Origin: Pseudomonadota bacterium
Lineage (GTDB): Bacteria > Pseudomonadota > Gammaproteobacteria > Burkholderiales > JABEVD01
Reading direction: 5' to 3'
Assembly (NCBI GenBank): GCA_021848825.1
Contig: JAJZTQ010000003.1
Location: 62,001-126,000 of the forward strand
DNA length: 64,000 nucleotides
Shown here: positions 1 through 64,000 of the stretch, one piece after another
Layout of the letters: each line of letters opens with the position of its first letter
Position numbering within the stretch: position 1 is the first letter of the stretch
Made by a program: the position numbers and the translations under genes
The notes under the pieces: generated by a model
What the model saw: the letters and a program-made list of their open reading frames with translations, nothing else
Databases searched by the model: none
Told to the model about the DNA's origin: nothing

Positions 1-920
1 GCGATTTCGAAGGCGTCCGAGACGTCGGGACTCGTCAGGCAGGCGATGCCCAGCGACATGTCTTCCAGCCTGCCTGCGGCATTGAGCCTGGGGCCCAGCA
101 TGAAGCCGAGATCGAAAGAAGTGGCCTTTTCCGGCACTCGCCTCGAGATCGCAAAAAGCGCAAGGATTCCGGGATTCGCTCGGCCTTCCCTGATGCGCCT
201 GAGTCCGTGATGGATGAGAATCCTGTTGTTGATGTCGAGCCTGACGACGTCAGCGATCGTGCCGAGCGCCACGAGGTCCAGTAGCGAAGCGAGATTCGGA
301 ACGGATGAACTCTTCTTCCTGATTTCCGCACGCAGCGCGAGCATGACGTAGAACATCACGCCGACTCCGGCAAGGTGCTTGCTCGGGAAACTGCATTCCG
401 CCTGGTTGGGATTGACGATGCAAAGCGCATCGGGAGTGGACTCACCCGGAAGGTGATGGTCGGTCACGAGAACGGGAATGCCCAGCCTTTTCGCTTCCTC
501 CACCCCTTCCACGCTCGCTATGCCGTTATCCACCGTGACGATGTAATCGGGATTTCTTGTTTTGGCGAGCCTGACGATCTCTGGGGTGAGTCCGTAGCCG
601 TATTCGAAACGATTCGGAACGATATAATCGACATTTGCCCCCATTCTGGAGAGCGCAAGCATGCCGACCGCGCATGCCGTTGCCCCGTCGGAATCGTAAT
701 CCGCGACGATCAGGATGCGCTTTTTCACGCTGATCGCTTCACACAGGATATTCGCCATTCTTTCGGCATTCTTCAGCTCCTGGAAAGGGATCAGCTTGTC
801 GAGACTGTAATCGATTTCGGAGACCGAATGGATGCCGCGGGAAGCATAGATCTTCGCCATGACAGGGTCCATTTCGCTTGCCAGGGAAAGATAGGCTGAT
901 TCGGGATAATTTCTGATCAT
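1..920 (-). CDS. recJ: Single-stranded-DNA-specific exonuclease RecJ, N-terminal part (cut by window edge)
   Basis: RecJ is the 5'-3' single-strand exonuclease of RecF-pathway recombination and mismatch repair. About 306 codons are visible; the C-terminus lies left of the window. The DHH-family motif DYDSDGA is at residues 74-80, DHHLPGE at 154-160, then the RecJ segments CIVNPNQ, LVALGTIADVV and GPRLNAAGRLEDMS. The metal ligands of the DHH phosphoesterase core are therefore present. I chose the ATG at 920, one base after the stop of the upstream gene at 922, so the two are probably cotranscribed. The N-terminus is somewhat short compared with many RecJ proteins. Confidence 0.95.
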   Translation of the reverse strand, partial: MIRNYPESAYLSLASEMDPVMAKIYASRGIHSVSEIDYSLDKLIPFQELKNAERMANILCEAISVKKRILIVADYDSDGATACAVGMLALSRMGANVDYIVPNRFEYGYGLTPEIVRLAKTRNPDYIVTVDNGIASVEGVEEAKRLGIPVLVTDHHLPGESTPDALCIVNPNQAECSFPSKHLAGVGVMFYVMLALRAEIRKKSSSVPNLASLLDLVALGTIADVVRLDINNRILIHHGLRRIREGRANPGILALFAISRRVPEKATSFDLGFMLGPRLNAAGRLEDMSLGIACLTSPDVSDAFEI

Positions 921-921
921 G

Positions 922-1905
922 TCAGTAATCCAGGACGGAGCGGCTCCTTCTCCAGAACTTGAAAAGATCGAGTTTTCCTATATCGAAATGAAGGCCTGCT
1001 TCACAGTCCGTGATGGCAAGATCGATCCCCTTCTGGACGGCGAGATGAAGGGGCGCGAACCAGTCCGATTCGAGCTTCCTCAATCTGGAATCCCATTCGT
1101 CGCCGTCCCTGTATCTGAAGGGCAGCCTCAGTTCTTCCAGGATCAGGAGATGCTCGCCTGGGTCTTCCAGCTGCGCGAGCCAGATTTCCGCATTGTCGGG
1201 CAAGGGATGGAAGGATGTTTTCGCATATCTGGCAAGGTTCCTGGCGAGAGGGTTCGAGGAAGTCATCGAGGAAAAGGGCGAACGCAGATGATCCGGAAAG
1301 ATGCCGCCGCCCCAGAACCAGACGCTGTTCAGGGGATGCATGCCTTTTTGCATTCTTTCATCGTTGACCGGATGGTCATGGAGGAGCATCTGGATTTCGT
1401 TCATGACCTGGTTCCATTTCAGGCCGTCCTTTCCTTTCGGCAGGTATTGCGCGATGTCTTTCCCGATCACGTCATACAGCGGAACAGTCTCGAGATCAGG
1501 CGAAGCCGCCAGGCGAAGCAGCCAGACATCGGGTTTTTCCATTTCGAAATGAAAACCGTCTCGCGCGAAATGGCTGTTCAGGCTTGCCAGGATCGATGCC
1601 GCTTCCGATTCGGAAATGGAAAGCAGATCGGGTCCCAGGAGGGTCAGGTGGTCGCGTCTGACCTGCAGATTGACGGGGTCCGCCCTGAGCCGGTAGCCTG
1701 AATTTTCTTCAGCGGTGAGGGGAGCGACAGGCCAGTCCCGCTGCCTGGCCACATCGAAGGCAGTCAAGATCCATTCCTCCAGGCTGCAGGCTTCGCGTTT
1801 CCTTTTTTCGCTTCTGGCGAGCAGGTTCTCGAGATGGGGAAGCGCCTCGATCCTGAAATTTGGATCGGGCCAGAACAGGTTGGGGATCGATAGATGGCAT
1901 TTCAT
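922..1905 (-). CDS. Conserved protein of the phosphoglycerate-mutase-like COG4255 type
   Basis: This 327-residue protein has no signal peptide or membrane segment. It resembles a family found beside recJ in many betaproteobacteria and often labelled as a cofactor-independent phosphoglycerate mutase relative; the segment HPLNSVWFWGGG near residue 195 is typical of that family. I see no alkaline-phosphatase-type metal site that would support real mutase activity, so the function is unknown. It directly precedes recJ with a one-base gap, and it is divergent from lolC with about 75 bp between starts. Family recognition is from memory of the motif, not from a search. Confidence 0.7.
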   Translation of the reverse strand: MKCHLSIPNLFWPDPNFRIEALPHLENLLARSEKRKREACSLEEWILTAFDVARQRDWPVAPLTAEENSGYRLRADPVNLQVRRDHLTLLGPDLLSISESEAASILASLNSHFARDGFHFEMEKPDVWLLRLAASPDLETVPLYDVIGKDIAQYLPKGKDGLKWNQVMNEIQMLLHDHPVNDERMQKGMHPLNSVWFWGGGIFPDHLRSPFSSMTSSNPLARNLARYAKTSFHPLPDNAEIWLAQLEDPGEHLLILEELRLPFRYRDGDEWDSRLRKLESDWFAPLHLAVQKGIDLAITDCEAGLHFDIGKLDLFKFWRRSRSVLDY

Positions 1906-1979
1906 GCGCCCAGTTTAATCGAAATTTGTGCCCCCATCATCCTTGTGTCAAACTTCACCTTTTTCGGAAGTCTGGCGTC

Positions 1980-3221
1980 TTGAATTACGAGCTTTTCGTG
2001 GGATTGCGCTATACGCGGGCGAAGCGGCGCAATCACTTCATTTCCTTCATCTCCATGATCTCCATGGTCGGGATCGCGCTTGGCGTCGCGGCGTTGATCG
2101 TCGTGCTTTCCGTCATGAACGGATTCCAGAAGGAGCTCCGTTCCCGCATCCTCGGGGTAGCTGCGCATGTCGAGATCACGGCGGACAACAACCTGCTTTC
2201 GAACTGGCGGAAAGTCGCATCCATCGCCGCCAAGAATCCGGAAGTCGTCGCTTCGGCCCCCTATGTCCTCGCCCAGGGCATGCTGTCCCTGGACCAGTCT
2301 GTCCAGGGCGTATTCATCAGAGGGGTACTTCCGCAAGAGGAAGACAAGGTCGCCGACATCGAAGGTCACATGAAAAAAGGCAGCCTTAACAATCTCAAGC
2401 CCGGTGAATTCGGCATCGTTCTGGGTTCCGAAGTGGCCAGATCGATAGGCGCATCGGTCGGGGACAAGGTGATCCTGATCGCGCCCCAGGGGCAGGTGAC
2501 CCCTGCAGGCATCTTGCCCAGGCTCAAGCAGTTCACCGTGGTCGGGATATTCGAGGTGGGAATGTACGAATTCGACAGCGGGCTTGCCTTCATCGACCTC
2601 GATGATGCGCAGAAGCTCTACAGGATGGGGGATGCCGTGACGGGGGTCAGGCTGAAGCTCAGGGATCTCGATCTGGCGCCCAGGGTTTCGGATCAGCTGT
2701 CACCGCAGCTTCCTCCGGAGGACATCGTGACCGACTGGACCCGGCAGCATGCGAACTTCTTCAGGGCGGTGAAGATAGAGAAGAACGTGATGTTCATCAT
2801 CCTTTTCCTGATCGTCGCAGTGGCTACATTCAATATCGTCTCGACCCTCGTCATGATGGTGACGGACAAGCAGTCGGACATTGCGATATTGCGCACCCTC
2901 GGCGCATCCCCTTCCGGCATCATGAAGATATTCGTCGTCCAGGGTGCGCTGATAGGCGTGATCGGCACCCTGCTCGGGGTATTCTTCGGCGTGCTGATCG
3001 CCGTCAACATCGATGTCATCGTTCCATTCATCGAGCATGTCTTCCACACCCATTTCCTGGCAAAGGATGTCTATTACATCTCGGAAGTGCCTTCAAGCCT
3101 GGAGAAATCGGATGTCGTCGCGATCACCCTCCTGTCATTGAGCCTGAGCTTCCTGGCCACGCTCTATCCGAGCTACCGGGCTTCCCGCGTGAATCCTGCT
3201 GAGGCGCTGCGCTATGAGTGA
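1980..3221 (+). CDS. lolC: Lipoprotein-releasing system permease LolC/LolE
   Basis: Inner-membrane permease of the LolCDE complex, which extracts mature outer-membrane lipoproteins and hands them to LolA. The 413-residue product begins [19 protein letters not shown], typical of LolC/E, followed by a first membrane helix near residues 20-45, a large periplasmic domain, and three C-terminal helices of FtsX type ending [19 protein letters not shown] chose a TTG start at 1980 because the homologous N-terminus begins there and GGAAG lies about ten bases upstream. It overlaps lolD by 8 bp. Only one permease gene is present, so the complex may be a homodimer of this permease with LolD. Confidence 0.92.
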
Positions 3222-3885
3222 AGTGATTTCCTGCCGCAACCTGAAGAAGATCTTCATGCAGGGAAAGACCGAAGTGCCGGTTCTGCTCGGCATCGATCTC
3301 GACATCATGCCCGGAGAGAGCGTTGCGATCATAGGCGCATCGGGTTCTGGAAAAAGCACGCTGCTTCATCTTCTTGGCGGACTCGATTCCCCGACCTCGG
3401 GCGAGATCAGGATCATGGGAAGGAACATCGAGAAGGTCAATGAGTCGGAAAGAGGGGATATCAGGAACAGGTCATTGGGATTCGTCTACCAGTTCCATCA
3501 TCTTCTTCCCGAATTCACGGCGATAGAGAACGTTTCCATGCCGCTCTACATCAGAAGGATGGGGAAAAATGAGGCCATGGAGCGGGCTGCCGAGATGCTC
3601 GGAAAGGTGGGCCTTGCAAAAAGACTGGAGCACAAGCCCGGAGAACTGTCGGGAGGGGAGAGGAGCAGGGCGGCACTCGCACGCGCGCTGGTGACGAATC
3701 CTGCCGCCGTGCTGGCAGATGAACCGACCGGGAATCTGGATCGGCATACTGCCGAGTCGATGTTCGAGCTGATGCTCGAGCTCAACAGGAGCATGAACAC
3801 CAGCCTCGTGATCGTGACGCACGACGAGAGTCTCGCCAGACGAACCCGGCGCGTGCTGAAGCTCGTCGACGGAAAGCTCGCCTAG
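3214..3885 (+). CDS. lolD: Lipoprotein-releasing system ATP-binding protein LolD
   Basis: Cytoplasmic ATPase that drives LolC/E-dependent lipoprotein release. The 223-residue protein has Walker [10 protein letters not shown] at residues 41-49, a Q-loop in [11 protein letters not shown], the signature LSGGERSR, Walker [13 protein letters not shown] and the switch histidine in VTHD. The signature reads ERSR where LSGGERQR is usual, a conservative change. Length matches the LolD/MacB-type family. Its start overlaps the lolC stop by 8 bp, and its stop overlaps the convergent glycosylase gene by 4 bp. Confidence 0.95.
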
Positions 3886-4487
3886 TATTCGACAGGGACG
3901 GGATCGAGGCTGCGCCAGAGATACCATGTCGCGACGGACCGCCATGGCTTCCAAGGTTCGGCAAGCGCGAGCATTTGTCGCCTGTCGAGCGTGTTGCCCC
4001 CGTTGTAGTGGAGACGGATGGCGCGCTGCAATCCGAGATCATCGAGCGGCAAAATGTCTGGTCTGAGCGCCTGGAAAATCAGGAACATCTCCGCTGTCCA
4101 TCTGCCTACCCCCCTTATTTTCGTCAATGCGGAGATGACCGCTTCGTCTTCCATTCCCTCGAGCCCATCCAGCCTGCGCTCCGAAAAATGGATGGCGAGA
4201 TCCATCAGATATTCGACCTTCCTTCCCGAGAGGCCGCAATTTCCGAGTTCTGGACATGAAAGGATGCTTTCGGGGCTGACATTCCCCGCCGCGCTTATCA
4301 GCCTTTCCCACGCCGAATCGGCAGCCTTGACCGATATCTGCTGACCCACGATCGATCTGGCGAGCGTGGAGAAGGGATCCGCCCTTCGAACGAGGCCTAT
4401 TCCAGGATATTGTCCGATCAGGGCGGAAAGCACACTGTCCCTCTCCGAGAGCGCCTTTTTCGCTTCTTCCCAGTATGAAGGGATCAT
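3882..4487 (-). CDS. alkA: DNA-3-methyladenine glycosylase II (AlkA/HhH-GPD family)
   Basis: Base-excision repair glycosylase that removes 3-methyladenine and other alkylated bases. The 201-residue protein carries the helix-hairpin-helix segment [13 protein letters not shown] near residue 125 and the catalytic aspartate in LPLDDLGLQ about 20 residues later. [12 protein letters not shown] near residue 46 is also characteristic. It lacks the N-terminal domain of E. coli AlkA and matches the short bacterial MAG/Mag1 form. GGAGAA precedes the ATG at 4487. The gene is convergent with lolD. Confidence 0.88.
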
Positions 4488-4522
4488 TTCTTCTCCAATC
4501 CGAAATGAAATAGAATTGGCTG

Positions 4523-5671
4523 ATGTTCAAAAACTTGTCAAGTCTTCCAGGGACGGTATGGCTTCTGGGAACGGTGAGCTTCTTCAACGATTCTGCATCC
4601 GAACTCGTCTATGCCGTCCTTCCCCTTTATATCGCCTCGATGGCGGGTCCCGGTGCGCTCGGGATCATCGAAGGGGTGGCGGAAGCGGCTGGCAGCCTCT
4701 TCAAGCTTTTTTCCGGCATCCTCTCGGACAGGATGGGTTCAGGGAAAGGGCTGGTCGTCGCCGGATACGGGATCGCGTCCGTGGCGAAACCGATGATGGC
4801 GCTGGCTGCTTCATGGCCCTTCATCCTGGTGCTCAGGTTTCTCGACAGGCTGGGGAAAGGGCTCAGGACTTCGCCCAGGGATGCGATGCTTGCATCCAGC
4901 GTGGAAAAGGAAAAGAGGGGGCTCGCCTTCGGTTTTCACAGGAGCATGGACAATGCGGGCGCCGTGATCGGTCCGCTCGCCGCGTCATTTCTTCTCGCGA
5001 GAAACATGACTTTGAGACAGGTCATTCTTTTTTCAGGCCTCTTGGGGATCATTGTCGTCATGCTTGCGCTATTCCTGAAGGAGCCGAAAAGGATGCCGGT
5101 CGCGCGCCAGGAATTCTCATGGAAGCTGGAAGGTTTCCCAAGCGCATTTCGGCGATACCTTGTGGTGCTGTCCATCTTCACGCTGGGCAATTCTTCGAAC
5201 ATGTTTCTGCTGTTCCGGGCGAAGGAGCTTGGACTCCAGGATTATCAGGTGCCGCTCTTGTGGGCGCTGATGTCCTTTTCGGCGATGCTCTTCTCCACCC
5301 CATTGTCAGCCCTTTCCGACAGAATAGGGCGCTCGACTTTGATCATATCCGGCTGGATCATTTACGGGCTTTTCTATCTGCTGATGGGGTTCGACGGGAG
5401 TACGTCTCTGCTATGGCCTCTTTTCGCATTCTACGGGCTTTTCATGGCTGCAACCGAAGGGGCGGAAAAGGCCTATGTGGCCGACTTTTCAGGGCCGGAA
5501 ATGCTGGGCGCGGCTTACGGTTGGTTCAATCTCGTCACGGGTTTCATGCTGCTTCCGGCGTCCATCCTTTTCGGAAGCATCTGGAAGTTCACCGGGTATG
5601 GGGCGGCTTTTGCATTTGCAGCATGCTGCTCCCTTCTCGCATCATTCCTGCTGAAATTCTGGGTGAAATGA
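4523..5671 (+). CDS. MFS transporter
   Basis: A 382-residue integral membrane protein with about twelve hydrophobic helices. The loop after helix 2 reads GILSDRMGSGKG, a variant of the major-facilitator motif, and the RLGKGLRTSPRDAML segment at about 110-125 is typical of a bacterial MFS subgroup of unknown substrate. The second half repeats the pattern with SALSDRIGRS. It is divergent from alkA with 35 bp between starts and convergent with a small lipoprotein gene. Substrate cannot be read from the sequence. The Shine-Dalgarno sequence is weak. Confidence 0.85.
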   Translation: MFKNLSSLPGTVWLLGTVSFFNDSASELVYAVLPLYIASMAGPGALGIIEGVAEAAGSLFKLFSGILSDRMGSGKGLVVAGYGIASVAKPMMALAASWPFILVLRFLDRLGKGLRTSPRDAMLASSVEKEKRGLAFGFHRSMDNAGAVIGPLAASFLLARNMTLRQVILFSGLLGIIVVMLALFLKEPKRMPVARQEFSWKLEGFPSAFRRYLVVLSIFTLGNSSNMFLLFRAKELGLQDYQVPLLWALMSFSAMLFSTPLSALSDRIGRSTLIISGWIIYGLFYLLMGFDGSTSLLWPLFAFYGLFMAATEGAEKAYVADFSGPEMLGAAYGWFNLVTGFMLLPASILFGSIWKFTGYGAAFAFAACCSLLASFLLKFWVK

Positions 5672-5678
5672 ACCGCGG

Positions 5679-5849
5679 TTACTTCAGGATGCAGTACTTC
5701 GCGTAGTTGCCTGCCTCATTGAGGGTCCAGTCGCCCTTGGGCTTTGCCTCGAGGTTGGCGCACCATTTTTTGCTGCCTATCTTGGGCGCGCAGCCCGCCA
5801 GCGAAAGCAGGACTACGGTAGAAAGCAGGGCGAGCGTCGCTCTTTTCAT
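5679..5849 (-). CDS. Small DUF3012 lipoprotein
   Basis: A 56-residue protein with an N-terminal signal and lipobox LAGC at residues 17-20, so the mature part is a lipid-anchored peptide of about 37 residues. The mature part has WCANLEAKPKGDWT and ends in NYAKYCILK, matching DUF3012 proteins. Function is unknown. Two ATGs are possible, at 5855 and 5849; I prefer 5849 because AGGGGA sits at proper spacing before it. It is convergent with the MFS gene with a 7-bp gap. Confidence 0.8.
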   Translation of the reverse strand: MKRATLALLSTVVLLSLAGCAPKIGSKKWCANLEAKPKGDWTLNEAGNYAKYCILK

Positions 5850-5954
5850 GTCCATTTCCCCTTTTTTCGAATGCCGGAATTATATCAGCATCCGACAGGC
5901 TGCGTTCTTGAAAAGTCGTCAAGGATACACAGCCATGCCGGTGGCGCGTTGTGG

Positions 5955-6284
5955 TCAGCTTGACTCGACAGGAAGGTCATTTTCACGCCAGTGCCGTTTC
6001 CCTTCCACGTATTCGTGGGTATTCGTGTAGCCCATCTGGCGCAGCGTGTCTGCCGCGATTTTCGAATTCCGGCATTCCGTGCTCGCGCAATATACAACGA
6101 TGAACGCATTTCTGTCCGGAAGCATCTCCGGCGCCCTCGAGTACACTTCGTCATGTGGGATATTCACTGCCCCGGGCAGATGCCAGTCTTCGAAATACGG
6201 TTTCGGCAGCGCTTCCACCAGGACCATCTGCTCGCCGCTTTCCAGTCTGGCCCTGATCTCTTCACGTGAAATCGTCTTGATCAT
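5955..6284 (-). CDS. Single-domain rhodanese
   Basis: A 109-residue cytoplasmic rhodanese-fold protein, likely a sulfurtransferase or sulfane-sulfur carrier. The active-site loop is C66-ASTEC-R72, the CX5R form with the catalytic cysteine at residue 66 and a second cysteine at 71. HLPGAVNIPHDEV at 35-47 is the usual rhodanese signature. AAGGAG lies 8 bases before the ATG at 6284. It is divergent from a MarR-type regulator, and two identical palindromes sit between the two genes, so it is probably that regulator's target. Confidence 0.88.
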   Translation of the reverse strand: MIKTISREEIRARLESGEQMVLVEALPKPYFEDWHLPGAVNIPHDEVYSRAPEMLPDRNAFIVVYCASTECRNSKIAADTLRQMGYTNTHEYVEGKRHWRENDLPVESS

Positions 6285-6304
6285 TTCACACTCCTTTCCA
6301 ATTA

Positions 6305-6354
6305 GTTGCAAATGCAACAAGATAAGCTTACCCGATGAGGGTTGCATTTGCAAC
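6305..6354. promoter_or_regulatory. Twin palindromic operators between rhodanese and MarR genes
   Basis: The palindrome GTTGCA-N2-TGCAAC occurs twice, at 6305-6318 and 6341-6354, with centres 36 bp apart. The two central bases are AA in one and TT in the other, so the sites are exact inverses. They fill the divergent promoter region between the starts at 6284 and 6377. Size and symmetry fit a dimeric MarR-family protein, presumably the adjacent one. Confidence 0.75.
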
Positions 6355-6376
6355 CATATGGTGTTACGATGCGCTC

Positions 6377-6820
6377 ATGACCCTACAGCCTAGCGAAGAA
6401 ACGATACAAGCCTGGATACAGCTTCACAAATCGCAGCGCATGCTTCTGGAAAGGGTCGAGCTCGCGCTTAAGAAGAATGGTTTGCCGCCTCTCGACTGGT
6501 ACGATGTGTTGCTGGAACTCAGCCGCGATACGGATTCCGGGTTGCGCCAATATGAAATCGGGCAACGCATGCTGCTGAGCAAGCATAATCTCTCCCGTCT
6601 GATCGACAGGCTGGAGAAGAATCGGCTGGTCCGCCGCGATGCCTGTGCGGAGGATGGACGCGGCAACCGGATCAGGATTGCCGAGGAGGGGAAGGCGCTG
6701 CTGGGGAAGGCGTGGCCCGTCTATCGCAAGGCGCTTCAGGACAATTTCGGCGAAAAGCTGACGCCGGCTGAAATGATCGAGCTCGCGCGCCTCCTGGGCA
6801 AGGTGAGCAAGCGATCCTGA
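6377..6820 (+). CDS. MarR-family transcriptional regulator
   Basis: A 147-residue winged-helix regulator. The DNA-binding part includes RQYEIGQRMLLSKHNLSRLIDRLEKNRLVRRDACAEDGRGNRI, which is the MarR recognition helix plus wing, at about residues 55-97. The flanking helices form the usual dimer interface. It probably represses itself and the divergent rhodanese through the twin palindromes just upstream. Ligand is unknown; a sulfur or redox signal is an inference from the rhodanese partner. I saw no strong Shine-Dalgarno, and I place the start at the ATG that aligns with family length. Confidence 0.85.
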   Translation: MTLQPSEETIQAWIQLHKSQRMLLERVELALKKNGLPPLDWYDVLLELSRDTDSGLRQYEIGQRMLLSKHNLSRLIDRLEKNRLVRRDACAEDGRGNRIRIAEEGKALLGKAWPVYRKALQDNFGEKLTPAEMIELARLLGKVSKRS

Positions 6821-6910
6821 CCGTCCTCAACGCTGAAATGAGGGGGAGTGGCGCGTTAGGAAGCGTTCCTTGTCGCCGACCGAAGCCGGCGGCACGAAAT
6901 TCAGGGTAAA

Positions 6911-6936
6911 AAAAGCCGCCTCGAAGGCGGCTTTTT
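6911..6936. terminator. Bidirectional rho-independent terminator
   Basis: The stem AGCCGCC / GGCGGCT (6914-6920 and 6926-6932) has a 5-nt loop, with A-rich sequence before it and a T run after it. It can end the regulator transcript on the plus strand and the sulfur-oxidation transcript on the minus strand. Confidence 0.85.
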
Positions 6937-6953
6937 GACGAGGTTTGACGCCT

Positions 6954-7376
6954 TTACTCCGGCTTTCCGCCCATGTCGATGGGTTTTCCCTGCGAAAGGG
7001 ATGTGATGTAGGCTGCGATATTGGTGAGCTTTTCGTTTCCAGCTTCAGGAGGCGTTCCCTGAAGCGCATTCTTCACGCAGGCGCGGATCTGGTCTTCAAG
7101 CGTCACGACCTTCTTCGCCTTCGGGTTGAATCGGGGAAATATCGCTGCAGCATTGGAAAGGCTGGGAATGGCTTTTCCGTTCGGCAGCTTGCCTGGACCG
7201 ACCCCGTCGTTGCTGTGGCAGGCATCGCATGTCTTGCCCTTGCCGCCGAATGTCTCGTGGGAAAAGGCCTGCTTTCCGTCCTGGATTGCGCTCTGCAGCG
7301 GGTCGCCGGCATGCGCCGAGAGACTGGCCGAAAGCAGAACGGCTGAAAACAATGCAGCTTTCTTCGAAAATTTCAT
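6954..7376 (-). CDS. Secreted monohaem cytochrome c with SoxA-like C-terminal half
   Basis: A 140-residue protein with a signal peptide ending SAHA at about residue 23 and one haem site, CDACH. It sits last in the sox locus, where one might expect SoxX. Its C-terminal half does not read like SoxX. It follows the SoxA pattern: haem site, a [FY]P-x-F segment, LEDQIRAC 45 residues after the haem (41 in this locus's SoxA), then NIAAYITSLSQGKP matching FMTYMSNGLP. The cysteine of IRAC aligns with the catalytic cysteine of SoxA. Likely role: electron or sulfur handling in periplasmic thiosulfate oxidation. AGGAG precedes the start. Confidence 0.7.
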   Translation of the reverse strand: MKFSKKAALFSAVLLSASLSAHAGDPLQSAIQDGKQAFSHETFGGKGKTCDACHSNDGVGPGKLPNGKAIPSLSNAAAIFPRFNPKAKKVVTLEDQIRACVKNALQGTPPEAGNEKLTNIAAYITSLSQGKPIDMGGKPE

Positions 7377-7400
7377 CTGGTTCTCCTCGTTGGTTGTTTT

Positions 7401-7928
7401 TTAGGGTGTGATCAAAATATAGCCTGATTTTTCGAAATCCACGACTGCGCCTATGCCGGATACGACTCGCCGAGCGAAGGGAAGAAGGTCTTCGGGCGTG
7501 TACCCCTTGAGCTTCATCGCAACCGAGCATTCGTACATCTTCACGCCGGCCTGCTTCATCGCCATCAGCAATTTCCTGTTGGGATTGCCCTTGGGATGGG
7601 AACCCTTCACCTTCGCATCGTAGGCATCGTCGGTCAGGAGGAACTGAGCGCCGTCCGCCCTGAAGACCATCACGATATCATAGTCCTTTCCAGGCTTCAT
7701 TCCCAGCGCGGCATATTGATCGACCAGATTCTTCGTTCCGAATATCTGCTTGGATATGCCATTTCTCTGGATGACGTCGTCATGGTTGACCTGCACCACC
7801 ACCTTGAGACCGGTCTGGTTGACGATCTGAAGCGGAGGCTCCGTATTCAGAGCCGCATCGTCAGCAAAGGCGGTGGTTATTCCGAAAAGAGCAAGTGCAA
7901 GGCATAGCTCCGTCATCCATTTCTTCAT
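7401..7928 (-). CDS. Secreted DsrE/DsrF-like protein (second in sox locus)
   Basis: A 175-residue protein with a signal peptide cleaved near residue 22 and one DsrE-like domain. Family hallmarks are the first strand LKVVVQVNHDD, a middle YDIVMVFRADGAQFL, then AGVKMYECSVAMK with the single mature-part cysteine, and VVDFEKSGYILI at the end. DsrE-fold proteins bind sulfane sulfur on such a cysteine, so a periplasmic sulfur carrier or sulfur-binding role is inferred. AGGAG precedes the ATG. It lies between a porin and a cytochrome, all on the minus strand with about 20-bp gaps. Confidence 0.8.
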   Translation of the reverse strand: MKKWMTELCLALALFGITTAFADDAALNTEPPLQIVNQTGLKVVVQVNHDDVIQRNGISKQIFGTKNLVDQYAALGMKPGKDYDIVMVFRADGAQFLLTDDAYDAKVKGSHPKGNPNRKLLMAMKQAGVKMYECSVAMKLKGYTPEDLLPFARRVVSGIGAVVDFEKSGYILITP

Positions 7929-7948
7929 GTTTTCTCCTCAGGTTGGTG

Positions 7949-9412
7949 TTAAAAATTATAGGTTGCGCCGAATGTGATGCGATTTCCTATGGATCCGGCA
8001 ATGATCCCTGCATCGATCAGCTGCGTATGCGCATTGGCAACAATCGCGGCAGGCTCCGACAGGTAAGACGTCGGATTCGCCACGCTGGCCTTCCTGACTT
8101 CATAGTTGACCATGAATCTCAGATTCTTGCTGTAGAAATACTGTGCGCCGTAGGTCACAGTAGAGAAAAGCCGCTCGTCATAGGCCGAATTCTTCAGCTT
8201 GTCGAGATAGTCATAGCGCCAGTCCGCTTCCCATTTGTCCAGGAACCGGTATCCGACGTCGAGGTAATAGCCGTCTGCCGTGTTGGACGAGGCAAGCGCC
8301 ATCTGGTCGACAGGTTCGAATGCAGGCGCGCCGATGTCGAGGAAGGGGGCGACAACGCCATAATAGATCATGCCGGCTGCCTTGATGTATTCGCCGCCCA
8401 CCCTGAGGCCGTTCCTGCTGTATCTCGCGCCCACGCCTTCACGTATGCGGCTGTAATTGGTGCCGTCGTAATTCCGCTGTCCTACCTGGCGCCAGACATA
8501 GGCTGAAGCATCCTGGCGGAAGGGACCTGACCCTCCGAATACGTAGGACGCCTGGAGGCGGCCGGATACGTCGTAATTGCCGTTGTTCGCAAACTGCAGG
8601 CCGTTTCCGTCACTCACCATCAAGGCATAGGAATATTCCCAATTGCCCTTGTTGATCCAGTCATAGGCCTCCACACCCATGTCCCTGAATGCGCCAACCG
8701 GCTTGTTGTTGAGTGCGGCCATGCAGTGTCCAGGAGTCGCGCAGGTCAGGTTGTTCGCGCCGCCGGCGAGACCGGCAAGGGTCACCTGGGTCATCGGTAC
8801 GCCGAAAAGCGGCACTTCGGGACGGCCGCTGTAATAGGGGCTGACGAAGCGCTCATTCAGGAGTTGATCCGAAACGTTGGTGAGGTTGGCGAAATTCATC
8901 TGGGGCTCGCCCTGCATCGCCTCTTCGCCAAGCGGAAGCCTTCCCAGACCCACCCTGACCCTCGTTACGGGGAGGTTGAAGGTGATGGTCGCATCGGTAA
9001 ACGCGGGGGCATACCTGAAAGAATCGGGGCTCTGCTTGACCACCGTGATGCCGTTGTAGCCCAGTTCGGCAAGCAGGAAATAATTGATCTTGCCGTTCGT
9101 TCCTGGCATGAGTCCTCGCAATCCAGGCCTTGCCCTGAAGATCTGGACTGCATTCTGGTGAGAGAAGTCGGGTCCGACCAGGTTGTTGAGCGAATCCTGT
9201 CCGTTGTAGTTTGTCAGCTGAGGATTTGGCGCCTTGATGCCTTCTACGGCAGCGCCTTCGTTGTGAACGAGTTGAGGCTGAACGAATCCCCAGAAATGGG
9301 CTGTATCGGTCGAACCTTGCGGTTCGTTGTTTTCCAGCTGCAGCCAGTTGACCGCATAGGAAGTCTGACTGAAAGCAGAAAGCATTGCGGCAGCGATGAT
9401 ACCCCTTTTCAT
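7949..9412 (-). CDS. Outer-membrane porin
   Basis: A 487-residue protein with a signal peptide (cleavage after SYA, about residue 20) and a long series of amphipathic beta strands, ending in an aromatic residue (ITFGATYNF), the outer-membrane insertion signal. It resembles phosphate-selective-porin-like (O/P type) channels. Its place inside the sox locus suggests uptake of thiosulfate or another sulfur anion, but this is inference. AGGAGG lies upstream of the ATG at 9412. The 222 bp upstream (9413-9634) is AT-rich and may hold a separate promoter; I could not pick out a convincing -35/-10 pair there. Confidence 0.85.
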   Translation of the reverse strand: MKRGIIAAAMLSAFSQTSYAVNWLQLENNEPQGSTDTAHFWGFVQPQLVHNEGAAVEGIKAPNPQLTNYNGQDSLNNLVGPDFSHQNAVQIFRARPGLRGLMPGTNGKINYFLLAELGYNGITVVKQSPDSFRYAPAFTDATITFNLPVTRVRVGLGRLPLGEEAMQGEPQMNFANLTNVSDQLLNERFVSPYYSGRPEVPLFGVPMTQVTLAGLAGGANNLTCATPGHCMAALNNKPVGAFRDMGVEAYDWINKGNWEYSYALMVSDGNGLQFANNGNYDVSGRLQASYVFGGSGPFRQDASAYVWRQVGQRNYDGTNYSRIREGVGARYSRNGLRVGGEYIKAAGMIYYGVVAPFLDIGAPAFEPVDQMALASSNTADGYYLDVGYRFLDKWEADWRYDYLDKLKNSAYDERLFSTVTYGAQYFYSKNLRFMVNYEVRKASVANPTSYLSEPAAIVANAHTQLIDAGIIAGSIGNRITFGATYNF

Positions 9413-9634
9413 AAAACCCTCCTTTTTGTCGATTTAAACTGAATCGTCTTCTATTTCATCGTCCCATGCGCATGAAAGCGCAATGGTCCTATCTCTAATT
9501 AAAATCAGTATGGTTATTGGATCGATCGATCATTAAACTCAATTTCATGATCACAAGGCTATAGTCATAACGGGTTATGAGACATACTCCGTTCGGCGTA
9601 GCCCTTTCTTAATATTTTTCACTGATCTTGTCCG

Positions 9635-10147
9635 TCATTTTGTCTTCGATTCCGGCATGAATATCGGGACAATGAGGTTGTATCCCATGGATTCGTAATG
9701 TGCTATCGTCGGATAGGCGCCTGAATTCACGACGGCGGGATTCTTTTCATCGAGCCCAATCATGTCGGCTGGCTTGAGGCCGACGCTGTGAACGGAATTG
9801 CCGCAGAATTCGACCTTCACGCCTCTTTTCGCGAAATCGGCCCACTGGTCGACGATGCCCTGATGATCGAGGTAGTTCTTTTTTGCGAACATGGCCACGA
9901 AAGGTCCCTCTATGACGACGGCAAGCTGGGCGCCAGGATGCTCGAGAATGCGCGTTACGACCATCGTGCCGTATTTGATCGCATTGACGTCTTTAGCCTT
10001 CAGATCCATGATGATCTTGAGGTCGCTGAACCGGACGGCGGTATGGTCTACTGCCGTTCCTCCGGGAGCGAAGGAATCATCCTCTGCGCTCGCCTGAAGG
10101 GCGAAGCCGAGAAATGCGATCAGGATCAGTTTCAGAATGTATTTCAT
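9635..10147 (-). CDS. Secreted DsrE-like protein (first in sox locus)
   Basis: A 170-residue protein with a signal peptide (cleavage after ASA, about residue 21) and a DsrE-like domain. It shows SDLKIIMDL, ALEHPG-like HPGAQLAVVIEG, then RGVKVEFCGNSV carrying the conserved cysteine and YPTIAHYESMGYNLIVP at the end. It lies 29 bp downstream of soxB and is probably in the same transcript. A role in carrying or sensing periplasmic sulfane sulfur is inferred from the fold and the place. The start at 10147 is chosen for AAGGGG at the right spacing and for the signal peptide. Confidence 0.8.
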   Translation of the reverse strand: MKYILKLILIAFLGFALQASAEDDSFAPGGTAVDHTAVRFSDLKIIMDLKAKDVNAIKYGTMVVTRILEHPGAQLAVVIEGPFVAMFAKKNYLDHQGIVDQWADFAKRGVKVEFCGNSVHSVGLKPADMIGLDEKNPAVVNSGAYPTIAHYESMGYNLIVPIFMPESKTK

Positions 10148-10176
10148 GTTTGCCCCTTCTCTGGTTGATTGAATCT

Positions 10177-11880
10177 TCATGCGATGCCCTGGTTCCCTTC
10201 CACGCCGACCAGCCTGGGCAGATTGAGTTTCCTCGGGGTGATGACTTTCTTGTCCCTGAGGTAGGCGGAAACCACTTCCCATATCGGCTCGCCTTTCACG
10301 CCTTCCGCTATGGGCGCCCAGCCGGCTATCCTGTATTTCTTTCCCGCTTCCAGCGGTTTTCCGTTCAGCATCAGGTTGTTTATTCTTTTTCCGAAACCCT
10401 GCGAAAGATCGCAGGTATAGGTAACCCCGCCCACTCTGACCATGTCCCCTCCCTGCTGCTTGTAGGGGTCCGGATTGAAAAGATTGTCCAGCACGTCTTC
10501 CAGTATGTCCTTGACGGTCTGTCCGGTCATCTCCGTCACCGTGGTCTGGGGGTAGGTTATTGCAGTCTGGTCCATCAGGTGCTCCATGGTGATGTCTTCA
10601 CCGGGGAGCAGCGTGGTGCCCCATCTGAATCCTGGGGAGAAGGCGGCATCCGCCCCTTTCGTTTCGATCAGCGCATCGAGGATCAGCTGGTCGAAAGTGC
10701 CATTGAAATTCCCTCGCCTGTAGAGCAGCCCTTCGGTGACGGCGAGCTTCTCGGAAAGCTTGTCTTCATACGGGGCGCGCACCTTCCTGATGAGCGCGCT
10801 CATTTCCGGGTCGGGTGCGAGCAGATTCGAGAATACCGGGAGGAGCTTGTAGTTGTAGCCTGCGATCCTGCCTTTCCTGACGTCGAGATCAAGCACGCCG
10901 AGGAATTTTCCGTTCGATCCCGCATTGGTCACGAGCGTCTGTCCGCCTGGATTCTTGACGATGGATGGTTGAGGGACGCCATCGTGGGTATGCCCGCCGA
11001 GAATGGCATCTATCCCCCTTATTCTTCCCGCCATCTTGAGGTCTGCATCCATGCCGTTGTGGGACAATACCACGACGACTGCAGCGCCCTTGGCTCTCGC
11101 CTCGTCCACAGTCTGCTGCATGCTGTCTTCGTGGATGCCGAAAGTCCAGTCAGGCGTCATGTATTTCGGATTTGCAACGGGCGTATAGGGAAAAGCCTGG
11201 CCGATGATCGCCACCGGCACGCCATTGATCTCTTTGATCACATAATGCTCGAACACGGGGTCGCCGAAATCGGCAGTCTGGATGTTCTGGGCGAGGAAAT
11301 CTATTTTCCCCTTGAAATCGTTGTCGACGACATGCTTCACTCTATCCGCGCCGAACGTGAATTCCCAATGCCCGGTCATGACGTCCACACCCAGCAGCTT
11401 GCAGGCATCGACCATGTCCTGGCCTTTGGTCCAGAGCGAAGTGGCTGAACCCTGCCATGAATCGCCCCCGTCGAGCAGCAGGGAGCCCGGCCTGCTTGCC
11501 CTGATTTTCTTGACCAGGGTGGCGAGATGGGCGAATCCGCCGACCTTGCCATAGGTCCTTGCGGCATGCTCGAAATCGAGATAGGTGAAGGCGTAGGCGT
11601 CCGCGCTGCCGGGAGGGATGCCGAATGCCTTCAAGAGATGCTCCCCTACCAGATGGGGGGGCTTGTTCTTGCCGCTTCCAACGCCGATGTTGACATTGGG
11701 CTCCCTGAAATAGATCGGCATCAGCTGGGCATGACAGTCCGTCATGTGCAGCAGGGAGACATTTCCGAAGGGCGGGAGATCGTAATGGTCCGATGCAAAA
11801 ACCGATCGGCTGTCGAGAGCGAGCCCTGAGGCTGCCGCCATTGCGAGGAGCTGCAGGAATTCTCTGCGGTTCATTGACAT
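10177..11880 (-). CDS. soxB: Thiosulfohydrolase SoxB
   Basis: Periplasmic dimanganese hydrolase that releases sulfate from the thiosulfate-derived group bound to SoxY. The 567-residue protein starts with a twin-arginine signal (NRREFLQLLAMAAAS). It has the 5'-nucleotidase-family metal motifs: HMTDCHAQ near residue 45, LLLDGGDSW near 136, TGHWEFTFG near 170 and GGHTHDG near 300, and ends with the usual C-terminal domain. The length is that of SoxB. The GGAAG at -10 supports the ATG at 11880. It starts 3 bp after the soxA stop. Confidence 0.96.
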   Translation of the reverse strand: MSMNRREFLQLLAMAAASGLALDSRSVFASDHYDLPPFGNVSLLHMTDCHAQLMPIYFREPNVNIGVGSGKNKPPHLVGEHLLKAFGIPPGSADAYAFTYLDFEHAARTYGKVGGFAHLATLVKKIRASRPGSLLLDGGDSWQGSATSLWTKGQDMVDACKLLGVDVMTGHWEFTFGADRVKHVVDNDFKGKIDFLAQNIQTADFGDPVFEHYVIKEINGVPVAIIGQAFPYTPVANPKYMTPDWTFGIHEDSMQQTVDEARAKGAAVVVVLSHNGMDADLKMAGRIRGIDAILGGHTHDGVPQPSIVKNPGGQTLVTNAGSNGKFLGVLDLDVRKGRIAGYNYKLLPVFSNLLAPDPEMSALIRKVRAPYEDKLSEKLAVTEGLLYRRGNFNGTFDQLILDALIETKGADAAFSPGFRWGTTLLPGEDITMEHLMDQTAITYPQTTVTEMTGQTVKDILEDVLDNLFNPDPYKQQGGDMVRVGGVTYTCDLSQGFGKRINNLMLNGKPLEAGKKYRIAGWAPIAEGVKGEPIWEVVSAYLRDKKVITPRKLNLPRLVGVEGNQGIA

Positions 11881-11883
11881 GGT

Positions 11884-12693
11884 TTACTTCCTGAAGACGG
11901 GGGTCTGCATCGGCAGGCCGTTGCTCATGTAGGTCATGAAATATTCGAGATCGTTTGATTCCCGGCTGTTGAGTTCCGGCGGCTTCGCGCCCATGTTCCT
12001 GGCGCATTGACGAATCCGCCCCTGGAGCGTCGTCAATTCAGTGCCGTCTATGAACTCGGGATAATGGCTGGCCTGACCGATCAGCATCGATATTTTTTCG
12101 TCATTGATGGTCTTGCCCACATTGTCGACATGGCAGCTTGAGCAGGCATATTTTCCGTGCTTTTCATAGTAATAGCGCTTGCCATCGAGATAGGCCGAAA
12201 GCGCTCCTTTTCCTTCGACCTTGACATCGACTTTTGCTCCGTCGGACAGGCTTTTCGCATAGGAAGTGACGAGCCCCATCTCCCTTCCTCCGTAGGAAAG
12301 GGCCTTCTCGCCGTTTGCCTCGCGGCAGGCATCGATCGCATTCTCGAAAGTCACGACGCGATGAAGCTTTTCGTCGTAATAGGGATAATTCGCTGCGATT
12401 CCTTTGCCGCCGTTGTCGAAGCAGGATGAATATGTCTTTCCGTTCCCGAAGGGTTTTTCCCAGAGCTTCTTCCCCTCGTCCAGATCGACGGAGAAGGGGG
12501 GGAAGGACATGATGTCGTCGTACTGGCTTTTTGCTGCAGCATCCATCGAAAAGGTGCCGAGCACGTAATCTTCGAACCTGATTTTCGGAAGCGCCTGCCT
12601 GTATTGGTCGAGCAGGGAAGCCCTGTCTTCGACGGGACCGGCGTGGGCTGCAGAAACAGAAAAAAGGATGGCTGCGAGGAGTGCCTTTTTCAT
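11884..12693 (-). CDS. soxA: L-cysteine S-thiosulfotransferase subunit SoxA (monohaem type)
   Basis: SoxA couples thiosulfate oxidatively to the SoxY cysteine, normally with SoxX. The 269-residue protein has a signal peptide ending AHA and a single CSSCH haem site at about residue 180. The N-terminal domain keeps the SoxA fold (YSSCFDNGGKG, VVTFENAIDACREANGEK) but has no CxxCH, so this is the one-haem form. The active cysteine is in RIRQCARN. The C-terminus FMTYMSNGLPMQTP is typical. It starts 2 bp after the soxZ stop. Confidence 0.93.
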   Translation of the reverse strand: MKKALLAAILFSVSAAHAGPVEDRASLLDQYRQALPKIRFEDYVLGTFSMDAAAKSQYDDIMSFPPFSVDLDEGKKLWEKPFGNGKTYSSCFDNGGKGIAANYPYYDEKLHRVVTFENAIDACREANGEKALSYGGREMGLVTSYAKSLSDGAKVDVKVEGKGALSAYLDGKRYYYEKHGKYACSSCHVDNVGKTINDEKISMLIGQASHYPEFIDGTELTTLQGRIRQCARNMGAKPPELNSRESNDLEYFMTYMSNGLPMQTPVFRK

Positions 12694-12695
12694 TG

Positions 12696-13010
12696 TCAGG
12701 AGATGACGACTTCGCCGGAGAAATTGGTGCCGAGATTGTCGACTGCGCTCACTGCGATCTTGTCCCCGGATTTGGCGCCCTTCACCTTGAAATTGAAATA
12801 AGGATTCTTCGAAACCCCGACGCCCCACTGCATTTCGAGGACGGTCTTGCCGTTCAGGGTTGCGGAAACCAGGTCGATGAAATGGGCCGGGATGATTTTT
12901 CCCGTGTCCTTGTCCTTTCTCAGTCCCGTCTCCATGATATGCTTGATCAGCACCTTCACATCGGCAACGTCTCCCTGCATCGTCGCCCGCATTTTCATTG
13001 AATTGTCCAT
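12696..13010 (-). CDS. soxZ: Sulfur carrier complex subunit SoxZ
   Basis: SoxZ is the immunoglobulin-like partner of SoxY in the SoxYZ carrier. The 104-residue protein has no signal peptide, as usual for SoxZ, which is co-exported with SoxY. It contains KVLIKHIMETGLRKDKDTGKIIPAHFI-type sequence and ends NLGTNFSGEVVIS. GGAG is about 9 bases before the ATG at 13010. It lies between soxY (15-bp gap) and soxA (2-bp gap). Confidence 0.95.
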   Translation of the reverse strand: MDNSMKMRATMQGDVADVKVLIKHIMETGLRKDKDTGKIIPAHFIDLVSATLNGKTVLEMQWGVGVSKNPYFNFKVKGAKSGDKIAVSAVDNLGTNFSGEVVIS

Positions 13011-13025
13011 TCGATTCTCCGATTC

Positions 13026-13487
13026 TCAGCCGCCGCAGCCGCCCAAGGTGACCTTGACTTCCTTGTTGGTCATGTAGTTTTTTCCGCCCGCTTTCACGGC
13101 AACCCGCACGATACAGGTTTTTGCCATCTTGATGTGCGTTGCCAGGAAGGGTTCCGCACCATTCGAGAAGGTGAAATCTGCAACGAGGGGATTGGGATTC
13201 TTTTCCGAGAAGAATGCCATGGAAACGGTGTCCGGGATGTTGCTCGTCGCCTCCACCGGGACGATCGCCCCGTCTTCGGCGATGTCAGGGACCTTGAGCA
13301 GAATGTCCGGGCTTTCCACGGCATTGCCGTATCCGGCAGCCTGCATGGCATCCTCCAGGGTTTTTGCCGAAAAGGCTGTTTTGTTCCATGTCGCTGCAAA
13401 AGCGGCAATGGGGTCGAGAAGGCCGGCCGACAACAGGGCTGCCAGCGCTCCGGCGCCTTTCAGGAAGGCTCTGCGCATTTGATTCAT
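13026..13487 (-). CDS. soxY: Sulfur carrier subunit SoxY
   Basis: SoxY carries Sox pathway intermediates on a C-terminal swinging-arm cysteine. The 153-residue protein ends exactly GGCGG, with Cys151 as the carrier residue. The N-terminus MNQMRRAFLKGAGALAALLS looks like a twin-arginine-type signal, which exports the SoxYZ dimer. I chose the ATG at 13487 because AGAAAGG precedes it and the signal starts there. It is the first gene of the sox operon and is divergent from an ECF sigma gene; a candidate ECF promoter lies 58-83 bp upstream of its start. Confidence 0.95.
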   Translation of the reverse strand: MNQMRRAFLKGAGALAALLSAGLLDPIAAFAATWNKTAFSAKTLEDAMQAAGYGNAVESPDILLKVPDIAEDGAIVPVEATSNIPDTVSMAFFSEKNPNPLVADFTFSNGAEPFLATHIKMAKTCIVRVAVKAGGKNYMTNKEVKVTLGGCGG

Positions 13488-13544
13488 CTGAAACCTTTCT
13501 AGTCTGAATTGTTCAGGATTTTTCGATTCTCCCGATGCCATTAT

Positions 13545-13570
13545 GACGCAGGATGGGCGAGATTTATTCC
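13545..13570 (-). promoter_or_regulatory. Candidate ECF-type promoter for soxYZAB
   Basis: Read on the minus strand, GGAATAA begins at 13570, followed by 13 bases and TGCGTC ending at 13545. A GGAA-type -35 and CGTC-type -10 with 16 bp between GGAATA and CGTC is the usual ECF promoter layout. Transcription would start near 13537, giving a leader of about 50 nt before soxY. The same motif lies in front of the adjacent ECF sigma gene. Confidence 0.65.
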
Positions 13571-13609
13571 AAAAATATTTCAAAAATGTTTCTCCGACCT
13601 GAATAAGAT

Positions 13610-13635
13610 GGAATAATCCAGTGTCGACATGCGTC
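13610..13635 (+). promoter_or_regulatory. Candidate ECF-type autoregulatory promoter
   Basis: On the plus strand GGAATAA (13610-13616), 13 bases, and TGCGTC (13630-13635) repeat the motif found before soxY, with identical spacing. The start would be near 13643 and the leader about 85 nt. This suggests the sigma factor transcribes its own gene, as most ECF factors do. Confidence 0.65.
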
Positions 13636-13705
13636 TATACGAAAAACATATTGATGAATGCCACGGAGGGCGGGTCTTGAAGAATGAACGGGTTGATGGA
13701 TCGTC

Positions 13706-13719
13706 GGACCCCGGGGTCC
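13706..13719. promoter_or_regulatory. Perfect 14-bp palindrome just upstream of the ECF sigma start
   Basis: GGACCCCGGGGTCC is a perfect GC-only-armed palindrome ending 7 bases before the sigma ATG at 13727. No strong Shine-Dalgarno is present other than AGG beside it. In RNA it could pair near the ribosome binding site; in DNA it could be a protein site. Confidence 0.5.
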
Positions 13720-13726
13720 AGGTCCG

Positions 13727-14278
13727 ATGAAAATATTGTCGCTGCTTTGCCGTACCGACCTGCAGAGTCAGCTCGAGAAGATACGCCCCAAGCTTTACCG
13801 GGTGGCCTATTCCTGGAGCCACAACGCTGCGCTTGCCGATGATCTTGTCCAGGAGACGATGATCAAGGCGCTGCAGAATTCAGGTCAGCTCAGGAACCCG
13901 GATTCGCTCAACGGCTGGCTTTTCACCATATTGGCGAATTGCTGGCGGGATTATTTTCGGCAGCACAGGGAAATGGAAGATATAGAGGAACTCGAGGATT
14001 ACCGCTGCGTCGACGAGTTCACGCCTGAAGACGGGCATGCGCAGTCCCAACTCGTCAGCCGGGTGAGGCATGCCGTATCCAGGCTTCCGCTCGGGCAGCG
14101 CCAGGTGTTGACGCTGGTCGACCTCGAGGAGTTTTCCTATGTCGAGGTTTCCGGCATCCTCGACATTCCGGTAGGAACAGTGATGAGCCGCTTGTGCAGG
14201 GCGCGAAAGGCATTGAAGAGCATGCTGTACGAACTCGCGCCAACGACGGCGAAAGTCAGTCACATTCGGAGGATTTGA
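13727..14278 (+). CDS. ECF RNA polymerase sigma factor, sox-linked
   Basis: A 183-residue sigma-70-family factor of the extracytoplasmic-function type. Region 2 runs through AALADDLVQETMIKALQN at about 35-52 and WLFTILANCWRDYFRQ at about 64-80. Region 4 is LPLGQRQVLTLVDLEEFSYVEVSGIL and IPVGTVMSRLCRARKALK at about 123-164. There is no region 1.1 or 3. One base separates its stop from the next gene, an anti-sigma factor, so the two are translationally coupled. It is divergent from soxYZAB, and matching ECF-type promoter motifs lie on both sides. Regulation of sulfur oxidation is inferred. Confidence 0.9.
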   Translation: MKILSLLCRTDLQSQLEKIRPKLYRVAYSWSHNAALADDLVQETMIKALQNSGQLRNPDSLNGWLFTILANCWRDYFRQHREMEDIEELEDYRCVDEFTPEDGHAQSQLVSRVRHAVSRLPLGQRQVLTLVDLEEFSYVEVSGILDIPVGTVMSRLCRARKALKSMLYELAPTTAKVSHIRRI

Positions 14279-14279
14279 G

Positions 14280-14999
14280 ATGTCAAAGATTTCTGACGAA
14301 TATCTGAATGCGTTTGTAGACAATCAGCTCGATGCCGAAGAAAAAGGTCTGGCATTCGACGCCATAGGTAAGGATGATGCGCTGAGAGGCGCCGTATGCG
14401 AAGTGCGAGAGTTGAAGGAAATGGTGAGGCATGCCTATCAGGATCCGCCTGGCTACAGGCGGTTGAGAGAAAAATGGCGTTCGCGTATCCAGCTTCAATC
14501 CCTAGCGGCCTGCCTGATGCTCTTGATGGTGGGCGGGCTGTCCGGCTGGCTCGTCTCGACGATTTCAGAATCGGGAACCGGTCGTGAGCTCGGCCACCTC
14601 TTCCAGGCCATATCGCGCAGCGACAGGGGCTCGGAACCGAGCAAGATCATGATCTATGTCGGCAATGCCAATCCCGTGAGGCTGCGGGCCGCACTCGACG
14701 AGTCCGAGAACCTGCTCGAAGATTACAGGCGCGACAATCAGAAGCTTAGGCTCGAAATCATCGCCAACGATAGCGGCGTGGATCTGCTGCGCGCCGGGGT
14801 GTCGCGCTATGCCGGCCGCATTGCCATGATGCAGGCAAGATATCCGAACCTCAGCCTCGTCGCCTGCACCCAGACGCTCAACAAGCTGCAGAGGCGGGGG
14901 GTTGCAGTCCGTCTTCTGCCCAATATCAAGACCGTCACTTCCGCGGCCGATGAAATCAGGAAGCGCCTGAAGGAGGGATGGGATTACGTCAGGGTTTGA
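14280..14999 (+). CDS. Membrane anti-sigma factor with C-terminal DsrE-like domain
   Basis: A 239-residue protein in three parts. Residues 1-65 resemble the helical anti-sigma domain (ISDEYLNAFVDNQLDAEE near the start). Residues 71-95 are one hydrophobic membrane helix. Residues 121-239 read as a DsrE/DsrF-like domain of the COG1416 type: KIMIYVGNANP, then LEIIANDSGVDLL, then NLSLVACTQTLNKL with Cys196 at the family's conserved cysteine, and EIRKRLKEGWDYVRV at the end. The N-terminus would be cytoplasmic and the DsrE domain periplasmic. I infer a sensor that holds or frees the sigma factor according to sulfane sulfur on Cys196. There is no zinc-binding HxxxCxxC motif. Confidence 0.8.
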   Translation: MSKISDEYLNAFVDNQLDAEEKGLAFDAIGKDDALRGAVCEVRELKEMVRHAYQDPPGYRRLREKWRSRIQLQSLAACLMLLMVGGLSGWLVSTISESGTGRELGHLFQAISRSDRGSEPSKIMIYVGNANPVRLRAALDESENLLEDYRRDNQKLRLEIIANDSGVDLLRAGVSRYAGRIAMMQARYPNLSLVACTQTLNKLQRRGVAVRLLPNIKTVTSAADEIRKRLKEGWDYVRV

Positions 15000-15038
15000 T
15001 TCCCCTGCCTCACCATCCCCGTCTCGAAATATCCGACT

Positions 15039-15052
15039 AACCCGATCGGGTT
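15039..15052. promoter_or_regulatory. Perfect 14-bp palindrome upstream of trpD2
   Basis: AACCCGATCGGGTT is self-complementary and lies about 80 bp before the trpD2 start. There is no T run directly after it, so it is a poor terminator; a regulator site for the following gene or the end of the anti-sigma transcript are both possible. Confidence 0.35.
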
Positions 15053-15130
15053 GGACCACAAGCGTCATTTTTTTGATAATCTATGATCTGATTGCGGAAA
15101 GCATTCCGCGTTGAATTGAGAGAGATCAAA

Positions 15131-16126
15131 ATGACGGTTGAACATCCTTTTGCACAATACATCAAGACGCTCGGCAAAGGCAGGCATGGCTCCCGTGCGC
15201 TCACGAAGGAAGAGGCAGAAGGGGCGATGAGCATGATCCTCGCCGGGGAAGTCGAACCCGTCCAGCTGGGTGCTTTCCTGATGCTGCTCCGGGTGAAGGA
15301 GGAGACGGCGGAAGAACTCGCCGGTTTCGTTACGGCTGCGAGAAAATCGTTCGTGTTGCCCGAATCCTGCCCGAAAATCGATCTGGACTGGTCGAGCTAC
15401 GCAGGAAAGCGCAGGCAGCTTCCCTGGTATGTGCTTTCCGCATTGCTTCTCGCAGGCAATGGCATTTCCATCCTGATGCACGGCATGAAGGGCGGCGGGG
15501 ACAGGGTCCATACGGTGGATGCGCTGAAGTCTCTCGGCATATCCGCCTCTTCTTCCCTGAATGATGCCCTCGAGAAGGTGGGGAAGAAAGGCTTCGCATT
15601 CTTGGGCTTCGATGTCTTGAGCCCCAAACTGCAGCAGATCATGGACCTGAGGCCGCTTTTCGGGCTCAGGTCGCCCGTCCACACCATCGCGAGGATGCTG
15701 AACCCTGCCCATGCATCCCTTTCGTTTCAGGGCATCTTCCATCCTGGCTACCTCGATTCTCATCAGCAGGCAGGCAAGCTGCTGGAAGAAAACATGGTCG
15801 TCTTCAAGGGCGAAGGCGGGGAGGCGGAGCGAAATCCCGATCTCGCCTGCAAGGTGAGGACAGTATTGGGCGGCGAAATGAAGGAAGAGGAGTGGCCCGC
15901 CCTTTTCGCGATAAGGCATGTCAAGGACGAGGAAATGGACGTGTCGCGCCTTTCGAAACTGTGGCGCGGCGAGATAGACGACGAATTCGGGAAAATGAGC
16001 GTGATCGGCACGGCGGCCATCGCATTGAAGGCGATTGAGGACCTTGGCACGATGGAAGAAGCCGAAGCAATGGCGGAAGAATGGTGGGAAAGACGCGACA
16101 AGGCGGGCCTCGGGAGGTTCGCCTGA
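15131..16126 (+). CDS. ybiB: TrpD2/YbiB family protein (anthranilate phosphoribosyltransferase-like)
   Basis: A 331-residue protein of the glycosyltransferase family 3 fold related to TrpD. It shows the N-terminal helical part (LTKEEAEGAMSMILAGEVEPVQLGAFLMLLRVK) and the core with LLAGNGISILMHGMKGGGDRV. The family member YbiB from E. coli binds nucleic acids and has lost the TrpD reaction, so this is probably not a tryptophan enzyme. GAGAGA precedes the ATG. The stop overlaps the cysG start by one base (TGATG), so it is in one operon with cysG, a common arrangement in related bacteria. Confidence 0.85.
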   Translation: MTVEHPFAQYIKTLGKGRHGSRALTKEEAEGAMSMILAGEVEPVQLGAFLMLLRVKEETAEELAGFVTAARKSFVLPESCPKIDLDWSSYAGKRRQLPWYVLSALLLAGNGISILMHGMKGGGDRVHTVDALKSLGISASSSLNDALEKVGKKGFAFLGFDVLSPKLQQIMDLRPLFGLRSPVHTIARMLNPAHASLSFQGIFHPGYLDSHQQAGKLLEENMVVFKGEGGEAERNPDLACKVRTVLGGEMKEEEWPALFAIRHVKDEEMDVSRLSKLWRGEIDDEFGKMSVIGTAAIALKAIEDLGTMEEAEAMAEEWWERRDKAGLGRFA

Positions 16127-17493
16127 TGGATTTCTTTCCCATTTTTCTCAATCTCGGGAACAAGCGGTGCCTCGTCGTGGGTGGAGGGGAAGTTGCAGTC
16201 AGAAAGGTTTCCGTTCTGCTCCAGTCAGGTGCGAAGGTCACCGTCGTTTCGCCCGAACTCTGCTCTGAACTGAAAAAGCTTGAAATAGACTATATCCGGG
16301 AGAAATTTTCGGAAGCAAGACTGGAAGGGATGACCCTTGTCATCGCCGCAACGGATGACAGGGAAGTCAATGTCCAGGTCTCGAACGCTGCGAAGAAACG
16401 GAATATTCCCGTCAATGTGGTCGACAATCCCGATCTGTGCAGCTTCGTCATGCCTTCGATTCTGGACCGGTCTCCGCTCATCGTCGCCTTTTCCACGGGC
16501 GGCGCCTCTCCGGTCCTGGCCCGCCTCTTGCGAGCCAGATTCGAATCGCTGATTCCTGAAGGCTATGGCAGGCTCGCCGCTTTCGCTTCACGCTTTCGGG
16601 AAAAGGTCAAACAGAAGATAACGAAGCCCTCTGACAGGCGGATATTCTGGGAAGATGTATTCGAGGGAAGGGTGGCTGAGAAGGTGTTCCTCGGAGATGA
16701 AAAGAAGGCCGAAGCGATCCTCGATGAAATGATGGAAAGGAAGGATACGCATCAGGGAGAAGTCTATCTCGTTGGGGCGGGGCCTGGCGACCCTGATCTC
16801 CTGACATTCAGGGCATTGAGGCTGATGCACAAGGCCGATGTCGTGCTCTACGACAACCTCGTGTCGAAGCCGATACTCGAGATGACCAGGCGCGATGCGA
16901 CGAGGATCTATGTCGGCAAGAAAAAGAGCGACCATGCGATGCCGCAGGAGGAGATAAACGAACTCCTGGTGAGGCTCGCCAAGGAAGGAAAGCGGGTATT
17001 GCGCCTGAAGGGGGGGGATCCCTTCATCTTCGGCAGGGGCGGGGAGGAAATCGAGAAGCTCTCCGAGAACGCCGTGCCTTTCCAGGTGGTGCCGGGCATC
17101 ACCGCAGCTTCAGGCGTTTCGAGCTATGCGGGCATCCCGCTCACCCATCGCGACCATGCCCAGTCCTGCGTCTTCGTCACAGGGCATCTGAAGGACAACA
17201 GCATGGACCTCGACTGGGAAATGCTGGCAAGACCCAGGCAGACCGTGGTGGTCTACATGGGGCTGACGGGAATAGACCACCTCTGTTCGAAGCTCATCGA
17301 GCACGGCCTTGCGCCGACTACGCCGGCAGCAGTGGTTCAGCAGGGCACGACCCGCAACCAGAAGGTGGTCACAGGAACGCTTGCAAACCTTCCGGATGTC
17401 GCCAGGACAGCGAATCTGACTCCGCCGACCCTGATCATCGTCGGGGGCGTGGTCAGCCTCAGGGAAAAGCTTTCCTGGTTCGAACCGAATTGA
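16126..17493 (+). CDS. cysG: Sirohaem synthase CysG
   Basis: Trifunctional enzyme that converts uroporphyrinogen III to sirohaem. The 455-residue protein has an N-terminal NAD-dependent precorrin-2 dehydrogenase/ferrochelatase part ([14 protein letters not shown] at about 15-28; [10 protein letters not shown] at about 77) and a C-terminal methyltransferase part starting at about residue 215 ([44 protein letters not shown]). Both halves are full length. GGGAGG lies 9 bp before the ATG at 16126. Sirohaem serves sulfite and nitrite reductases, fitting the sulfur metabolism around it. Confidence 0.96.
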
Positions 17494-18218
17494 CGGAGAG
17501 GATCAGGCTTTCCAAGCTGATGTCGGAGAGGGGGATCGCTTCTCGGCGCGAGGCGGATCATTTCATCTCGATGGGATGGGTCGCTGTCGACGGGCAGAAA
17601 ATCACCGAACTCGGCACGAAGGTGGACCCTTCTTGCGAGATAGCGCTCTCGAAAGACGCCAGGAAGGAAAAGCCCGTCACCATTTTGCTCAACAAGCCGA
17701 TCGGTTATGTCTCGGGTCAGCCTGAAAAGGGATACAAGGCCGCAATATCGCTGATCTCCGAATCTTCCAGATATCGGGAGGATAAATCGAGAACCAAATT
17801 CCAGCCGGGGCAATTGAAGGGGCTTGCGCCTGCGGGAAGGCTGGACATCGATTCGACCGGCCTTCTCGTTTTCACCCAGGACGGCAGGATCGCCAAGCTC
17901 CTGATCGGGGAAAACTCGGAGATCGAGAAGGAATATCTCGTCAGGGTGGAAGGAAAGCCGGTCGAAAACGCCATCGGACTGCTCAATCATGGCCTTTCCC
18001 TGGATGGAAAGGCATTGAAGCCCGCCAGGGTTTTCCGGCAGAACGAAGACCAGCTGAGGTTCATTCTGAGGGAAGGAAAAAAGCGCCAGATCAGGAGGAT
18101 GTGCGAGCTGGTCGGGCTGAAGGTGACAGGACTCAAGCGGGTCAGGGTGGGAAAGGTGAAGCTTTCCGATCTGCCATCGGGGCAATGGCGCTACCTCGAG
18201 GAAAATGAATCCTTCTAG
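17490..18218 (+). CDS. RsuA/RluF-family pseudouridine synthase
   Basis: A 242-residue rRNA pseudouridine synthase. It has an N-terminal S4 RNA-binding domain ([21 protein letters not shown] at about 6-26) and the catalytic aspartate in [18 protein letters not shown] at about 115-132. The C-terminal [16 protein letters not shown] motif is typical. It resembles RluF most, which modifies 23S rRNA U2604, but RsuA or RluE cannot be excluded. A TTG start at 17490 overlaps the cysG stop by four bases (TTGA). The stop lies 13 bp inside the next gene. Confidence 0.88.
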
Positions 18219-19533
18219 GGATCTTGCCGAAATCTATGACGCCGCGATCGCGGCAGTCGATCCTTTTCAAGCCGTCAGTAATGCACTGAAAATCGAAGGT
18301 GACAGCCTTTCAGTTTCGGGGGCGGTTCATGACCTTTCGAGATTCGAAAGCATGATCGTCGTCGGCGCAGGAAAAGCTTCGGGAAAAATGGCGAAGGCGG
18401 TGGAGAAGGTTCTGGGCTCGAGAATTTCGAAAGGGCTCGTGATCGTCAAGGCAGGATATCGTGTCGATCTCGAAATCGTTGAAGAAGTGGAAGCATCCCA
18501 TCCCGTGCCGGATGCCGCCGGAATGGAAGGGACCCTTCGCATCCTCGATCTCGTGAAAAATGCGGATGAAAAGACGCTGATCATCTTTTTGCTTTCTGGC
18601 GGCGCTTCTTCGCTCCTGGTGCTTCCAAGTGATGATTTGACTCTGGAAGAAAAACAGGAGGCGACATCCCTTCTGCTGAAATGCGGCGCCACGATAGAAG
18701 AGGTCAATTCGGTGAGAAAGCATCTTTCGAAAGTGAAGGGAGGAAGGCTTGCGGAGGCGGCTTTTCCTGCCGCCATGCTGACCTTCATCGTGTCCGATGT
18801 CATCGGCGACAGACTGGATGTCATCGGATCAGGTCCGACTGTTCAGGACGATTCCAGTTTTTCCGACGCCCTTGCCGTCATCAAGAAATACGGCCTTCTT
18901 GAGGCGATGCCGGAAAACGTGTTGCTTCATCTGGAAAAAGGGGTGGCATGCAACGACAAAGAAACGAAGCCTGAAAATGTCGAAAATTTCATCGTCGCAA
19001 GCAATAGGGTTGCGCTCGAGGCGGCAAAGGAAAAGGCGAAAAGGCTGGGATACGATGTCGAATTGATTTCGTCTTCCCTCCAGGGCGAGGCGAAGGAAGC
19101 AGCCGGATTCCTCGCTGGCATCGCGCAGCAGAGGATGAAAAAAATCAGGACGCCGTATTGTCTGCTTTCAGGAGGCGAAACCACGGTCAGGGTCAATGGC
19201 ACGGGGAAAGGGGGGAGAAGCCAGGAGCTTGCGCTTTCATTCGCTCTCGCGATCGAGGGTATTGGAGGCATCACGCTTCTTTCCGCCGGAACCGACGGAA
19301 CGGATGGCCCGACCGATGCGGCGGGCGCCATGGTCGATGGTGAAACCTGCAGATCGGCAAGAAGACTGGGACTCGATCCAGCACGTTTCCTGCAGGAAAA
19401 CGATTCCTATCGCTTCTTCGACGGACTCGACAGGCTTTCAGGCAAGAGAAGTCATTTCAAGCCGGGGCAGACGGGAACGAATGTGATGGACATCCAGGTC
19501 ATCCTGCTCGAGCCGAATTTGCAGCAGCCCTAG
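18205..19533 (+). CDS. gckA: Glycerate 2-kinase (GckA/TtuD, MOFRL family)
   Basis: ATP-dependent kinase that makes 2-phosphoglycerate from glycerate, formerly called hydroxypyruvate reductase TtuD. The 442-residue protein has the N-terminal DUF4147 domain ([16 protein letters not shown] at about 51; [10 protein letters not shown] at about 130; [17 protein letters not shown] at about 167) and the C-terminal MOFRL domain ([40 protein letters not shown]). The start overlaps the preceding gene by 14 bp. The stop overlaps the convergent atpC stop by 4 bp. It would serve photorespiration-like or glyoxylate salvage carbon. Confidence 0.9.
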
Positions 19534-19955
19534 ACCCTCTGCTTCCTGTGCTTCAACTGCTGAAGACCCTGCAGATCCCTGAAAGCCCTGGCGAGATCCG
19601 CCTCGATCTTCGCATATTCGAGCGCAGTCACGCGGTTCTTCATGGTTTCGTCCACCTTTTTCTGTTCAATCGGGAGGTTACCCATTTCTTCCTCGGGCAG
19701 GGCGAGATCCGAAAGGATGGTGATCCTCCTAGGCTGGACTTCGAGTATCCCGCTCGAGATGTAGATCGTTTCCTCGTCAATTCTGTCCGGGAGCCTGAGC
19801 CTGACGGCGCCTGATTTCAGCCTCGATATGAAGGGCGCATGCCCGGGATAGATGCCGACTTCGCCCAGTTCGGCCGGCACTGCGACGAATTCCGCCAGGC
19901 CTGAGAAGATCGATTTCTCTATGCTGACGATTTCCACCTGAACGGTCATGGCCAT
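19530..19955 (-). CDS. atpC: ATP synthase F1 epsilon subunit
   Basis: Stalk subunit that couples and inhibits F1 rotation. The 141-residue protein has the beta-sandwich part (VEIVSIEKSIFSGLAEFVAVPAELGEVGIYPGHAPF-type sequence) and the C-terminal helical hairpin. The length is standard. It follows atpG by 11 bp with no atpD between them, which is not the normal order (atpG-atpD-atpC). The stop overlaps that of gckA on the other strand. Confidence 0.93.
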   Translation of the reverse strand: MAMTVQVEIVSIEKSIFSGLAEFVAVPAELGEVGIYPGHAPFISRLKSGAVRLRLPDRIDEETIYISSGILEVQPRRITILSDLALPEEEMGNLPIEQKKVDETMKNRVTALEYAKIEADLARAFRDLQGLQQLKHRKQRV

Positions 19956-19966
19956 GGCAATATTCC

Positions 19967-20830
19967 TTAAACGGCTGAAGCGCCTGAGATGATCTCGGTG
20001 ATTTCTTCAGTGATCGCAGCCTGCCTTGTCTTGTGATAGATCTGCTGCAGTTCTTCTATCACATGACCCGCATTGTCGGATGCCGCCTTCATTGCGACCA
20101 TTCTCGCTCCCTGTTCGGATGCCATGTTTTCCGCGACGGCGAGATAGATCTGCGCCTCGATATACCTTCTCAGCATTTCGTCCACGATGATTTTGGCATC
20201 GGGCTCGTAAATGTAGTCCCAGTATCCGGTAGGGCCGCCAAGGTTTTCCCCCTTGATCGGAAGAAGCTGGTCCATCACCGGTCTGTGGGTGATGGTGTTG
20301 TGGAATTTCGTATAGCAGATGAAAACGGCATCGAGCTTTCCGTCCCTGTAGGCATGGAGAATGGTTCTGGACGGGCCTGCGAGCTGTTCCATCCTGGGCG
20401 TGTCGCCCAGGCCGACTGCGTGGGAGACGATGTTCGACCCCATTCTCCTCATGAAGCCGTATCCTTTCGCGCCGAGCGTGCAGACATCGATATCGCTTTT
20501 CTGCCCCGACCATCGCTTCATGTGCGCGAGGACCAGGCGGAATGCATTGCTGTTCAACGCGCCGCACATGCCCTTGTCGGACGTGACAAGCAGCAGCCCG
20601 ACCCTGCGGTTGCCGTTCCTTTCGATCAGGTAGGGGGACTTGTATTCGGGGTGGGCGCAGCTCATGTGGGCTGAAACGTTCCTGATCTTTTCGCCATAGG
20701 GTCTTGCCGCATTCATGCAGTCCCTCACCTTCCGTATCTTGGATTGGGCCACCATTTCCATGGCATGGGTCAGCTTCCTGAGATTCTGGACCGTGCTGAT
20801 CTTGCCGCGGATTTCCTGAAGGCTTGCCAT
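19967..20830 (-). CDS. atpG: ATP synthase F1 gamma subunit
   Basis: Central rotor shaft of F1. The 287-residue protein has full length and both terminal coiled-coil helices: IRGKISTVQNLRKLTHAMEM at the start and KTRQAAITEEITEIISGASA at the end. VTSDKGMCGALN at about 82-93 corresponds to the usual VTTDKGLCGGLN. Sequence departs from the commonest betaproteobacterial gamma at several conserved positions. No atpA lies upstream and no atpD downstream, so this is a detached atpG-atpC pair. GGGG at about -9 precedes the ATG. Confidence 0.93.
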   Translation of the reverse strand: MASLQEIRGKISTVQNLRKLTHAMEMVAQSKIRKVRDCMNAARPYGEKIRNVSAHMSCAHPEYKSPYLIERNGNRRVGLLLVTSDKGMCGALNSNAFRLVLAHMKRWSGQKSDIDVCTLGAKGYGFMRRMGSNIVSHAVGLGDTPRMEQLAGPSRTILHAYRDGKLDAVFICYTKFHNTITHRPVMDQLLPIKGENLGGPTGYWDYIYEPDAKIIVDEMLRRYIEAQIYLAVAENMASEQGARMVAMKAASDNAGHVIEELQQIYHKTRQAAITEEITEIISGASAV

Positions 20831-21185
20831 GCTAGCCCCACAGCAAAAGATCGCTGTTCTTTTCCCGGCTACACTCTCCGGGCTCGTTTGCCGACTTGTC
20901 GTTCCGGTTTCGGTTGGATGTGCTGATCATCGACTTTATTTTCTCCGAGCAACATTTCTTTTTCGTTAATTGAAGCATTCCGCCAATAGTTTGCCACAGG
21001 CACGAAGAAAGCGCGCAATGTCGGAAATTTTTACAGATTGCCGAGAGAACATCATGAAAATATGTTTATGGAAAGAATATTAAAATATAACTGACTGAAA
21101 TGTAAGAAACTGGTGTTTCAATATTGTTAACTGGCACGGATCATGCTTTTATGTTGCTAAGCATAATTTTGAAAGGGGATGGCAA
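20831..21185. other. AT-rich intergenic region between divergent atpG and PEP-CTERM gene
   Basis: 355 bp without a credible gene. The atpG side holds a short GC-rich inverted repeat (CCCGG..CCGGG near 20860-20885 on the minus strand) in the atpG leader. The PEP-CTERM side is strongly AT-rich and contains a sigma-54-type promoter. There is no remnant of atpA. Confidence 0.7.
21132..21147 (+). promoter_or_regulatory. Sigma-54 (RpoN) promoter of PEP-CTERM gene
   Basis: TGGCACG-GATC-ATGCT matches the consensus TGGCACG-N4-TTGCW with one mismatch, with GG (21133-21134) and GC (21145-21146) exactly ten bases apart. Transcription would begin near 21158, 28 bases before the ATG. An AAAGGGG ribosome binding site follows at about 21171-21177. 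Confidence 0.75.
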
Positions 21186-21737
21186 ATGAAGAATCTGCTT
21201 GGCGTTTTGGCTTTCGGGCTGTTGAGCGCAAATATCGCGCACGCGAATCTTCTCACCAACGGGGGATTCGAGACGGGGAATTTCACTGGCTGGACGGTGA
21301 CTGATTCGAGTAACTATACCACAGTGGCGTCAACTGGAGCCTTTGGTTACAACTCGCAAAGCGGAAATTATTTTGCGTCACTCGGGGCCACGCCCAATCC
21401 CGGAACCGTTACCCAGAACGTTGCGACAGTTGCCGGCGGTACTTATTCCATCAGTTTCTGGCTGGCAAGTAATGGCCAGACGCCGAATTCGTTCAGCGTA
21501 TCATGGAACGGGTCGACGCTTCTGGATCTGACCAATATCGCGGTTCAGCCTTACACGCAATACACGCTCGAGGGAGTGGCTTCAGGAAGCACGAGCACGC
21601 TGACTTTCTCTGAAATGGACAACCCCAGCTATCTGGCCCTGGATTCGGTGAATGTCACGCGCGTGCCGGAACCTGCCGCTGTCGCGCTTTTCGGTATCGG
21701 GCTGTTAGGACTGGTGGCTGCCCGCCGGAAAAGCTGA
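21186..21737 (+). CDS. PEP-CTERM sorted surface/secreted protein
   Basis: A 183-residue secreted protein with a signal peptide (cleavage after AHA, about residue 20). Its body is low in charge, rich in Ser, Thr, Gly and Asn and beta in character (NLLTNGGFETGNFTGW, a carbohydrate-binding-like start). The C-terminus is the classical exosortase signal: VPEPAAVALFGIGLLGLVAARRKS-type, with the PEP motif, a hydrophobic stretch and a basic tail. Such proteins are processed by exosortase and associate with exopolysaccharide or biofilm matrix. No exosortase gene is in the window. A strong terminator follows. Confidence 0.92.
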   Translation: MKNLLGVLAFGLLSANIAHANLLTNGGFETGNFTGWTVTDSSNYTTVASTGAFGYNSQSGNYFASLGATPNPGTVTQNVATVAGGTYSISFWLASNGQTPNSFSVSWNGSTLLDLTNIAVQPYTQYTLEGVASGSTSTLTFSEMDNPSYLALDSVNVTRVPEPAAVALFGIGLLGLVAARRKS

Positions 21738-21755
21738 ACGATAATCGTGAACAAG

Positions 21756-21785
21756 AAAACGGAGCCATCAGGCTCCGTTTTCATT
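21756..21785 (+). terminator. Rho-independent terminator after PEP-CTERM gene
   Basis: An 11-bp perfect stem AAAACGGAGCC / GGCTCCGTTTT with an ATCA loop, T-rich on exit. It is placed 19 bp after the stop codon. Confidence 0.9.
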
Positions 21786-21837
21786 TGAGCCGGGCATTCG
21801 GTTCTGGCGGAGGCGGTGAGATTGTGCCGGTCTCGCC

Positions 21838-21897
21838 TCAAGCGATCCCGTCATCCCTTCGGGACCGTGCTGCGCGCGTCCTGCGGCGCCCTTCCAT
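21838..21897 (-). CDS. Arginine-rich mini-ORF, repeat copy 1
   Basis: 19 codons, seven of them arginine, start ATG at 21897, stop TGA. AGGAG at 21906-21910 lies 8 bases upstream of the ATG, an ideal ribosome site. It resembles the protamine-like Tpr peptide of the E. coli tyrT repeats in composition and position. Expression is unproven. Confidence 0.3.
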   Translation of the reverse strand: MEGRRRTRAARSRRDDGIA

Positions 21898-22018
21898 CGG
21901 TCGGGCTCCTGGTCGAACTCGATGAGTTCTCATCTCACCAGACAATTTGAGGAAGAATGCCGCTCTTCGCGCGGCGTTCTGGTTCTGGCGGAGGCGGTGA
22001 GATTGTGCCGGTCTCGCC

Positions 22019-22078
22019 TCAAGCGATCCCGTCATCCCTTCGGGACCGTGCTGCGCGCGTCCTGCGTCGCTCTCCCAT
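22019..22078 (-). CDS. Arginine-rich mini-ORF, repeat copy 2
   Basis: 19 codons, nearly identical to copy 1 (MGERRRTRAARSRRDDGIA) with the same AGGAG-N8-ATG signal. The coding length and arginines are kept although the DNA differs at some positions. Expression is unproven. Confidence 0.3.
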   Translation of the reverse strand: MGERRRTRAARSRRDDGIA

Positions 22079-22169
22079 CGGTCGGGCTCCTGGTGTGCCG
22101 AACTCGCTTTATTGCGATTCGGGCATCCCTTCGGGACCGCGCGTTGCGCGTCCTGCGTCGCCCTCCCAT
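22032..22169 (-). CDS. Arginine-rich mini-ORF, repeat copy 3 (longer)
   Basis: 45 codons, starting MGGRRRTRNARSRRDARIA and running on in a frame different from copy 2, which it overlaps. It lies in the sub-block nearest the tRNA and has the same AGGAG ribosome-site signal. Its extension reads through the repeat junction and is probably not selected. Confidence 0.25.
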   Translation of the reverse strand: MGGRRRTRNARSRRDARIAIKRVRHTRSPTDGRATQDARSTVPKG

Positions 22170-22257
22170 CGGTCGGGCTCCTGGTCGAACTCGATGAGTT
22201 CTCATCTCACCAGACAATTTGAGGAAGAATGCCGCTCTTCGCGCGGCGTTCTGGTTC

Positions 22258-22347
22258 TGGCGGAGGCGGTGAGATTCGAACTCACGGAAGGCTTGCACCT
22301 TCGCTGGTTTTCAAGACCAGTCCATTAAACCGCTCTGGCACACCTCC
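22258..22347 (-). tRNA. tRNA-Ser (anticodon UGA)
   Basis: 90 nt including encoded CCA. The acceptor stem GGAGGTG pairs with CGCCTCC (one G-U), and the T arm reads GAGTTCGAATCTC. The anticodon loop TTGAAAA gives anticodon TGA, reading UCA and related serine codons. The long variable arm is that of a class II tRNA. Downstream lies the repeat array that copies its last 19 nt. Confidence 0.96.
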
Positions 22348-22374
22348 TGCAGGGCTGATCATTATAGCGGAAAT

Positions 22375-23775
22375 TCAGGCGGTCAGCATTTTGTAGAGGT
22401 CGGCATAGGATTTCGCGCTGCTTTGCCAGTCGAAATTCCTTTCCATGCCGTTCATCTGGATTTTCCTGAACGACTCCTTTTCCCTGTAGCAACCTATTGC
22501 CCGGGAGATCGCATTGCGAAGCGGTTCGACTTCCGCCCTTTCGAACACGAACCCCGTTTCGCCGTCCCTCACGGAATCGGCGAGTCCTCCGGTTTTCCTG
22601 ACGACAGGCGGTGTGCCGTAGCGCATGCCGTACATCTGGTTGAGTCCGCATGGCTCGAAACGGGATGGCATCAGAAAAATGTCCGATCCAGCCATGACCT
22701 GGTGGGCGAGCGACTCGTCGTAACCTATCGAAGCCGCGCATCTTCCGGGATGCATTTTGGCAAGATTCAGGAAATTCTGTTCGAATTCCCGATCGCCGCT
22801 TCCCAGGACGGCGATCTGTGCGCCCTGTGCGACAAGCCAGTCGGCGCATGCGGCGACCAGGTCGAGGCCCTTCTGGTAAGTGAGGCGGCTGACGACGCCG
22901 AGAAGAGGGGCGTCGTCTTTTTGTTCGAGGCCGAGGCGCAGCTGCAGTTCGCGCTTGATTCCGATTTTCGAGTCGAGACTGGCGGCATCGTAATTCACGT
23001 TCAGGTAGGGATCCTTTTCCGGGTTCCATTCCGAGAGGTCTATCCCGTTCAGGATGCCGTAGACCTCGTTCTTTCTCGAACGCAGCAGTCCATCCATGCC
23101 GCATCCCATTTCCGGCGTCTGGATTTCGAGGGCATAGGAGGGGCTCACGGTCGTGATGGTGTTGCAATAGTAAAGCCCCGCCTTCAGGAAGGAGAAATGA
23201 CCATGGAATTCGACGCCGTGCATGGCGTAGGCATAGGCCGGAAGGCCCAGTCTCGCGACCCAGTCCGGCGAAAAATTGCCCTGGAATGCGAGGTTGTGTA
23301 CGGTCATCAGGCTCTTCGCCTTCGAGCCCGAAAAGTGCATGAAGGCCGGAGCGAGCCCGCTCTGCCAGTCGTTGCCGTGAACGATTTCCGGCTTCCATGC
23401 AACAGGCGAATTTTCCGAGGCGAGCAGCGCGGCCGTTTTCGAGAGCAGACCGAAACGGGAGGCATTGTCGGGCCAGTCGACGCCCTGATCGTTGAGATAA
23501 GGATTGCCGCTTCGCCAGTAAAGCTCAGGGTGGTCTATGGCGAAAACAGGCACATCGGTATCCGGCATTTTTCCGCAAACCAGCTGTCCTGAAGGAAGGC
23601 TCGCGCATTCGACGGCCTCTTTCATTCCCGAAAGTACCCTTGGATAGCCCGGCACGAGGATGCGGATGTCGATGTCGAGCGACTGCAGCGCAGCAGGAAG
23701 AGAGGCGCTGACGTCGGCAAGTCCTCCGGTCTTGATGAGCGGATGGATTTCGGACGTGACGAAGAGGATGCGCAT
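22375..23775 (-). CDS. glgA: Glycogen synthase GlgA
   Basis: ADP-glucose-dependent GT5 glycogen synthase. The 466-residue protein has the N-terminal nucleotide-sugar loop KTGGLADV at about 15-22, HGNDWQSGL at about 134 and the C-terminal retaining-GT motif FLMPSRFEPCGLNQMYGMRYGTPPVV. The start at 23775 gives the canonical MRILFVTSEIHPL. It is the last gene of the minus-strand glgB-pgi-glgA operon, 2 bp after the pgi stop. The tRNA-Ser follows 27 bp downstream. Confidence 0.96.
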   Translation of the reverse strand: MRILFVTSEIHPLIKTGGLADVSASLPAALQSLDIDIRILVPGYPRVLSGMKEAVECASLPSGQLVCGKMPDTDVPVFAIDHPELYWRSGNPYLNDQGVDWPDNASRFGLLSKTAALLASENSPVAWKPEIVHGNDWQSGLAPAFMHFSGSKAKSLMTVHNLAFQGNFSPDWVARLGLPAYAYAMHGVEFHGHFSFLKAGLYYCNTITTVSPSYALEIQTPEMGCGMDGLLRSRKNEVYGILNGIDLSEWNPEKDPYLNVNYDAASLDSKIGIKRELQLRLGLEQKDDAPLLGVVSRLTYQKGLDLVAACADWLVAQGAQIAVLGSGDREFEQNFLNLAKMHPGRCAASIGYDESLAHQVMAGSDIFLMPSRFEPCGLNQMYGMRYGTPPVVRKTGGLADSVRDGETGFVFERAEVEPLRNAISRAIGCYREKESFRKIQMNGMERNFDWQSSAKSYADLYKMLTA

Positions 23776-23777
23776 GC

Positions 23778-25418
23778 TCAGCTGGACTTGTAGCGGTTGA
23801 TCAGATGATTCGTCGAGGAATCGTGGGAGAGCGTGGGCTGCGGATCGGAAAGCTCGGGCAGTATCCTGGAGGCGAGCTGCTTGCCGAGCTCCACGCCCCA
23901 CTGGTCGAAGGAATTGATCCGCCAGATGATGCCCTGGACGAAGATCTTGTGCTCGTAAAGCGCGATCAGCGAACCCAGCGTTTGCGGGTCCAGCTTCCTG
24001 AAAAGAATGGAGTTGGTCGGCTTGTTTCCAGGAAAGACCTTGTGAGGAACCAGCTTTTCGAGTCTTTCGGCTGCCATGCCATGGAGCTCGGCCTTCGCTT
24101 CTTCCATCGTTTTTCCCTTCATCAGCGCTTCCGTCTGGGCGAAAAAATTGGAGAGCAGGATGGCATGATGATCGCCGAGGGGATGATGAGATTCGAGAGG
24201 CGCGATGAAGTCGGCAGGGATCAGCATCGTTCCCTGATGGATGAGCTGGTAGAAGGCATGCTGCCCGTTCGTCCCGGGCTCACCCCAGATCACGGGGCCT
24301 GTCATGTAGTCGACCGGATTGCCCTCCCTGTCGACGCGTTTGCCGTTGCTCTCCATGTCGCCCTGCTGCAGATAGGCGGGGAATCTTCCCAAAGATTCAT
24401 CGTAGGGCAGGATGGCATGGGAGGCGGCATGATGGAAATTGACATACCATATGCCAAGCATGCCCATCACGACAGGGAGGTTCTCTTCAAGGGGGGCATG
24501 CCTGAAATGCAGATCCATTTCGTTTGCGCCCTTGAGGAGCGCCTCGAAATTTTCCATGCCGACCGCAATCGAGATCGAGAGGCCGATCGCAGACCAGAGC
24601 GAATAGCGTCCCCCTACCCAGTCCCAGAATTCGAACATGTTCTCGACATCGATGCCGAATTTTTCGACCTCGATTGCATTCGTCGAAAGGGCGACGAAAT
24701 GCTTCGCCACATGAACCGGATCCTTCGCCTTTTCGAGAAACCAGGATCTCGCGGATTTTGCGTTGACGAGGGTTTCCTGGGTAGTGAAGGTCTTGGAAGC
24801 AACGATGAAGAGCGTGGTTTCAGGATCCAGGTTCTCGAGCTTGGTCGAGAGATCGGTTCCATCCACATTGGAGACGAAATGAAGCTCAGGCCCTTCCTTT
24901 GCATAGGGTTCGAGCGCCCTCACCACCATCTTCGGGCCGAGATCGGAACCGCCTATGCCGATGTTGACGACATCACTGACCCTTTTCCCGCTGTAGCCGA
25001 GCCATTTGCCCGTCCTCACCGAATCGGAAAAACGCCCCATTTTTTCGAGTACCTGCCTTATTTCAGGCAACACATCTCGTCCGTCGCACAGAACCGGCGG
25101 ACTGTTGCGGTCGACTGCAGCCCTCAAAGCCGTGTGAAGGACAGCCCTGTTCTCGGTGAAGTTGATTTTCTTGCCCTTGAACATCTTTTCGCGCCATTCT
25201 TCCAGGTCGGCTGCCCTGGCCAGGTCGAAAAGCAATTGCATGGTTTCTCGAGTGACGAGATTCTTCGAATAGTCTAACAGGAAGTCTTTGAATTCAAGAG
25301 AGAAGTGGTCGAATCGCCGGGGATCGTCGGCGAAAAGATTTTTCATCGACATGCCTGCAAGTTTTTCCCTGTGGCAGAGAAGGCTCTTCCATTCCTTGGA
25401 TTCTGTAAGCGATGACAT
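23778..25418 (-). CDS. pgi: Glucose-6-phosphate isomerase
   Basis: Interconverts glucose 6-phosphate and fructose 6-phosphate, linking glycogen to glycolysis or gluconeogenesis. The 546-residue protein has [16 protein letters not shown] at about 145, the PGI signature [16 protein letters not shown] at about 270 and the second signature around [13 protein letters not shown]. All family catalytic regions appear intact. The ATG at 25418 lies 7 bp after the glgB stop with GAGAAA before it. Its place between glgB and glgA shows dedicated service to storage metabolism. Confidence 0.96.
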
Positions 25419-25425
25419 AGGTTTC

Positions 25426-27591
25426 TCAGTTCTCGAAGATGACGCAGGCAAGCGGGGGAACAGTCAGGCAGACCGAATGCTTCTCCCCCATCCATGACAA
25501 GGGTTCGGATTCGAGTCCCAGGCTGTTGCCCATGTTGGACCCGCCGTAATATTGCGAATCGCTGTTGAATATTTCCTTGTAGTGTCCTTTTTCGGGAACG
25601 CCAATCCGGTATCCCTTTCTTCCGACAGGCGTGAAATTGAGGACGACGATCAGGAATCTTCCGTCTTTTGCGATGCGCCTGTAGCTCAGCACGGACTGCT
25701 CTGCGTCATGGCAGTCTATCCATGAAAATCCGCTTCCGGAGAAATCCTGCTCGTGCAGGGCCGGCTGGCTAGCATAGAGGTGATTGAGGTCCTTCACCAG
25801 CATCCTGATGCCCTGGTGCGGGGCGAGTTCGAGGAGATGCCAGTCGAGCTGCGATTTCACGTTCCATTCCCTTCCCTGGCCGAACTCGTTGCCCATGAAA
25901 TTGAGCTTTTTCCCGGGATAGGTCATCTGGTAGGCATGGAGCAGCCTGAGGTTGGCGAAGCGCCGCCAGCTGTCGCCGGGCATCTTGTCGAGCAGGGATT
26001 TCTTGCCGTGCACCACTTCGTCGTGGGAAAAGGGCAGAACGAAATTCTCGGTATAGCTGTAGATCTGGCCGAAAGTCAGCTGGTCATGATGGAAGCGCCG
26101 GTGTATCGGGTCGTGCTTCATGTAGGAAAGCGTGTCGTTCATCCAGCCCATGTTCCATTTCATCGAAAAGCCCAGTCCGCCGAGATGGACAGGTCGCGAG
26201 ACCATGGGCCAGGAAGTCGATTCTTCGGCGATCGTGACCGCCCCCGGGAATTCGTCATGCACCATAATGTTGAGCGCTTTCAAGAATTCGATGGCATCGA
26301 GGTTTTCCCGCCCGCCGTACCTGTTCGGGAGCCATTGCCCCTCTTTTCTTGAATAGTCCAGATAGAGCATGGATGCAACGGCATCGACCCTCAGGCCGTC
26401 TATATGGCATTCGGCGAGCCAGAAATGCGCATTCGAGATCAGGAAATTCCTGACCTCATTCCGACCGTAATTGAAGATGTAGGTTCCCCAATCCTGGTGC
26501 TCTCCAAGCCTCGGATCTTCGTGCTCGTAAAGCGCCGTGCCGTCGAACCTGGCAAGCGCATACACATCCTTGGGGAAATGGGCGGGCACCCAGTCGAGGA
26601 TCACGCCTATCCCCGAGCGATGGCAGGCGTCGACGAAAGAGCGGAAGTCTTCAGGAGTGCCGTAGCGGCTGGTGATGCCGAAATACCCTGTGGTCTGGTA
26701 GCCCCAGGATTCGTCGAGCGGATGCTCGCTGATCGGCATCAGTTCGACATGCGTGTAGCCCATTTCTAGCACATAGGGGATGAGCGATCGGGCGAGTTCC
26801 CTGTAATTCATGTGGGTTCCGTCGGGGCCGAGTTTCCATGAACCCGCATGGATCTCGTAGATATTCATCGGCAGCCCGAGCCAGTCGTGATGCCTTCTTT
26901 TTTCCATCCATTCCCGATCCTGCCAGGCATAAGGTTCAGGCGAGCAGACTCTGGACGCCGTTCCAGGCCTTTCCTCGAAGGCGAAACCATAAGGATCTGT
27001 TTTGGTCTGGATGGCGCCATGGCGGTTGCGGAGCTCGAATTTGTAAAGCTCGCCGGCTTGGACGCCCGGAAGGAATATTTCCCACAATCCGTTTGCAGGA
27101 TGCAGTCTCATCGGATGAATCCTGCCGTCCCACGCATTGAAATTGCCAACCACGCTGACGCGCTCGGCATTGGGCGCCCATACTGCGAAACGCGTTCCCG
27201 ATATCCCTTCGACAGCCATGGGATGGGCGCCGAGCATGCGGTAGGCCAGATTCAGGCGGCCTTCGCCGAAAAGATGGCGTTCCAGTTCGCCTATGGTGGA
27301 AGGGAAGGTATAGGGATCGAAGGTCTCGATTGCCTCACCTTCGCCGCAAATTCGGAGGCGGCATGGGGCGGGAGGGCGGGTTTTCCCTGACCAGGAGAAA
27401 ACGCCTTTCTGCTTCTCCAGTTTTACCCAGTTTTCGCCGCAGAACAGCCAAACTTCTGCCGCAGCAGGAAGGAAGGTGCGGAAATGCCATTTCCCTTTGC
27501 CTTCATGCAGTCCCAGATAGGAGAAGGGGTCTTGGTGTTTCGCTTGCAGGATGGCATCGCTTTCCGAACGCATTTGGCAGCATTTTTCCAT
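25426..27591 (-). CDS. glgB: 1,4-alpha-glucan branching enzyme GlgB
   Basis: GH13 enzyme that makes alpha-1,6 branches in glycogen. The roughly 721-residue protein has an N-terminal CBM48 part ([21 protein letters not shown] at about 127) and the catalytic barrel with [16 protein letters not shown] (nucleophile Asp), TIAEEST (acid/base Glu) and [11 protein letters not shown]. Starts at a TTG (27600), ATG 27591 or ATG 27573 are possible; I prefer 27591. It is the first gene of glgB-pgi-glgA and is divergent from glgC. Confidence 0.95.
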
Positions 27592-27661
27592 GTTTGTCAA
27601 ACGCCTTGCAGAAAATTCTTCAAGTATTCTGTGAATTTTTGTTTAAGCTTTGGACGGGCGT

Positions 27662-27690
27662 TTGATACTTTATTTGAAGCTTATTATACT
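27662..27690 (+). promoter_or_regulatory. Sigma-70-type promoter for glgC operon
   Basis: TTGATA (27662-27667), 17 bp, TATACT (27685-27690) in an AT-rich stretch 45 bp upstream of glgC. Hexamers and spacing fit sigma-70 well. Confidence 0.65.
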
Positions 27691-27734
27691 TGAGTTGACG
27701 GCGCCATACCTAACATAGAACCCAAGGGCAAAAA

Positions 27735-29018
27735 ATGCAGCAGGAAGTAACAACCTCCCCACGCTTCATCAGCGTATTGACCAAGAATACGGTTGCATTG
27801 ATTCTTGCAGGGGGGCGCGGCTCCCGACTCAAACAGTTGACGGATTGGCGAGCAAAACCCAGCGTTCCTTTCGGCGGAAAATTCAGGATCATCGATTTCC
27901 CGCTTTCGAACTGCATCAATTCCGGCATCAGGCGGATCGGCATCGTCACCCAATACAAGGCGCACAGCCTGATCCAGCATATCCAGCGCGGATGGGGTTT
28001 TCTGAGGGGCGAATTCAACGAATTCGTCGAACTGCTTCCGGCTCAGCAGCGCATCCAGGAAGAGTGGTACAAGGGCACGGCCGACGCGGTTTTCCAGAAT
28101 ATCGACATCCTCCGCTCCTACGATCCGGAATTCGTCGTGATCCTGGCTGGAGATCATATCTACAAGATGGATTACGGCAAGATGCTGGCCTTTCATGTCA
28201 CCTCGAAGGCGGACATGACGGTCGGCTGCTTCGAAGTGCCGGTCTCGGACGCCTCCGCGTTCGGCGTGATGGGGGTGGATGCCGAGGATCGGGTGCTGGA
28301 ATTCGTCGAAAAGCCTGCAAATCCTCCCCATATTCCCGGAAAGCCGGAAAAGGCGCTGGTGAGCATGGGGATCTATGTCTTCAACACCCGGTTCCTCTAT
28401 GAACAGCTTTCCAGGGATGCCGACGACCCTGATTCCGCGCATGATTTCGGTCATGACCTCATCCCCTATCTCGTCAAGCGCTATCGCGTCTATGCCCATC
28501 ATTTCGAGGACAGCTGCGTCGGAATGGGCGGCAAGCTCGCCTACTGGCGCGATGTCGGGACGGTTGACGCCTACTGGGAGGCCAACATGGAGCTCACCAA
28601 GGTCTTGCCTGACCTCAATCTCTACGACAAGACCTGGCCGATCTGGACGCACCAGGAGCAGCTCCCTCCCGCCAAATTCGTCTTCGACGACGAGGAAAGG
28701 CGGGGGATCGCCATCGATTCCATGGTTTCGGGAGGATGCATCATCAGCGGGGCGAGGATAGAGCGCTCCCTGCTTTTTTCCGATGTCAGGGTCAACAGCT
28801 ACAGCGAAATCAGCGATTCGGTGATCCTGCCTTCCGTGGAGATAGGGCGTTATGTCAGGCTGAACAAGGTGGTGATAGACAAGCGCTGCGTCATCCCGGA
28901 TGGTCTCGAAGTGGGTTTCAATCCTGTCGAGGATGCGAAGCGGTTCCATGTCACCGAGAAGGGCGTGACGCTGATCACGCCCGACATGCTGGGCCAGCGC
29001 ATTCACCAGAGCAGATGA
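27735..29018 (+). CDS. glgC: Glucose-1-phosphate adenylyltransferase GlgC
   Basis: Makes ADP-glucose, the committed step of bacterial glycogen synthesis. The 427-residue protein has [33 protein letters not shown] at about 23-55, WYKGTADAV at about 112, the catalytic [11 protein letters not shown] at about 138, and substrate-binding FVEKP. The C-terminal left-handed helix domain ends VEVGFNP-like. AAGGGC lies before the ATG. It heads a four-gene run with two GH57 enzymes and a ROK kinase; the next gene starts inside its stop (TGATG). Confidence 0.96.
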
Positions 29019-30682
29019 TGGCAAAAAAACTCGATCTCGTCCTCTGCTGGCACATGCACCAGCCGGATTACCGGAATTTCATGACGGGCGAGTTCGTTCT
29101 TCCGTGGACCTATCTGCATGCCATCAAGGATTACACGGACATGGCCTATCATCTCGAAACGAGCAATGCGAAGGCCGTCTTCAATTTCGTTCCGGTCCTG
29201 CTCGAACAGATTGAAGATTATTGCGATCAGTTTGCCACGGGGAAGATCAGGGATCCGCTCCTGCGGCTTCTCGCCAGAAAAGACATGGAGAACCTGACAC
29301 GGGCCGAGCGCGCGCAGATCCTGGACAGCTGCTTCAGGAGCAATCATCACAAGATGATCAGGCCTTATCCCGCCTACAGCCGCCTGTTCGACGCCTTCCA
29401 GTTCTTCGACGGGAGGGACGACGGCGGACTGGACTATCTTTCGGGGCAATACATGGCTGATCTCCTGGTCTGGTATCACATCGCCTGGACAGGGGAGAGC
29501 GTGAGGAGAACCCATGAAACCGTGGCGAGCCTGATGGCGAAGGGCAGTCAGTTCGACTATGACGAGCGGAAATCGCTTTTCGACCTGATAGGGGAACTGA
29601 TCAAGGGCATCATTCCGCGCTACAGGGCGCTTGCCGAAGCGGGCAGGATAGAGCTTTCAACCACCCCCTATAATCATCCCATCATGCCGCTCCTGCTCGA
29701 TTTCGGCTCGGCAAGGGAAGCGATGCCTGACGTGACCCTGCCGAAATGCGAGTGCTATCCCGGAGGGCGCACCAGGACGCAGCATCATGTATCGTCGGCG
29801 ATAGAAGCCCACTCCGTTCATTTCGGCGACAGGCCTGCCGGCGCATGGCCTTCGGAAGGGAGCGTATCCGACGGCGCGCTCCAGGTGCTGGCTGACAATG
29901 GCTTCAAATGGGCTGCAACGGGAGAAGCGGTGCTGGTCAACAGCCTGGTGAAGAACGGCGGGGTGCCGCCCAAAATCGATTATCTCTATCGGCCGTACAG
30001 GACAGGCGAAATGGTCTGTTTTTTCAGGGACGATTATCTTTCGGACAGGATAGGGTTCGAATATTCGAAATGGAACGGCAGGGATGCCGCGAACAATTTC
30101 GTTCATTACCTCGAAGAAATACTGAATCAGAGCCAGGACGAGAATCCCGTCGTCAGCGTCATCCTGGACGGCGAGAATGCCTGGGAATTCTACCCCTACA
30201 ACGGCTATTATTTTCTTTCGGATCTTTACGATGCGCTCTCGAACCATCCTGACATCAGGATGAGCACTTTTTCCGAATGCATTGCGAAGGAATGCAGGGA
30301 TCTTCCGTCTGTCGTCGCAGGGAGCTGGGTTTACGGCACGTTCAGCACCTGGATAGGCTCGGAAGACAAGAACAGGGGCTGGGATCTCCTTTGCGAAGCG
30401 AAGAAAAGCTATGATCATGTCATGGCGAGCGGGCGACTTTCGGACGAGGAAAAGCGCCTGGCGGAGAGGCAGCTTTCGGATTGCGAAGGTTCCGACTGGT
30501 TCTGGTGGTTCGGCGATTACAATTCTGCGGTCAGCGTTTCTTCTTTCGATTCGCTCTACCGCCTGAATCTCGCCAACCTGTACAGGATATTGAAGCTTCC
30601 GGTGCCGCATACGCTCGATCGAGTGATCAGCGTGGGCCAGGGCGATCCTGCTCTGGGGGGGACGATGCGGCGCTCCTCCTGA
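29018..30682 (+). CDS. GH57 family glucanase (alpha-amylase/amylopullulanase-like, COG1449)
   Basis: A 554-residue cytoplasmic glycoside hydrolase family 57 protein. The barrel starts LVLCWHMHQPDYR, the family's HQP motif. GAWPSEGSVSDGAL at about 280 and VILDGENAWEFYPYNG at about 385 are the regions holding the likely nucleophile Glu and acid/base Asp. It probably cleaves or remodels alpha-glucan made by the neighbouring glg enzymes. An ATG at 29015 is an alternative; 29018 overlaps the glgC stop by one base. The exact specificity cannot be read. Confidence 0.88.
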   Translation: MAKKLDLVLCWHMHQPDYRNFMTGEFVLPWTYLHAIKDYTDMAYHLETSNAKAVFNFVPVLLEQIEDYCDQFATGKIRDPLLRLLARKDMENLTRAERAQILDSCFRSNHHKMIRPYPAYSRLFDAFQFFDGRDDGGLDYLSGQYMADLLVWYHIAWTGESVRRTHETVASLMAKGSQFDYDERKSLFDLIGELIKGIIPRYRALAEAGRIELSTTPYNHPIMPLLLDFGSAREAMPDVTLPKCECYPGGRTRTQHHVSSAIEAHSVHFGDRPAGAWPSEGSVSDGALQVLADNGFKWAATGEAVLVNSLVKNGGVPPKIDYLYRPYRTGEMVCFFRDDYLSDRIGFEYSKWNGRDAANNFVHYLEEILNQSQDENPVVSVILDGENAWEFYPYNGYYFLSDLYDALSNHPDIRMSTFSECIAKECRDLPSVVAGSWVYGTFSTWIGSEDKNRGWDLLCEAKKSYDHVMASGRLSDEEKRLAERQLSDCEGSDWFWWFGDYNSAVSVSSFDSLYRLNLANLYRILKLPVPHTLDRVISVGQGDPALGGTMRRSS

Positions 30683-30703
30683 TTTTCATAAGAAGAATCG
30701 ACC

Positions 30704-32710
30704 ATGCCAAAATCCGTTTGTCTGCTTCTAGGCGTTCACGCCCACCAGCCAGTCGGGAATTTTTCCCGTGTCATAGACGATGCACACGCTCGATGTTACG
30801 GCCCCTTTCTCAGGGCGATGCATGGTTATCCCGATTTCAGGTTCTCCATCCATTTCAGCGGATGGCTTTTCGACTATCTCATGAAGCATTACGCGGGAGA
30901 AATGGAATTGCTGAAGGAAATGGTGGAGCGGGGGCAGGCGGAAATTTTCGGCGCCGGCTATACCGAGCCTGTTCTCGCCGTGATCCCTCATCGCGACAGG
31001 AAGGCGCAGATCGAAAAGCTTTCTGCAAGGCTGAAGAAGACGCTCGGGGAAAAGCCGGAAGGCGCCTGGCTGACGGAAAGGGTATGGGAAGCGACAGTGG
31101 TCCCTGCGCTTGCCGATTCCGGCATCAGCTATACCACGGTAGACGATTACCATTTTCTCTGCACCGGGAAAACGGCCCCGGAGCTCGACGGCTTCTTCAC
31201 GACGGAAGAGGACGGACGGAAGCTCGATCTTTTCCCGATTTCTGAAGCATTGAGATACCGGCTTCCCTTTCACCAGGCAAATGAAGTCGTTTCCTATCTC
31301 GAGAGCCTGGCAAAGGAGAAGGGGGATCCCGCCGCGATCTATTTCGACGATATCGAGAAATTCGGGATCTGGCCCGAGACCTACCACTGGGTTTACGAAC
31401 AGGGGTGGCTGAAGGATTTCGTCGAAGGCGTGCTCTCCTCCAAGATCATCAAGACCATGCGCTATTCCGATTACAGGAAAATGGCGAAGACGCGGGGCGT
31501 GATCTATCTTCCCACCACCTCCTACATCGAGATGAACGAGTGGACGCTGCCCGTTCCTGCCGCTTACCATTATGCCGATCTCGTCCAGGAATCGAAGAAT
31601 TCGGGGAAATTCGAACAGAACAAGGCTTTCCTGCGCGGCGGGATATGGAAGAATTTCCTGAGCCGCTATCCGGAATCGAACTGGATGCACAAGCGCATGC
31701 TCGCCCTTTCTTCCCGTTTCGAATCCCTTCCCAGGGAAAAGAAGACGGCGGAGATGCAGGAATTGCTTTTCGAAGCGCAGGCGAACGATGCCTATTGGCA
31801 CGGTCTTTTCGGCGGGCTCTATCTTCCCCATCTGCGGCGCGCTGTCTATCGCGCCATCGTCAAGCTGGAAGGTTTGCTCGATGCGGCTTCGAGCCGGGAA
31901 TCCAAGGAAATCAGGGACCTCGATCTCGATGGTCATGACGAAGCTTTCATCCAGAACGGGGTGTTGCAGGTCGCGGTTCGTCTGGACGGCAGCGCATCGG
32001 TCTGCGAATGGGATGCCTATGCGCTTTCCCACAATTTCGCCGATACCCTGTCCCCTCCGGAAGAGCATTACCACAGGAAGATCCATTTCCAGGAAAACGA
32101 AAAAGAGACCGAGGGGGCGATATACAATCCCCATGAAAAGATGGGATTCAAGCAAAGGATCACGCCTGAGGACCTGAAGACGGGGGAAGGGCCGAAATCG
32201 ATCTTCATGGAAAGATGGATCATGCAATCCGAAATTAAGAGGCCCGATTACGAACCTGTTCCCGAAAGGAATCCGCATGGCATGGCATTTTCGGCCAGGG
32301 TCGGCGAAGGAAAGGCTGAAAAGCGCATCCGCCTCGAGCAGAATTGCCTGATCGCGGAATATGCATTCCAGGGCGTGGGCGAAGGCACATTCTGCGTCGA
32401 GATCAATCTTGCCATGCCGAGCTGCGACGGCCCGGCAGGAAGATACCGGATAGGCGACGACATCATGGGGGGGTTCGGTCAGGAACTGACCATTCAGGAC
32501 CTCAGGTCATTGACCCTGGAAGACGATGTGCTGGGAGGAATGCTCCATATTCATCTGGAACAGGGCATGGGCTGCTATGCCCGGCCATTCTACAGCGTGT
32601 CCCAGTCGGAGGCGGGCTTCGAGAAGATCATGCAGGCGGTGACGATTTCGCTTTCATGCAGGCCCGAATCGCTTTCAGGCGTCGTTTCCATCAGGTTCGA
32701 GGTGGACTGA
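30704..32710 (+). CDS. GH57 4-alpha-glucanotransferase/alpha-amylase with C-terminal DUF1926-like domains
   Basis: A 668-residue GH57 protein. It starts LLLGVHAHQPVGNF (HQP motif). GAGYTEPVLAVIPHRD at about 84 carries the nucleophile Glu, and IYFDDIEKFGIWPET at about 210 the acid/base Asp, as in Thermococcus-type 4-alpha-glucanotransferase. The second half (from about 400) is beta-rich and matches the DUF1925/DUF1926 domains of that group. It would disproportionate maltodextrins during glycogen turnover. It starts 21 bp after the other GH57 gene. Confidence 0.9.
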   Translation: MPKSVCLLLGVHAHQPVGNFSRVIDDAHARCYGPFLRAMHGYPDFRFSIHFSGWLFDYLMKHYAGEMELLKEMVERGQAEIFGAGYTEPVLAVIPHRDRKAQIEKLSARLKKTLGEKPEGAWLTERVWEATVVPALADSGISYTTVDDYHFLCTGKTAPELDGFFTTEEDGRKLDLFPISEALRYRLPFHQANEVVSYLESLAKEKGDPAAIYFDDIEKFGIWPETYHWVYEQGWLKDFVEGVLSSKIIKTMRYSDYRKMAKTRGVIYLPTTSYIEMNEWTLPVPAAYHYADLVQESKNSGKFEQNKAFLRGGIWKNFLSRYPESNWMHKRMLALSSRFESLPREKKTAEMQELLFEAQANDAYWHGLFGGLYLPHLRRAVYRAIVKLEGLLDAASSRESKEIRDLDLDGHDEAFIQNGVLQVAVRLDGSASVCEWDAYALSHNFADTLSPPEEHYHRKIHFQENEKETEGAIYNPHEKMGFKQRITPEDLKTGEGPKSIFMERWIMQSEIKRPDYEPVPERNPHGMAFSARVGEGKAEKRIRLEQNCLIAEYAFQGVGEGTFCVEINLAMPSCDGPAGRYRIGDDIMGGFGQELTIQDLRSLTLEDDVLGGMLHIHLEQGMGCYARPFYSVSQSEAGFEKIMQAVTISLSCRPESLSGVVSIRFEVD

Positions 32711-33624
32711 TGCTGACGGCCGGGATGGACGTCGGCGGAACGAATTTCAGGGTGGGCGTGTTCGACGGATGCGACATCGTCTGGGAGAAGCGCTTCGAAG
32801 CCGATTTTTCAAGGCTGTGCAGCACCCGATCCGCTCTCGAGGCGGAATCCGCGATCGTCGCGACGATGGCTTCGGCCCTTTCCGAAGCATGTCACGAATA
32901 CCCTGAAATCAGGGCGATAGGGATAGGATTTCCCGGATTCATCGATCCCGAAACGATGCGCGTTGCAAGTTCTCCCAACCTGCCCGGTCTTGTCGATGTC
33001 GATTTCGCAAAGCCGCTTTCTTCGCGATTTCATGTTCCCGTGATCGTCGAGAACGACGCGCTTTCAGCTGCCTATGGCGAGCAGGTTTTTTCTGAATGGA
33101 AAAGCCTCATCTATGTCGGCCTGGGGACAGGGGTCGGAGGAGGATTGATCCTGGAAAAGAAGCCTTATCAGGGGAGCCATGGCGTTGCGATGGAAATAGG
33201 GCACATCATCGTCGAGCCCGGTGGAAGAAAATGCGGCTGCGGCAATTCGGGATGCCTAGAACGCTATGCCTCCGCTTCAGGCGTCACCCTTTCCTATCAT
33301 GAGCGGGAGGGGAAAACGCTTTCTTCGAAGGAGATCGCAATCCTTGCACAAAAAGGCGATGCATCCGCCCTCCAGTCATTCGATCTCGCCGGGAGCATGC
33401 TGGGCTTTGCGCTTTCCCATATCCTGAAGGTCGTCGATGTCACCGATGTCGTGATCGGCGGCGGATTGAGCGAATCCTGGGGGCTGCTTGAAAAATCGTT
33501 CGGAAAAAGGCTGGAATCCGACCTGATCCCGGTATTGAGGGGGAAATGCGTCGTCAGGGTATCCGATTCGAAGGACAAGGCAGGCATGCTCGGTGCAGCG
33601 CGCCTTGCAGGCAATCAGATCTGA
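32710..33624 (+). CDS. ROK-family glucokinase
   Basis: A 304-residue sugar kinase. It has the N-terminal phosphate loop AGMDVGGTNFRVGVFDG, the ROK segment GLGTGVGGGLILEKKPYQGSHGVAMEIGH and the zinc site CGCGNSGCLERYAS at about 178-191. It likely phosphorylates glucose released by the GH57 enzymes, feeding it to Pgi. Its ATG overlaps the stop of the preceding gene by one base. The stop overlaps the convergent nsrR gene by 10 bp. Confidence 0.88.
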   Translation: MLTAGMDVGGTNFRVGVFDGCDIVWEKRFEADFSRLCSTRSALEAESAIVATMASALSEACHEYPEIRAIGIGFPGFIDPETMRVASSPNLPGLVDVDFAKPLSSRFHVPVIVENDALSAAYGEQVFSEWKSLIYVGLGTGVGGGLILEKKPYQGSHGVAMEIGHIIVEPGGRKCGCGNSGCLERYASASGVTLSYHEREGKTLSSKEIAILAQKGDASALQSFDLAGSMLGFALSHILKVVDVTDVVIGGGLSESWGLLEKSFGKRLESDLIPVLRGKCVVRVSDSKDKAGMLGAARLAGNQI

Positions 33625-34055
33625 AATACCGGAACGGATCCGATCTTGCCGGCAGGCTTCATCGCGATTTCCGCGAGCGTATAGCGGTCCAGCACCTCGA
33701 TGAAGGCATGCCTTGCCTCGAAAAGCACCCCTTTCAGGGAGCAGCTCTTGGTGATCACGCAATGGTCCGTTTCGGGATTGAAGCATTCGAGCAGGTCGAA
33801 ATCGGGTTCCGTATGCCGCACCACTTCCCCCACAGTGATTTCGCTTGCCCGCCTGGCCAGCCTGATTCCGCCATGCTTTCCCCTTGTCGTGGCGATGAAG
33901 CCGTTGATGCCGAGATTGTGCACGACCTTCACCAGATGATTCCGCGAAATCTTGTAGAAATCAGCGAGTTCAGTGATCGTCACGGTTTCTCCCTCCTTGT
34001 GGCTGAGGTAGAGAAGGACGCGAAGAGAGTAATCGGAATAGAGGGTCAGGCGCAC
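33615..34055 (-). CDS. nsrR: Nitric-oxide-sensing Rrf2 repressor NsrR
   Basis: A 146-residue Rrf2-family repressor. The winged helix covers residues 1-60 (YSLRVLLYLSHKEGE, ISRNHLVKVVHNLG, TTRGKHGGIRLAR). Three cysteines in CFNPETDHCVITKSC at about 91-105 form the iron-sulfur site that reacts with nitric oxide. The start is a GTG at 34055. An NsrR-type operator lies 43 bp upstream, between this gene and the divergent truncated haemoglobin. Motif, target and context agree. Confidence 0.9.
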   Translation of the reverse strand: MRLTLYSDYSLRVLLYLSHKEGETVTITELADFYKISRNHLVKVVHNLGINGFIATTRGKHGGIRLARRASEITVGEVVRHTEPDFDLLECFNPETDHCVITKSCSLKGVLFEARHAFIEVLDRYTLAEIAMKPAGKIGSVPVFQI

Positions 34056-34097
34056 TTTATTTTAAATTGCATGTTGACAAAAGGTTAAGGCTTTCTT

Positions 34098-34120
34098 AAG
34101 ATGTATCAAGAATGCATGTT
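34098..34120. promoter_or_regulatory. NsrR operator
   Basis: AAGATGTAT-N5-ATGCATGTT is a 9-5-9 inverted repeat (7 of 9 positions paired) that fits the NsrR pattern AAGATGYAT-N5-ATRCATCTT. It lies between nsrR and the haemoglobin gene, suited to control both. Confidence 0.75.
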
Positions 34121-34135
34121 CATGACGATCCTAGT

Positions 34136-34149
34136 TCGATCTTAATCAA
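34136..34149. promoter_or_regulatory. FNR/Dnr-like box
   Basis: TCGAT-N4-ATCAA differs at one base from the FNR-type site TTGAT-N4-ATCAA. Its centre is about 57 bp before the haemoglobin ATG. Oxygen or nitric-oxide dependent activation is possible. Confidence 0.4.
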
Positions 34150-34199
34150 GCATTCGGCATACCGCAAGAGAATATTTCAACTTCATGAAAGGAAATGCA

Positions 34200-34568
34200 A
34201 TGAGCGACACGCTTTATGACAAAATTGGCGGCGACGCGGCAGTCAATGTGGCAGTCGATATCTTCTACCGCAAGGTGCTGGCGGACGACAGGATCAGCCG
34301 GTTCTTCGACGGCGTGGACATGGACAGGCAGGCTGCCAAGCAGAAGGCTTTTCTCACCATGGCTTTCGGCGGACCCAACAAGTATACCGGAGAAGACATG
34401 AGACGCGGACATGCGCACCTCGTCGCCAAGGGGCTCAACGATTCCCATTTCGATGCCGTGATGGAAAACATCGCTGCGACCCTCACCGAGCTCAATGTGC
34501 CGGGCGATCTCATCGCTCAGGCGGCAGCGATTGCCGAGAGCACAAGAAAAGACGTGCTGGGCAAGTAA
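34200..34568 (+). CDS. glbN: Truncated haemoglobin, group I
   Basis: A 122-residue 2-on-2 globin. Tyr23 in IFYRKVLADD is at the B10 position that binds distal ligand, and the proximal histidine is in MRRGHAHLV (residue 71 or 73). SRFFDGVDMDRQAAKQKAFLTMAFGGP is typical of group I. Under NsrR control it would act as a nitric oxide dioxygenase, turning NO and O2 to nitrate, given electrons by the reductase 15 bp downstream. Start at the ATG at 34200, with AGGAAA before it. Confidence 0.92.
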   Translation: MSDTLYDKIGGDAAVNVAVDIFYRKVLADDRISRFFDGVDMDRQAAKQKAFLTMAFGGPNKYTGEDMRRGHAHLVAKGLNDSHFDAVMENIAATLTELNVPGDLIAQAAAIAESTRKDVLGK

Positions 34569-34583
34569 GGGAAGCGGCACGTC

Positions 34584-35555
34584 ATGAAAAGGATCGTCTA
34601 TGAAGGGCAGTCGTACGGCTGCAGCGAAAACGAAACCGTACTCGAATGCCTGAATTCCCATGGCGTGCCTATCCCTTCCTCATGCAAGGCGGGAGTCTGC
34701 CAGACCTGCCTGATGCGTGCGACGAAGGGCAATTTGCCCCCGGAATCCCAGAAGGGACTCAAACCGACACTGGCCGAACAGAATTACTTTCTGGCCTGCT
34801 CCTGCAGGCCGATCGATGACATGGAAATATCGACGCCCGAGCCTGGACAAGGGAAGATCCCCGCAAAGGTGATCGGGATAGAGCCGTTGAACAGCGACAT
34901 CGTCTGCGTGAAACTGAATCCGGATATCCCTTTCCAATACCGGGCAGGGCAGTACATCAATTTCTTCAAGGATGCAGCCACGTCACGAAGCTATTCGCTG
35001 GCAAGCGTGGCGAGGCTGGATGACTGCATCAAGCTCCATGTCAGAAGGATTCCCCGGGGCACAGTCAGCACCTGGATACATGAATCGCTCGCTCCGGGAG
35101 ACAGGGTCGATATATCGGAGGCGATCGGCGACTGCTTCTATGTGCCGGGAAACCCGGAACAGGGGCTGCTGCTGATCGGAACGGGCTCAGGCCTTGCCCC
35201 CCTGTATGGCATCATCAGGGATGCCCTGGCCGACGGGCACAAGGGGCCGATCAGGCTGTACCATGGCAGCCTCAATGTCGAAGGACTCTATCTGATCGAG
35301 GAATTGAGGAAGCTTTCGTTGGAGCATGAGAATTTCAGCTATTCGCCCTGTATATCGGAAGGCGAGGCGCCTGAAGGCTTTTATCAGGGAATCGTGCTCG
35401 ACGTCGCATTGAAACAGACCGGAACGCTTTCAGGATGGCGCGTCTATCTCTGCGGCAATCCCGACATGGTGAATGCAGCGAAGAAGAAAACCTTCCTTGC
35501 CGGCGCGTCGATGAGGGACATCTACGCGGATCCTTTCGTCCCTGCAGCTTCCTAG
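34584..35555 (+). CDS. 2Fe-2S ferredoxin / FAD / NAD(P)H reductase (likely haemoglobin reductase)
   Basis: A 323-residue oxidoreductase. Residues 1-85 are a plant-type ferredoxin with C34, C39 and C42 (CKAGVCQTC) and C72. Residues 90-190 bind FAD (RSYSLAS at about 133). Residues 190-323 bind NAD(P)H (LLIGTGSGLAPLYGII, YLCGNPDMV). The plan is that of phenol hydroxylase or methane monooxygenase reductases, yet it sits behind a truncated globin with no oxygenase. I infer it supplies electrons to that globin, making a two-protein counterpart of flavohaemoglobin. Confidence 0.88.
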   Translation: MKRIVYEGQSYGCSENETVLECLNSHGVPIPSSCKAGVCQTCLMRATKGNLPPESQKGLKPTLAEQNYFLACSCRPIDDMEISTPEPGQGKIPAKVIGIEPLNSDIVCVKLNPDIPFQYRAGQYINFFKDAATSRSYSLASVARLDDCIKLHVRRIPRGTVSTWIHESLAPGDRVDISEAIGDCFYVPGNPEQGLLLIGTGSGLAPLYGIIRDALADGHKGPIRLYHGSLNVEGLYLIEELRKLSLEHENFSYSPCISEGEAPEGFYQGIVLDVALKQTGTLSGWRVYLCGNPDMVNAAKKKTFLAGASMRDIYADPFVPAAS

Positions 35556-36019
35556 GAAAGGAAGCGGGCGAGCAGCTTCCTGCTTTGCCTGTCCAGGTCT
35601 GAAATGTTCCTTATCAGGAAATTGACCCCGCCTTCGCCGGCGATGATCACCGTCGATCGGCCTATCCTGCGGATGTCGTCTTCGCTTTTCAGCCTGAATG
35701 AAGTGGCGCCCCTGTCGGTTGCGACGCGCCAGATATTCGGCACGGATGGTCCCGTTATTCCTTCTATCCTGATGATTTGAGGAAGGAATTCACGCTGAAT
35801 CAGGCATTCCACGATGAGCGCCCGGTTCGCCTCGTCGATTGCTTCGATCGAATCTATCCATTCGAGCTCATGCCCCTCCCTGCTCACCAGCGCTATTCCT
35901 GCATCCGGGGAGGTGAGAGGAAAAGCCCTGACCGGATTCACGCCCTCAAGTCTTGTTCCCTCCCGGGAGACATAAACGAGCCTGCCCATGGCATCCTTTT
36001 CGAGACGGTATTCAGCCAT
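35552..36019 (-). CDS. Cyanophycin-associated DUF1854 protein
   Basis: A 155-residue cytoplasmic protein of DUF1854. It shows GVNPVRAFPLTSPDAGIALVSREGHE at about 31-56 and ends in FLIRNISDLDRQSRKLLARFLS-like sequence. It is found next to cyanophycin synthetase and the ABC exporter in betaproteobacteria; its function is unknown. I chose the ATG at 36019, with GGAG 8 bases upstream, so it overlaps the ABC gene stop by 8 bp. Its stop overlaps the convergent reductase gene by 4 bp. Confidence 0.85.
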   Translation of the reverse strand: MAEYRLEKDAMGRLVYVSREGTRLEGVNPVRAFPLTSPDAGIALVSREGHELEWIDSIEAIDEANRALIVECLIQREFLPQIIRIEGITGPSVPNIWRVATDRGATSFRLKSEDDIRRIGRSTVIIAGEGGVNFLIRNISDLDRQSRKLLARFLS

Positions 36020-38129
36020 TTTCTTCTCCATCGAGCTGTTTCGCCTGAGCCTGGTAAAGCCTGTAATAGGCGCCCTCTCTTGCGATCAGCTGGTCGTGGC
36101 TGCCTATTTCGACTATCTTTCCATGGTCCATGACAACGAGCCTGTCAGCCATTCCCAGGGTCGAAAGCCGGTGCGCGATGGCGATGGTGGTGCGGCCCTT
36201 GACGAGATTCTCGAGCGCGCCCTGTATCTCCAGTTCGGTCTCGGTGTCGACCGAAGAAGTCGCTTCATCCAGGATCAGAATGCGCGGATCGATGAGCAGC
36301 GCGCGCGCGATGGAAATGCGCTGCCGCTCTCCGCCAGAGAGGGATTGGCCTCGCTCCCCGACAAGCGAATCGTAGCCCAGCGGAAGCCTCAATATGAATT
36401 CATGGGCGTGCGCTGCCCTTGCCGCCTCGACGATTTCCTTGCGGGTGGCGCCGGGCTTGCCGTAGGCGATATTCTCGGCGATCGTTCCGAAGAAAAGGAA
36501 TGGCTCCTGGAGCACGAGCCCGATGTTGCTGCGGTACTCCGCAAGGGAAAGGGAGCGGATGTCCTTGCCGTCGACAAGTATTTGTCCTTCTGCGGCATCG
36601 AAGAAGCGGCAGATCAGGTTGACGAGCGTGCTCTTCCCGGATCCGCTGTGCCCGACCAGCCCTACCATTTCGCCGGGGGAAATGTCGAGATCGATGCCGC
36701 GCAGGATGCGCCTGCTGCCGTAGCGGAATGCCACATCCCGGATGCTGATTTCCCCTTTCAATCGCCCGACAGGCACGGGGTTGGCAGATTCAGGCACGCT
36801 CGAGACATGATCGAGTATATCGAAGATCCTTTTGGCGCCCGCTGCAGCCTTCTGCGTGACGGAGACGATGCGGCTCATCGAATCGAGCCTGGTATAGAAC
36901 CTCGTGATATAGGCGAGGAATGCGGTCAGCATGCCGACTGTGATGGTCTTGTCCGAGATCTCCTTGATGCCGAATATCCAGACGACAAGGAGACCGATTT
37001 CGGTGAGCAGCGTCACGCTCGGGCCGAAAAGAGACCAGACCCTGTTCACCCTGTCGTTCACTTCGAGATTGTGCGCATTCGCGGCGGCGAAGCGTTCGAC
37101 TTCGCGTGCTTCCTGGGCAAAAGCCTTGACCACGCGGATTCCTGGGATGGTGTCCGCGAGCACGTTGGTGATCTCGGACCAGACCCTGTCGGCCTGCTCG
37201 AAGCCATGCTTCAGCTTGTCACGAACGTAATGGATCATCCAGGCGATGAAGGGAAGGGGGAGCAGCGTGACGAGGGCAAGCCAGGGGTTGATCGAGAAAA
37301 GGATGGCGGCCGTCATCAGCATCATCAGCAGGTCTGTCGCGAAATCGAGCAGGTGGAGCGAAAGGAAGACGTTTATCCTGTCTGTTTCCGAGCCTATCCT
37401 CGCGATCAGATCGCCGGTACGCTTGGCGCCGAAATATTCTAGGGAAAGGGTCTGTAGATGCCTGAATGTCTCGACCCTGAGGTCTGCGCCCATCCGCTCG
37501 GATACCCTGGCGAGAAGATAGGTTCGGGCCCAGCCCAGGCCCCATGCCGCGAGCGCCGAAAGGAAAAGTCCGGAGAGATAGAATGCCACCCTTGTCCTGT
37601 CTATCGGAATGCCGTTCTGGAAAGGGATCAGCACCTTGTCCATCAGCGGCATGCTGAGATAGGGCGCAACCATGCTCGATGCGGTCGAGGCGAGGGTCAG
37701 CATGAAGCCCGAAAAGAGCGCGACGCGATAGGGCTTTGCAAAGCGCGAGAGGCGAAAAAGCGTGAGGCTGGAGACCGGGATTTCCTTTTCGATTGCGCCA
37801 TCTTCCTCCTCCTCGAACCATCCCGAGAAACGCTTCACGAGGCGCTGCGCATCCGCATCCCTGTCCATGGTATAACGCCATGTTTCGATCAGGACATCGC
37901 TTTTCAGCTCGATTCGTCCGACGCCGCCATGCTCCTCCCTGGCGAGATCGAGCCCTTCGAGGTTTCGCCATTCCTTGCCGTCGCGTGTTGAAAAAAGGCG
38001 CCTGTCCGTCAGAAAAAGAAAGTGGGAAGAAAAACGGAGTGCTTCGTCGAGATTGGTCTCGAGCGAGGCCAGCAGCTTTTCATTCGGTTCGAGCAGGGCA
38101 TCGATCTGCACTGAAGAAGAGGTATGCAT
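36012..38129 (-). CDS. ABC transporter with N-terminal extension, cyanophycin locus
   Basis: A 705-residue half transporter with membrane and ATPase parts in one chain. Residues 1-120 are a soluble extension (LFLTDRRLFSTRDGKEW) with no domain I can name. About 125-400 hold six membrane helices of the type I exporter fold. The ATPase has Walker [18 protein letters not shown], Walker B ILILDEATSSVD and the H-loop AIAHRLST. It resembles lipid A/peptide exporters but its constant link with cyanophycin genes suggests a role in that pathway. Divergent from the synthetase genes with 222 bp between. Confidence 0.88.
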   Translation of the reverse strand: MHTSSSVQIDALLEPNEKLLASLETNLDEALRFSSHFLFLTDRRLFSTRDGKEWRNLEGLDLAREEHGGVGRIELKSDVLIETWRYTMDRDADAQRLVKRFSGWFEEEEDGAIEKEIPVSSLTLFRLSRFAKPYRVALFSGFMLTLASTASSMVAPYLSMPLMDKVLIPFQNGIPIDRTRVAFYLSGLFLSALAAWGLGWARTYLLARVSERMGADLRVETFRHLQTLSLEYFGAKRTGDLIARIGSETDRINVFLSLHLLDFATDLLMMLMTAAILFSINPWLALVTLLPLPFIAWMIHYVRDKLKHGFEQADRVWSEITNVLADTIPGIRVVKAFAQEAREVERFAAANAHNLEVNDRVNRVWSLFGPSVTLLTEIGLLVVWIFGIKEISDKTITVGMLTAFLAYITRFYTRLDSMSRIVSVTQKAAAGAKRIFDILDHVSSVPESANPVPVGRLKGEISIRDVAFRYGSRRILRGIDLDISPGEMVGLVGHSGSGKSTLVNLICRFFDAAEGQILVDGKDIRSLSLAEYRSNIGLVLQEPFLFFGTIAENIAYGKPGATRKEIVEAARAAHAHEFILRLPLGYDSLVGERGQSLSGGERQRISIARALLIDPRILILDEATSSVDTETELEIQGALENLVKGRTTIAIAHRLSTLGMADRLVVMDHGKIVEIGSHDQLIAREGAYYRLYQAQAKQLDGEENG

Positions 38130-38301
38130 GCGGGCAAGTATACTCCATGCCCGGAAATAATCCTGCTGTCTCCATTTTGAGACATGAAATTTTATTTAAT
38201 TTCAAATGGTTGCTTTTTGAGCGGGAGAGGCTGTCTCCTGCAGGCGACAATACCTCGTTCCGGTCAAATAAATATTGCGTGAAATCATGGTGTTATATAT
38301 A

Positions 38302-38317
38302 TGGCACGAGTATTGCT
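38302..38317 (+). promoter_or_regulatory. Sigma-54 (RpoN) promoter of cyanophycin synthetase operon
   Basis: TGGCACG-AGTA-TTGCT is a perfect match to the sigma-54 consensus. GG (38303-38304) and GC (38315-38316) are exactly ten bases apart. The start site would be near 38328, 24 bases before the first gene's ATG. Confidence 0.8.
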
Positions 38318-38351
38318 GTGACAATTCCGATTTCATCCACTGCAGGCCCAT

Positions 38352-40469
38352 ATGCGCGACATCGAATTCATCAGGATCCATCATCTGAAGGGTCCGAACA
38401 TCTGGACATACCGCCCGGTCATCGAGGCCTGGGTGGACATAGGCGAACTCGAGGATTTTCCTTCCAACATCATTCCCGGTTTCTACGAAAGGCTGAGCGC
38501 CTGGCTTCCCACGCTGGAAGAGCATCGCTGCAGCTACGGGGAAAAGGGAGGGTTCCTTCGCCGCCTCAGGGAAGGGACATGGCCTGCCCATATTCTCGAA
38601 CATGTCACGCTCGAGCTGCAGGGGCTTTCCGGTTTTGCAGGCGGATTCGGCAAGGCGAGGGAAGCATCGAGGCGCGGCGTATACAAGGTCGTGGTCCGCG
38701 CACATCAGCCGGAACTGACGCTCGCCTGTCTTCATGCGGCAAAGGATCTGGTGCTGGCAGCAATGGAAGACAGGACTTTCGACCTTCCTTCGACGCTCGA
38801 TCGCCTGAAGCGCATCGCCGACAAACATTGCCTGGGACCCAGCACCGCGGCAATCGTGGATGCTGCCGATGACAGGGACATCCCGTTCATGCGACTCAAC
38901 GAAGGCAATCTGGTCCAGCTCGGCTACGGCGCAAGAAGCAGGAGAATATGGACTGCCGAGACGGATGCCACTTCAGCCATAGCGGAAGGGATTTCGCGCG
39001 ACAAGTCCCTCACCAAGAAACTGCTTGCCAATTGCGGCGTTCCGGTGCCGGAAGGGACATTGGTCGATTCGGCAGCGGAGGCATGGGAGGCTGCGCAGGA
39101 TATCGGCCTGCCCGTCGTGATCAAGCCCACGGACGGCAATCACGGGCGAGGCGTCTTCGTCGGTCTTGCAACAAGGGAAGCCATCGAAACGGCATTCGAG
39201 GTTGCAAACGGAGAAGGAAGCGGCGTGATCGTCGAGCGCTCCATTACGGGAACAGAGCATCGCCTCCTCGTCGTCGGCGGGAAAATGGTTGCGGCGGCAA
39301 GAGGGGAAGAGGCGATCATAGAAGGAGACGGAATCTCGGACATTTCGACGCTGATCGAGACCCAGATCAACAGCAGCCCGCTTCGCGGAAGCACCGAAGA
39401 ACATCCTCTCAATGTCGTGAGACTGGATACTGCGGCGAGGCTGGAACTCGAAAGGCAGGGGTATAGTCCGGAATCCGTGCCTGGAAAAGGCGCAAAGGTT
39501 CTGATCCAGCGAAGCGGCAGCGTCTGCATCGACGTGACGGATCTTGTTCACCCTGAAAATGCAGCCATCGTGGCGCTTGCTGCAAGAATCGTCGGGCTCG
39601 ACATCGCGGGAATAGATCTCGTTGCGGAAGACATTTCGAAGCCGCTGAAGGAGCAGCACGGCGCGATCGTCGAAGTCAATGCAGGTCCCGGGCTGCTGAT
39701 GCATCTCAAACCCGCGAGGGGAAAGCCGAGGCCGGTAGGGCGAGCCATAGTCGACAGCCTTTTCAATGAAGGCGAATCGGGAAGGATCCCGGTGGTCGGC
39801 GTTACCGGAACGGGAAACAACGCCGACGTCGCCATGAAGCTTTCGGGGCTTCTGCAGATGGGCGGGTTCAATGTCGGGCTCGCATGCAGCGAAGGGCTTT
39901 ACATAGGAAGAAGGCGTATTCCAGGGGAAGGAAGCTGGACAGGATCGAGGAAGATGCTGCTCAACAGGAATGTCGATGCGGCTGTATTCGAAAACGGGCC
40001 TCGCGCGATACTCGAAGAAGGACTGGTCTACGATCGCTGCCAGGTGGGCATCGTTACCGGAGTCGCGGGCTCGAAGATAGAAGAATTCGAGGTCAGGGAC
40101 GACGAAAAAATGGCCAATGTGGTGAGGACACAGGTGGACGTCGTTCTCCCCGGAGGAGCTGCAGTGTTGAATGCCGACGACGAACTGGTTTCCGAAATGG
40201 CGAAATACTGCGACGGGGAAGCGATTCTCTATGCTTCAGAACCCGGGGCTGTTGTCCGGCATGTCGAGGCGGGAGGGCGAGCGGTTTTCCTTCGCGGACG
40301 CTATGTCTTTCTCGCACAGGAGAAAACTGAGAAGAGGCTGATGGAAGGCGACAGAGGCATGCTTCCCGTGATTGCAGCGGCGATTGCGCTGGGTCTTGAC
40401 GTCGGTCTGATAAAAGAAGGCATGGCATCTTTCGAATTCGAGGAGAAGAGGAGCAGGCAATGCAGGTAA
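38352..40469 (+). CDS. cphA': Cyanophycin synthetase-like protein CphA' with degenerate Mur-ligase P-loop
   Basis: A 705-residue paralogue of cyanophycin synthetase. The N-terminal domain (about 1-160) and the ATP-grasp domain (about 160-470; LPVVIKPTDGNHGRGVFVGL, IVEVNAGPGLLMHL) look complete. The Mur-ligase-like domain has VTGTGNNADVAMKL at about 481-494 where active enzymes have GTNGKTTT, and the C-terminal glutamate-ligase part is missing. So it probably adds Asp only, or is a scaffold or regulator. It overlaps cphA by 10 bp and must work with it. Such cphA'-cphA pairs are known in betaproteobacteria. Confidence 0.88.
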   Translation: MRDIEFIRIHHLKGPNIWTYRPVIEAWVDIGELEDFPSNIIPGFYERLSAWLPTLEEHRCSYGEKGGFLRRLREGTWPAHILEHVTLELQGLSGFAGGFGKAREASRRGVYKVVVRAHQPELTLACLHAAKDLVLAAMEDRTFDLPSTLDRLKRIADKHCLGPSTAAIVDAADDRDIPFMRLNEGNLVQLGYGARSRRIWTAETDATSAIAEGISRDKSLTKKLLANCGVPVPEGTLVDSAAEAWEAAQDIGLPVVIKPTDGNHGRGVFVGLATREAIETAFEVANGEGSGVIVERSITGTEHRLLVVGGKMVAAARGEEAIIEGDGISDISTLIETQINSSPLRGSTEEHPLNVVRLDTAARLELERQGYSPESVPGKGAKVLIQRSGSVCIDVTDLVHPENAAIVALAARIVGLDIAGIDLVAEDISKPLKEQHGAIVEVNAGPGLLMHLKPARGKPRPVGRAIVDSLFNEGESGRIPVVGVTGTGNNADVAMKLSGLLQMGGFNVGLACSEGLYIGRRRIPGEGSWTGSRKMLLNRNVDAAVFENGPRAILEEGLVYDRCQVGIVTGVAGSKIEEFEVRDDEKMANVVRTQVDVVLPGGAAVLNADDELVSEMAKYCDGEAILYASEPGAVVRHVEAGGRAVFLRGRYVFLAQEKTEKRLMEGDRGMLPVIAAAIALGLDVGLIKEGMASFEFEEKRSRQCR

Positions 40470-43018
40470 AACGCGTCAGGGCTCTTCGCGGCCCCAATCT
40501 GTGGGCAAGGCATACCGCCATCGAGGCAGTGGTGTCCTTCGTTCCGGAAATCGATTCCGGGTTCAAGGAAAGGCTGAAAAACGTTTTTCCTGAAATGGAT
40601 GCGCCTGCAAGCTTTCCCCATGCGCTGACCGGCACGGCGCTCGAACTGCAGATCAGGTCGGGATGCCAGGTTGCGTTCAGCTGCACCCTGCCCACGCCCG
40701 ATCCGGAAGACTGGATCGTGGTCTTCGAGTACACGGAGGAGGAAGTCGGCAGGCTGGCTTTCGATCTCGCCCGCGAACTCTGTCTGGCATTGCTCGACGG
40801 CTCGGATTTCGACGTCGAAAATGCGATAGCGAGGCTGAAAGAGCTCGACGAGGACGAACGGTTGGGGCCCAGCACGGCTTCGATAGTCGAGGCTGCGATG
40901 GAAAGAGGCATTCCCTGCAGAAGGCTCACATCCGGCTCCCTCGTCCAGTTCGGCTGGGGAAGCAGGCAGAGGAGGATACAGGCGTCTGAATCGGACAGGT
41001 GCGGCGCGATTGCCGAATCCATCGCCCAGGACAAGGATCTTGCCAAGATGCTGCTCGATTCGGCAGGCATTCCTGTGCCATTGGGACGCCCAGTCGACGA
41101 TGCGGAAGATGCCTGGCTTGCAGCATGCGAAATCGGCACGCCTGTCGTGGTGAAGCCGAGGAACGGGAACCAGGGGAAGGGCATCACTGCGGGCATTTCG
41201 GGCAGGGAGGAAGTGCTTGCGGCCTATGACTATGCATGCGGATTCGACGACGAGGTGATGGTCGAGCGCTATCTTCCGGGAAAGGATTACAGGCTGCTCG
41301 TCGTTGGAAACAGGATGGTTGCAGCGGCAAGGCGTGAGCCTCCGTTCGTCATTGGCGATGGAAAGCGCAGCATCATGGAACTCGTCGAGCTCATCAACAG
41401 CGATCCATCCAGAGGGGAAGGGCATGCCACTTCGCTCACCAAGATCCGATTCGACCAGATCGCCCTCGATACGCTGGCTCGCCAGGGAAAAAGCGCGGAT
41501 TCGGTGCCTGAAGAAGGCGAAAAGGTGCTGCTCAGGAACAATGCCAACCTTTCCACGGGCGGAACTGCGACGGATGTCACGGATGAAGTCCATCCGGAAG
41601 TCGCCGCGAGAGCCGTGGAGGCTGCGAAAATGGTCGGCCTCACGGTGTGCGGCGTCGACATCGTCTGCGAGGACGTAATGAGGCCGCTGGAAGAGCAGGG
41701 GGGCGGGATAGTGGAAGTCAATGCGGCGCCCGGGCTCAGAATGCATCTCGATCCTTCCTACGGCAAATCCAGGGAAGTGGGGGACGCGATCATTTCGGAA
41801 CTCTTCCCTGAAGGAAACGGGCGCATTCCTGTCATTGCAGTGACGGGGACGAACGGCAAGACCACGACGGTGAGGCTCTGCTCGCATCTTCTCGAAAAGA
41901 GCGGTCTGAGGGTCGGCATGACCAACACGGATGGCGTCTACATTTCGGGAAACAGGATAGACACGGGCGACTGCAGCGGACCGATCAGCGCCAGAAACGT
42001 GCTTTTCAATCCTGACGTCGATGCCGCCGTGCTCGAGACTGCGCGCGGCGGCATGCTGAGGGAAGGGCTGGCCTTCGACAGCTGCGATGTCGCGATCGTG
42101 ACCAATGTCGGAATGGGAGACCATCTCGGCCTTTCCTATATCGAGACAGTCGAGGATCTCGCTGTCGTGAAGCGCATCATCGTCGAGAATGTTTCCCCGG
42201 AAGGGACGGCCGTGCTCAATGCCGACGACCCGATGGTCGCTGCGATGGCGGAATATTGCCCTGGTTCCGTGCTGCTCTTCTCCAGGCACCCGCATCATCC
42301 GTTGATCGCCGCGAGCAGGGTGAGGAGGGAAAAAGTCGTGTTTTCCGACAGCCTGGGCATCCATGCCGTTCAGGGAAAATTCGAGCATTTCATCCCGTGG
42401 TCCATGATTCCGCTCACCAGAGGCGGCGCGATCGCCTTCCAGGTCGAAAATGCGATGGCTGCCATCGCCGCTTCCTGGTCGCTCGGGCTCGACTGGGAAA
42501 CGATCGAAGCAGGGCTTGCCGATTTCAGGAGCAATGACGAGGCGGCGCCCGGGCGGTTCAATCTGTTCGACTATCAAGGTGCCACGATCATCGCGGATTA
42601 CGGCCACAATGGGGACGCCATCCATGCCCTGGTGAAGGCCATGGAAGCCTTTCCGGCGAGCAGGAGGACGGTCGTCATCAGCGCGGCGGGCGACAGGCGC
42701 GACGAGGACATCGCCATCCAGACGAGAATACTCGGCGCCACTTTCGACGAAGCGATACTTTACGAAGACAAGTGCCAGCGGGGAAGGTCGGACGGTGAAG
42801 TGATGAAGCTTCTGAAATCGGGGCTGGAAGGCGCGAAGCGGACGAGAAAGATAGCGGAGATCAGGGGAGAGTTCGCTGCGATAGATCTTGCGCTCGAGCG
42901 GCTCAATCCCGGTGAAGTGTGTCTGATCCTGGTCGACCAGGTCGAGGAAGCGCTTTCGCACATCCGCAGGAGGATAGAGGAGGCAGCCGACTTCCCGGCC
43001 ATTGCGCAGGCTTCATGA
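40460..43018 (+). CDS. cphA: Cyanophycin synthetase CphA
   Basis: Makes multi-L-arginyl-poly-L-aspartate, a nitrogen reserve. The 852-residue protein has an N-terminal domain, an ATP-grasp domain (TPVVVKPRNGNQGKGIT at about 229; IVEVNAAPGLRMHLDP) that adds aspartate, and a Mur-ligase-like domain with intact P-loop VTGTNGKTTTVRL at about 460 and FNLFDYQGATIIADYGHNGDAI in the C-terminal part, which adds arginine. Length is standard. Its stop overlaps the convergent DUF1289 gene by 6 bp. Confidence 0.95.
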   Translation: MQVKRVRALRGPNLWARHTAIEAVVSFVPEIDSGFKERLKNVFPEMDAPASFPHALTGTALELQIRSGCQVAFSCTLPTPDPEDWIVVFEYTEEEVGRLAFDLARELCLALLDGSDFDVENAIARLKELDEDERLGPSTASIVEAAMERGIPCRRLTSGSLVQFGWGSRQRRIQASESDRCGAIAESIAQDKDLAKMLLDSAGIPVPLGRPVDDAEDAWLAACEIGTPVVVKPRNGNQGKGITAGISGREEVLAAYDYACGFDDEVMVERYLPGKDYRLLVVGNRMVAAARREPPFVIGDGKRSIMELVELINSDPSRGEGHATSLTKIRFDQIALDTLARQGKSADSVPEEGEKVLLRNNANLSTGGTATDVTDEVHPEVAARAVEAAKMVGLTVCGVDIVCEDVMRPLEEQGGGIVEVNAAPGLRMHLDPSYGKSREVGDAIISELFPEGNGRIPVIAVTGTNGKTTTVRLCSHLLEKSGLRVGMTNTDGVYISGNRIDTGDCSGPISARNVLFNPDVDAAVLETARGGMLREGLAFDSCDVAIVTNVGMGDHLGLSYIETVEDLAVVKRIIVENVSPEGTAVLNADDPMVAAMAEYCPGSVLLFSRHPHHPLIAASRVRREKVVFSDSLGIHAVQGKFEHFIPWSMIPLTRGGAIAFQVENAMAAIAASWSLGLDWETIEAGLADFRSNDEAAPGRFNLFDYQGATIIADYGHNGDAIHALVKAMEAFPASRRTVVISAAGDRRDEDIAIQTRILGATFDEAILYEDKCQRGRSDGEVMKLLKSGLEGAKRTRKIAEIRGEFAAIDLALERLNPGEVCLILVDQVEEALSHIRRRIEEAADFPAIAQAS

Positions 43019-43195
43019 GCGGCCGTATCGAAGCTCATGCGCCTTTCTGCGCATTTCTGCAAGATCGAGTATGGCGCGTCGCCTGGGTGCGTCCGATTCG
43101 CTCCATGAAACGATTTCATGGAGCGATCTGAAGCAGCCGAGGCAGATGTCGTCTTGATCCAGGCAGCAGTTCCTGACACAGGGCGATTCAATCAT
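43013..43195 (-). CDS. DUF1289 small cysteine-rich protein
   Basis: A 60-residue protein with four cysteines in SPCVRNCCLDQDDICLGCFRS at about 4-24, the DUF1289 signature, probably an iron-sulfur or metal site. Then LHEIVSWSESDAPRRRAIL. Function unknown. The ATG at 43195 lies inside the end of nadB (8-bp overlap), so it is translationally coupled to it. Confidence 0.85.
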   Translation of the reverse strand: MIESPCVRNCCLDQDDICLGCFRSLHEIVSWSESDAPRRRAILDLAEMRRKAHELRYGRS

Positions 43196-44759
43196 TTTTC
43201 AGCACCGTGTCGTAGGTCTGGGCGAGTCTTTCCGGATAATCCCTGCTGTAATGGAGCCCTCTGCTTTCGCGGCGGAGCATGGCGCTTCTCACGATGAGTT
43301 CGGCGGTGAGGACGAGATTCCTGAGTTCCAGCAGATCCTGGCTCACCCTGAAATTCGAATAGTATTCCTCGATTTCCTCGGTCAGCAGGCTTATCCTGTT
43401 CTGCGCGCGTTCGAGGCGCTTCGTGGTTCTGACGATGCCGACGTAATTCCACATGAAGCGCCTCAATTCCGACCAGTTGTGATGGATCACGATTTCCTCG
43501 TCGGCATCGGTGACGCGGCTTTCGTCCCATAACGGAAGTTCGACGCCTTCGAGAGACGGGTTCTCGAGGATGGCTTTCGACGCAGCCTCCGAAAAGACCA
43601 GGCATTCGAGCAGGGAATTGCTGGCCAGCCTGTTTGCGCCGTGAAGGCCGGTAGAGGCCGTCTCGCCTATCGCATAGAGATTGGGGATATCCGTTCTTCC
43701 GGAAAGGTCGGTCATGACCCCGCCGCAGAGATAATGGGCTGCCGGGACAACGGGAATGGGTTCCTTCGAGATGTTTATCCCCAGTTCCAGACATCTGGAA
43801 TAGATGTTGGGGAAATGGGTCCTCAGGAATTCAGGGGTCTTGTGCGTCATGTCGAGATAGACGCATTCTATGCCCCGCTTCTTCATTTCGAAGTCTATCG
43901 CCCGCGCCACGATGTCCCGGGGCGCGAGCTCTTCGCGTTCGTCGTGCATGGGCATGAAGCGCGTGCCGTCCGGGAGACGCAGGATGCCGCCTTCCCCCCT
44001 CAATGCTTCCGAGATGAGGAAGGACTTCGCCTTCGGATGATAGAGGCAGGTCGGGTGGAACTGGATGAATTCCATGTCGGCAACCCTGCATCCTGCGCGC
44101 CAGGCGATCGCCACGCCGTCTCCGGTTGAAGTGTCGGGATTGGTGGTGTAGAGATAGACTTTTCCGGCCCCTCCTGTCGCGAGGATGGTGTTTCCAGCGG
44201 AAATGCTCTTCACCCTGTTATTGTCTGAATCGAGCGCATAGAGGCCGAAGCAGCGGTTGTCCTTGAGGCCCAGCTTCTGACCGGTTATCAGGTCTATCGC
44301 CATGTGGTTTTCGAGGATCGTGATGTTCTTCTCGGCCCTCACCCTTTCCATCAGGGTCTTCTGCACGGCAGCGCCTGTCGCATCCGCGGCATGGATGATC
44401 CGTCTCGCGCTGTGCCCGCCTTCGCGGGTGAGATGGAAATGGCCGCCGTTTTCAGGGTCCATCGTGAAGGGAACGTCGAGGTCGATCAGCCACTGTATGG
44501 CCTCCCGTCCCCGCTCGACGACATATCTGACCACTTCCTCGTTGCACAGCCCTGCGCCTGCAACCAGGGTATCCTGCACATGCGATTCGATCGAGTCTTG
44601 TTCCGAAAGAACGGCTGCAATCCCGCCCTGGGCCATGTAGCTCGCGCCTTCGGAAAGGGATTTCTTGGTGATCAGGCAGACTCGCTGCGTTTTCGAAAGG
44701 CGGAGGGCGGCGGATAGCCCGGCAAGCCCGCTGCCGACGATGATCGTGTCAAAACGCAT
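43188..44759 (-). CDS. nadB: L-aspartate oxidase NadB
   Basis: FAD enzyme that oxidises aspartate to iminoaspartate, the first step of NAD synthesis. The 523-residue protein has the dinucleotide fold TIIVGSGLAGLSAALRLS at about 5-22, GASYMAQGGIAAVL, the active-site HFHLTREGGHSARRIIHA at about 112-129 and a fumarate-reductase-type C-terminal domain. Full length. AGGAAAAGC precedes the ATG. It uses aspartate, also the backbone of cyanophycin next door, though a link is not shown. Confidence 0.96.
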   Translation of the reverse strand: MRFDTIIVGSGLAGLSAALRLSKTQRVCLITKKSLSEGASYMAQGGIAAVLSEQDSIESHVQDTLVAGAGLCNEEVVRYVVERGREAIQWLIDLDVPFTMDPENGGHFHLTREGGHSARRIIHAADATGAAVQKTLMERVRAEKNITILENHMAIDLITGQKLGLKDNRCFGLYALDSDNNRVKSISAGNTILATGGAGKVYLYTTNPDTSTGDGVAIAWRAGCRVADMEFIQFHPTCLYHPKAKSFLISEALRGEGGILRLPDGTRFMPMHDEREELAPRDIVARAIDFEMKKRGIECVYLDMTHKTPEFLRTHFPNIYSRCLELGINISKEPIPVVPAAHYLCGGVMTDLSGRTDIPNLYAIGETASTGLHGANRLASNSLLECLVFSEAASKAILENPSLEGVELPLWDESRVTDADEEIVIHHNWSELRRFMWNYVGIVRTTKRLERAQNRISLLTEEIEEYYSNFRVSQDLLELRNLVLTAELIVRSAMLRRESRGLHYSRDYPERLAQTYDTVLKND

Positions 44760-44971
44760 GCTTTTCCTGATGTCTTGTTCGTGTCACAAATATATCATGT
44801 CTGAATCCCTTTTTTCGAAATCGGCGTGGATCCGTGAACTAATGAGCGGAAAAGATTGTCTCTTGCTTCAAAGATGCTCATTTCTTCAAATGCACCCTGA
44901 AAGGTTATACTGCAACAGTTTCGATATAAAATCGTAAACGAATTGAAACTTCGCACTATTCAGGGAATCTC

Positions 44972-45571
44972 ATGGAGGAAAGGAGCATAGACCAGCAGTT
45001 GGTGGAAAAGGCGCAGCGCGGCGACAAGCACGCGTTCGGCCTGCTGGTCTCGAAGTATCAGCGCAAGCTCGCCAGGCTGCTTTCGCGTTTCATCCGCGAT
45101 CCTGCCGAAGTGGAGGACGTGACGCAGGAAGCCTTCGTCAAGGCTTATCGTGCGCTCCCCACTTTCAGGGGCGACAGCGCTTTTTACACATGGCTCTACA
45201 GGATAGGCATCAACACCGCCAAGAATTACCTGGTGGCGCAGGGCCGGCGTGCGCCGACCACGACGAGCCTCGACAACGAGGAAGTCGAGAGTTCCGAGGA
45301 AGGCGAAGGGCTGTGGGAGGTGACCACGCCCGAGAACGAATTGATCAGCAAGCAGATCGCACAGACCGTGAACGATACGCTGCAGACCCTTCCTGACGAA
45401 CTCAGGACTGCAATCACGCTGCGCGAAATAGAAGGGCTGAGTTACGAGGAAATCGCGAACATCATGGATTGCCCGATAGGAACAGTGCGTTCCAGGATTT
45501 TTCGCGCGAGGGAAGTGATTGCCGAGAAGTTGAGGCCGATGTTGGAACCCAGGAGAAACAAGAGGTGGTGA
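44972..45571 (+). CDS. rpoE: Envelope-stress sigma factor RpoE
   Basis: A 199-residue ECF sigma factor of the RpoE/AlgU type. Region 2: VSKYQRKLARLLSRFIRDPAEVEDVTQEAFVKAYRALPTFRG-type sequence at about 26-68. Region 4: LPDELRTAITLREIEGLSYEEIANIMDCPIGTVRSRIFRAREVI-type at about 137-180. It heads rpoE-rseA-rseB-rseC-mucD, which sense misfolded outer-membrane proteins. TATACT at 44906-44911 may be the -10 of a sigma-70 promoter; I could not place a sigma-E promoter with certainty. It is distinct from the sox-linked ECF factor. Confidence 0.95.
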   Translation: MEERSIDQQLVEKAQRGDKHAFGLLVSKYQRKLARLLSRFIRDPAEVEDVTQEAFVKAYRALPTFRGDSAFYTWLYRIGINTAKNYLVAQGRRAPTTTSLDNEEVESSEEGEGLWEVTTPENELISKQIAQTVNDTLQTLPDELRTAITLREIEGLSYEEIANIMDCPIGTVRSRIFRAREVIAEKLRPMLEPRRNKRW

Positions 45572-45572
45572 G

Positions 45573-46049
45573 ATGAACGAGAAAATTTCGATGCTGATGG
45601 ACGGCGAGCTCGACGACGAAGAGGCTGACCGTCTTTTGTCCGGATTCAATCAGGGTGAGGCCGAGAAGTGGCATTGTTATCACCTGATCGCTGAGGCTAT
45701 CAGGGATCCTGAAGGATTCAGGGCGGATCTCCATGTCGACTGCATCAATGCGATCGAAGCGGAGCCCACGGTGCTCGCTCCCCATAGATCGAAAACCCAG
45801 AAGGCGAAGGTCTATGCCTGGTCTGCCGCGGCGTCTTTCGCTGCAGTCGCGCTGGTAGGATGGATGGCCCTGCAGAGTCCACAGGGGACTGTCGTGCCAA
45901 GTCAGGTTGCGCAGGCTGTCCGCCTCAATGTGTTGAAATCCAAGCTGAACGATTACGTGACCGCCCACCAGGAATTCTCTCCGGAATCGGAGATGATGAC
46001 TTCCAACATCAGAACGGTATCCGATACCTATCAGGAAAACGGCAGATGA
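45573..46049 (+). CDS. rseA: Anti-sigma-E factor RseA
   Basis: A 158-residue inner-membrane protein that holds RpoE until cleaved by DegS and RseP. Residues 1-80 are the RpoE-binding domain (KISMLMDGELDDEEADRLL; KWHCYHLIAEAIRD). One membrane helix lies at about 85-105, followed by a periplasmic tail of about 53 residues. One base separates it from rpoE, and the stop overlaps the rseB start (ATGA). Confidence 0.9.
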   Translation: MNEKISMLMDGELDDEEADRLLSGFNQGEAEKWHCYHLIAEAIRDPEGFRADLHVDCINAIEAEPTVLAPHRSKTQKAKVYAWSAAASFAAVALVGWMALQSPQGTVVPSQVAQAVRLNVLKSKLNDYVTAHQEFSPESEMMTSNIRTVSDTYQENGR

Positions 46050-47014
46050 GAGCTGTTGTTTTCCTGCTTTTCTGTTTTTCTTCAGCCGCCCGCGCGGCAA
46101 TTCCCCTCCAGCAGCAGGATTCGATTGATCTTCTGAAGAAGATCTCTGCTGCAGCCCATCAGGTGACCTACCAGGGGACTTTCATCTTCCAGCGCGACGG
46201 GCGCATCGAGAGCACAAGGATCTATCATCTCGTCGACCAGTCGGGCGAGCATGAAAGGCTGGTCCGGCTGGACGGGCCTGCCCGCGAAATCATCTGCAAC
46301 GACGGCCAGATGGCATTCTATTATCCGGACCAGAAAGCCATGATGATGGAGCGCCATGCCGTGGCGAGAAAGGGATTCCCGGCGCTTCTTCCCGACCAGC
46401 TTCAGACCCTTTCCGAAAATTACCAGGTCGAGGATGATGGACATGAACGCCTTGCAGGCTACGAGAGCAGGGTGCTTCTGCTGACGCCCAAGGATGCCTT
46501 CCGTTACGGCCACAAGCTCTGGATAGACCAGGCAACGGACCTGCTTCTCAAGGCGGCCATGATCAGCGGCGATGACGAAGTCATCGAGCAGTTCGCCTTC
46601 ACCTATGTCAGGATAGGGGGGAATTTCGACAGGAATCTCCTGAAGCCCACGCTCCCGGTGATGGCCCCGAGAATGCTGGATTCCCGCCGCCAGGAAGAAT
46701 TCAGAAGCGGCTGGGAAGTCGACAATCTTCCGCCCGGATTCAAAAAGATTGCGGAGATGAAAAGGCTCTTCAGGGGGAAGGCTTATCCCGTCACCCATCT
46801 CGTCTATTCGGACGGCATCGTTGCGGTATCCGTCTTCATCGAGCCTTTGGGGCCCGGAAGCAGGCCGATGGAGGGCGTTGCGAAGCAGGGCGCAGTGAAT
46901 CTCTATGCCCATCCTGAAAAGCAGTACCAGATCACGGTCGTCGGTGAGACGCCGGAGATCACGGTGAAGCAGATAGGCGATTCCGTGGTTTTCAAGGGGC
47001 GGGAACGTGATTGA
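46046..47014 (+). CDS. rseB: Sigma-E regulatory protein RseB/MucB
   Basis: Periplasmic protein that shields RseA from DegS and senses lipids or lipopolysaccharide. The 322-residue protein has a signal peptide (cleavage after ARA, about 17) and the LolA-like N-terminal domain (VTYQGTFIFQRDGRIESTRIYHL), then the smaller C-terminal domain (LPPGFKKIAEM; HLVYSDGIVAVSVFIEPL). Full length. The start overlaps the rseA stop by four bases. Confidence 0.93.
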   Translation: MRAVVFLLFCFSSAARAAIPLQQQDSIDLLKKISAAAHQVTYQGTFIFQRDGRIESTRIYHLVDQSGEHERLVRLDGPAREIICNDGQMAFYYPDQKAMMMERHAVARKGFPALLPDQLQTLSENYQVEDDGHERLAGYESRVLLLTPKDAFRYGHKLWIDQATDLLLKAAMISGDDEVIEQFAFTYVRIGGNFDRNLLKPTLPVMAPRMLDSRRQEEFRSGWEVDNLPPGFKKIAEMKRLFRGKAYPVTHLVYSDGIVAVSVFIEPLGPGSRPMEGVAKQGAVNLYAHPEKQYQITVVGETPEITVKQIGDSVVFKGRERD

Positions 47015-47423
47015 AACGCGGGCAAAGGTGATCGAGGCGGGCAAAGGCGTCGCCCTCGTGGAAGCTGCGCGTCAGGCGGGATGCGGCCATTGCGACAGTT
47101 CTAAAGGTTGCGGAAAGTCCGCCATGTCCGGACTCTTCATCAACAAAACGAGAACATTCCAGGTGATCGATCCCTTCGGCAAGAAGGCGGGGGATGAAGT
47201 ATGGATAGGCGTCGAGGATGGCGCGCTGTTGAAGAGCTGCCTCGCAGTCTACGGGGTGCCGATGGCGGCGCTCCTCGCAGGTGCGCTTCTCGGCAATGCC
47301 TATGGCGACATGGGTTCGGTAGCGGGCGGCCTTGCAGGGCTTTTTTCAGGGTTTTTGTGGGCGAGGCGCTACAGCGCAGCAAACAGGGGAAGCAGGCGAT
47401 TCCAGCCCTATATTCTCAAGTGA
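47007..47423 (+). CDS. rseC: RseC/MucC family protein
   Basis: A 138-residue inner-membrane protein related to RseC, also linked with RsxC-type SoxR reduction. Four cysteines in CGHCDSSKGCGKS at about 26-38 form the family's cysteine cluster, followed by two membrane helices at about 76-120. It uses a GTG start at 47007 overlapping rseB by 8 bp. Confidence 0.88.
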   Translation: MIETRAKVIEAGKGVALVEAARQAGCGHCDSSKGCGKSAMSGLFINKTRTFQVIDPFGKKAGDEVWIGVEDGALLKSCLAVYGVPMAALLAGALLGNAYGDMGSVAGGLAGLFSGFLWARRYSAANRGSRRFQPYILK

Positions 47424-47449
47424 TTGACAAGCCAAAGAGGAAAGGATCG

Positions 47450-48835
47450 ATGACAAAACGATTTTTCTACGCAGTATTTCTCTTCATTTCCGTCGTTACA
47501 GCGGCAGAAGCGCAGAACAATCTTCCCGACTTCACGCAGATTGTGGAAAAGGAAGGGCCCGCGGTCGTCAACATCAGCACGACCCACATCGTTCACAACG
47601 CGGGGCCCGGGCAGGGCATGCCCGGCATGTCCCCCAACGACCCCTTCTATCAGTTCTTCCGCTACTTCGCTCCCCAGATGCCGAAGAATTACGAGACGCG
47701 ATCGCTCGGTTCCGGATTCATCATCAGCCAGGACGGCTACATCCTGACCAATGCGCATGTCGTGGATTCTGCAGACGAAGTGATCGTCAAGCTCAACGAC
47801 AGGCGACAGTTCAAGGCGAAGGTGATAGGGGTGGACAAGCGCTCCGATGTCGCGCTGCTCAGGATCAAGGCGAAGAATCTTCCGACTGTCGTCGTGGGGG
47901 ATTCGTCGCGGCTCAAGGTGGGGGAATGGGTGGTCGCGATCGGTTCGCCTTTCGGGTTCGACAACACCGTGACCGCGGGCATCGTCAGCGCGAAGGGAAG
48001 GGCCCTGCCTGACGAGAACTACGTGCCCTTCATCCAGACGGACGTCGCGATCAATCCGGGCAATTCGGGCGGTCCGCTTTTCAACATGAAAGGCGAAGTG
48101 GTCGGAATCAATTCGCAGATCTACAGCAAGACCGGCGGATTCATGGGGCTTTCCTTCTCGATCCCGATCGATGTCGCCATGAACGTCGTCGACCAGCTGA
48201 AAAGCACAGGGCATGTCACCAGGGGAAGGATGGGAGTCGTGATCCAGGACGTGAGCCGTTCGCTGGCCGAGTCTTTCGGTCTTTCCGAACCCCGAGGGGC
48301 GCTGATAGCCAAGGTCGAGAAGGACGGGCCTGCGGCCAAGGCGGGCCTCCAGCCTTCAGACATCGTGCTGAAATTCAACGGAGCGAGCATCAGGGATTCG
48401 AGGGATCTGCCCAATATCGTCGCTGCGACGAAGCCCGGAACGAAGGTCGATGTCGAGATCTGGAGAAAGGGAAAGAAAGTCGATTTGCCGCTTGTCGTGG
48501 GAGAAATCCCTGCCGACGGGACAGCCATGAACGAAACGCCCCGGCAGAGCGAAAGAAAATCGGACAGGCTCGGGCTTTATCTCTCCGAATTGACGCCTGA
48601 ACAGAAAAAGGAGGTGCAGACGGATCATGGCCTCGTCGTCGCAGGCGTTGAAGAGGGGCCCGCCGCCCAGGTCGGAATCATGAGGGGGGATGTGATCCTC
48701 TCGCTCAACGACGAGAACATCACGACTGTTCACCAGTTCGAGAGTCTTCTCGCCAAGATTCCCAAGGGCAAGGACATCGCATTGCTGGTATGGCGGGGAG
48801 GAAATTCGATTTTCATCACCATTAAGGTCGACTAG
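47450..48835 (+). CDS. mucD: Periplasmic serine protease DegP/MucD
   Basis: HtrA-family protease and chaperone of the envelope-stress response. The 461-residue protein has a signal peptide (about 1-21), a trypsin-like domain with triad His103 (TNAHVV), Asp133 (RSDVALLRI) and Ser206 (GNSGGPL), and two PDZ domains at about 250-340 and 360-455. GAGGAAAGG precedes the ATG at 47450. It is the last gene of the rpoE operon and is followed by a terminator. Confidence 0.96.
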   Translation: MTKRFFYAVFLFISVVTAAEAQNNLPDFTQIVEKEGPAVVNISTTHIVHNAGPGQGMPGMSPNDPFYQFFRYFAPQMPKNYETRSLGSGFIISQDGYILTNAHVVDSADEVIVKLNDRRQFKAKVIGVDKRSDVALLRIKAKNLPTVVVGDSSRLKVGEWVVAIGSPFGFDNTVTAGIVSAKGRALPDENYVPFIQTDVAINPGNSGGPLFNMKGEVVGINSQIYSKTGGFMGLSFSIPIDVAMNVVDQLKSTGHVTRGRMGVVIQDVSRSLAESFGLSEPRGALIAKVEKDGPAAKAGLQPSDIVLKFNGASIRDSRDLPNIVAATKPGTKVDVEIWRKGKKVDLPLVVGEIPADGTAMNETPRQSERKSDRLGLYLSELTPEQKKEVQTDHGLVVAGVEEGPAAQVGIMRGDVILSLNDENITTVHQFESLLAKIPKGKDIALLVWRGGNSIFITIKVD

Positions 48836-48872
48836 TCGGGCACAAATCCGCTAGAATTCGATATTGACATTC

Positions 48873-48899
48873 AAAAGGGCGCATCATGTGCCCTTTTTT
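48873..48899 (+). terminator. Rho-independent terminator between mucD and lepA
   Basis: A perfect 8-bp stem AAAAGGGC / GCCCTTTT (48873-48880 and 48890-48897) with a 9-nt loop and a T run. It ends only about six bases before the lepA ATG, so it overlaps the place of a ribosome site. Confidence 0.8.
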
Positions 48900-48904
48900 C
48901 TGAA

Positions 48905-50698
48905 ATGCAGCATATCCGCAATTTCTCTATCATCGCGCACATAGACCACGGCAAATCCACCCTGGCGGACAGGATCATCCAGCTTTGCGGCGGTCTTTCC
49001 GATCGCGAAATGGCTTCCCAGGTGCTGGACTCCATGGATCTCGAGCGGGAGAGAGGCATCACCATCAAGGCCCAGACTGCCGCCCTGAAATATGTCTCGA
49101 AGAACGGCGAGACCTATCACCTCAACCTGATCGACACGCCCGGGCATGTCGATTTTTCCTACGAGGTTTCCCGATCCCTTGCCGCATGCGAAGGCGCGCT
49201 TCTGGTTGTCGATGCTTCCCAGGGGGTCGAAGCCCAGACGGTGGCGAACTGCTACACGGCGCTCGACCAGGGCGTAGAAGTGCTGCCAGTGCTCAACAAG
49301 ATCGATCTTCCTGCCGCAGAGCCTGATCGGGTGATCAAGGAAATAGAGGACATCATCGGCATCGATGCGCACGACGCGGTGAGGACGAGCGCGAAGACGG
49401 GAGAGGGCGTGGAAGACGTGATCGAGGAGATCATCGCCAGGATCCCTCCTCCAAAAGGAGACATCGACGCGCCCCTCAAGGCGCTCATCATCGATTCCTG
49501 GTTCGACAATTACGTCGGGGTGGTGATGCTCGTCAGGGTGGTCGACGGGGTCTTGAGACCGAAGGAAAAGATCCTGCTGATGTCGAACAGTCTCACCTAT
49601 CTCTGCGAGGAAGTCGGGGCTTTCACGCCGAAATCGATGAAGAGGGAGCATCTGAGCGCAGGGGAAGTGGGTTATGTCATTGCAGGCATCAAGGAGCTCA
49701 AGTCTGCAAAGGTCGGCGATACCATCACGCTTGCCGGAAGACCCGCCTCCGAACCCCTTCCCGGATTCAAGGAAATCCAGCCCCAGGTCTTCGCCGGACT
49801 CTATCCGGTCGAGCCGAACGAATACGATGCGCTGCGGGATGCGCTCGAGAAGCTGAAGCTCAACGACGCTTCGCTTCATTACGAGGCCGAGACTTCCCAG
49901 GCGCTCGGATTCGGATTCAGGTGCGGATTCCTCGGGCTTCTGCACATGGAGATCGTCCAGGAAAGGCTGGAGCGTGAATACGACATGGATCTCATCACGA
50001 CTGCCCCCACGGTCGTCTACCAGGTCGTCACCAAGGACGGGAAAGTCACGGAGATAGAGAATCCTTCCAGGATGCCCGATCCATCGAAAATAGAGGAGAT
50101 CAGGGAACCCATCATCAATGCCACCATCCTGGTTCCCCAGGAATATGTCGGAACGGTCATGACGCTCTGCGTGCAGAAGCGCGGCGTGCAGAAAAACATG
50201 CAGTACATGGGCAGGCAGGTGATGCTGAATTACGACATGCCGCTGAACGAAGTGGTGATGGATTTCTTCGACAAGCTGAAGTCGGCGAGCCGCGGCTATG
50301 CCTCGCTCGATTACGAATTCAGGGAATACCAGGCATCCGACCTCGTCAAGCTGGACATCATGATCAACGGGGAAAAGGTCGATGCGCTCTCATTGATCGT
50401 TCACCGCTCGAACAGCCAGTACAAGGGAAGGCAGCTCGCCGAGAAGATGAGGGAGCTGATCCCGAGGCAGATGTTCGATGTCGCAGTCCAGGCAGCGATC
50501 GGTTCGAACATCATCGCAAGGGAAACCATCAAGGCATTGCGCAAGAACGTGCTGGCCAAATGCTACGGCGGGGACATCACCAGAAAGAGGAAGCTTCTCG
50601 AGAAGCAGAAGGCTGGCAAGAAGCGGATGAAACAGGTGGGCAGCGTGGAGATTCCTCAGGAGGCCTTCCTCGCCGTGCTGCAGATCGAAAACAAGTGA
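48905..50698 (+). CDS. lepA: Translation elongation factor 4 LepA
   Basis: Ribosome-associated GTPase that helps stalled or misplaced ribosomes and 30S assembly. The 597-residue protein has G1 AHIDHGKST at about 11-19, G3 [10 protein letters not shown] at about 77 and G4 NKID at about 131, then EF-G-like domains and the LepA C-terminal domain ([37 protein letters not shown]-type). Full length. No Shine-Dalgarno is visible because a terminator hairpin lies directly upstream. It is followed by lepB. Confidence 0.97.
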
Positions 50699-50711
50699 TT
50701 CGGGGAGAAAT

Positions 50712-51515
50712 ATGGATTTTGCTTTGATCATGGTCATCCTGCTCATCGTGACGGGCGGGATCTGGCTTCTCGACCTGTTCACGCTGAGGAAGAAAAGGGC
50801 GTCGGGCGAAAAGGAGCCCTGGTGGGTGGAATATCCCAAGAGCTTCTTTCCGGTGATACTCGCGGTCTTCATGCTGAGGTCCTTCCTTGTCGAGCCCTTC
50901 AAGATTCCCTCCGGCTCGATGATCCCGACCTTGCTCGTCGGCGACTTCATCCTCGTCAACAAGTATACCTACGGCATCAGGATCCCCGTCATCGACAGGA
51001 AGGTCATCGACATCGGCGAGCCGAAAAGGGGGGAAGTGATGGTATTCCGCTACCCGAACGACCCTTCCGTAGACTACATCAAGCGGGTCGTCGGGCTTCC
51101 TGGGGACACCGTCGTGTACAGGGACAAGCACCTCATCATCAACGGCGTCCCCGCTCCCCAGGAGCCTGACGGGAAATACAGCTATGTGGAAGGGGGGTTG
51201 AGCTATGTGAAGCTCGACCGGATGAAGGAGGACCTGGGCGGGCATGTCCACGACATCCTGATCAATCCGGACGTGCCGAACGTGAGGCTGGAAGGGGTGA
51301 GGGACTTTCCTTACAGGGAGAACTGCACCTATACCGAGCATCAATTTACCTGTCATGTTCCGAACGGTTATTATTTCATGCTGGGCGACAACAGGGACGG
51401 CAGCAGCGACGGGCGATACTGGGGCTTCGTTCCGGAGCGCAACATCGTCGGAAGAGCTTTCCTGATCTGGTGGAATTTCAGCGATCTGAAGCGGATAGGC
51501 ACGCTGGTCAATTGA
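50712..51515 (+). CDS. lepB: Signal peptidase I LepB
   Basis: Removes signal peptides from exported proteins. The 267-residue protein has two N-terminal membrane segments (about 3-22 and 46-60). The catalytic Ser69 is in IPSGSMIPTLLVGDF and Lys124 in DPSVDYIKRVVGLPGD. The C-terminal MLGDNRDGSSDGRYWG is the family signature. GGGAGAA precedes the start, 13 bp after lepA. Confidence 0.96.
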   Translation: MDFALIMVILLIVTGGIWLLDLFTLRKKRASGEKEPWWVEYPKSFFPVILAVFMLRSFLVEPFKIPSGSMIPTLLVGDFILVNKYTYGIRIPVIDRKVIDIGEPKRGEVMVFRYPNDPSVDYIKRVVGLPGDTVVYRDKHLIINGVPAPQEPDGKYSYVEGGLSYVKLDRMKEDLGGHVHDILINPDVPNVRLEGVRDFPYRENCTYTEHQFTCHVPNGYYFMLGDNRDGSSDGRYWGFVPERNIVGRAFLIWWNFSDLKRIGTLVN

Positions 51516-51527
51516 CAAGGAGGCGGC

Positions 51528-51887
51528 ATGAACGGTGAGAGAGGATTCAGCTATTCCGGTTTCCTGGGCGCGACGATTGTCCTGATCGTCGTGGCGATGC
51601 TCGGATACAAGTTCATCGTCCCCTATACCGAATACCGGACGATCGTCAATGACATGAAGGAAGTCGTCAATAATCCGGATCTCGCAGATGCATCAGGCCC
51701 CGAGATCAGGAATGCCTTCGCCAAGAAGGCGCTCATCGACGACATCCAGTCCGTCAGCGCGGAAGATCTCGAGATAAAAAAGGATCCGCTTTCCCTTCAC
51801 GTCAAGTACGAGAAGAAGGTGCCTGTTTTCGACGGAATCGGCTTCTATCTGGACTTCGACGCGGAAGCGGTCAAGGGCGGCCATTGA
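51528..51887 (+). CDS. DUF4845 membrane-anchored protein
   Basis: A 119-residue protein with an N-terminal prepilin-like helix (FSYSGFLGATIVLIVVAMLGYKF at about 7-29) and a small outer domain of alpha/beta type. DUF4845 proteins lie between lepB and rnc in many betaproteobacteria; function unknown. The N-terminus resembles type IV pilin-like helices but has no clear prepilin peptidase site. AAGGAGG lies before the ATG. Confidence 0.88.
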   Translation: MNGERGFSYSGFLGATIVLIVVAMLGYKFIVPYTEYRTIVNDMKEVVNNPDLADASGPEIRNAFAKKALIDDIQSVSAEDLEIKKDPLSLHVKYEKKVPVFDGIGFYLDFDAEAVKGGH

Positions 51888-52552
51888 TGGAAGGATTCTC
51901 TTCGAGAATCGGCTACGAATTCGCTGAAAGGAAATTGCTGAGGCAGGCGCTGACCCATCGAAGCTACGGCATGCCCAACAACGAGCGCCTGGAGTTCCTC
52001 GGCGACAGCGTATTGAATTGCGTCGTTGCGAACATGCTTTTTCTCGCCTTTCCCAATCTCACCGAAGGGGATCTCTCCAGGCTACGCGCGAATCTCGTCA
52101 ACCAGCAGAGCCTCTGCGAACTTGCGCTGCAGCTGGAACTGGGAAAATCGCTTCTTCTCGGGGACGGGGAAATCAAGAGCAGCGGGATGAACCGGCCTTC
52201 CATTCTCGCAGATGCGATGGAGGCCGTCTTCGGCGCGATATTCGTCGACGGCGGATTCGATTCGGCCTCTTCCGTCATCGCCCGGCTTTACCAAAAGTCG
52301 GTATGCGAAATAGACGTCAACGCCTCGATCAAGGATCCGAAGACGATGCTTCAGGAATATCTTCAGGGAAAAAGGATACCGCTTCCCAAATATGCAGTGA
52401 TCGAAACGCTGGGGGAAGCGCACAAACAGCATTTCAGGGTCGAATGCCATGTACCGGAGCTGGGCGTCAAGACCGAGGGAGAAGGGGAAAGCCGAAGAAG
52501 GGCTGAACAGTCGGCCGCCCGGGAAGCATACAGGGTGATCGCGAATTCATGA
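51887..52552 (+). CDS. rnc: Ribonuclease III
   Basis: Double-strand-specific endoribonuclease for rRNA and mRNA processing. The 221-residue protein has the catalytic signature [12 protein letters not shown] at about 33-44, the second acidic set in [17 protein letters not shown], and a C-terminal dsRNA-binding domain ([18 protein letters not shown] through [14 protein letters not shown]). The ATG at 51887 overlaps the preceding stop by one base (TGATG); a TTG at 51884 is also in frame. Confidence 0.96.
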
Positions 52553-53430
52553 GAGCCGGCTATGTCGCCATCGTGGGCCGTCCGAACGTCGGGAAATCGA
52601 CGCTGCTCAATCGCCTCGTCGGGCAGAAGATCAGCATCACTTCCCATCGTCCCCAGACCACAAGGCACAGAATCACGGGGATATTGACGACGAGTGACGC
52701 GCAGTTCGTTTTCGTCGACACCCCGGGCTTCCAGACGAAGCATTCGAGCGCATTGAACAGGGCGATGAACAGGAGCGTGAAGCGCAGCCTGGAGGCGGTG
52801 GATGCCGTTGTTTTCGTGATAGAGGCGCTTCATTTCGACAGGCGGGACGAGATCGTGCTCGATCTTCTTCCCGAGGACAGACCTGTCATCCTCGTCATCA
52901 ACAAGATAGACAGGGTGGAAGACAAGTCGCTTCTCCTGCCCTTCATGGAAAAGGTTTCGAAGCGGTTTTCGTTCTCCTCAGTGGTTCCCGTCAGCGCGGA
53001 AAAGGGCATACAGGTCGAAGCCCTTTCCAAGGCAGTGGAACCCTTCCTGCCGGAAGGGGAGGCGATCTTCGGCGAGGACGAGATCACCGAAAGGAGCGAA
53101 CGATTTCTCGCCTCCGAACTCGTCAGGGAGAAGCTTTTCAGGCTGCTCGGCGAGGAGATCCCCTATTCCACTGCGGTCGAAATCGAATCCTTCGAGCTGG
53201 AAGGGGAAATGCGACGGATCCGCGCCCTGATCCTCGTCGACAAGCCCAACCAGAAAGCCATCGTCATCGGAAAGAAGGGCGAGAAGCTGAAGGCCATCGC
53301 AAGCAGGGCGAGAATCGACATGGAGAAGCTTTTCGGGGGAAAGGTTTTTCTCGAAATATGGGTGAAAGTGAAATCCGGCTGGGGGGACGACGAGCGCCTG
53401 ATCAAGAGCCTTGGCTATGAAGAAGGCTGA
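52549..53430 (+). CDS. era: GTPase Era
   Basis: Ribosome-assembly GTPase that binds the 3' end of 16S rRNA. The 293-residue protein has G1 GRPNVGKST at about 8-16, G3 DTPG, G4 NKID and a C-terminal KH domain ([40 protein letters not shown]-type). The start overlaps rnc by four bases (ATGA). Confidence 0.97.
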
Positions 53431-54139
53431 CCGCTTCGATAACCAGGAAGCCTTCATCCTGCATGCCTATCCCTTCAGGGAAACGAGCCTGATCGTGGAG
53501 GCATTCAGCAGGAGAGAGGGCAGGGTTGGGCTGGTGGCAAGAGGGGCGAGAAGGCCCGCGTCGAGTTTCAGGGGGCTGTTGCTTTCGTTCCATCCCCTTC
53601 TGCTGAGCTGGTACGGCAAATCAGAGCTCAGGACGCTGCACGGCGCCGAAAGACAGGGCGGACGGCCGGGGCTCCAGGGCATGGCGCTGATCTGCGGCCT
53701 TTATCTCAACGAACTCGTGATGAGGCTCCTGCCCAGGGATGACCCCCACGAAGCGCTTTTCAGCAATTATGCAGAAACCCTTTCCGCCATGACGGAAGGG
53801 GGAAACCTGCAGGGCATACTGAGGCGATTCGAAGTCGATCTCCTGAAGGAGCTCGGCTATGCGCCGATGCTTTCTCATGATGCCGTTTCAGGCGAACCTC
53901 TTGAGCCTGAAAGGGTTTATAATTACGAACTGGAGCGCGGGCCGCTCAAGGAGTCGGCTGATGAAAGCCGTTCGGTCAGGCTCTTCGGCAAGACCCTGCT
54001 CGACATGGCTTGCGGGAATTATTCGGATCCTGTCACCCAGCAGCAGAGCAAGGCCCTGATGCGCATGTTGATCAACCATCATGTCGGCGCGCAGCCCCTT
54101 CACACGCGGCGCCTGCTTCAGGATTTGCAATCTTTATGA
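53417..54139 (+). CDS. recO: DNA repair protein RecO
   Basis: RecF-pathway mediator that anneals single strands and loads RecA. The 240-residue protein has the N-terminal OB fold ([35 protein letters not shown]-type, about 11-47) and the helical C-terminal part ([22 protein letters not shown]). The start ATG at 53417 lies inside the end of era (14-bp overlap); a TTG at 53411 is an alternative. RecO and the RecJ at the left edge act in the same pathway. Confidence 0.94.
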
Positions 54140-54855
54140 TCAAGCTAGGCTTCAACATAGACCATATCGCCACGGTGAGACAGGCGAGAGGCACGAAATA
54201 CCCGAGCCCCATCCATGCCGCATTGCTGGCCGAAAATTCAGGCGCGGATTCGATCACCCTTCATCTCAGGGAAGACAGGCGGCATATCCAGGATAGGGAT
54301 GTCGAGATATTGCGGGAAATCCTCCAGACCAGGATGAACCTCGAATCGGCAGTTACCGATGAAATGGTTTCCTTCGCCCTGAAAGTCAGGCCCCAGGACA
54401 TCTGCCTCGTCCCCGAGCGGCGGGAGGAATTGACCACGGAAGGCGGGCTGGATGTCGTGCAGCATTTCGAGAGGATAAAAAATGCCTGCTCGAGGCTCGC
54501 GGACGCGGGAATCAGGGTTTCGCTTTTCATCGATGCAATGGATGTGCAGATCGAGGCTGCCTCGAAGGCGGGGGCGCCCGTCATCGAGATCCATACCGGG
54601 CATTATGCGAATTGCTCGGGCGAGGAACGTGAAGCGGAGCTGGAAAGGATAAGACGCGCGGTGGATGGCGCGATCGGGCTCGGTCTGAAGGTCAATGCAG
54701 GTCACGGCCTCGATTACCACAATGTCACTGAAATTGCAGCGATTCCGGAAATAGAAGAGCTCAACATCGGGCATGCCATCGTGGCGCATGCGCTTTTCGT
54801 CGGCCTGGGTGACGCGATAAAGGCGATGAAGAAGCTCATGCTCGAAGCAAGATGA
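54136..54855 (+). CDS. pdxJ: Pyridoxine 5'-phosphate synthase PdxJ
   Basis: Makes the B6 ring from 1-deoxy-D-xylulose 5-phosphate and a threonine-derived amine. The 239-residue TIM barrel has [18 protein letters not shown] at the start, [19 protein letters not shown] at about 38, and [23 protein letters not shown] and [17 protein letters not shown] in the later strands. Full length. The start overlaps recO by four bases. Confidence 0.97.
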
Positions 54856-55229
54856 TCTACGGAATAGGCACGGACATCGTCGAGATAGCAAGGCTTTCCG
54901 CTCTTTCGGAGCGTTTCGGGGAGCGCCTTTCCAGAAGGATATTGTCGATCGGTGAATGGCAGGCCTACGGCAACAGTTCCAGCCCTGTCCATTTTCTCGC
55001 CAAGCGCTTCGCCGCAAAGGAAGCATTTTCCAAGGCGCTGGGCACGGGACTCAGGCATCCTGTCACATTCGGCGCGATCTCTGTCGTCAACGACGGCCTG
55101 GGCAAGCCCGGATTCAGTTTCGGCCCTGATCTGGAGGCATTCCTGCTCGATCGGGGCATTTCCAACCACCATCTCAGCCTGAGCGACGAGCGCAATGTCG
55201 CCTGCGCATTCGTGATACTGGAGAAATGA
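54852..55229 (+). CDS. acpS: Holo-[acyl-carrier-protein] synthase AcpS
   Basis: Transfers 4'-phosphopantetheine to acyl carrier protein. The 125-residue protein has [12 protein letters not shown] at about 4-15 and [20 protein letters not shown] at about 50-69, the two metal/CoA motifs. The ATGA overlap with pdxJ shows coupling; the next gene overlaps its stop in the same way. Confidence 0.96.
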
Positions 55230-56277
55230 ATATGGCGCTAGGGGCCGTGATGCTTGACATAGAGGGACATGAAATCACGGATGAAGAGCGGGAGAGGCTC
55301 ATCCATCCCAATACGGGAGGCGTGATCCTTTTTTCCCGAAACTTCCATTCCGTCGAGCAGATCATGTCGCTCTGCTCGGAGATTCATTCGCTGAGAAATC
55401 CTCCCCTTCTTGTCGCAGTCGATCACGAAGGAGGCAGGGTGCAGCGATTCAGGGAAGGCTTCACCCGGATCTCGCCCATGCGAGAACTGGGGCGGATATG
55501 GGACACCCATCCCAGTCAGGCCAGGCATCTCGCGAAAATGGCGGGGTTCGTGATCGCCTCGGAGCTCAGGGCGTGCGGCATCGATTTCAGCTTCACCCCG
55601 GTTCTCGACATCGACTATGGCAGGAGCTCGGTGATAGGGGACCGCGCTTTCCACAGCGACACCGAGGCGATCGCAACCCTTGCGCACAGCCTGATGATCG
55701 GCCTGAAGGAAGGCGGCATGGCGAGCGTGGGCAAGCATTTCCCGGGGCATGGTCATGTCGCCGCAGATTCCCATGTGGCGCTTCCGATAGATGACAGGAC
55801 GTTCGACGAGATCATGGAAAACGATGTCGTTCCGTTCAGGCAGGCCATTGATTTCGGACTTGCGGCAGTGATGCCTGCGCATGTGATCTATCCCGAGGTG
55901 GACAGCGCTCCTGCAGGCTTTTCGAAGGTATGGCTGAAAGACATCCTGAGAGGCGAACTTTCTTTCGAGGGCGTGATATTCAGCGACGACCTCAGCATGG
56001 AAGGGGCGAAGGCGGGAGGGGGCATAGTCGAACGGGCTGAAGCTGCGCTTCATGCCGGATGCGACATGGTTCTGGTCTGCAACGATGCGGTTTCCGCAAA
56101 TCGGCTTCTCGAAGGATTGAAATGGGAGATGCCTGCGCTTTCCATGCTGAGGCTCGCGCGGATGCACGGCAGGCCTCATCCCAGGAACTGGGTGCAGCTG
56201 AGGGAGGATCCAGCCTATCTCGATGCGGTTCGCCAGGTCGCAGGAATAGGGATGAAGGACGGGGAACTCGCATTGTA

Positions 56278-56278
<1 letters not shown>
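55226..56278 (+). CDS. nagZ: Beta-N-acetylglucosaminidase NagZ
   Basis: Cytoplasmic GH3 enzyme of peptidoglycan recycling. The 350-residue protein has LVAVDHEGGRVQRFREGFT at about 66, KHFPGHGHVAADSHVALP at about 171 (the GH3 signature with catalytic His) and FSDDLSMEGAK at about 250 with the nucleophile Asp. Full length. It overlaps acpS by four bases and its stop by one base the next start. Confidence 0.95.
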
Positions 56279-57873
<1,595 letters not shown>

Positions 57874-57877
<4 letters not shown>

Positions 57878-58527
57878 ACCGATGTCTGGAAGAATGCAGG
57901 CTTTGCCCGCGATTGTCCGGTTTCCTGGATGAAGTGAAAGACAGGCATCCGGATTATCATTCGAGACCCGTTTCCCCATTCGGCGACGAAAATGCGAAGC
58001 TCCTCATCGTCGGGCTCGCGCCGGGACTCCATGGCGCGAACCGGACGGGAAGGCCTTTCACCGGCGATCATGCAGGTCTGCTGCTCTACGAGACGCTTTA
58101 CCGATTCGGCTACTCGAACCAGCCTGTATCGGAAAAGGGCGACGGCCTCATGCTTGTCGACTGCAGGATCAGCAATGCGGTGAAATGCCTTCCTCCCGGA
58201 AACAAGCCCGAACCTGCCGAGATCAGGCAATGCAATGCCTATCTGTCGCAAGAGCTGTCGAGCATGGCTCAGGGCAGCGCGATCCTCGCTTTGGGGACGA
58301 TCGCCCACAATGCCGTGCTCTCCGCACTCGACCTAAAACCGAAGGATCATCCTTTCGGGCATGGCAAGGTGCACGATCTCGGGAATTTGAGGCTATACGA
58401 CAGCTACCATTGCAGCCGCTATAATACGCAGACGAAGCGCCTGACAGCCGAAATGTTCGAGGCGGTATTCAGGGAAATTCGGGAATATCTGGGGGAAAAG
58501 CCATGCCTTACGTCAACATCAGGATAG
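57874..58527 (+). CDS. Family 5 uracil-DNA glycosylase (UdgB-type)
   Basis: A 217-residue repair enzyme that removes uracil and some other bases from DNA. The family 5 motif GLAPGLHGANRTGRPFTGDHAG is at about 46-67, and DSYHCSRYNTQT near 175-186 is the second motif. Cysteines at 5, 9 and 12 (CLEECRLC) with one more nearer the middle would hold the 4Fe-4S cluster. It is translationally joined to the toxin gene upstream and the tautomerase downstream, so it is in the same transcript as the TA pair. Confidence 0.9.
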
Positions 58528-58691
58528 CCGGAAAGCTCACGCGGGCGCAGAAGAAGAAAATAGCCGAGGAAATCACCGATACGCTCGAGCGTATCGCCTT
58601 GAAGCCCAAATCCTATACCTACATTTCCTTCGACGAGCTTGCCGATGAGAACTGGGCCATCGCCGGAAAGCTTCTCGACGAGGAAGAGTAG
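58503..58691 (+). CDS. 4-oxalocrotonate tautomerase-like protein
   Basis: A 62-residue protein of the tautomerase family. After removal of Met, Pro1 (PYVNIRIAG) is the catalytic base. The remainder KLTRAQKKKIAEEITDTLERI is a typical helix, and the length is that of a one-domain monomer which forms hexamers. Substrate unknown. It overlaps the glycosylase by 25 bp in another frame. GGGGGAAAA precedes the ATG. Confidence 0.85.
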   Translation: MPYVNIRIAGKLTRAQKKKIAEEITDTLERIALKPKSYTYISFDELADENWAIAGKLLDEEE

Positions 58692-58966
58692 GAACCTCCG
58701 GGCGAGTCGCACATGAACCGCGTTGCCGGAAAAATCGAGATGATCGCGCTGAGCGCGACGAAGGTCGTAGCGGGCCTACGATGCCAAGAAGCGCAAAAAG
58801 GCGAGCGCTCGATTTTCACGCAACCCTTCCGGGACGGGGCATTGCGGGTGGCTCTCTTTGTCGCTTGTCTTGCGAAGGGAATAGCCATTCGCTGCGACTC
58901 GCTTCGCGATACTCATCCCGCAAAGCCGACCGTCGCGGTCACGCGGGACTTGCCCGGAGGTTCCTC

Positions 58967-60730
58967 GTGGATCTGAAGGCATTCGCGTCCACGCTTCCGC
59001 TGAAGCCCGGCGTCTACAGGATGCTGGACGCGCAGGGGTGCGCAATCTATGTCGGCAAGGCGAGGGAGCTCAGGAAGCGGGTTTCCTCCTATTTCCAGAA
59101 AGGCGACCAGTCCCCCAGGATCAGGCTGATGGTTTCCCAGATAGCCAGCATCGAAACCACCGTGACCAGGACGGAAGCGGAAGCCCTGATCCTGGAGAAC
59201 AATCTCATCAAGTCGCTCGTCCCCAAGTACAACATCCTTTTCAGGGACGACAAGTCCTATCCCTATATCTGCCTGACCCATCACGATTTTCCAAGGCTTT
59301 CCTATTACCGGGGATCGCTCGAAAGGAAGAGCCGCTATTTCGGCCCCTTCCCCAATGCGGGTTCGGCAAAGGAAGCGATCCATTTATTGCAGAAAATCTT
59401 CCGCCTGAGGACATGCGAGGACAGCGTATACAGCAACCGCTCCAGGCCATGCCTGTTGCACCAGATACAGCGATGCAGCGGACCCTGCGTGAACCTGATA
59501 TCGAAGGAAGCCTACAGGGAAGACGTGAAGGCGGCATCCGATTTCCTGAACGGAAGGCAGAACGAGCTTCTGAAGGATCTCGCCGAAAAGATGGAAAAGG
59601 CGTCCAGCATGCTCGATTTCGAGCAGGCCGCGCTCTACCGCGACCAGATCCAGTCATTGCGCAGGGTTCAGGAAAAGCAGTATGTCTCGAGCGGAAATGC
59701 GGTGGATGCTGATGTCATCGCCTGCGTTTCCCAGGGGGATTCGATATGCGTCAATCTCGCCATGATAAGGGGAGGGCATCATCTCGGGGACAGGAGCTTC
59801 TTTCCGAAGAACGCCGAAGGATGGGATGTATCGGACGTGATGGAAGCCTTCCTTTCGCAGCATTATCTCTCATCCCCGCTTCCTTCCCAGATCATCCTGG
59901 AGGAAAGAATCGATCTGGAGCTTGGAAAGACGCAGATCCTTTCCTCCCCGCAGGGGGAGAAGCGGATATGGCTGGAAATGGCGAAGGAGAATGCGAAGCT
60001 CGCCCTCTCGCGTATGCTGGGCGAGAAGCTCACCGAAGAGGCGAGGCTGGATGCATTGAGGGAAGCGCTCGGGCTGGAAGAAGCGCCTGCCAGGATAGAA
60101 TGCTTCGACATCAGCCATACTTCGGGGGAGGCGACGATCGCGTCCTGCGTCGTGTACGAGAAAGCCGGATTGAAGAACGGCGAATACAGGCGCTACAACA
60201 TAAGGGGAATCCCGGGCGACGATTATGGCGCGATGAGGATGGCGCTCGAGAAGCGCTACAGGAAGGCGGTCGAAGGGGAAGGTCCCCTGCCTGATCTCAT
60301 CCTGATAGACGGGGGGAGAGGGCAGGTTTCGGCTGCATCTGAAGCGCTTGCCAATCTGGGGCTGGACCGGGTGAAGCTCATGGGCATTGCCAAGGGAGAG
60401 GGGAGGAAGCCTGAGAATGACAGGCTGATTTTCCCGGGAGTCGAAAAACCTTTACAATTGGAGAAGGACAATCCCGGATTGCTGCTTGTCCAGAAGATAA
60501 GGGACGAAGCGCATCGATTTGCGATTTCCGGGCATCGCGCGAAGAGGGGAAAAGCCAGGACGGCATCCAGGCTGGAGGAGATAGAAGGCGTGGGCGGAAA
60601 ACGCAGGCAGAATCTCCTGACCCGATTCGGGGGGCTGAAAGGCGTGCTTTCGGCGAGCATGGAGGAGCTTGCGCAGACGGAAGGAATAAGCCGTGCGCTT
60701 GCGGAAAAAATATACAGACACTTACACTGA
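58967..60730 (+). CDS. uvrC: Excinuclease ABC subunit C
   Basis: Makes both incisions in nucleotide excision repair. The 587-residue protein has the N-terminal GIY-YIG domain (KPGVYRMLDAQGCAIYVGKARELRKRVSSYF-type, about 12-45), the cysteine-rich part CLLHQIQRCSGPC, a UvrB-binding UVR helix (EKASSMLDFEQAALYRDQI), an RNase H-like endonuclease domain (IECFDISHTSGE) and C-terminal HhH motifs. A GTG start at 58967 has GGAGG 6 bases upstream. pgsA follows with no gap. The 275 bp upstream hold no gene I can support. Confidence 0.96.
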   Translation: MDLKAFASTLPLKPGVYRMLDAQGCAIYVGKARELRKRVSSYFQKGDQSPRIRLMVSQIASIETTVTRTEAEALILENNLIKSLVPKYNILFRDDKSYPYICLTHHDFPRLSYYRGSLERKSRYFGPFPNAGSAKEAIHLLQKIFRLRTCEDSVYSNRSRPCLLHQIQRCSGPCVNLISKEAYREDVKAASDFLNGRQNELLKDLAEKMEKASSMLDFEQAALYRDQIQSLRRVQEKQYVSSGNAVDADVIACVSQGDSICVNLAMIRGGHHLGDRSFFPKNAEGWDVSDVMEAFLSQHYLSSPLPSQIILEERIDLELGKTQILSSPQGEKRIWLEMAKENAKLALSRMLGEKLTEEARLDALREALGLEEAPARIECFDISHTSGEATIASCVVYEKAGLKNGEYRRYNIRGIPGDDYGAMRMALEKRYRKAVEGEGPLPDLILIDGGRGQVSAASEALANLGLDRVKLMGIAKGEGRKPENDRLIFPGVEKPLQLEKDNPGLLLVQKIRDEAHRFAISGHRAKRGKARTASRLEEIEGVGGKRRQNLLTRFGGLKGVLSASMEELAQTEGISRALAEKIYRHLH

Positions 60731-61297
60731 ATGCCCTATACCATTCCGAATCTGCTGACCTGGCTCAGGATCCTGATGATCCCGCTTTTCGTCGGCATGT
60801 TCTATTTTCCCGATGCATGGGTTGCGCCCGACAACAAGAATCTCTTTTCGGCCCTTCTCTTTCTTTTCGCATCCGTCACCGACTGGCTGGACGGCTATCT
60901 CGCCAGAATGCTCGAGCAGACGTCAAGCTTCGGCGCATTCCTCGATCCTGTCGCCGACAAGCTGATGGTCGCTGCAGCGCTGATCGTGCTGGTGAAGCTC
61001 GGGAGGGTTAACGAACTCGTCGCATTCATCATCATAGGCAGGGAAATAGCGATATCCGCCCTCAGGGAATGGATGGCGAAGATAGGGGAGAGCAGGAGCG
61101 TCGCGGTTTCCTTCATAGGAAAGGTCAAGACCGCGTCCCAGATGCTGGCCATCCTGCTTCTTCTTTTCGACGGCAGCCTCTTCGGGCTCGACTGCCTCTG
61201 GGCGGGAACATGGCTGATCTATCTCGCAGCCGTTCTCACGCTCGTCTCCATGGCCTATTATCTCAGGATGGCGCTTCCGCTGGCAGCGAAACATTGA
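60731..61297 (+). CDS. pgsA: CDP-diacylglycerol--glycerol-3-phosphate 3-phosphatidyltransferase
   Basis: Makes phosphatidylglycerol phosphate. The 188-residue membrane protein has the CDP-alcohol phosphatidyltransferase motif: DG-x2-AR-x8-G-x3-D-x3-D, here within DWLDGYLAR through FLDPVADK at about 55-79. Membrane helices follow. The ATG begins directly after the uvrC stop, the usual uvrC-pgsA pair. Confidence 0.96.
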   Translation: MPYTIPNLLTWLRILMIPLFVGMFYFPDAWVAPDNKNLFSALLFLFASVTDWLDGYLARMLEQTSSFGAFLDPVADKLMVAAALIVLVKLGRVNELVAFIIIGREIAISALREWMAKIGESRSVAVSFIGKVKTASQMLAILLLLFDGSLFGLDCLWAGTWLIYLAAVLTLVSMAYYLRMALPLAAKH

Positions 61298-61365
61298 CCG
61301 GCTGCTTCTGCAGCTCCTCGACTTTTTCCATTGATTGTGATAGAAATTGGTGGGAGGAGAAAATC

Positions 61366-61947
61366 TTGAGCATCTCGGGCCCCGGTCTTTATTCGCAGCA
61401 TGCCATGGACGAAGCGATCGTCTATCAGCCCGCTCAGCAGGCCAAGGCGGCCGTTCCTGCTTCTTCTTCGGATACCCAGGCGAAAGACGCGCTTTCGAAC
61501 GCGAGCTACCAGCCCACCATTTCGGCATATGGTCAGGCGCAGAATGCGATGGCCTATCTCAATTCCACCGTCAGAAGCATGGAGGAATCGGCCAATACAG
61601 GGAATGCTTCGGAAAACCAGTCCCCGGAAATGCAGAATCCGGACATCGCCAAGGCTGTCAGGGTCGTTCAGGGATTCATCGATGCCTACAACGGAACGGG
61701 AAATGGCGCCTCCCTTCAGAATCTGGAGGCGCTGAAAGGAATAGGCATCACGAGCTCCAACGGCACCCTTTCTCTCGATGCGCAGGCGTTCCGAAAGGCG
61801 GTATCCACCAACCCGAAAAACACGGTCATGGTTTTTTCCGCGCTTGCGGATACCGTGCAGCCGGCTCAGCCCCATTCTGAGCCTTCATCGAACCTGCCCC
61901 TGTCGCAGTATGGCATGGTTTCGAGCCTGGGCAATTCCAAGCCTTGA
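61366..61947 (+). CDS. Hypothetical protein with FliD-like C-terminal segment
   Basis: A 193-residue low-complexity protein (Ala, Ser, Gln, Asn rich) without a signal peptide. Residues about 97-165 (VVQGFIDAYNGTG, LKGIGITSSNGTLSLDAQAFRKAVSTNPKNTVMVFSALAD) resemble the end of flagellar cap protein FliD, where the LxxIGI-x-DGTLSLD pattern is common. A complete FliD would be over 400 residues. TTG start at 61366 with GGGAGGAG upstream. No flagellar gene is nearby. Function unknown. Confidence 0.65.
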   Translation: MSISGPGLYSQHAMDEAIVYQPAQQAKAAVPASSSDTQAKDALSNASYQPTISAYGQAQNAMAYLNSTVRSMEESANTGNASENQSPEMQNPDIAKAVRVVQGFIDAYNGTGNGASLQNLEALKGIGITSSNGTLSLDAQAFRKAVSTNPKNTVMVFSALADTVQPAQPHSEPSSNLPLSQYGMVSSLGNSKP

Positions 61948-61985
61948 CAAAAGGTTTCCCGCGCTTATAATAGCGACTCTCTCAA

Positions 61986-62060
61986 GCGGGAATAGCTCAG
62001 TGGTAGAGCACAACCTTGCCAAGGTTGGGGTCGCGAGTTCGAACCTCGTTTCCCGCTCCA
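61986..62060 (+). tRNA. tRNA-Gly (anticodon GCC)
   Basis: 75 nt with encoded CCA. The acceptor stem GCGGGAA pairs with TTCCCGC, the T arm reads GCGAGTTCGAACCTCGT, and the anticodon loop TTGCCAA in an ACCTT/AAGGT stem gives GCC. Confidence 0.97.
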
Positions 62061-62192
62061 TTTTCATACATCATCCCCATTGCCTGTATTTTTCGATCGT
62101 GGCCCAGCCATTGATTGTATCGATGTCAAAATTGCGAGTTGACATCATCCCGGAAGGTCACGTAAAGTTCGGGAAAAATGATAGGGGTAGCG

Positions 62193-64000
62193 ATGGTTCG
62201 GGTATTCCTGGCGGCAGTTTTCTTTCTTTCTTGCAGCTCGGTTTTTGCAGCAGGTCTGTTGCAGGCAGGTCCGATGGGAAACCCATCCCAGTCCGTCATG
62301 GCTTTCACCCAGTCTTCCAGTGATGCCGCTGTCGCGCCGGGCGCCTTTCCCTCCGCATCGGGGATTCCGTCACTTCAATCGGCAAGCAGGCTGGATCTTG
62401 CCAGCCTGTGCACGCCTGATGCCATTGCGCAGAATCCGCTTCTCGCCAGCAAATGCAGTCAGCAATCCAGTCAGGTCAAAAAAGGTCATCAGCTCTTTCC
62501 TCCCCTCAAGGAAACGGAATTCCAGAAGTTCGTGAAGGATACGACAGGGGAGATCCTGCCGCTTTACGGATACAGCATGTTCGATTCCGCGCCAAGCACC
62601 TTCGCTCCAGTGGAAGGCGTTCCAGTCACGGCCGATTATGTCCTCGGGCCTGGCGACGAAGTCGTCGTCAAGATATGGGGGCAGCTCGACGCCGATCTTC
62701 ACCTCCAGGTCGGCAGGGATGGCGCGATATACATCCCGAAAGTGGGAAGCGTGAATGTGGCGGGTATCCGCTTCCAGGATCTCAAGGGATACCTGAAAGA
62801 GGCTGTGGGCAGGTATTTCAGAAACTTCGATCTCGCCGTCAACATGGGGCAGCTGAGATCCATCCAGGTCTATGTCGTGGGGCAGGCGAGAAGGCCGGGA
62901 AGCTATACGGTGAGTTCGCTTTCCACACTCGTCACCGCCCTTTTCGCTTCAGGCGGCCCTTCTTCCTCTGGTTCCATGCGCCATATCCAGCTGAAGCGGG
63001 GAGGAAAGGTCGTCACCGAGCTGGATCTCTACGATTTTCTTCTCAAGGGCGACAAGTCGAAGGACATGCCGCTTCTTCCGGGGGATGTGATCTATATCCC
63101 GCCCGCCGGGCCTGTCGCCGCAGTCGCAGGGAGCGTGAAGAATCCTGCGGTCTACGAGCTGAAGGATGATTCCGATCTCGCCAATCTGATCGAAATGGCA
63201 GGCGGCTTGACCACGACAGCTGCCGCTCAGAAAGTCCAGGTGGACAGGATAGATTCGCACAAGGACAGGATGGTCCAGGATTTCGACCTCGACAAGAAAG
63301 GGCTTGCCAGGCGGATCATGGACGGCGATCTTGTCCGGGTTTTCTCCATTTCACCCAAATTCGAGAATGCAGTGACCTTGAGAGGGAATGTTGCCTATCC
63401 TTTCAGGGCGTCCTGGAAGAAGGGAATGAGGATAACCGACCTGATCCCGGACAGGGACGTGCTCGTCACCAAGGACTACTGGGTGAAAAGGGACAGGATG
63501 CACATAGAAACGAAAGTCACCGGAATCGAGGCCGTCAATCCCTATGGCCAGGGTTCGTCTGATGAGAAGTCGAAAGAGAAGTCGAAAGAGAAGTCGAAAG
63601 AGAAGTCGGCCTCGGCATGGCTGCAGGGCGAAGTGGGGCAATCCCTCGCCGGAATCAACTGGGATTATGCGGTCATAGAGCGATTCGACCGGAAGACGCT
63701 CAGGACCAACCTGATTCCCTTCGATCTGGGACGAGCTGTTCTCGATCACGACCCCTCCCAGAACCTCGAACTGGAACCGGGGGATATCGTCACGGTATTT
63801 TCGGTGGACGAAGTGAAGGTTCCGGTGGAAAAGCAGACCAGGCTCGTCACTGTCGAGGGAGAAGTGAACTACTCGGGCGTCTATCAGGCAAGGCCGGGCG
63901 AGACGCTGAGGCAGCTCGTCCAGAGGATAGGAGGGATTACGCCCGATGCCTATCTTTTCGGCGCGGTATTCACAAGGCAATCGACAAGGAAGCTGCAGCA
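62193..64000 (+). CDS. Polysaccharide export outer-membrane protein with SLBB domains (cut by window edge)
   Basis: About 602 codons are visible. There is a signal peptide (about 1-19; a weak lipobox FLSC). The polysaccharide biosynthesis/export domain begins DYVLGPGDEVVVKIWGQLD at about 150, followed by at least three SLBB domains (VYVVGQARRPGSYTVSSLST; VAGSVKNPAVYELKDD; VTVEGEVNYSGVYQA). It is a large Wza-like protein of exopolysaccharide export, the type often found in exosortase/PEP-CTERM genomes. The start ATG at 62193 has AGGGGT upstream; an ATG at 62178 is also in frame. Confidence 0.9.
   Translation, partial: MVRVFLAAVFFLSCSSVFAAGLLQAGPMGNPSQSVMAFTQSSSDAAVAPGAFPSASGIPSLQSASRLDLASLCTPDAIAQNPLLASKCSQQSSQVKKGHQLFPPLKETEFQKFVKDTTGEILPLYGYSMFDSAPSTFAPVEGVPVTADYVLGPGDEVVVKIWGQLDADLHLQVGRDGAIYIPKVGSVNVAGIRFQDLKGYLKEAVGRYFRNFDLAVNMGQLRSIQVYVVGQARRPGSYTVSSLSTLVTALFASGGPSSSGSMRHIQLKRGGKVVTELDLYDFLLKGDKSKDMPLLPGDVIYIPPAGPVAAVAGSVKNPAVYELKDDSDLANLIEMAGGLTTTAAAQKVQVDRIDSHKDRMVQDFDLDKKGLARRIMDGDLVRVFSISPKFENAVTLRGNVAYPFRASWKKGMRITDLIPDRDVLVTKDYWVKRDRMHIETKVTGIEAVNPYGQGSSDEKSKEKSKEKSKEKSASAWLQGEVGQSLAGINWDYAVIERFDRKTLRTNLIPFDLGRAVLDHDPSQNLELEPGDIVTVFSVDEVKVPVEKQTRLVTVEGEVNYSGVYQARPGETLRQLVQRIGGITPDAYLFGAVFTRQSTRKLQ
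63564..63608 (+). repeat. 12-bp tandem repeat inside the SLBB protein gene
   Basis: GAGAAGTCGAAA is repeated 3.75 times without a change, coding a KSKE linker between two SLBB domains. The 12-bp unit keeps frame, so copy-number change would only alter linker length. Confidence 0.9.

Follow-up and report, generated by a model that had tools for sequence, protein, structure and literature searches.

A candidate ECF26-like sigma/anti-sigma switch for thiosulfate oxidation with a DsrE sulfur-carrier domain as its predicted sensor

How sulfur oxidizers sense inorganic sulfur such as thiosulfate is little known according to PMC10451225, and the question is raised by a locus at which an ECF sigma factor and a membrane anti-sigma factor are encoded beside and divergent from soxYZAB. 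This arrangement, proposed in a first-pass annotation of the window (the whole stretch of DNA analyzed, 64,000 nucleotides), is borne out by the reading frames: both genes of the pair lie on the forward strand, and soxY, soxZ, soxA, and soxB are verified on the reverse strand (Table 1). A soxY start at the TTG at position 13583 was rejected and corrected to 13487, an ATG ahead of a Tat signal. The sigma protein consists of regions 2 and 4 without another large domain in Pfam or NCBIfam, as is the case for ECF sigma factors, and the anti-sigma gene starts one base past the sigma stop codon; its position directly downstream of sigma and its single N-in membrane helix are general features of anti-sigma factors. 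The two genes are adjacent in 83 of the 84 loci compared. Relatives, encoded in 158 stretches in one scan of GTDB genomes, were found with a single peptide pattern from the N-terminus, and part of the invariance of D6, L9, A11, and D14 follows from that choice; Cys196 lies outside the pattern. Plasmid searches returned 841 records for the sigma factor, with at most 43% identity among the matches listed and no reference adopted, and 10 records for the anti-sigma factor, none of them covering 80% of the query. A sigma tree for ECF26 membership was poorly resolved, with long outgroup branches and one row (L053_10) that is a shadow reading frame, and was left unused.

Table 1. Features of the locus and the evidence for each, in window coordinates
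Feature	Coordinates	Strand	Evidence
SoxA-like small cytochrome c	6954..7376	-	Pfam SoxA-TsdA_cyt-c 7.6e-15
Second soluble DsrE-family protein, signal-peptide-like start	7401..7928	-	Pfam DsrE 8.9e-9, 36 bits, over cut-off
Porin-like protein	7949..9412	-	Pfam Porin_O_P 6.9e-4, below cut-off
Soluble DsrE-family protein, signal-peptide-like start (inferred at MKYILK)	9635..10147	-	Pfam DsrE 2.7e-5, 24.7 bits, cut-off 22.7; a Cys aligns with anti-sigma Cys196
soxB	10177..11880	-	TIGR04486 878 bits, cut-off 550
soxA	11884..12693	-	TIGR04484 196 bits, cut-off 110; start inferred at MKKALLA
soxZ	12696..13010	-	TIGR04490 132.9 bits, cut-off 76
soxY	13026..13487	-	TIGR04488 159 bits, cut-off 125; start read from sequence
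Promoter site GGAAT-N17-CGTC facing soxY	13545..13570	-	Enumerated motif, same as ECF26 consensus
Promoter site GGAAT-N17-CGTC facing sigma gene	13610..13635	+	Enumerated motif, same as ECF26 consensus
ECF sigma factor, 183 aa	13727..14278	+	Pfam Sigma70_r2 5.7e-16, r4_2 1.4e-15; TIGR02937 87.5 bits, cut-off 42.9
Membrane anti-sigma factor with DsrE sensor domain, 239 aa	14280..14999	+	
N-terminal anti-sigma-like helices, residues 6-54	14295..14441	+	AF2; homology to anti-sigma factors beside SorT-like genes
Membrane helix, residues 72-96	14493..14567	+	Hydrophobicity, charge; AF2 helix at low confidence
Periplasmic DsrE domain, residues 121-239 (Cys196 codon 14865-14867)	14640..14996	+	

The AF2 model of the anti-sigma factor (mean pLDDT 85) contains an alpha/beta domain at residues 121–238 with block means of 94–98. 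When this C-terminal domain is compared with known structures, the ten best chains have Z scores of 11.9–18.3 and the next chain 7.1. Six of the ten are named DsrE, DsrEFH/TusBCD, or DsrE-like, and 1l1s, 2pd2, ychN, and BT1422 are chains that we take to have the same fold. Sequence comparison with PDB entries links the protein to DsrE by a match at 1.4e-5, or at 4.2e-16 with a profile. In Pfam the window protein stays without a family at E 0.01, the sole hit being DUF7088 (0.021, below the cut-off), and it matches no NCBIfam model; Pfam PF02635 (DsrE) is matched at E 0.01 by 14 of 81 members, the window protein not among them. Structure prediction and fold comparison thus confirm the annotation of residues 121–239 as DsrE. 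Membership in DsrEFH or TusBCD was rejected, the anti-sigma DsrE being a single domain on a membrane protein. The placement of Cys196 at the cysteine position of the DsrE family also holds, since a cysteine of MTH1491 and one of ST0148 align with it; a cysteine occupies this position in all 81 aligned members and is in each the sole cysteine beyond the membrane helix.

That helix, annotated at residues 71–95, agrees with the hydrophobicity and charge of the sequence and with an AF2 helix at residues 72–96, placed at low confidence (block means 53–61). Lys and Arg in the 15 residues flanking the most hydrophobic stretch average 3.7 before it versus 1.05 after it across 81 members, which argues for an N-in, C-out topology. 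A periplasmic location of the DsrE domain, with Cys196 as the lone cysteine beyond the helix, is therefore well supported. Cys40 (codon 14397–14399) is kept in 77 of 81 members, and a Cys40–Cys196 disulfide was rejected because the two cysteines sit on opposite sides of the membrane. The predicted N-terminal helices (residues 6–13, 19–31, and 33–54) and homology to anti-sigma factors beside SorT-like genes uphold the annotation of an anti-sigma-like N-terminal part. A profile search with this part places MucA and RseA at the top of 21 matches, weakly (E 0.05–0.06), and the best PDB chain in a fold search is RsiW with SigW, likewise weak (Foldseek E 4.5, Z 4.3); anti-sigma factors are three of the ten chains found there, which we treat as a hint. 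A zinc-binding anti-sigma (ZAS) identity was rejected, HxxxCxxC occurring in the N-terminal part of none of the 81 members; Pfam zf-HC2 is found at E 0.01 in five of the 81. The N-terminal helices presumably bind the sigma factor and inhibit it at the inner membrane.

The link between the pair and the sox genes comes in part from promoter sequence. Enumeration upstream of the sigma genes (5-mer, gap of 15–18, 4-mer) recovered GGAAT-N17-CGTC, which equals the ECF26 consensus of GGAAT at -35 and CGTC at -10 given in PMC6527743. The motif is present upstream of sigma in 77 of 88 regions and upstream of soluble dsrE in 44 of 69, versus 12 of 504 random stretches from the same loci; 144 sites occur in the 84 loci versus one for the reversed pattern, and spacer positions 9–21 carry at most 0.16 bit across 134 unique sites. 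The window holds exactly two such sites, the divergent pair between soxY and the sigma gene, and both would be used as promoters by this sigma factor. Eight whole genomes contain 27 sites versus two for the control, assigned to sigma (8), dsrE (3), soxY (3), soxC (2), soxB (1), soxX (1), other genes (4), or ambiguous (5); part of these are locus sites already counted, and those before soxY, soxB, and soxX are new and in trans. Four genomes, picked because their pair lies away from labeled sulfur genes, have a distant site before soxY, soxY, soxB, and soxX, respectively. The window's own genome has four GGAATAA-type sites, two of them without a clear sulfur gene behind. One predicted target in L048 is a DsbC-like gene, and in Pandoraea one of the sites has a Lipoprotein_15 gene behind it.

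The distribution of the protein points the same way. The first-pass annotation had proposed a search for the same fusion next to sox genes in other genomes, and the fusion recurs: in 45 of the 84 loci a soluble DsrE gene diverges from the pair, and sites precede sox genes, with gene labels taken from profiles built on those same loci. Homologues of the porin-like protein are labeled in 34 of the 84. In a class sample, at least 73 genomes spanning 42 families carry the full-length protein, and SoxB is present in 72 of 73 with it (among the matches listed; G110 is the one genome without) versus 89 of 297 lacking it, counts that are raw with respect to relatedness and were read off by hand. The SoxB set, taken at E below about 1e-100, comprises 161 genomes, 159 of them over the cut-off. 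Among near relatives, SoxB is over the cut-off in all nine genomes with the anti-sigma factor versus 23 of 51 without it, and within the genus six of eight other genomes have no anti-sigma match, SoxB being absent from four of these and present in two. The shared promoter motif of sigma and soxY, the in-trans sites, and the co-occurrence with SoxB together make control of sox by the pair well supported as a sequence-based prediction.

On these grounds we consider it fairly probable that the pair forms an ECF26-like switch of sigma and anti-sigma factor governing thiosulfate oxidation, with a DsrE sulfur-carrier domain as its sensor. In the resting state, the sigma factor would be held at the inner membrane by the N-terminal helices of the anti-sigma factor. 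Periplasmic sulfane sulfur would be taken up by Cys196 as a persulfide, either directly or from a loaded carrier (an exported DsrE protein or SoxY), and the change would be relayed through the single membrane helix, releasing sigma by conformational change or proteolysis. Freed sigma would then transcribe its own operon and soxYZAB from the two divergent GGAATAA-CGTC promoters, and a feedback loop would arise if the genes behind soxY, encoding two signal-peptide-like DsrE proteins and the porin-like protein, are co-transcribed. The annotation had read the DsrE domain as a sensor of periplasmic sulfane sulfur, or of loaded sulfur carriers, that activates sox genes; its periplasmic location, its lone outer cysteine, and its tie to sox stood, while that the signal is sulfane sulfur or a loaded carrier, that it acts on Cys196, which may carry it as a persulfide, and that the response is activation, we infer.

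A DsrE partner or sulfite as the signal are live rivals in view of the ECF26 consensus, an N-terminus common to SorT-linked anti-sigma factors, and the frequent divergent exported DsrE. DsrE proteins assemble with one another, as in the related TusBCD, which carries a heterohexameric title, and DsrEFH, a complex of three proteins (2d1p, 2hy5; PMC13047784), and the sigma factor would switch on the exported DsrE. The latter may therefore be the ligand that the anti-sigma DsrE domain recognizes; in that case its amount or sulfur loading would be read through DsrE–DsrE contact and would feed back on sigma, on or off. The promoter site faces the divergent gene in 44 of the 45 loci having one, the exported homologues have a cysteine aligned with Cys196 in 43 of 43 cases, and 41 of 41 pass a crude signal-peptide test; against this, no soluble dsrE lies within 3 kb in 28 of the 84 loci. 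We regard such partner sensing, which is compatible with the switch favored above, as possible but tentative.

That sulfite is bound by or reacts with the DsrE domain is less likely still. Sulfite is the reported trigger of ECF26 systems in Sinorhizobium and Starkeya (PMC6527743), the promoter consensus is the same, and a profile of residues 1–100 finds the anti-sigma factors next to three SorT-like genes (3e-10, 3e-10, and 1e-7); these are stand-ins beside genes below the SorT cut-off and not RpoE4/RpoE1 themselves, and the homologous N-terminus is found at three of 25 SorT-like loci, all below the cut-off, and at none of the five above it. The sensor domain differs, however, a DsrE-domain profile having no match in the C-terminal part of those three anti-sigma factors, and sox genes and DsrE, rather than SorT-type sulfite oxidases, make up the identified targets; the SorT model has no match in the window's own genome. 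An N-terminus homologous to that of SorT-linked anti-sigma factors with another sensor looks like a sensor swap.

It is improbable that the domain serves mainly for oligomerization or general thiol or redox stress, with the cysteine sensing oxidants: a lone periplasmic cysteine is able to form intermolecular disulfides and the DsbC-like target would fit, but most other identified targets are sulfur-oxidation genes and SoxB co-occurs. A different regulon for a pair near sox by chance, to which the 15 of 84 loci without a dsrE, sox, or porin label (some on short contigs) might point, is very improbable given the promoter sites, both in cis and in trans, that precede sox genes and the SoxB co-occurrence.

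The claim that no ECF system with a DsrE sensor has been described agrees with the searchable literature, in which we found no published anti-sigma factor with a DsrE domain; mention in subscription papers or supplements, which lie outside that search, is possible. More broadly, we see an even chance that the switch represents a widespread group of membrane-spanning regulators that arose when ECF26-type anti-sigma factors exchanged their sensor for a sulfur-relay domain. Such regulators would use a single cysteine to read the sulfur load of periplasmic carriers, either by its persulfidation or by the docking of an exported DsrE under their own control. If true, sulfur carriers would also serve to carry the signal across the membrane, the exported DsrE proteins behind the same promoter could be assigned to the Sox pathway or to its control, and the switch suggests how thiosulfate-using bacteria sense the sulfur being oxidized. 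In this family, a sensor of known fold with a single invariant cysteine on the outside comes together with a defined promoter, a predicted regulon, and cultured hosts known by name, which makes the sensing question directly testable.

Among known systems, the pair resembles the ECF26 members RpoE4/RpoE1 of Sinorhizobium meliloti and SigE of Starkeya novella in its GGAAT/CGTC promoter, cognate anti-sigma factor, and sulfur oxidation regulon, and differs in that their reported targets are sulfite oxidases and their signal sulfite, in contrast to the sox carriers here; according to PMC6527743, the mechanism by which their anti-sigma factors detect sulfite and set sigma free is not known. The rpoE1 operon contains a Lipoprotein_15 gene (PMC3511301), as found behind a site in Pandoraea. 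ECF sigma-2 and sigma-7 of Arcobacter butzleri likewise alter sox expression, an effect seen by transcriptomics and a pH assay, and DsrE is unmentioned in the available text of PMC3445524. The fold is that of MTH1491 (1l1s), ST0148 (2pd2), YchN, DsrEFH, and TusBCD, with an aligned cysteine for the first two, but the DsrE family chains compared are 101–132 residues long without a membrane anti-sigma fusion, whereas in the present protein the domain forms the periplasmic portion of an anti-sigma factor. We know of no periplasmic sensor in SoxR or sHdrR, which are sulfane-sulfur-responsive repressors. Like the predicted switch, they control sulfur-oxidation genes in response to sulfur (PMC10451225 and PMC12423496); unlike it, they are ArsR-type repressors without a sigma factor, and SoxR, whose gene is linked to complete Sox systems more frequently than to truncated ones, acts through two conserved cysteines (PMC10451225).

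The sigma and anti-sigma genes lie, as the first-pass annotation had it, beside and divergent from soxY, soxZ, soxA, and soxB; the start of soxY is corrected to 13487, and a Shine-Dalgarno-like AGGA precedes the anti-sigma gene. After soxB, the same strand encodes two DsrE proteins, one on either side of a porin-like protein, and then a SoxA-like cytochrome. The two DsrE proteins differ from each other, and both have an N-terminal stretch that, from the sequence, resembles a signal peptide; no description of their function was found in the literature examined. The genes directly 3' of the pair, for a glycosyl-transferase-3-family protein and siroheme synthase (CysG), may have a link to siroheme for sulfite reductase. 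Three more DsrE-family genes elsewhere in the genome suggest a cytoplasmic dsrEFH set.

Coordinates of features in the window and elsewhere in its genome
Feature	Position	Strand	Remark
ECF sigma gene	window 13727-14278	+	
Anti-sigma gene	window 14280-14999	+	one base beyond sigma gene
DsrE, porin-like, and SoxA-like small cytochrome genes	window 6954-9412 and 9635-10147	-	
Glycosyl-transferase-3-family and CysG genes	window 15092-17493	+	
SoxB-like protein, 661 aa	L146:396-2381	-	contig C50; TIGR04486 164 bits, cut-off 550
Three DsrE-family genes (L183, L184, L186)	contig C37:53187-61530		two adjacent

The C-terminal part of the anti-sigma factor is similar to MTH1491 (1.4e-5 by sequence, 4.2e-16 when a profile built from 81 relatives is used). 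AF2 prediction from the 81 relatives gives three N-terminal helices, which resemble anti-sigma structures weakly, a helix at 72-96, and an alpha/beta domain with pLDDT block means of 94-98. The ten chains structurally most similar to this domain have Z scores of 11.9-18.3 (the next, 7.1); six are named DsrE, DsrEFH, TusBCD, or DsrE-like, and the remaining four we take to be DsrE-fold proteins, which bears out the DsrE pattern proposed earlier. The proposal of a single membrane helix with a periplasmic DsrE part is upheld by charge, with Lys and Arg enriched ahead of the helix (3.7 vs 1.05); AF2 predicts the helix itself with low confidence. From the charge bias, the DsrE domain is predicted to be outside the membrane. 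From alignment position 97 onward, past the helix, all 81 members have exactly one cysteine, at 196, the residue that had been singled out in this domain. Some members have an extra cysteine within the membrane helix (position 78 in 23 of the 81), cytoplasmic Cys40 is kept in 77, and HxxxCxxC occurs in none of the 81. The membrane anti-sigma-like protein thus has the fold of a sulfur carrier on its outer side, and that part bears a single cysteine.

In one scan of GTDB r220 genomes, 158 stretches were found to encode relatives; the best 80 of these, with three others and the window, make up a set of 84 loci. Titles of the relatives include Sulfuricella, Thiobacillus, Acidiferrobacter, Thiohalobacter, Sulfuritalea, Hydrogenophilus, Pandoraea, and Cupriavidus. 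The sigma gene adjoins the anti-sigma gene in 83 of the 84 loci, the exception (L103) being cut by a contig end. Neighbors within 3 kb are a soluble dsrE gene (56 loci), a porin homologue (34), and sox-family genes (17). A crude test for signal peptides, which asks for a hydrophobic stretch followed by AxA, is passed by all of 41 soluble DsrE proteins, and a cysteine aligned with Cys196 is present in 43 of 43 (these 41 and the window's two). Fifteen loci have no dsrE, porin, or sox label; two are short contigs (3.6 and 6.0 kb), and in several the pair lies, by eye, among housekeeping genes. Two pairs occur within one locus or genome in L084, L101, L065, and genome G657, and some species may therefore respond to several states.

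Enumeration of 5-mer/gap/4-mer pairs (gaps 15-18, no letters preset) upstream of the sigma genes ranked GAATA-N16-CGTC and GGAAT-N17-CGTC highest, in 77 of 88 regions vs 11 and 12 of 504 random same-locus stretches. Across the 84 loci, GGAATA-N15/17-CGTC occurs 144 times and the reversed pattern once. These sites face sigma genes (78), soluble dsrE (48), soxY (3), and SoxB-like genes (2; the sites in L056 and L082 are perfect); 3 are labeled anti-sigma (those in L089 and L100 through overlapping frames at the sigma start; the third lies inside the gene) and 10 are unlabeled. Among the latter, two precede SoxC (L058, 625 bits; L086, scanned as L190, 601 bits; cut-off 420) and two precede DsbC-like proteins (L048, scanned; L049, by likeness); a sulfur transporter (L068; Sulf_transp 1.5e-60) and a Blh-like metallo-beta-lactamase-fold protein scoring below cut-off (L102) have one site each, and four sites are without gene assignment (L065, L094, L095, L107). 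In 77 of the 84 loci a site points toward the sigma gene, and three of the other seven loci are cut by contig ends. An opposite-facing site is present in 44 of the 45 loci where a soluble dsrE is divergent and in 13 of the 39 others. In the window, GGAAT-N17-CGTC occurs only twice, as the divergent pair. The site blocks extend into AAA and TTA and the spacer is almost without information, a pattern that speaks for selection over recent descent.

An out-of-sample test searched eight whole genomes for the 11-base pattern GGAATAA-N15-CGTC and yielded 27 sites, vs 2 for a control pattern. Sites and gene starts are 1 to 265 bases apart. The genes behind the 27 sites are sigma (8), soluble dsrE (3), soxY (3), soxC (2), soxB (1), soxX (1), and one each for a YeiH-like exporter, Lipoprotein_15, ResB, and ccoN, with 5 lacking a clear gene; those before sigma, dsrE, and soxC are for the most part already counted in the 84-locus scan. 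SoxB (711.8), SoxX (96.5), and SoxC exceed their cut-offs; two soxY matches are contig-end fragments, and the third, at 112.5 bits, falls short of its cut-off (125). Four of these genomes (L066, L078, L094, and L107, from the 15 unlabeled loci) were chosen since their pair is not beside labeled sulfur genes, and all four have a site before a sox gene elsewhere (soxY in two, soxX in one, soxB in one). A promoter common to the sigma gene and sox genes precedes the sox genes. In the window's own genome, a 9-base pattern has 43 matches vs 2 for the control, four with GGAATAA: the divergent pair, one preceding a short reading frame that resembles a dehydrogenase, and one adjoining the SoxB-like gene and, by eye, pointing away from it; this gene is faced, also by eye, by its own near-consensus site with one mismatch.

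At least 73 of 370 genomes sampled from the class hold a full-length anti-sigma, and SoxB is present in 72 of these 73 vs 89 of the 297 others (Fisher p 4.8e-30, relatedness between genomes ignored). Among 60 near relatives, own genome included, nine have a full-length anti-sigma (E < 1e-30), and SoxB exceeds its cut-off in 9 of 9 vs 23 of 51 others. Within the genus the anti-sigma is patchy, present in the window's genome and two of eight others; four of the six genomes without it also lack SoxB and two have SoxB. A phylum sample of 249 genomes contains three full-length matches, all from the same order. The sox-linked sigma/DsrE-anti-sigma pair is confirmed and general, and it is likely to regulate sox.

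SoxC has no match in the own genome, and the Sox pathway there is therefore probably truncated, so that sulfane sulfur must pass onward. Exported DsrE proteins could accept it, and the anti-sigma factor could gauge their sulfur load; sigma would be released by persulfide on Cys196 or by contact with loaded exported DsrE. Cys78 of DsrE is described as catalytic in DsrEFH sulfur trafficking in PMC13047784. Sulfite is a possible signal as well and stays a candidate because ECF26 systems, published sigma/anti-sigma pairs, respond to it, according to PMC6527743 and PMC3511301. The first-pass annotation had proposed that a sensor of sulfane sulfur or loaded carriers frees sigma for sox; sox promoter sites and SoxB co-occurrence support its regulatory part. 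For the signal, the best guess is sulfane sulfur or a loaded carrier, and we lean toward the whole model.

Of 25 loci with SorT-like genes, five exceed the SorT cut-off. Three of the 25 (L154, L160, and L164), all below it, have an ECF sigma, an anti-sigma with a homologous N-terminus (E 3e-10, 1e-7, and 3e-10), and GGAATAA-CGTC sites, and none of their anti-sigma factors matches the DsrE-domain profile at E 1. From this combination, the DsrE-anti-sigma family looks like an ECF26-type pair in which the sensor was exchanged for DsrE; a sigma tree gave no resolution of this origin. The five loci over the cut-off have no anti-sigma with a homologous N-terminus, and three carry a different kind of ECF sigma, in agreement with the beta-proteobacterial group of PMC6527743, which is without the consensus. 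The anti-sigma factors of the SorT-like loci L180-L182 have another C-terminal part in common, which contains a GC[HR]L cysteine motif and is perhaps the sulfite sensor. In the Pandoraea terrae genome (L191), a GGAATAA-CGTC site lies just 5' of a Lipoprotein_15 gene, which in this resembles the gene that opens the rpoE1 operon of S. meliloti (PMC3511301). For the sulfite-response promoters of ECF26, PMC6527743 gives a consensus of GGAAT at -35 and CGTC at -10, identical to the motif enumerated upstream of the sigma genes of the DsrE-anti-sigma family.
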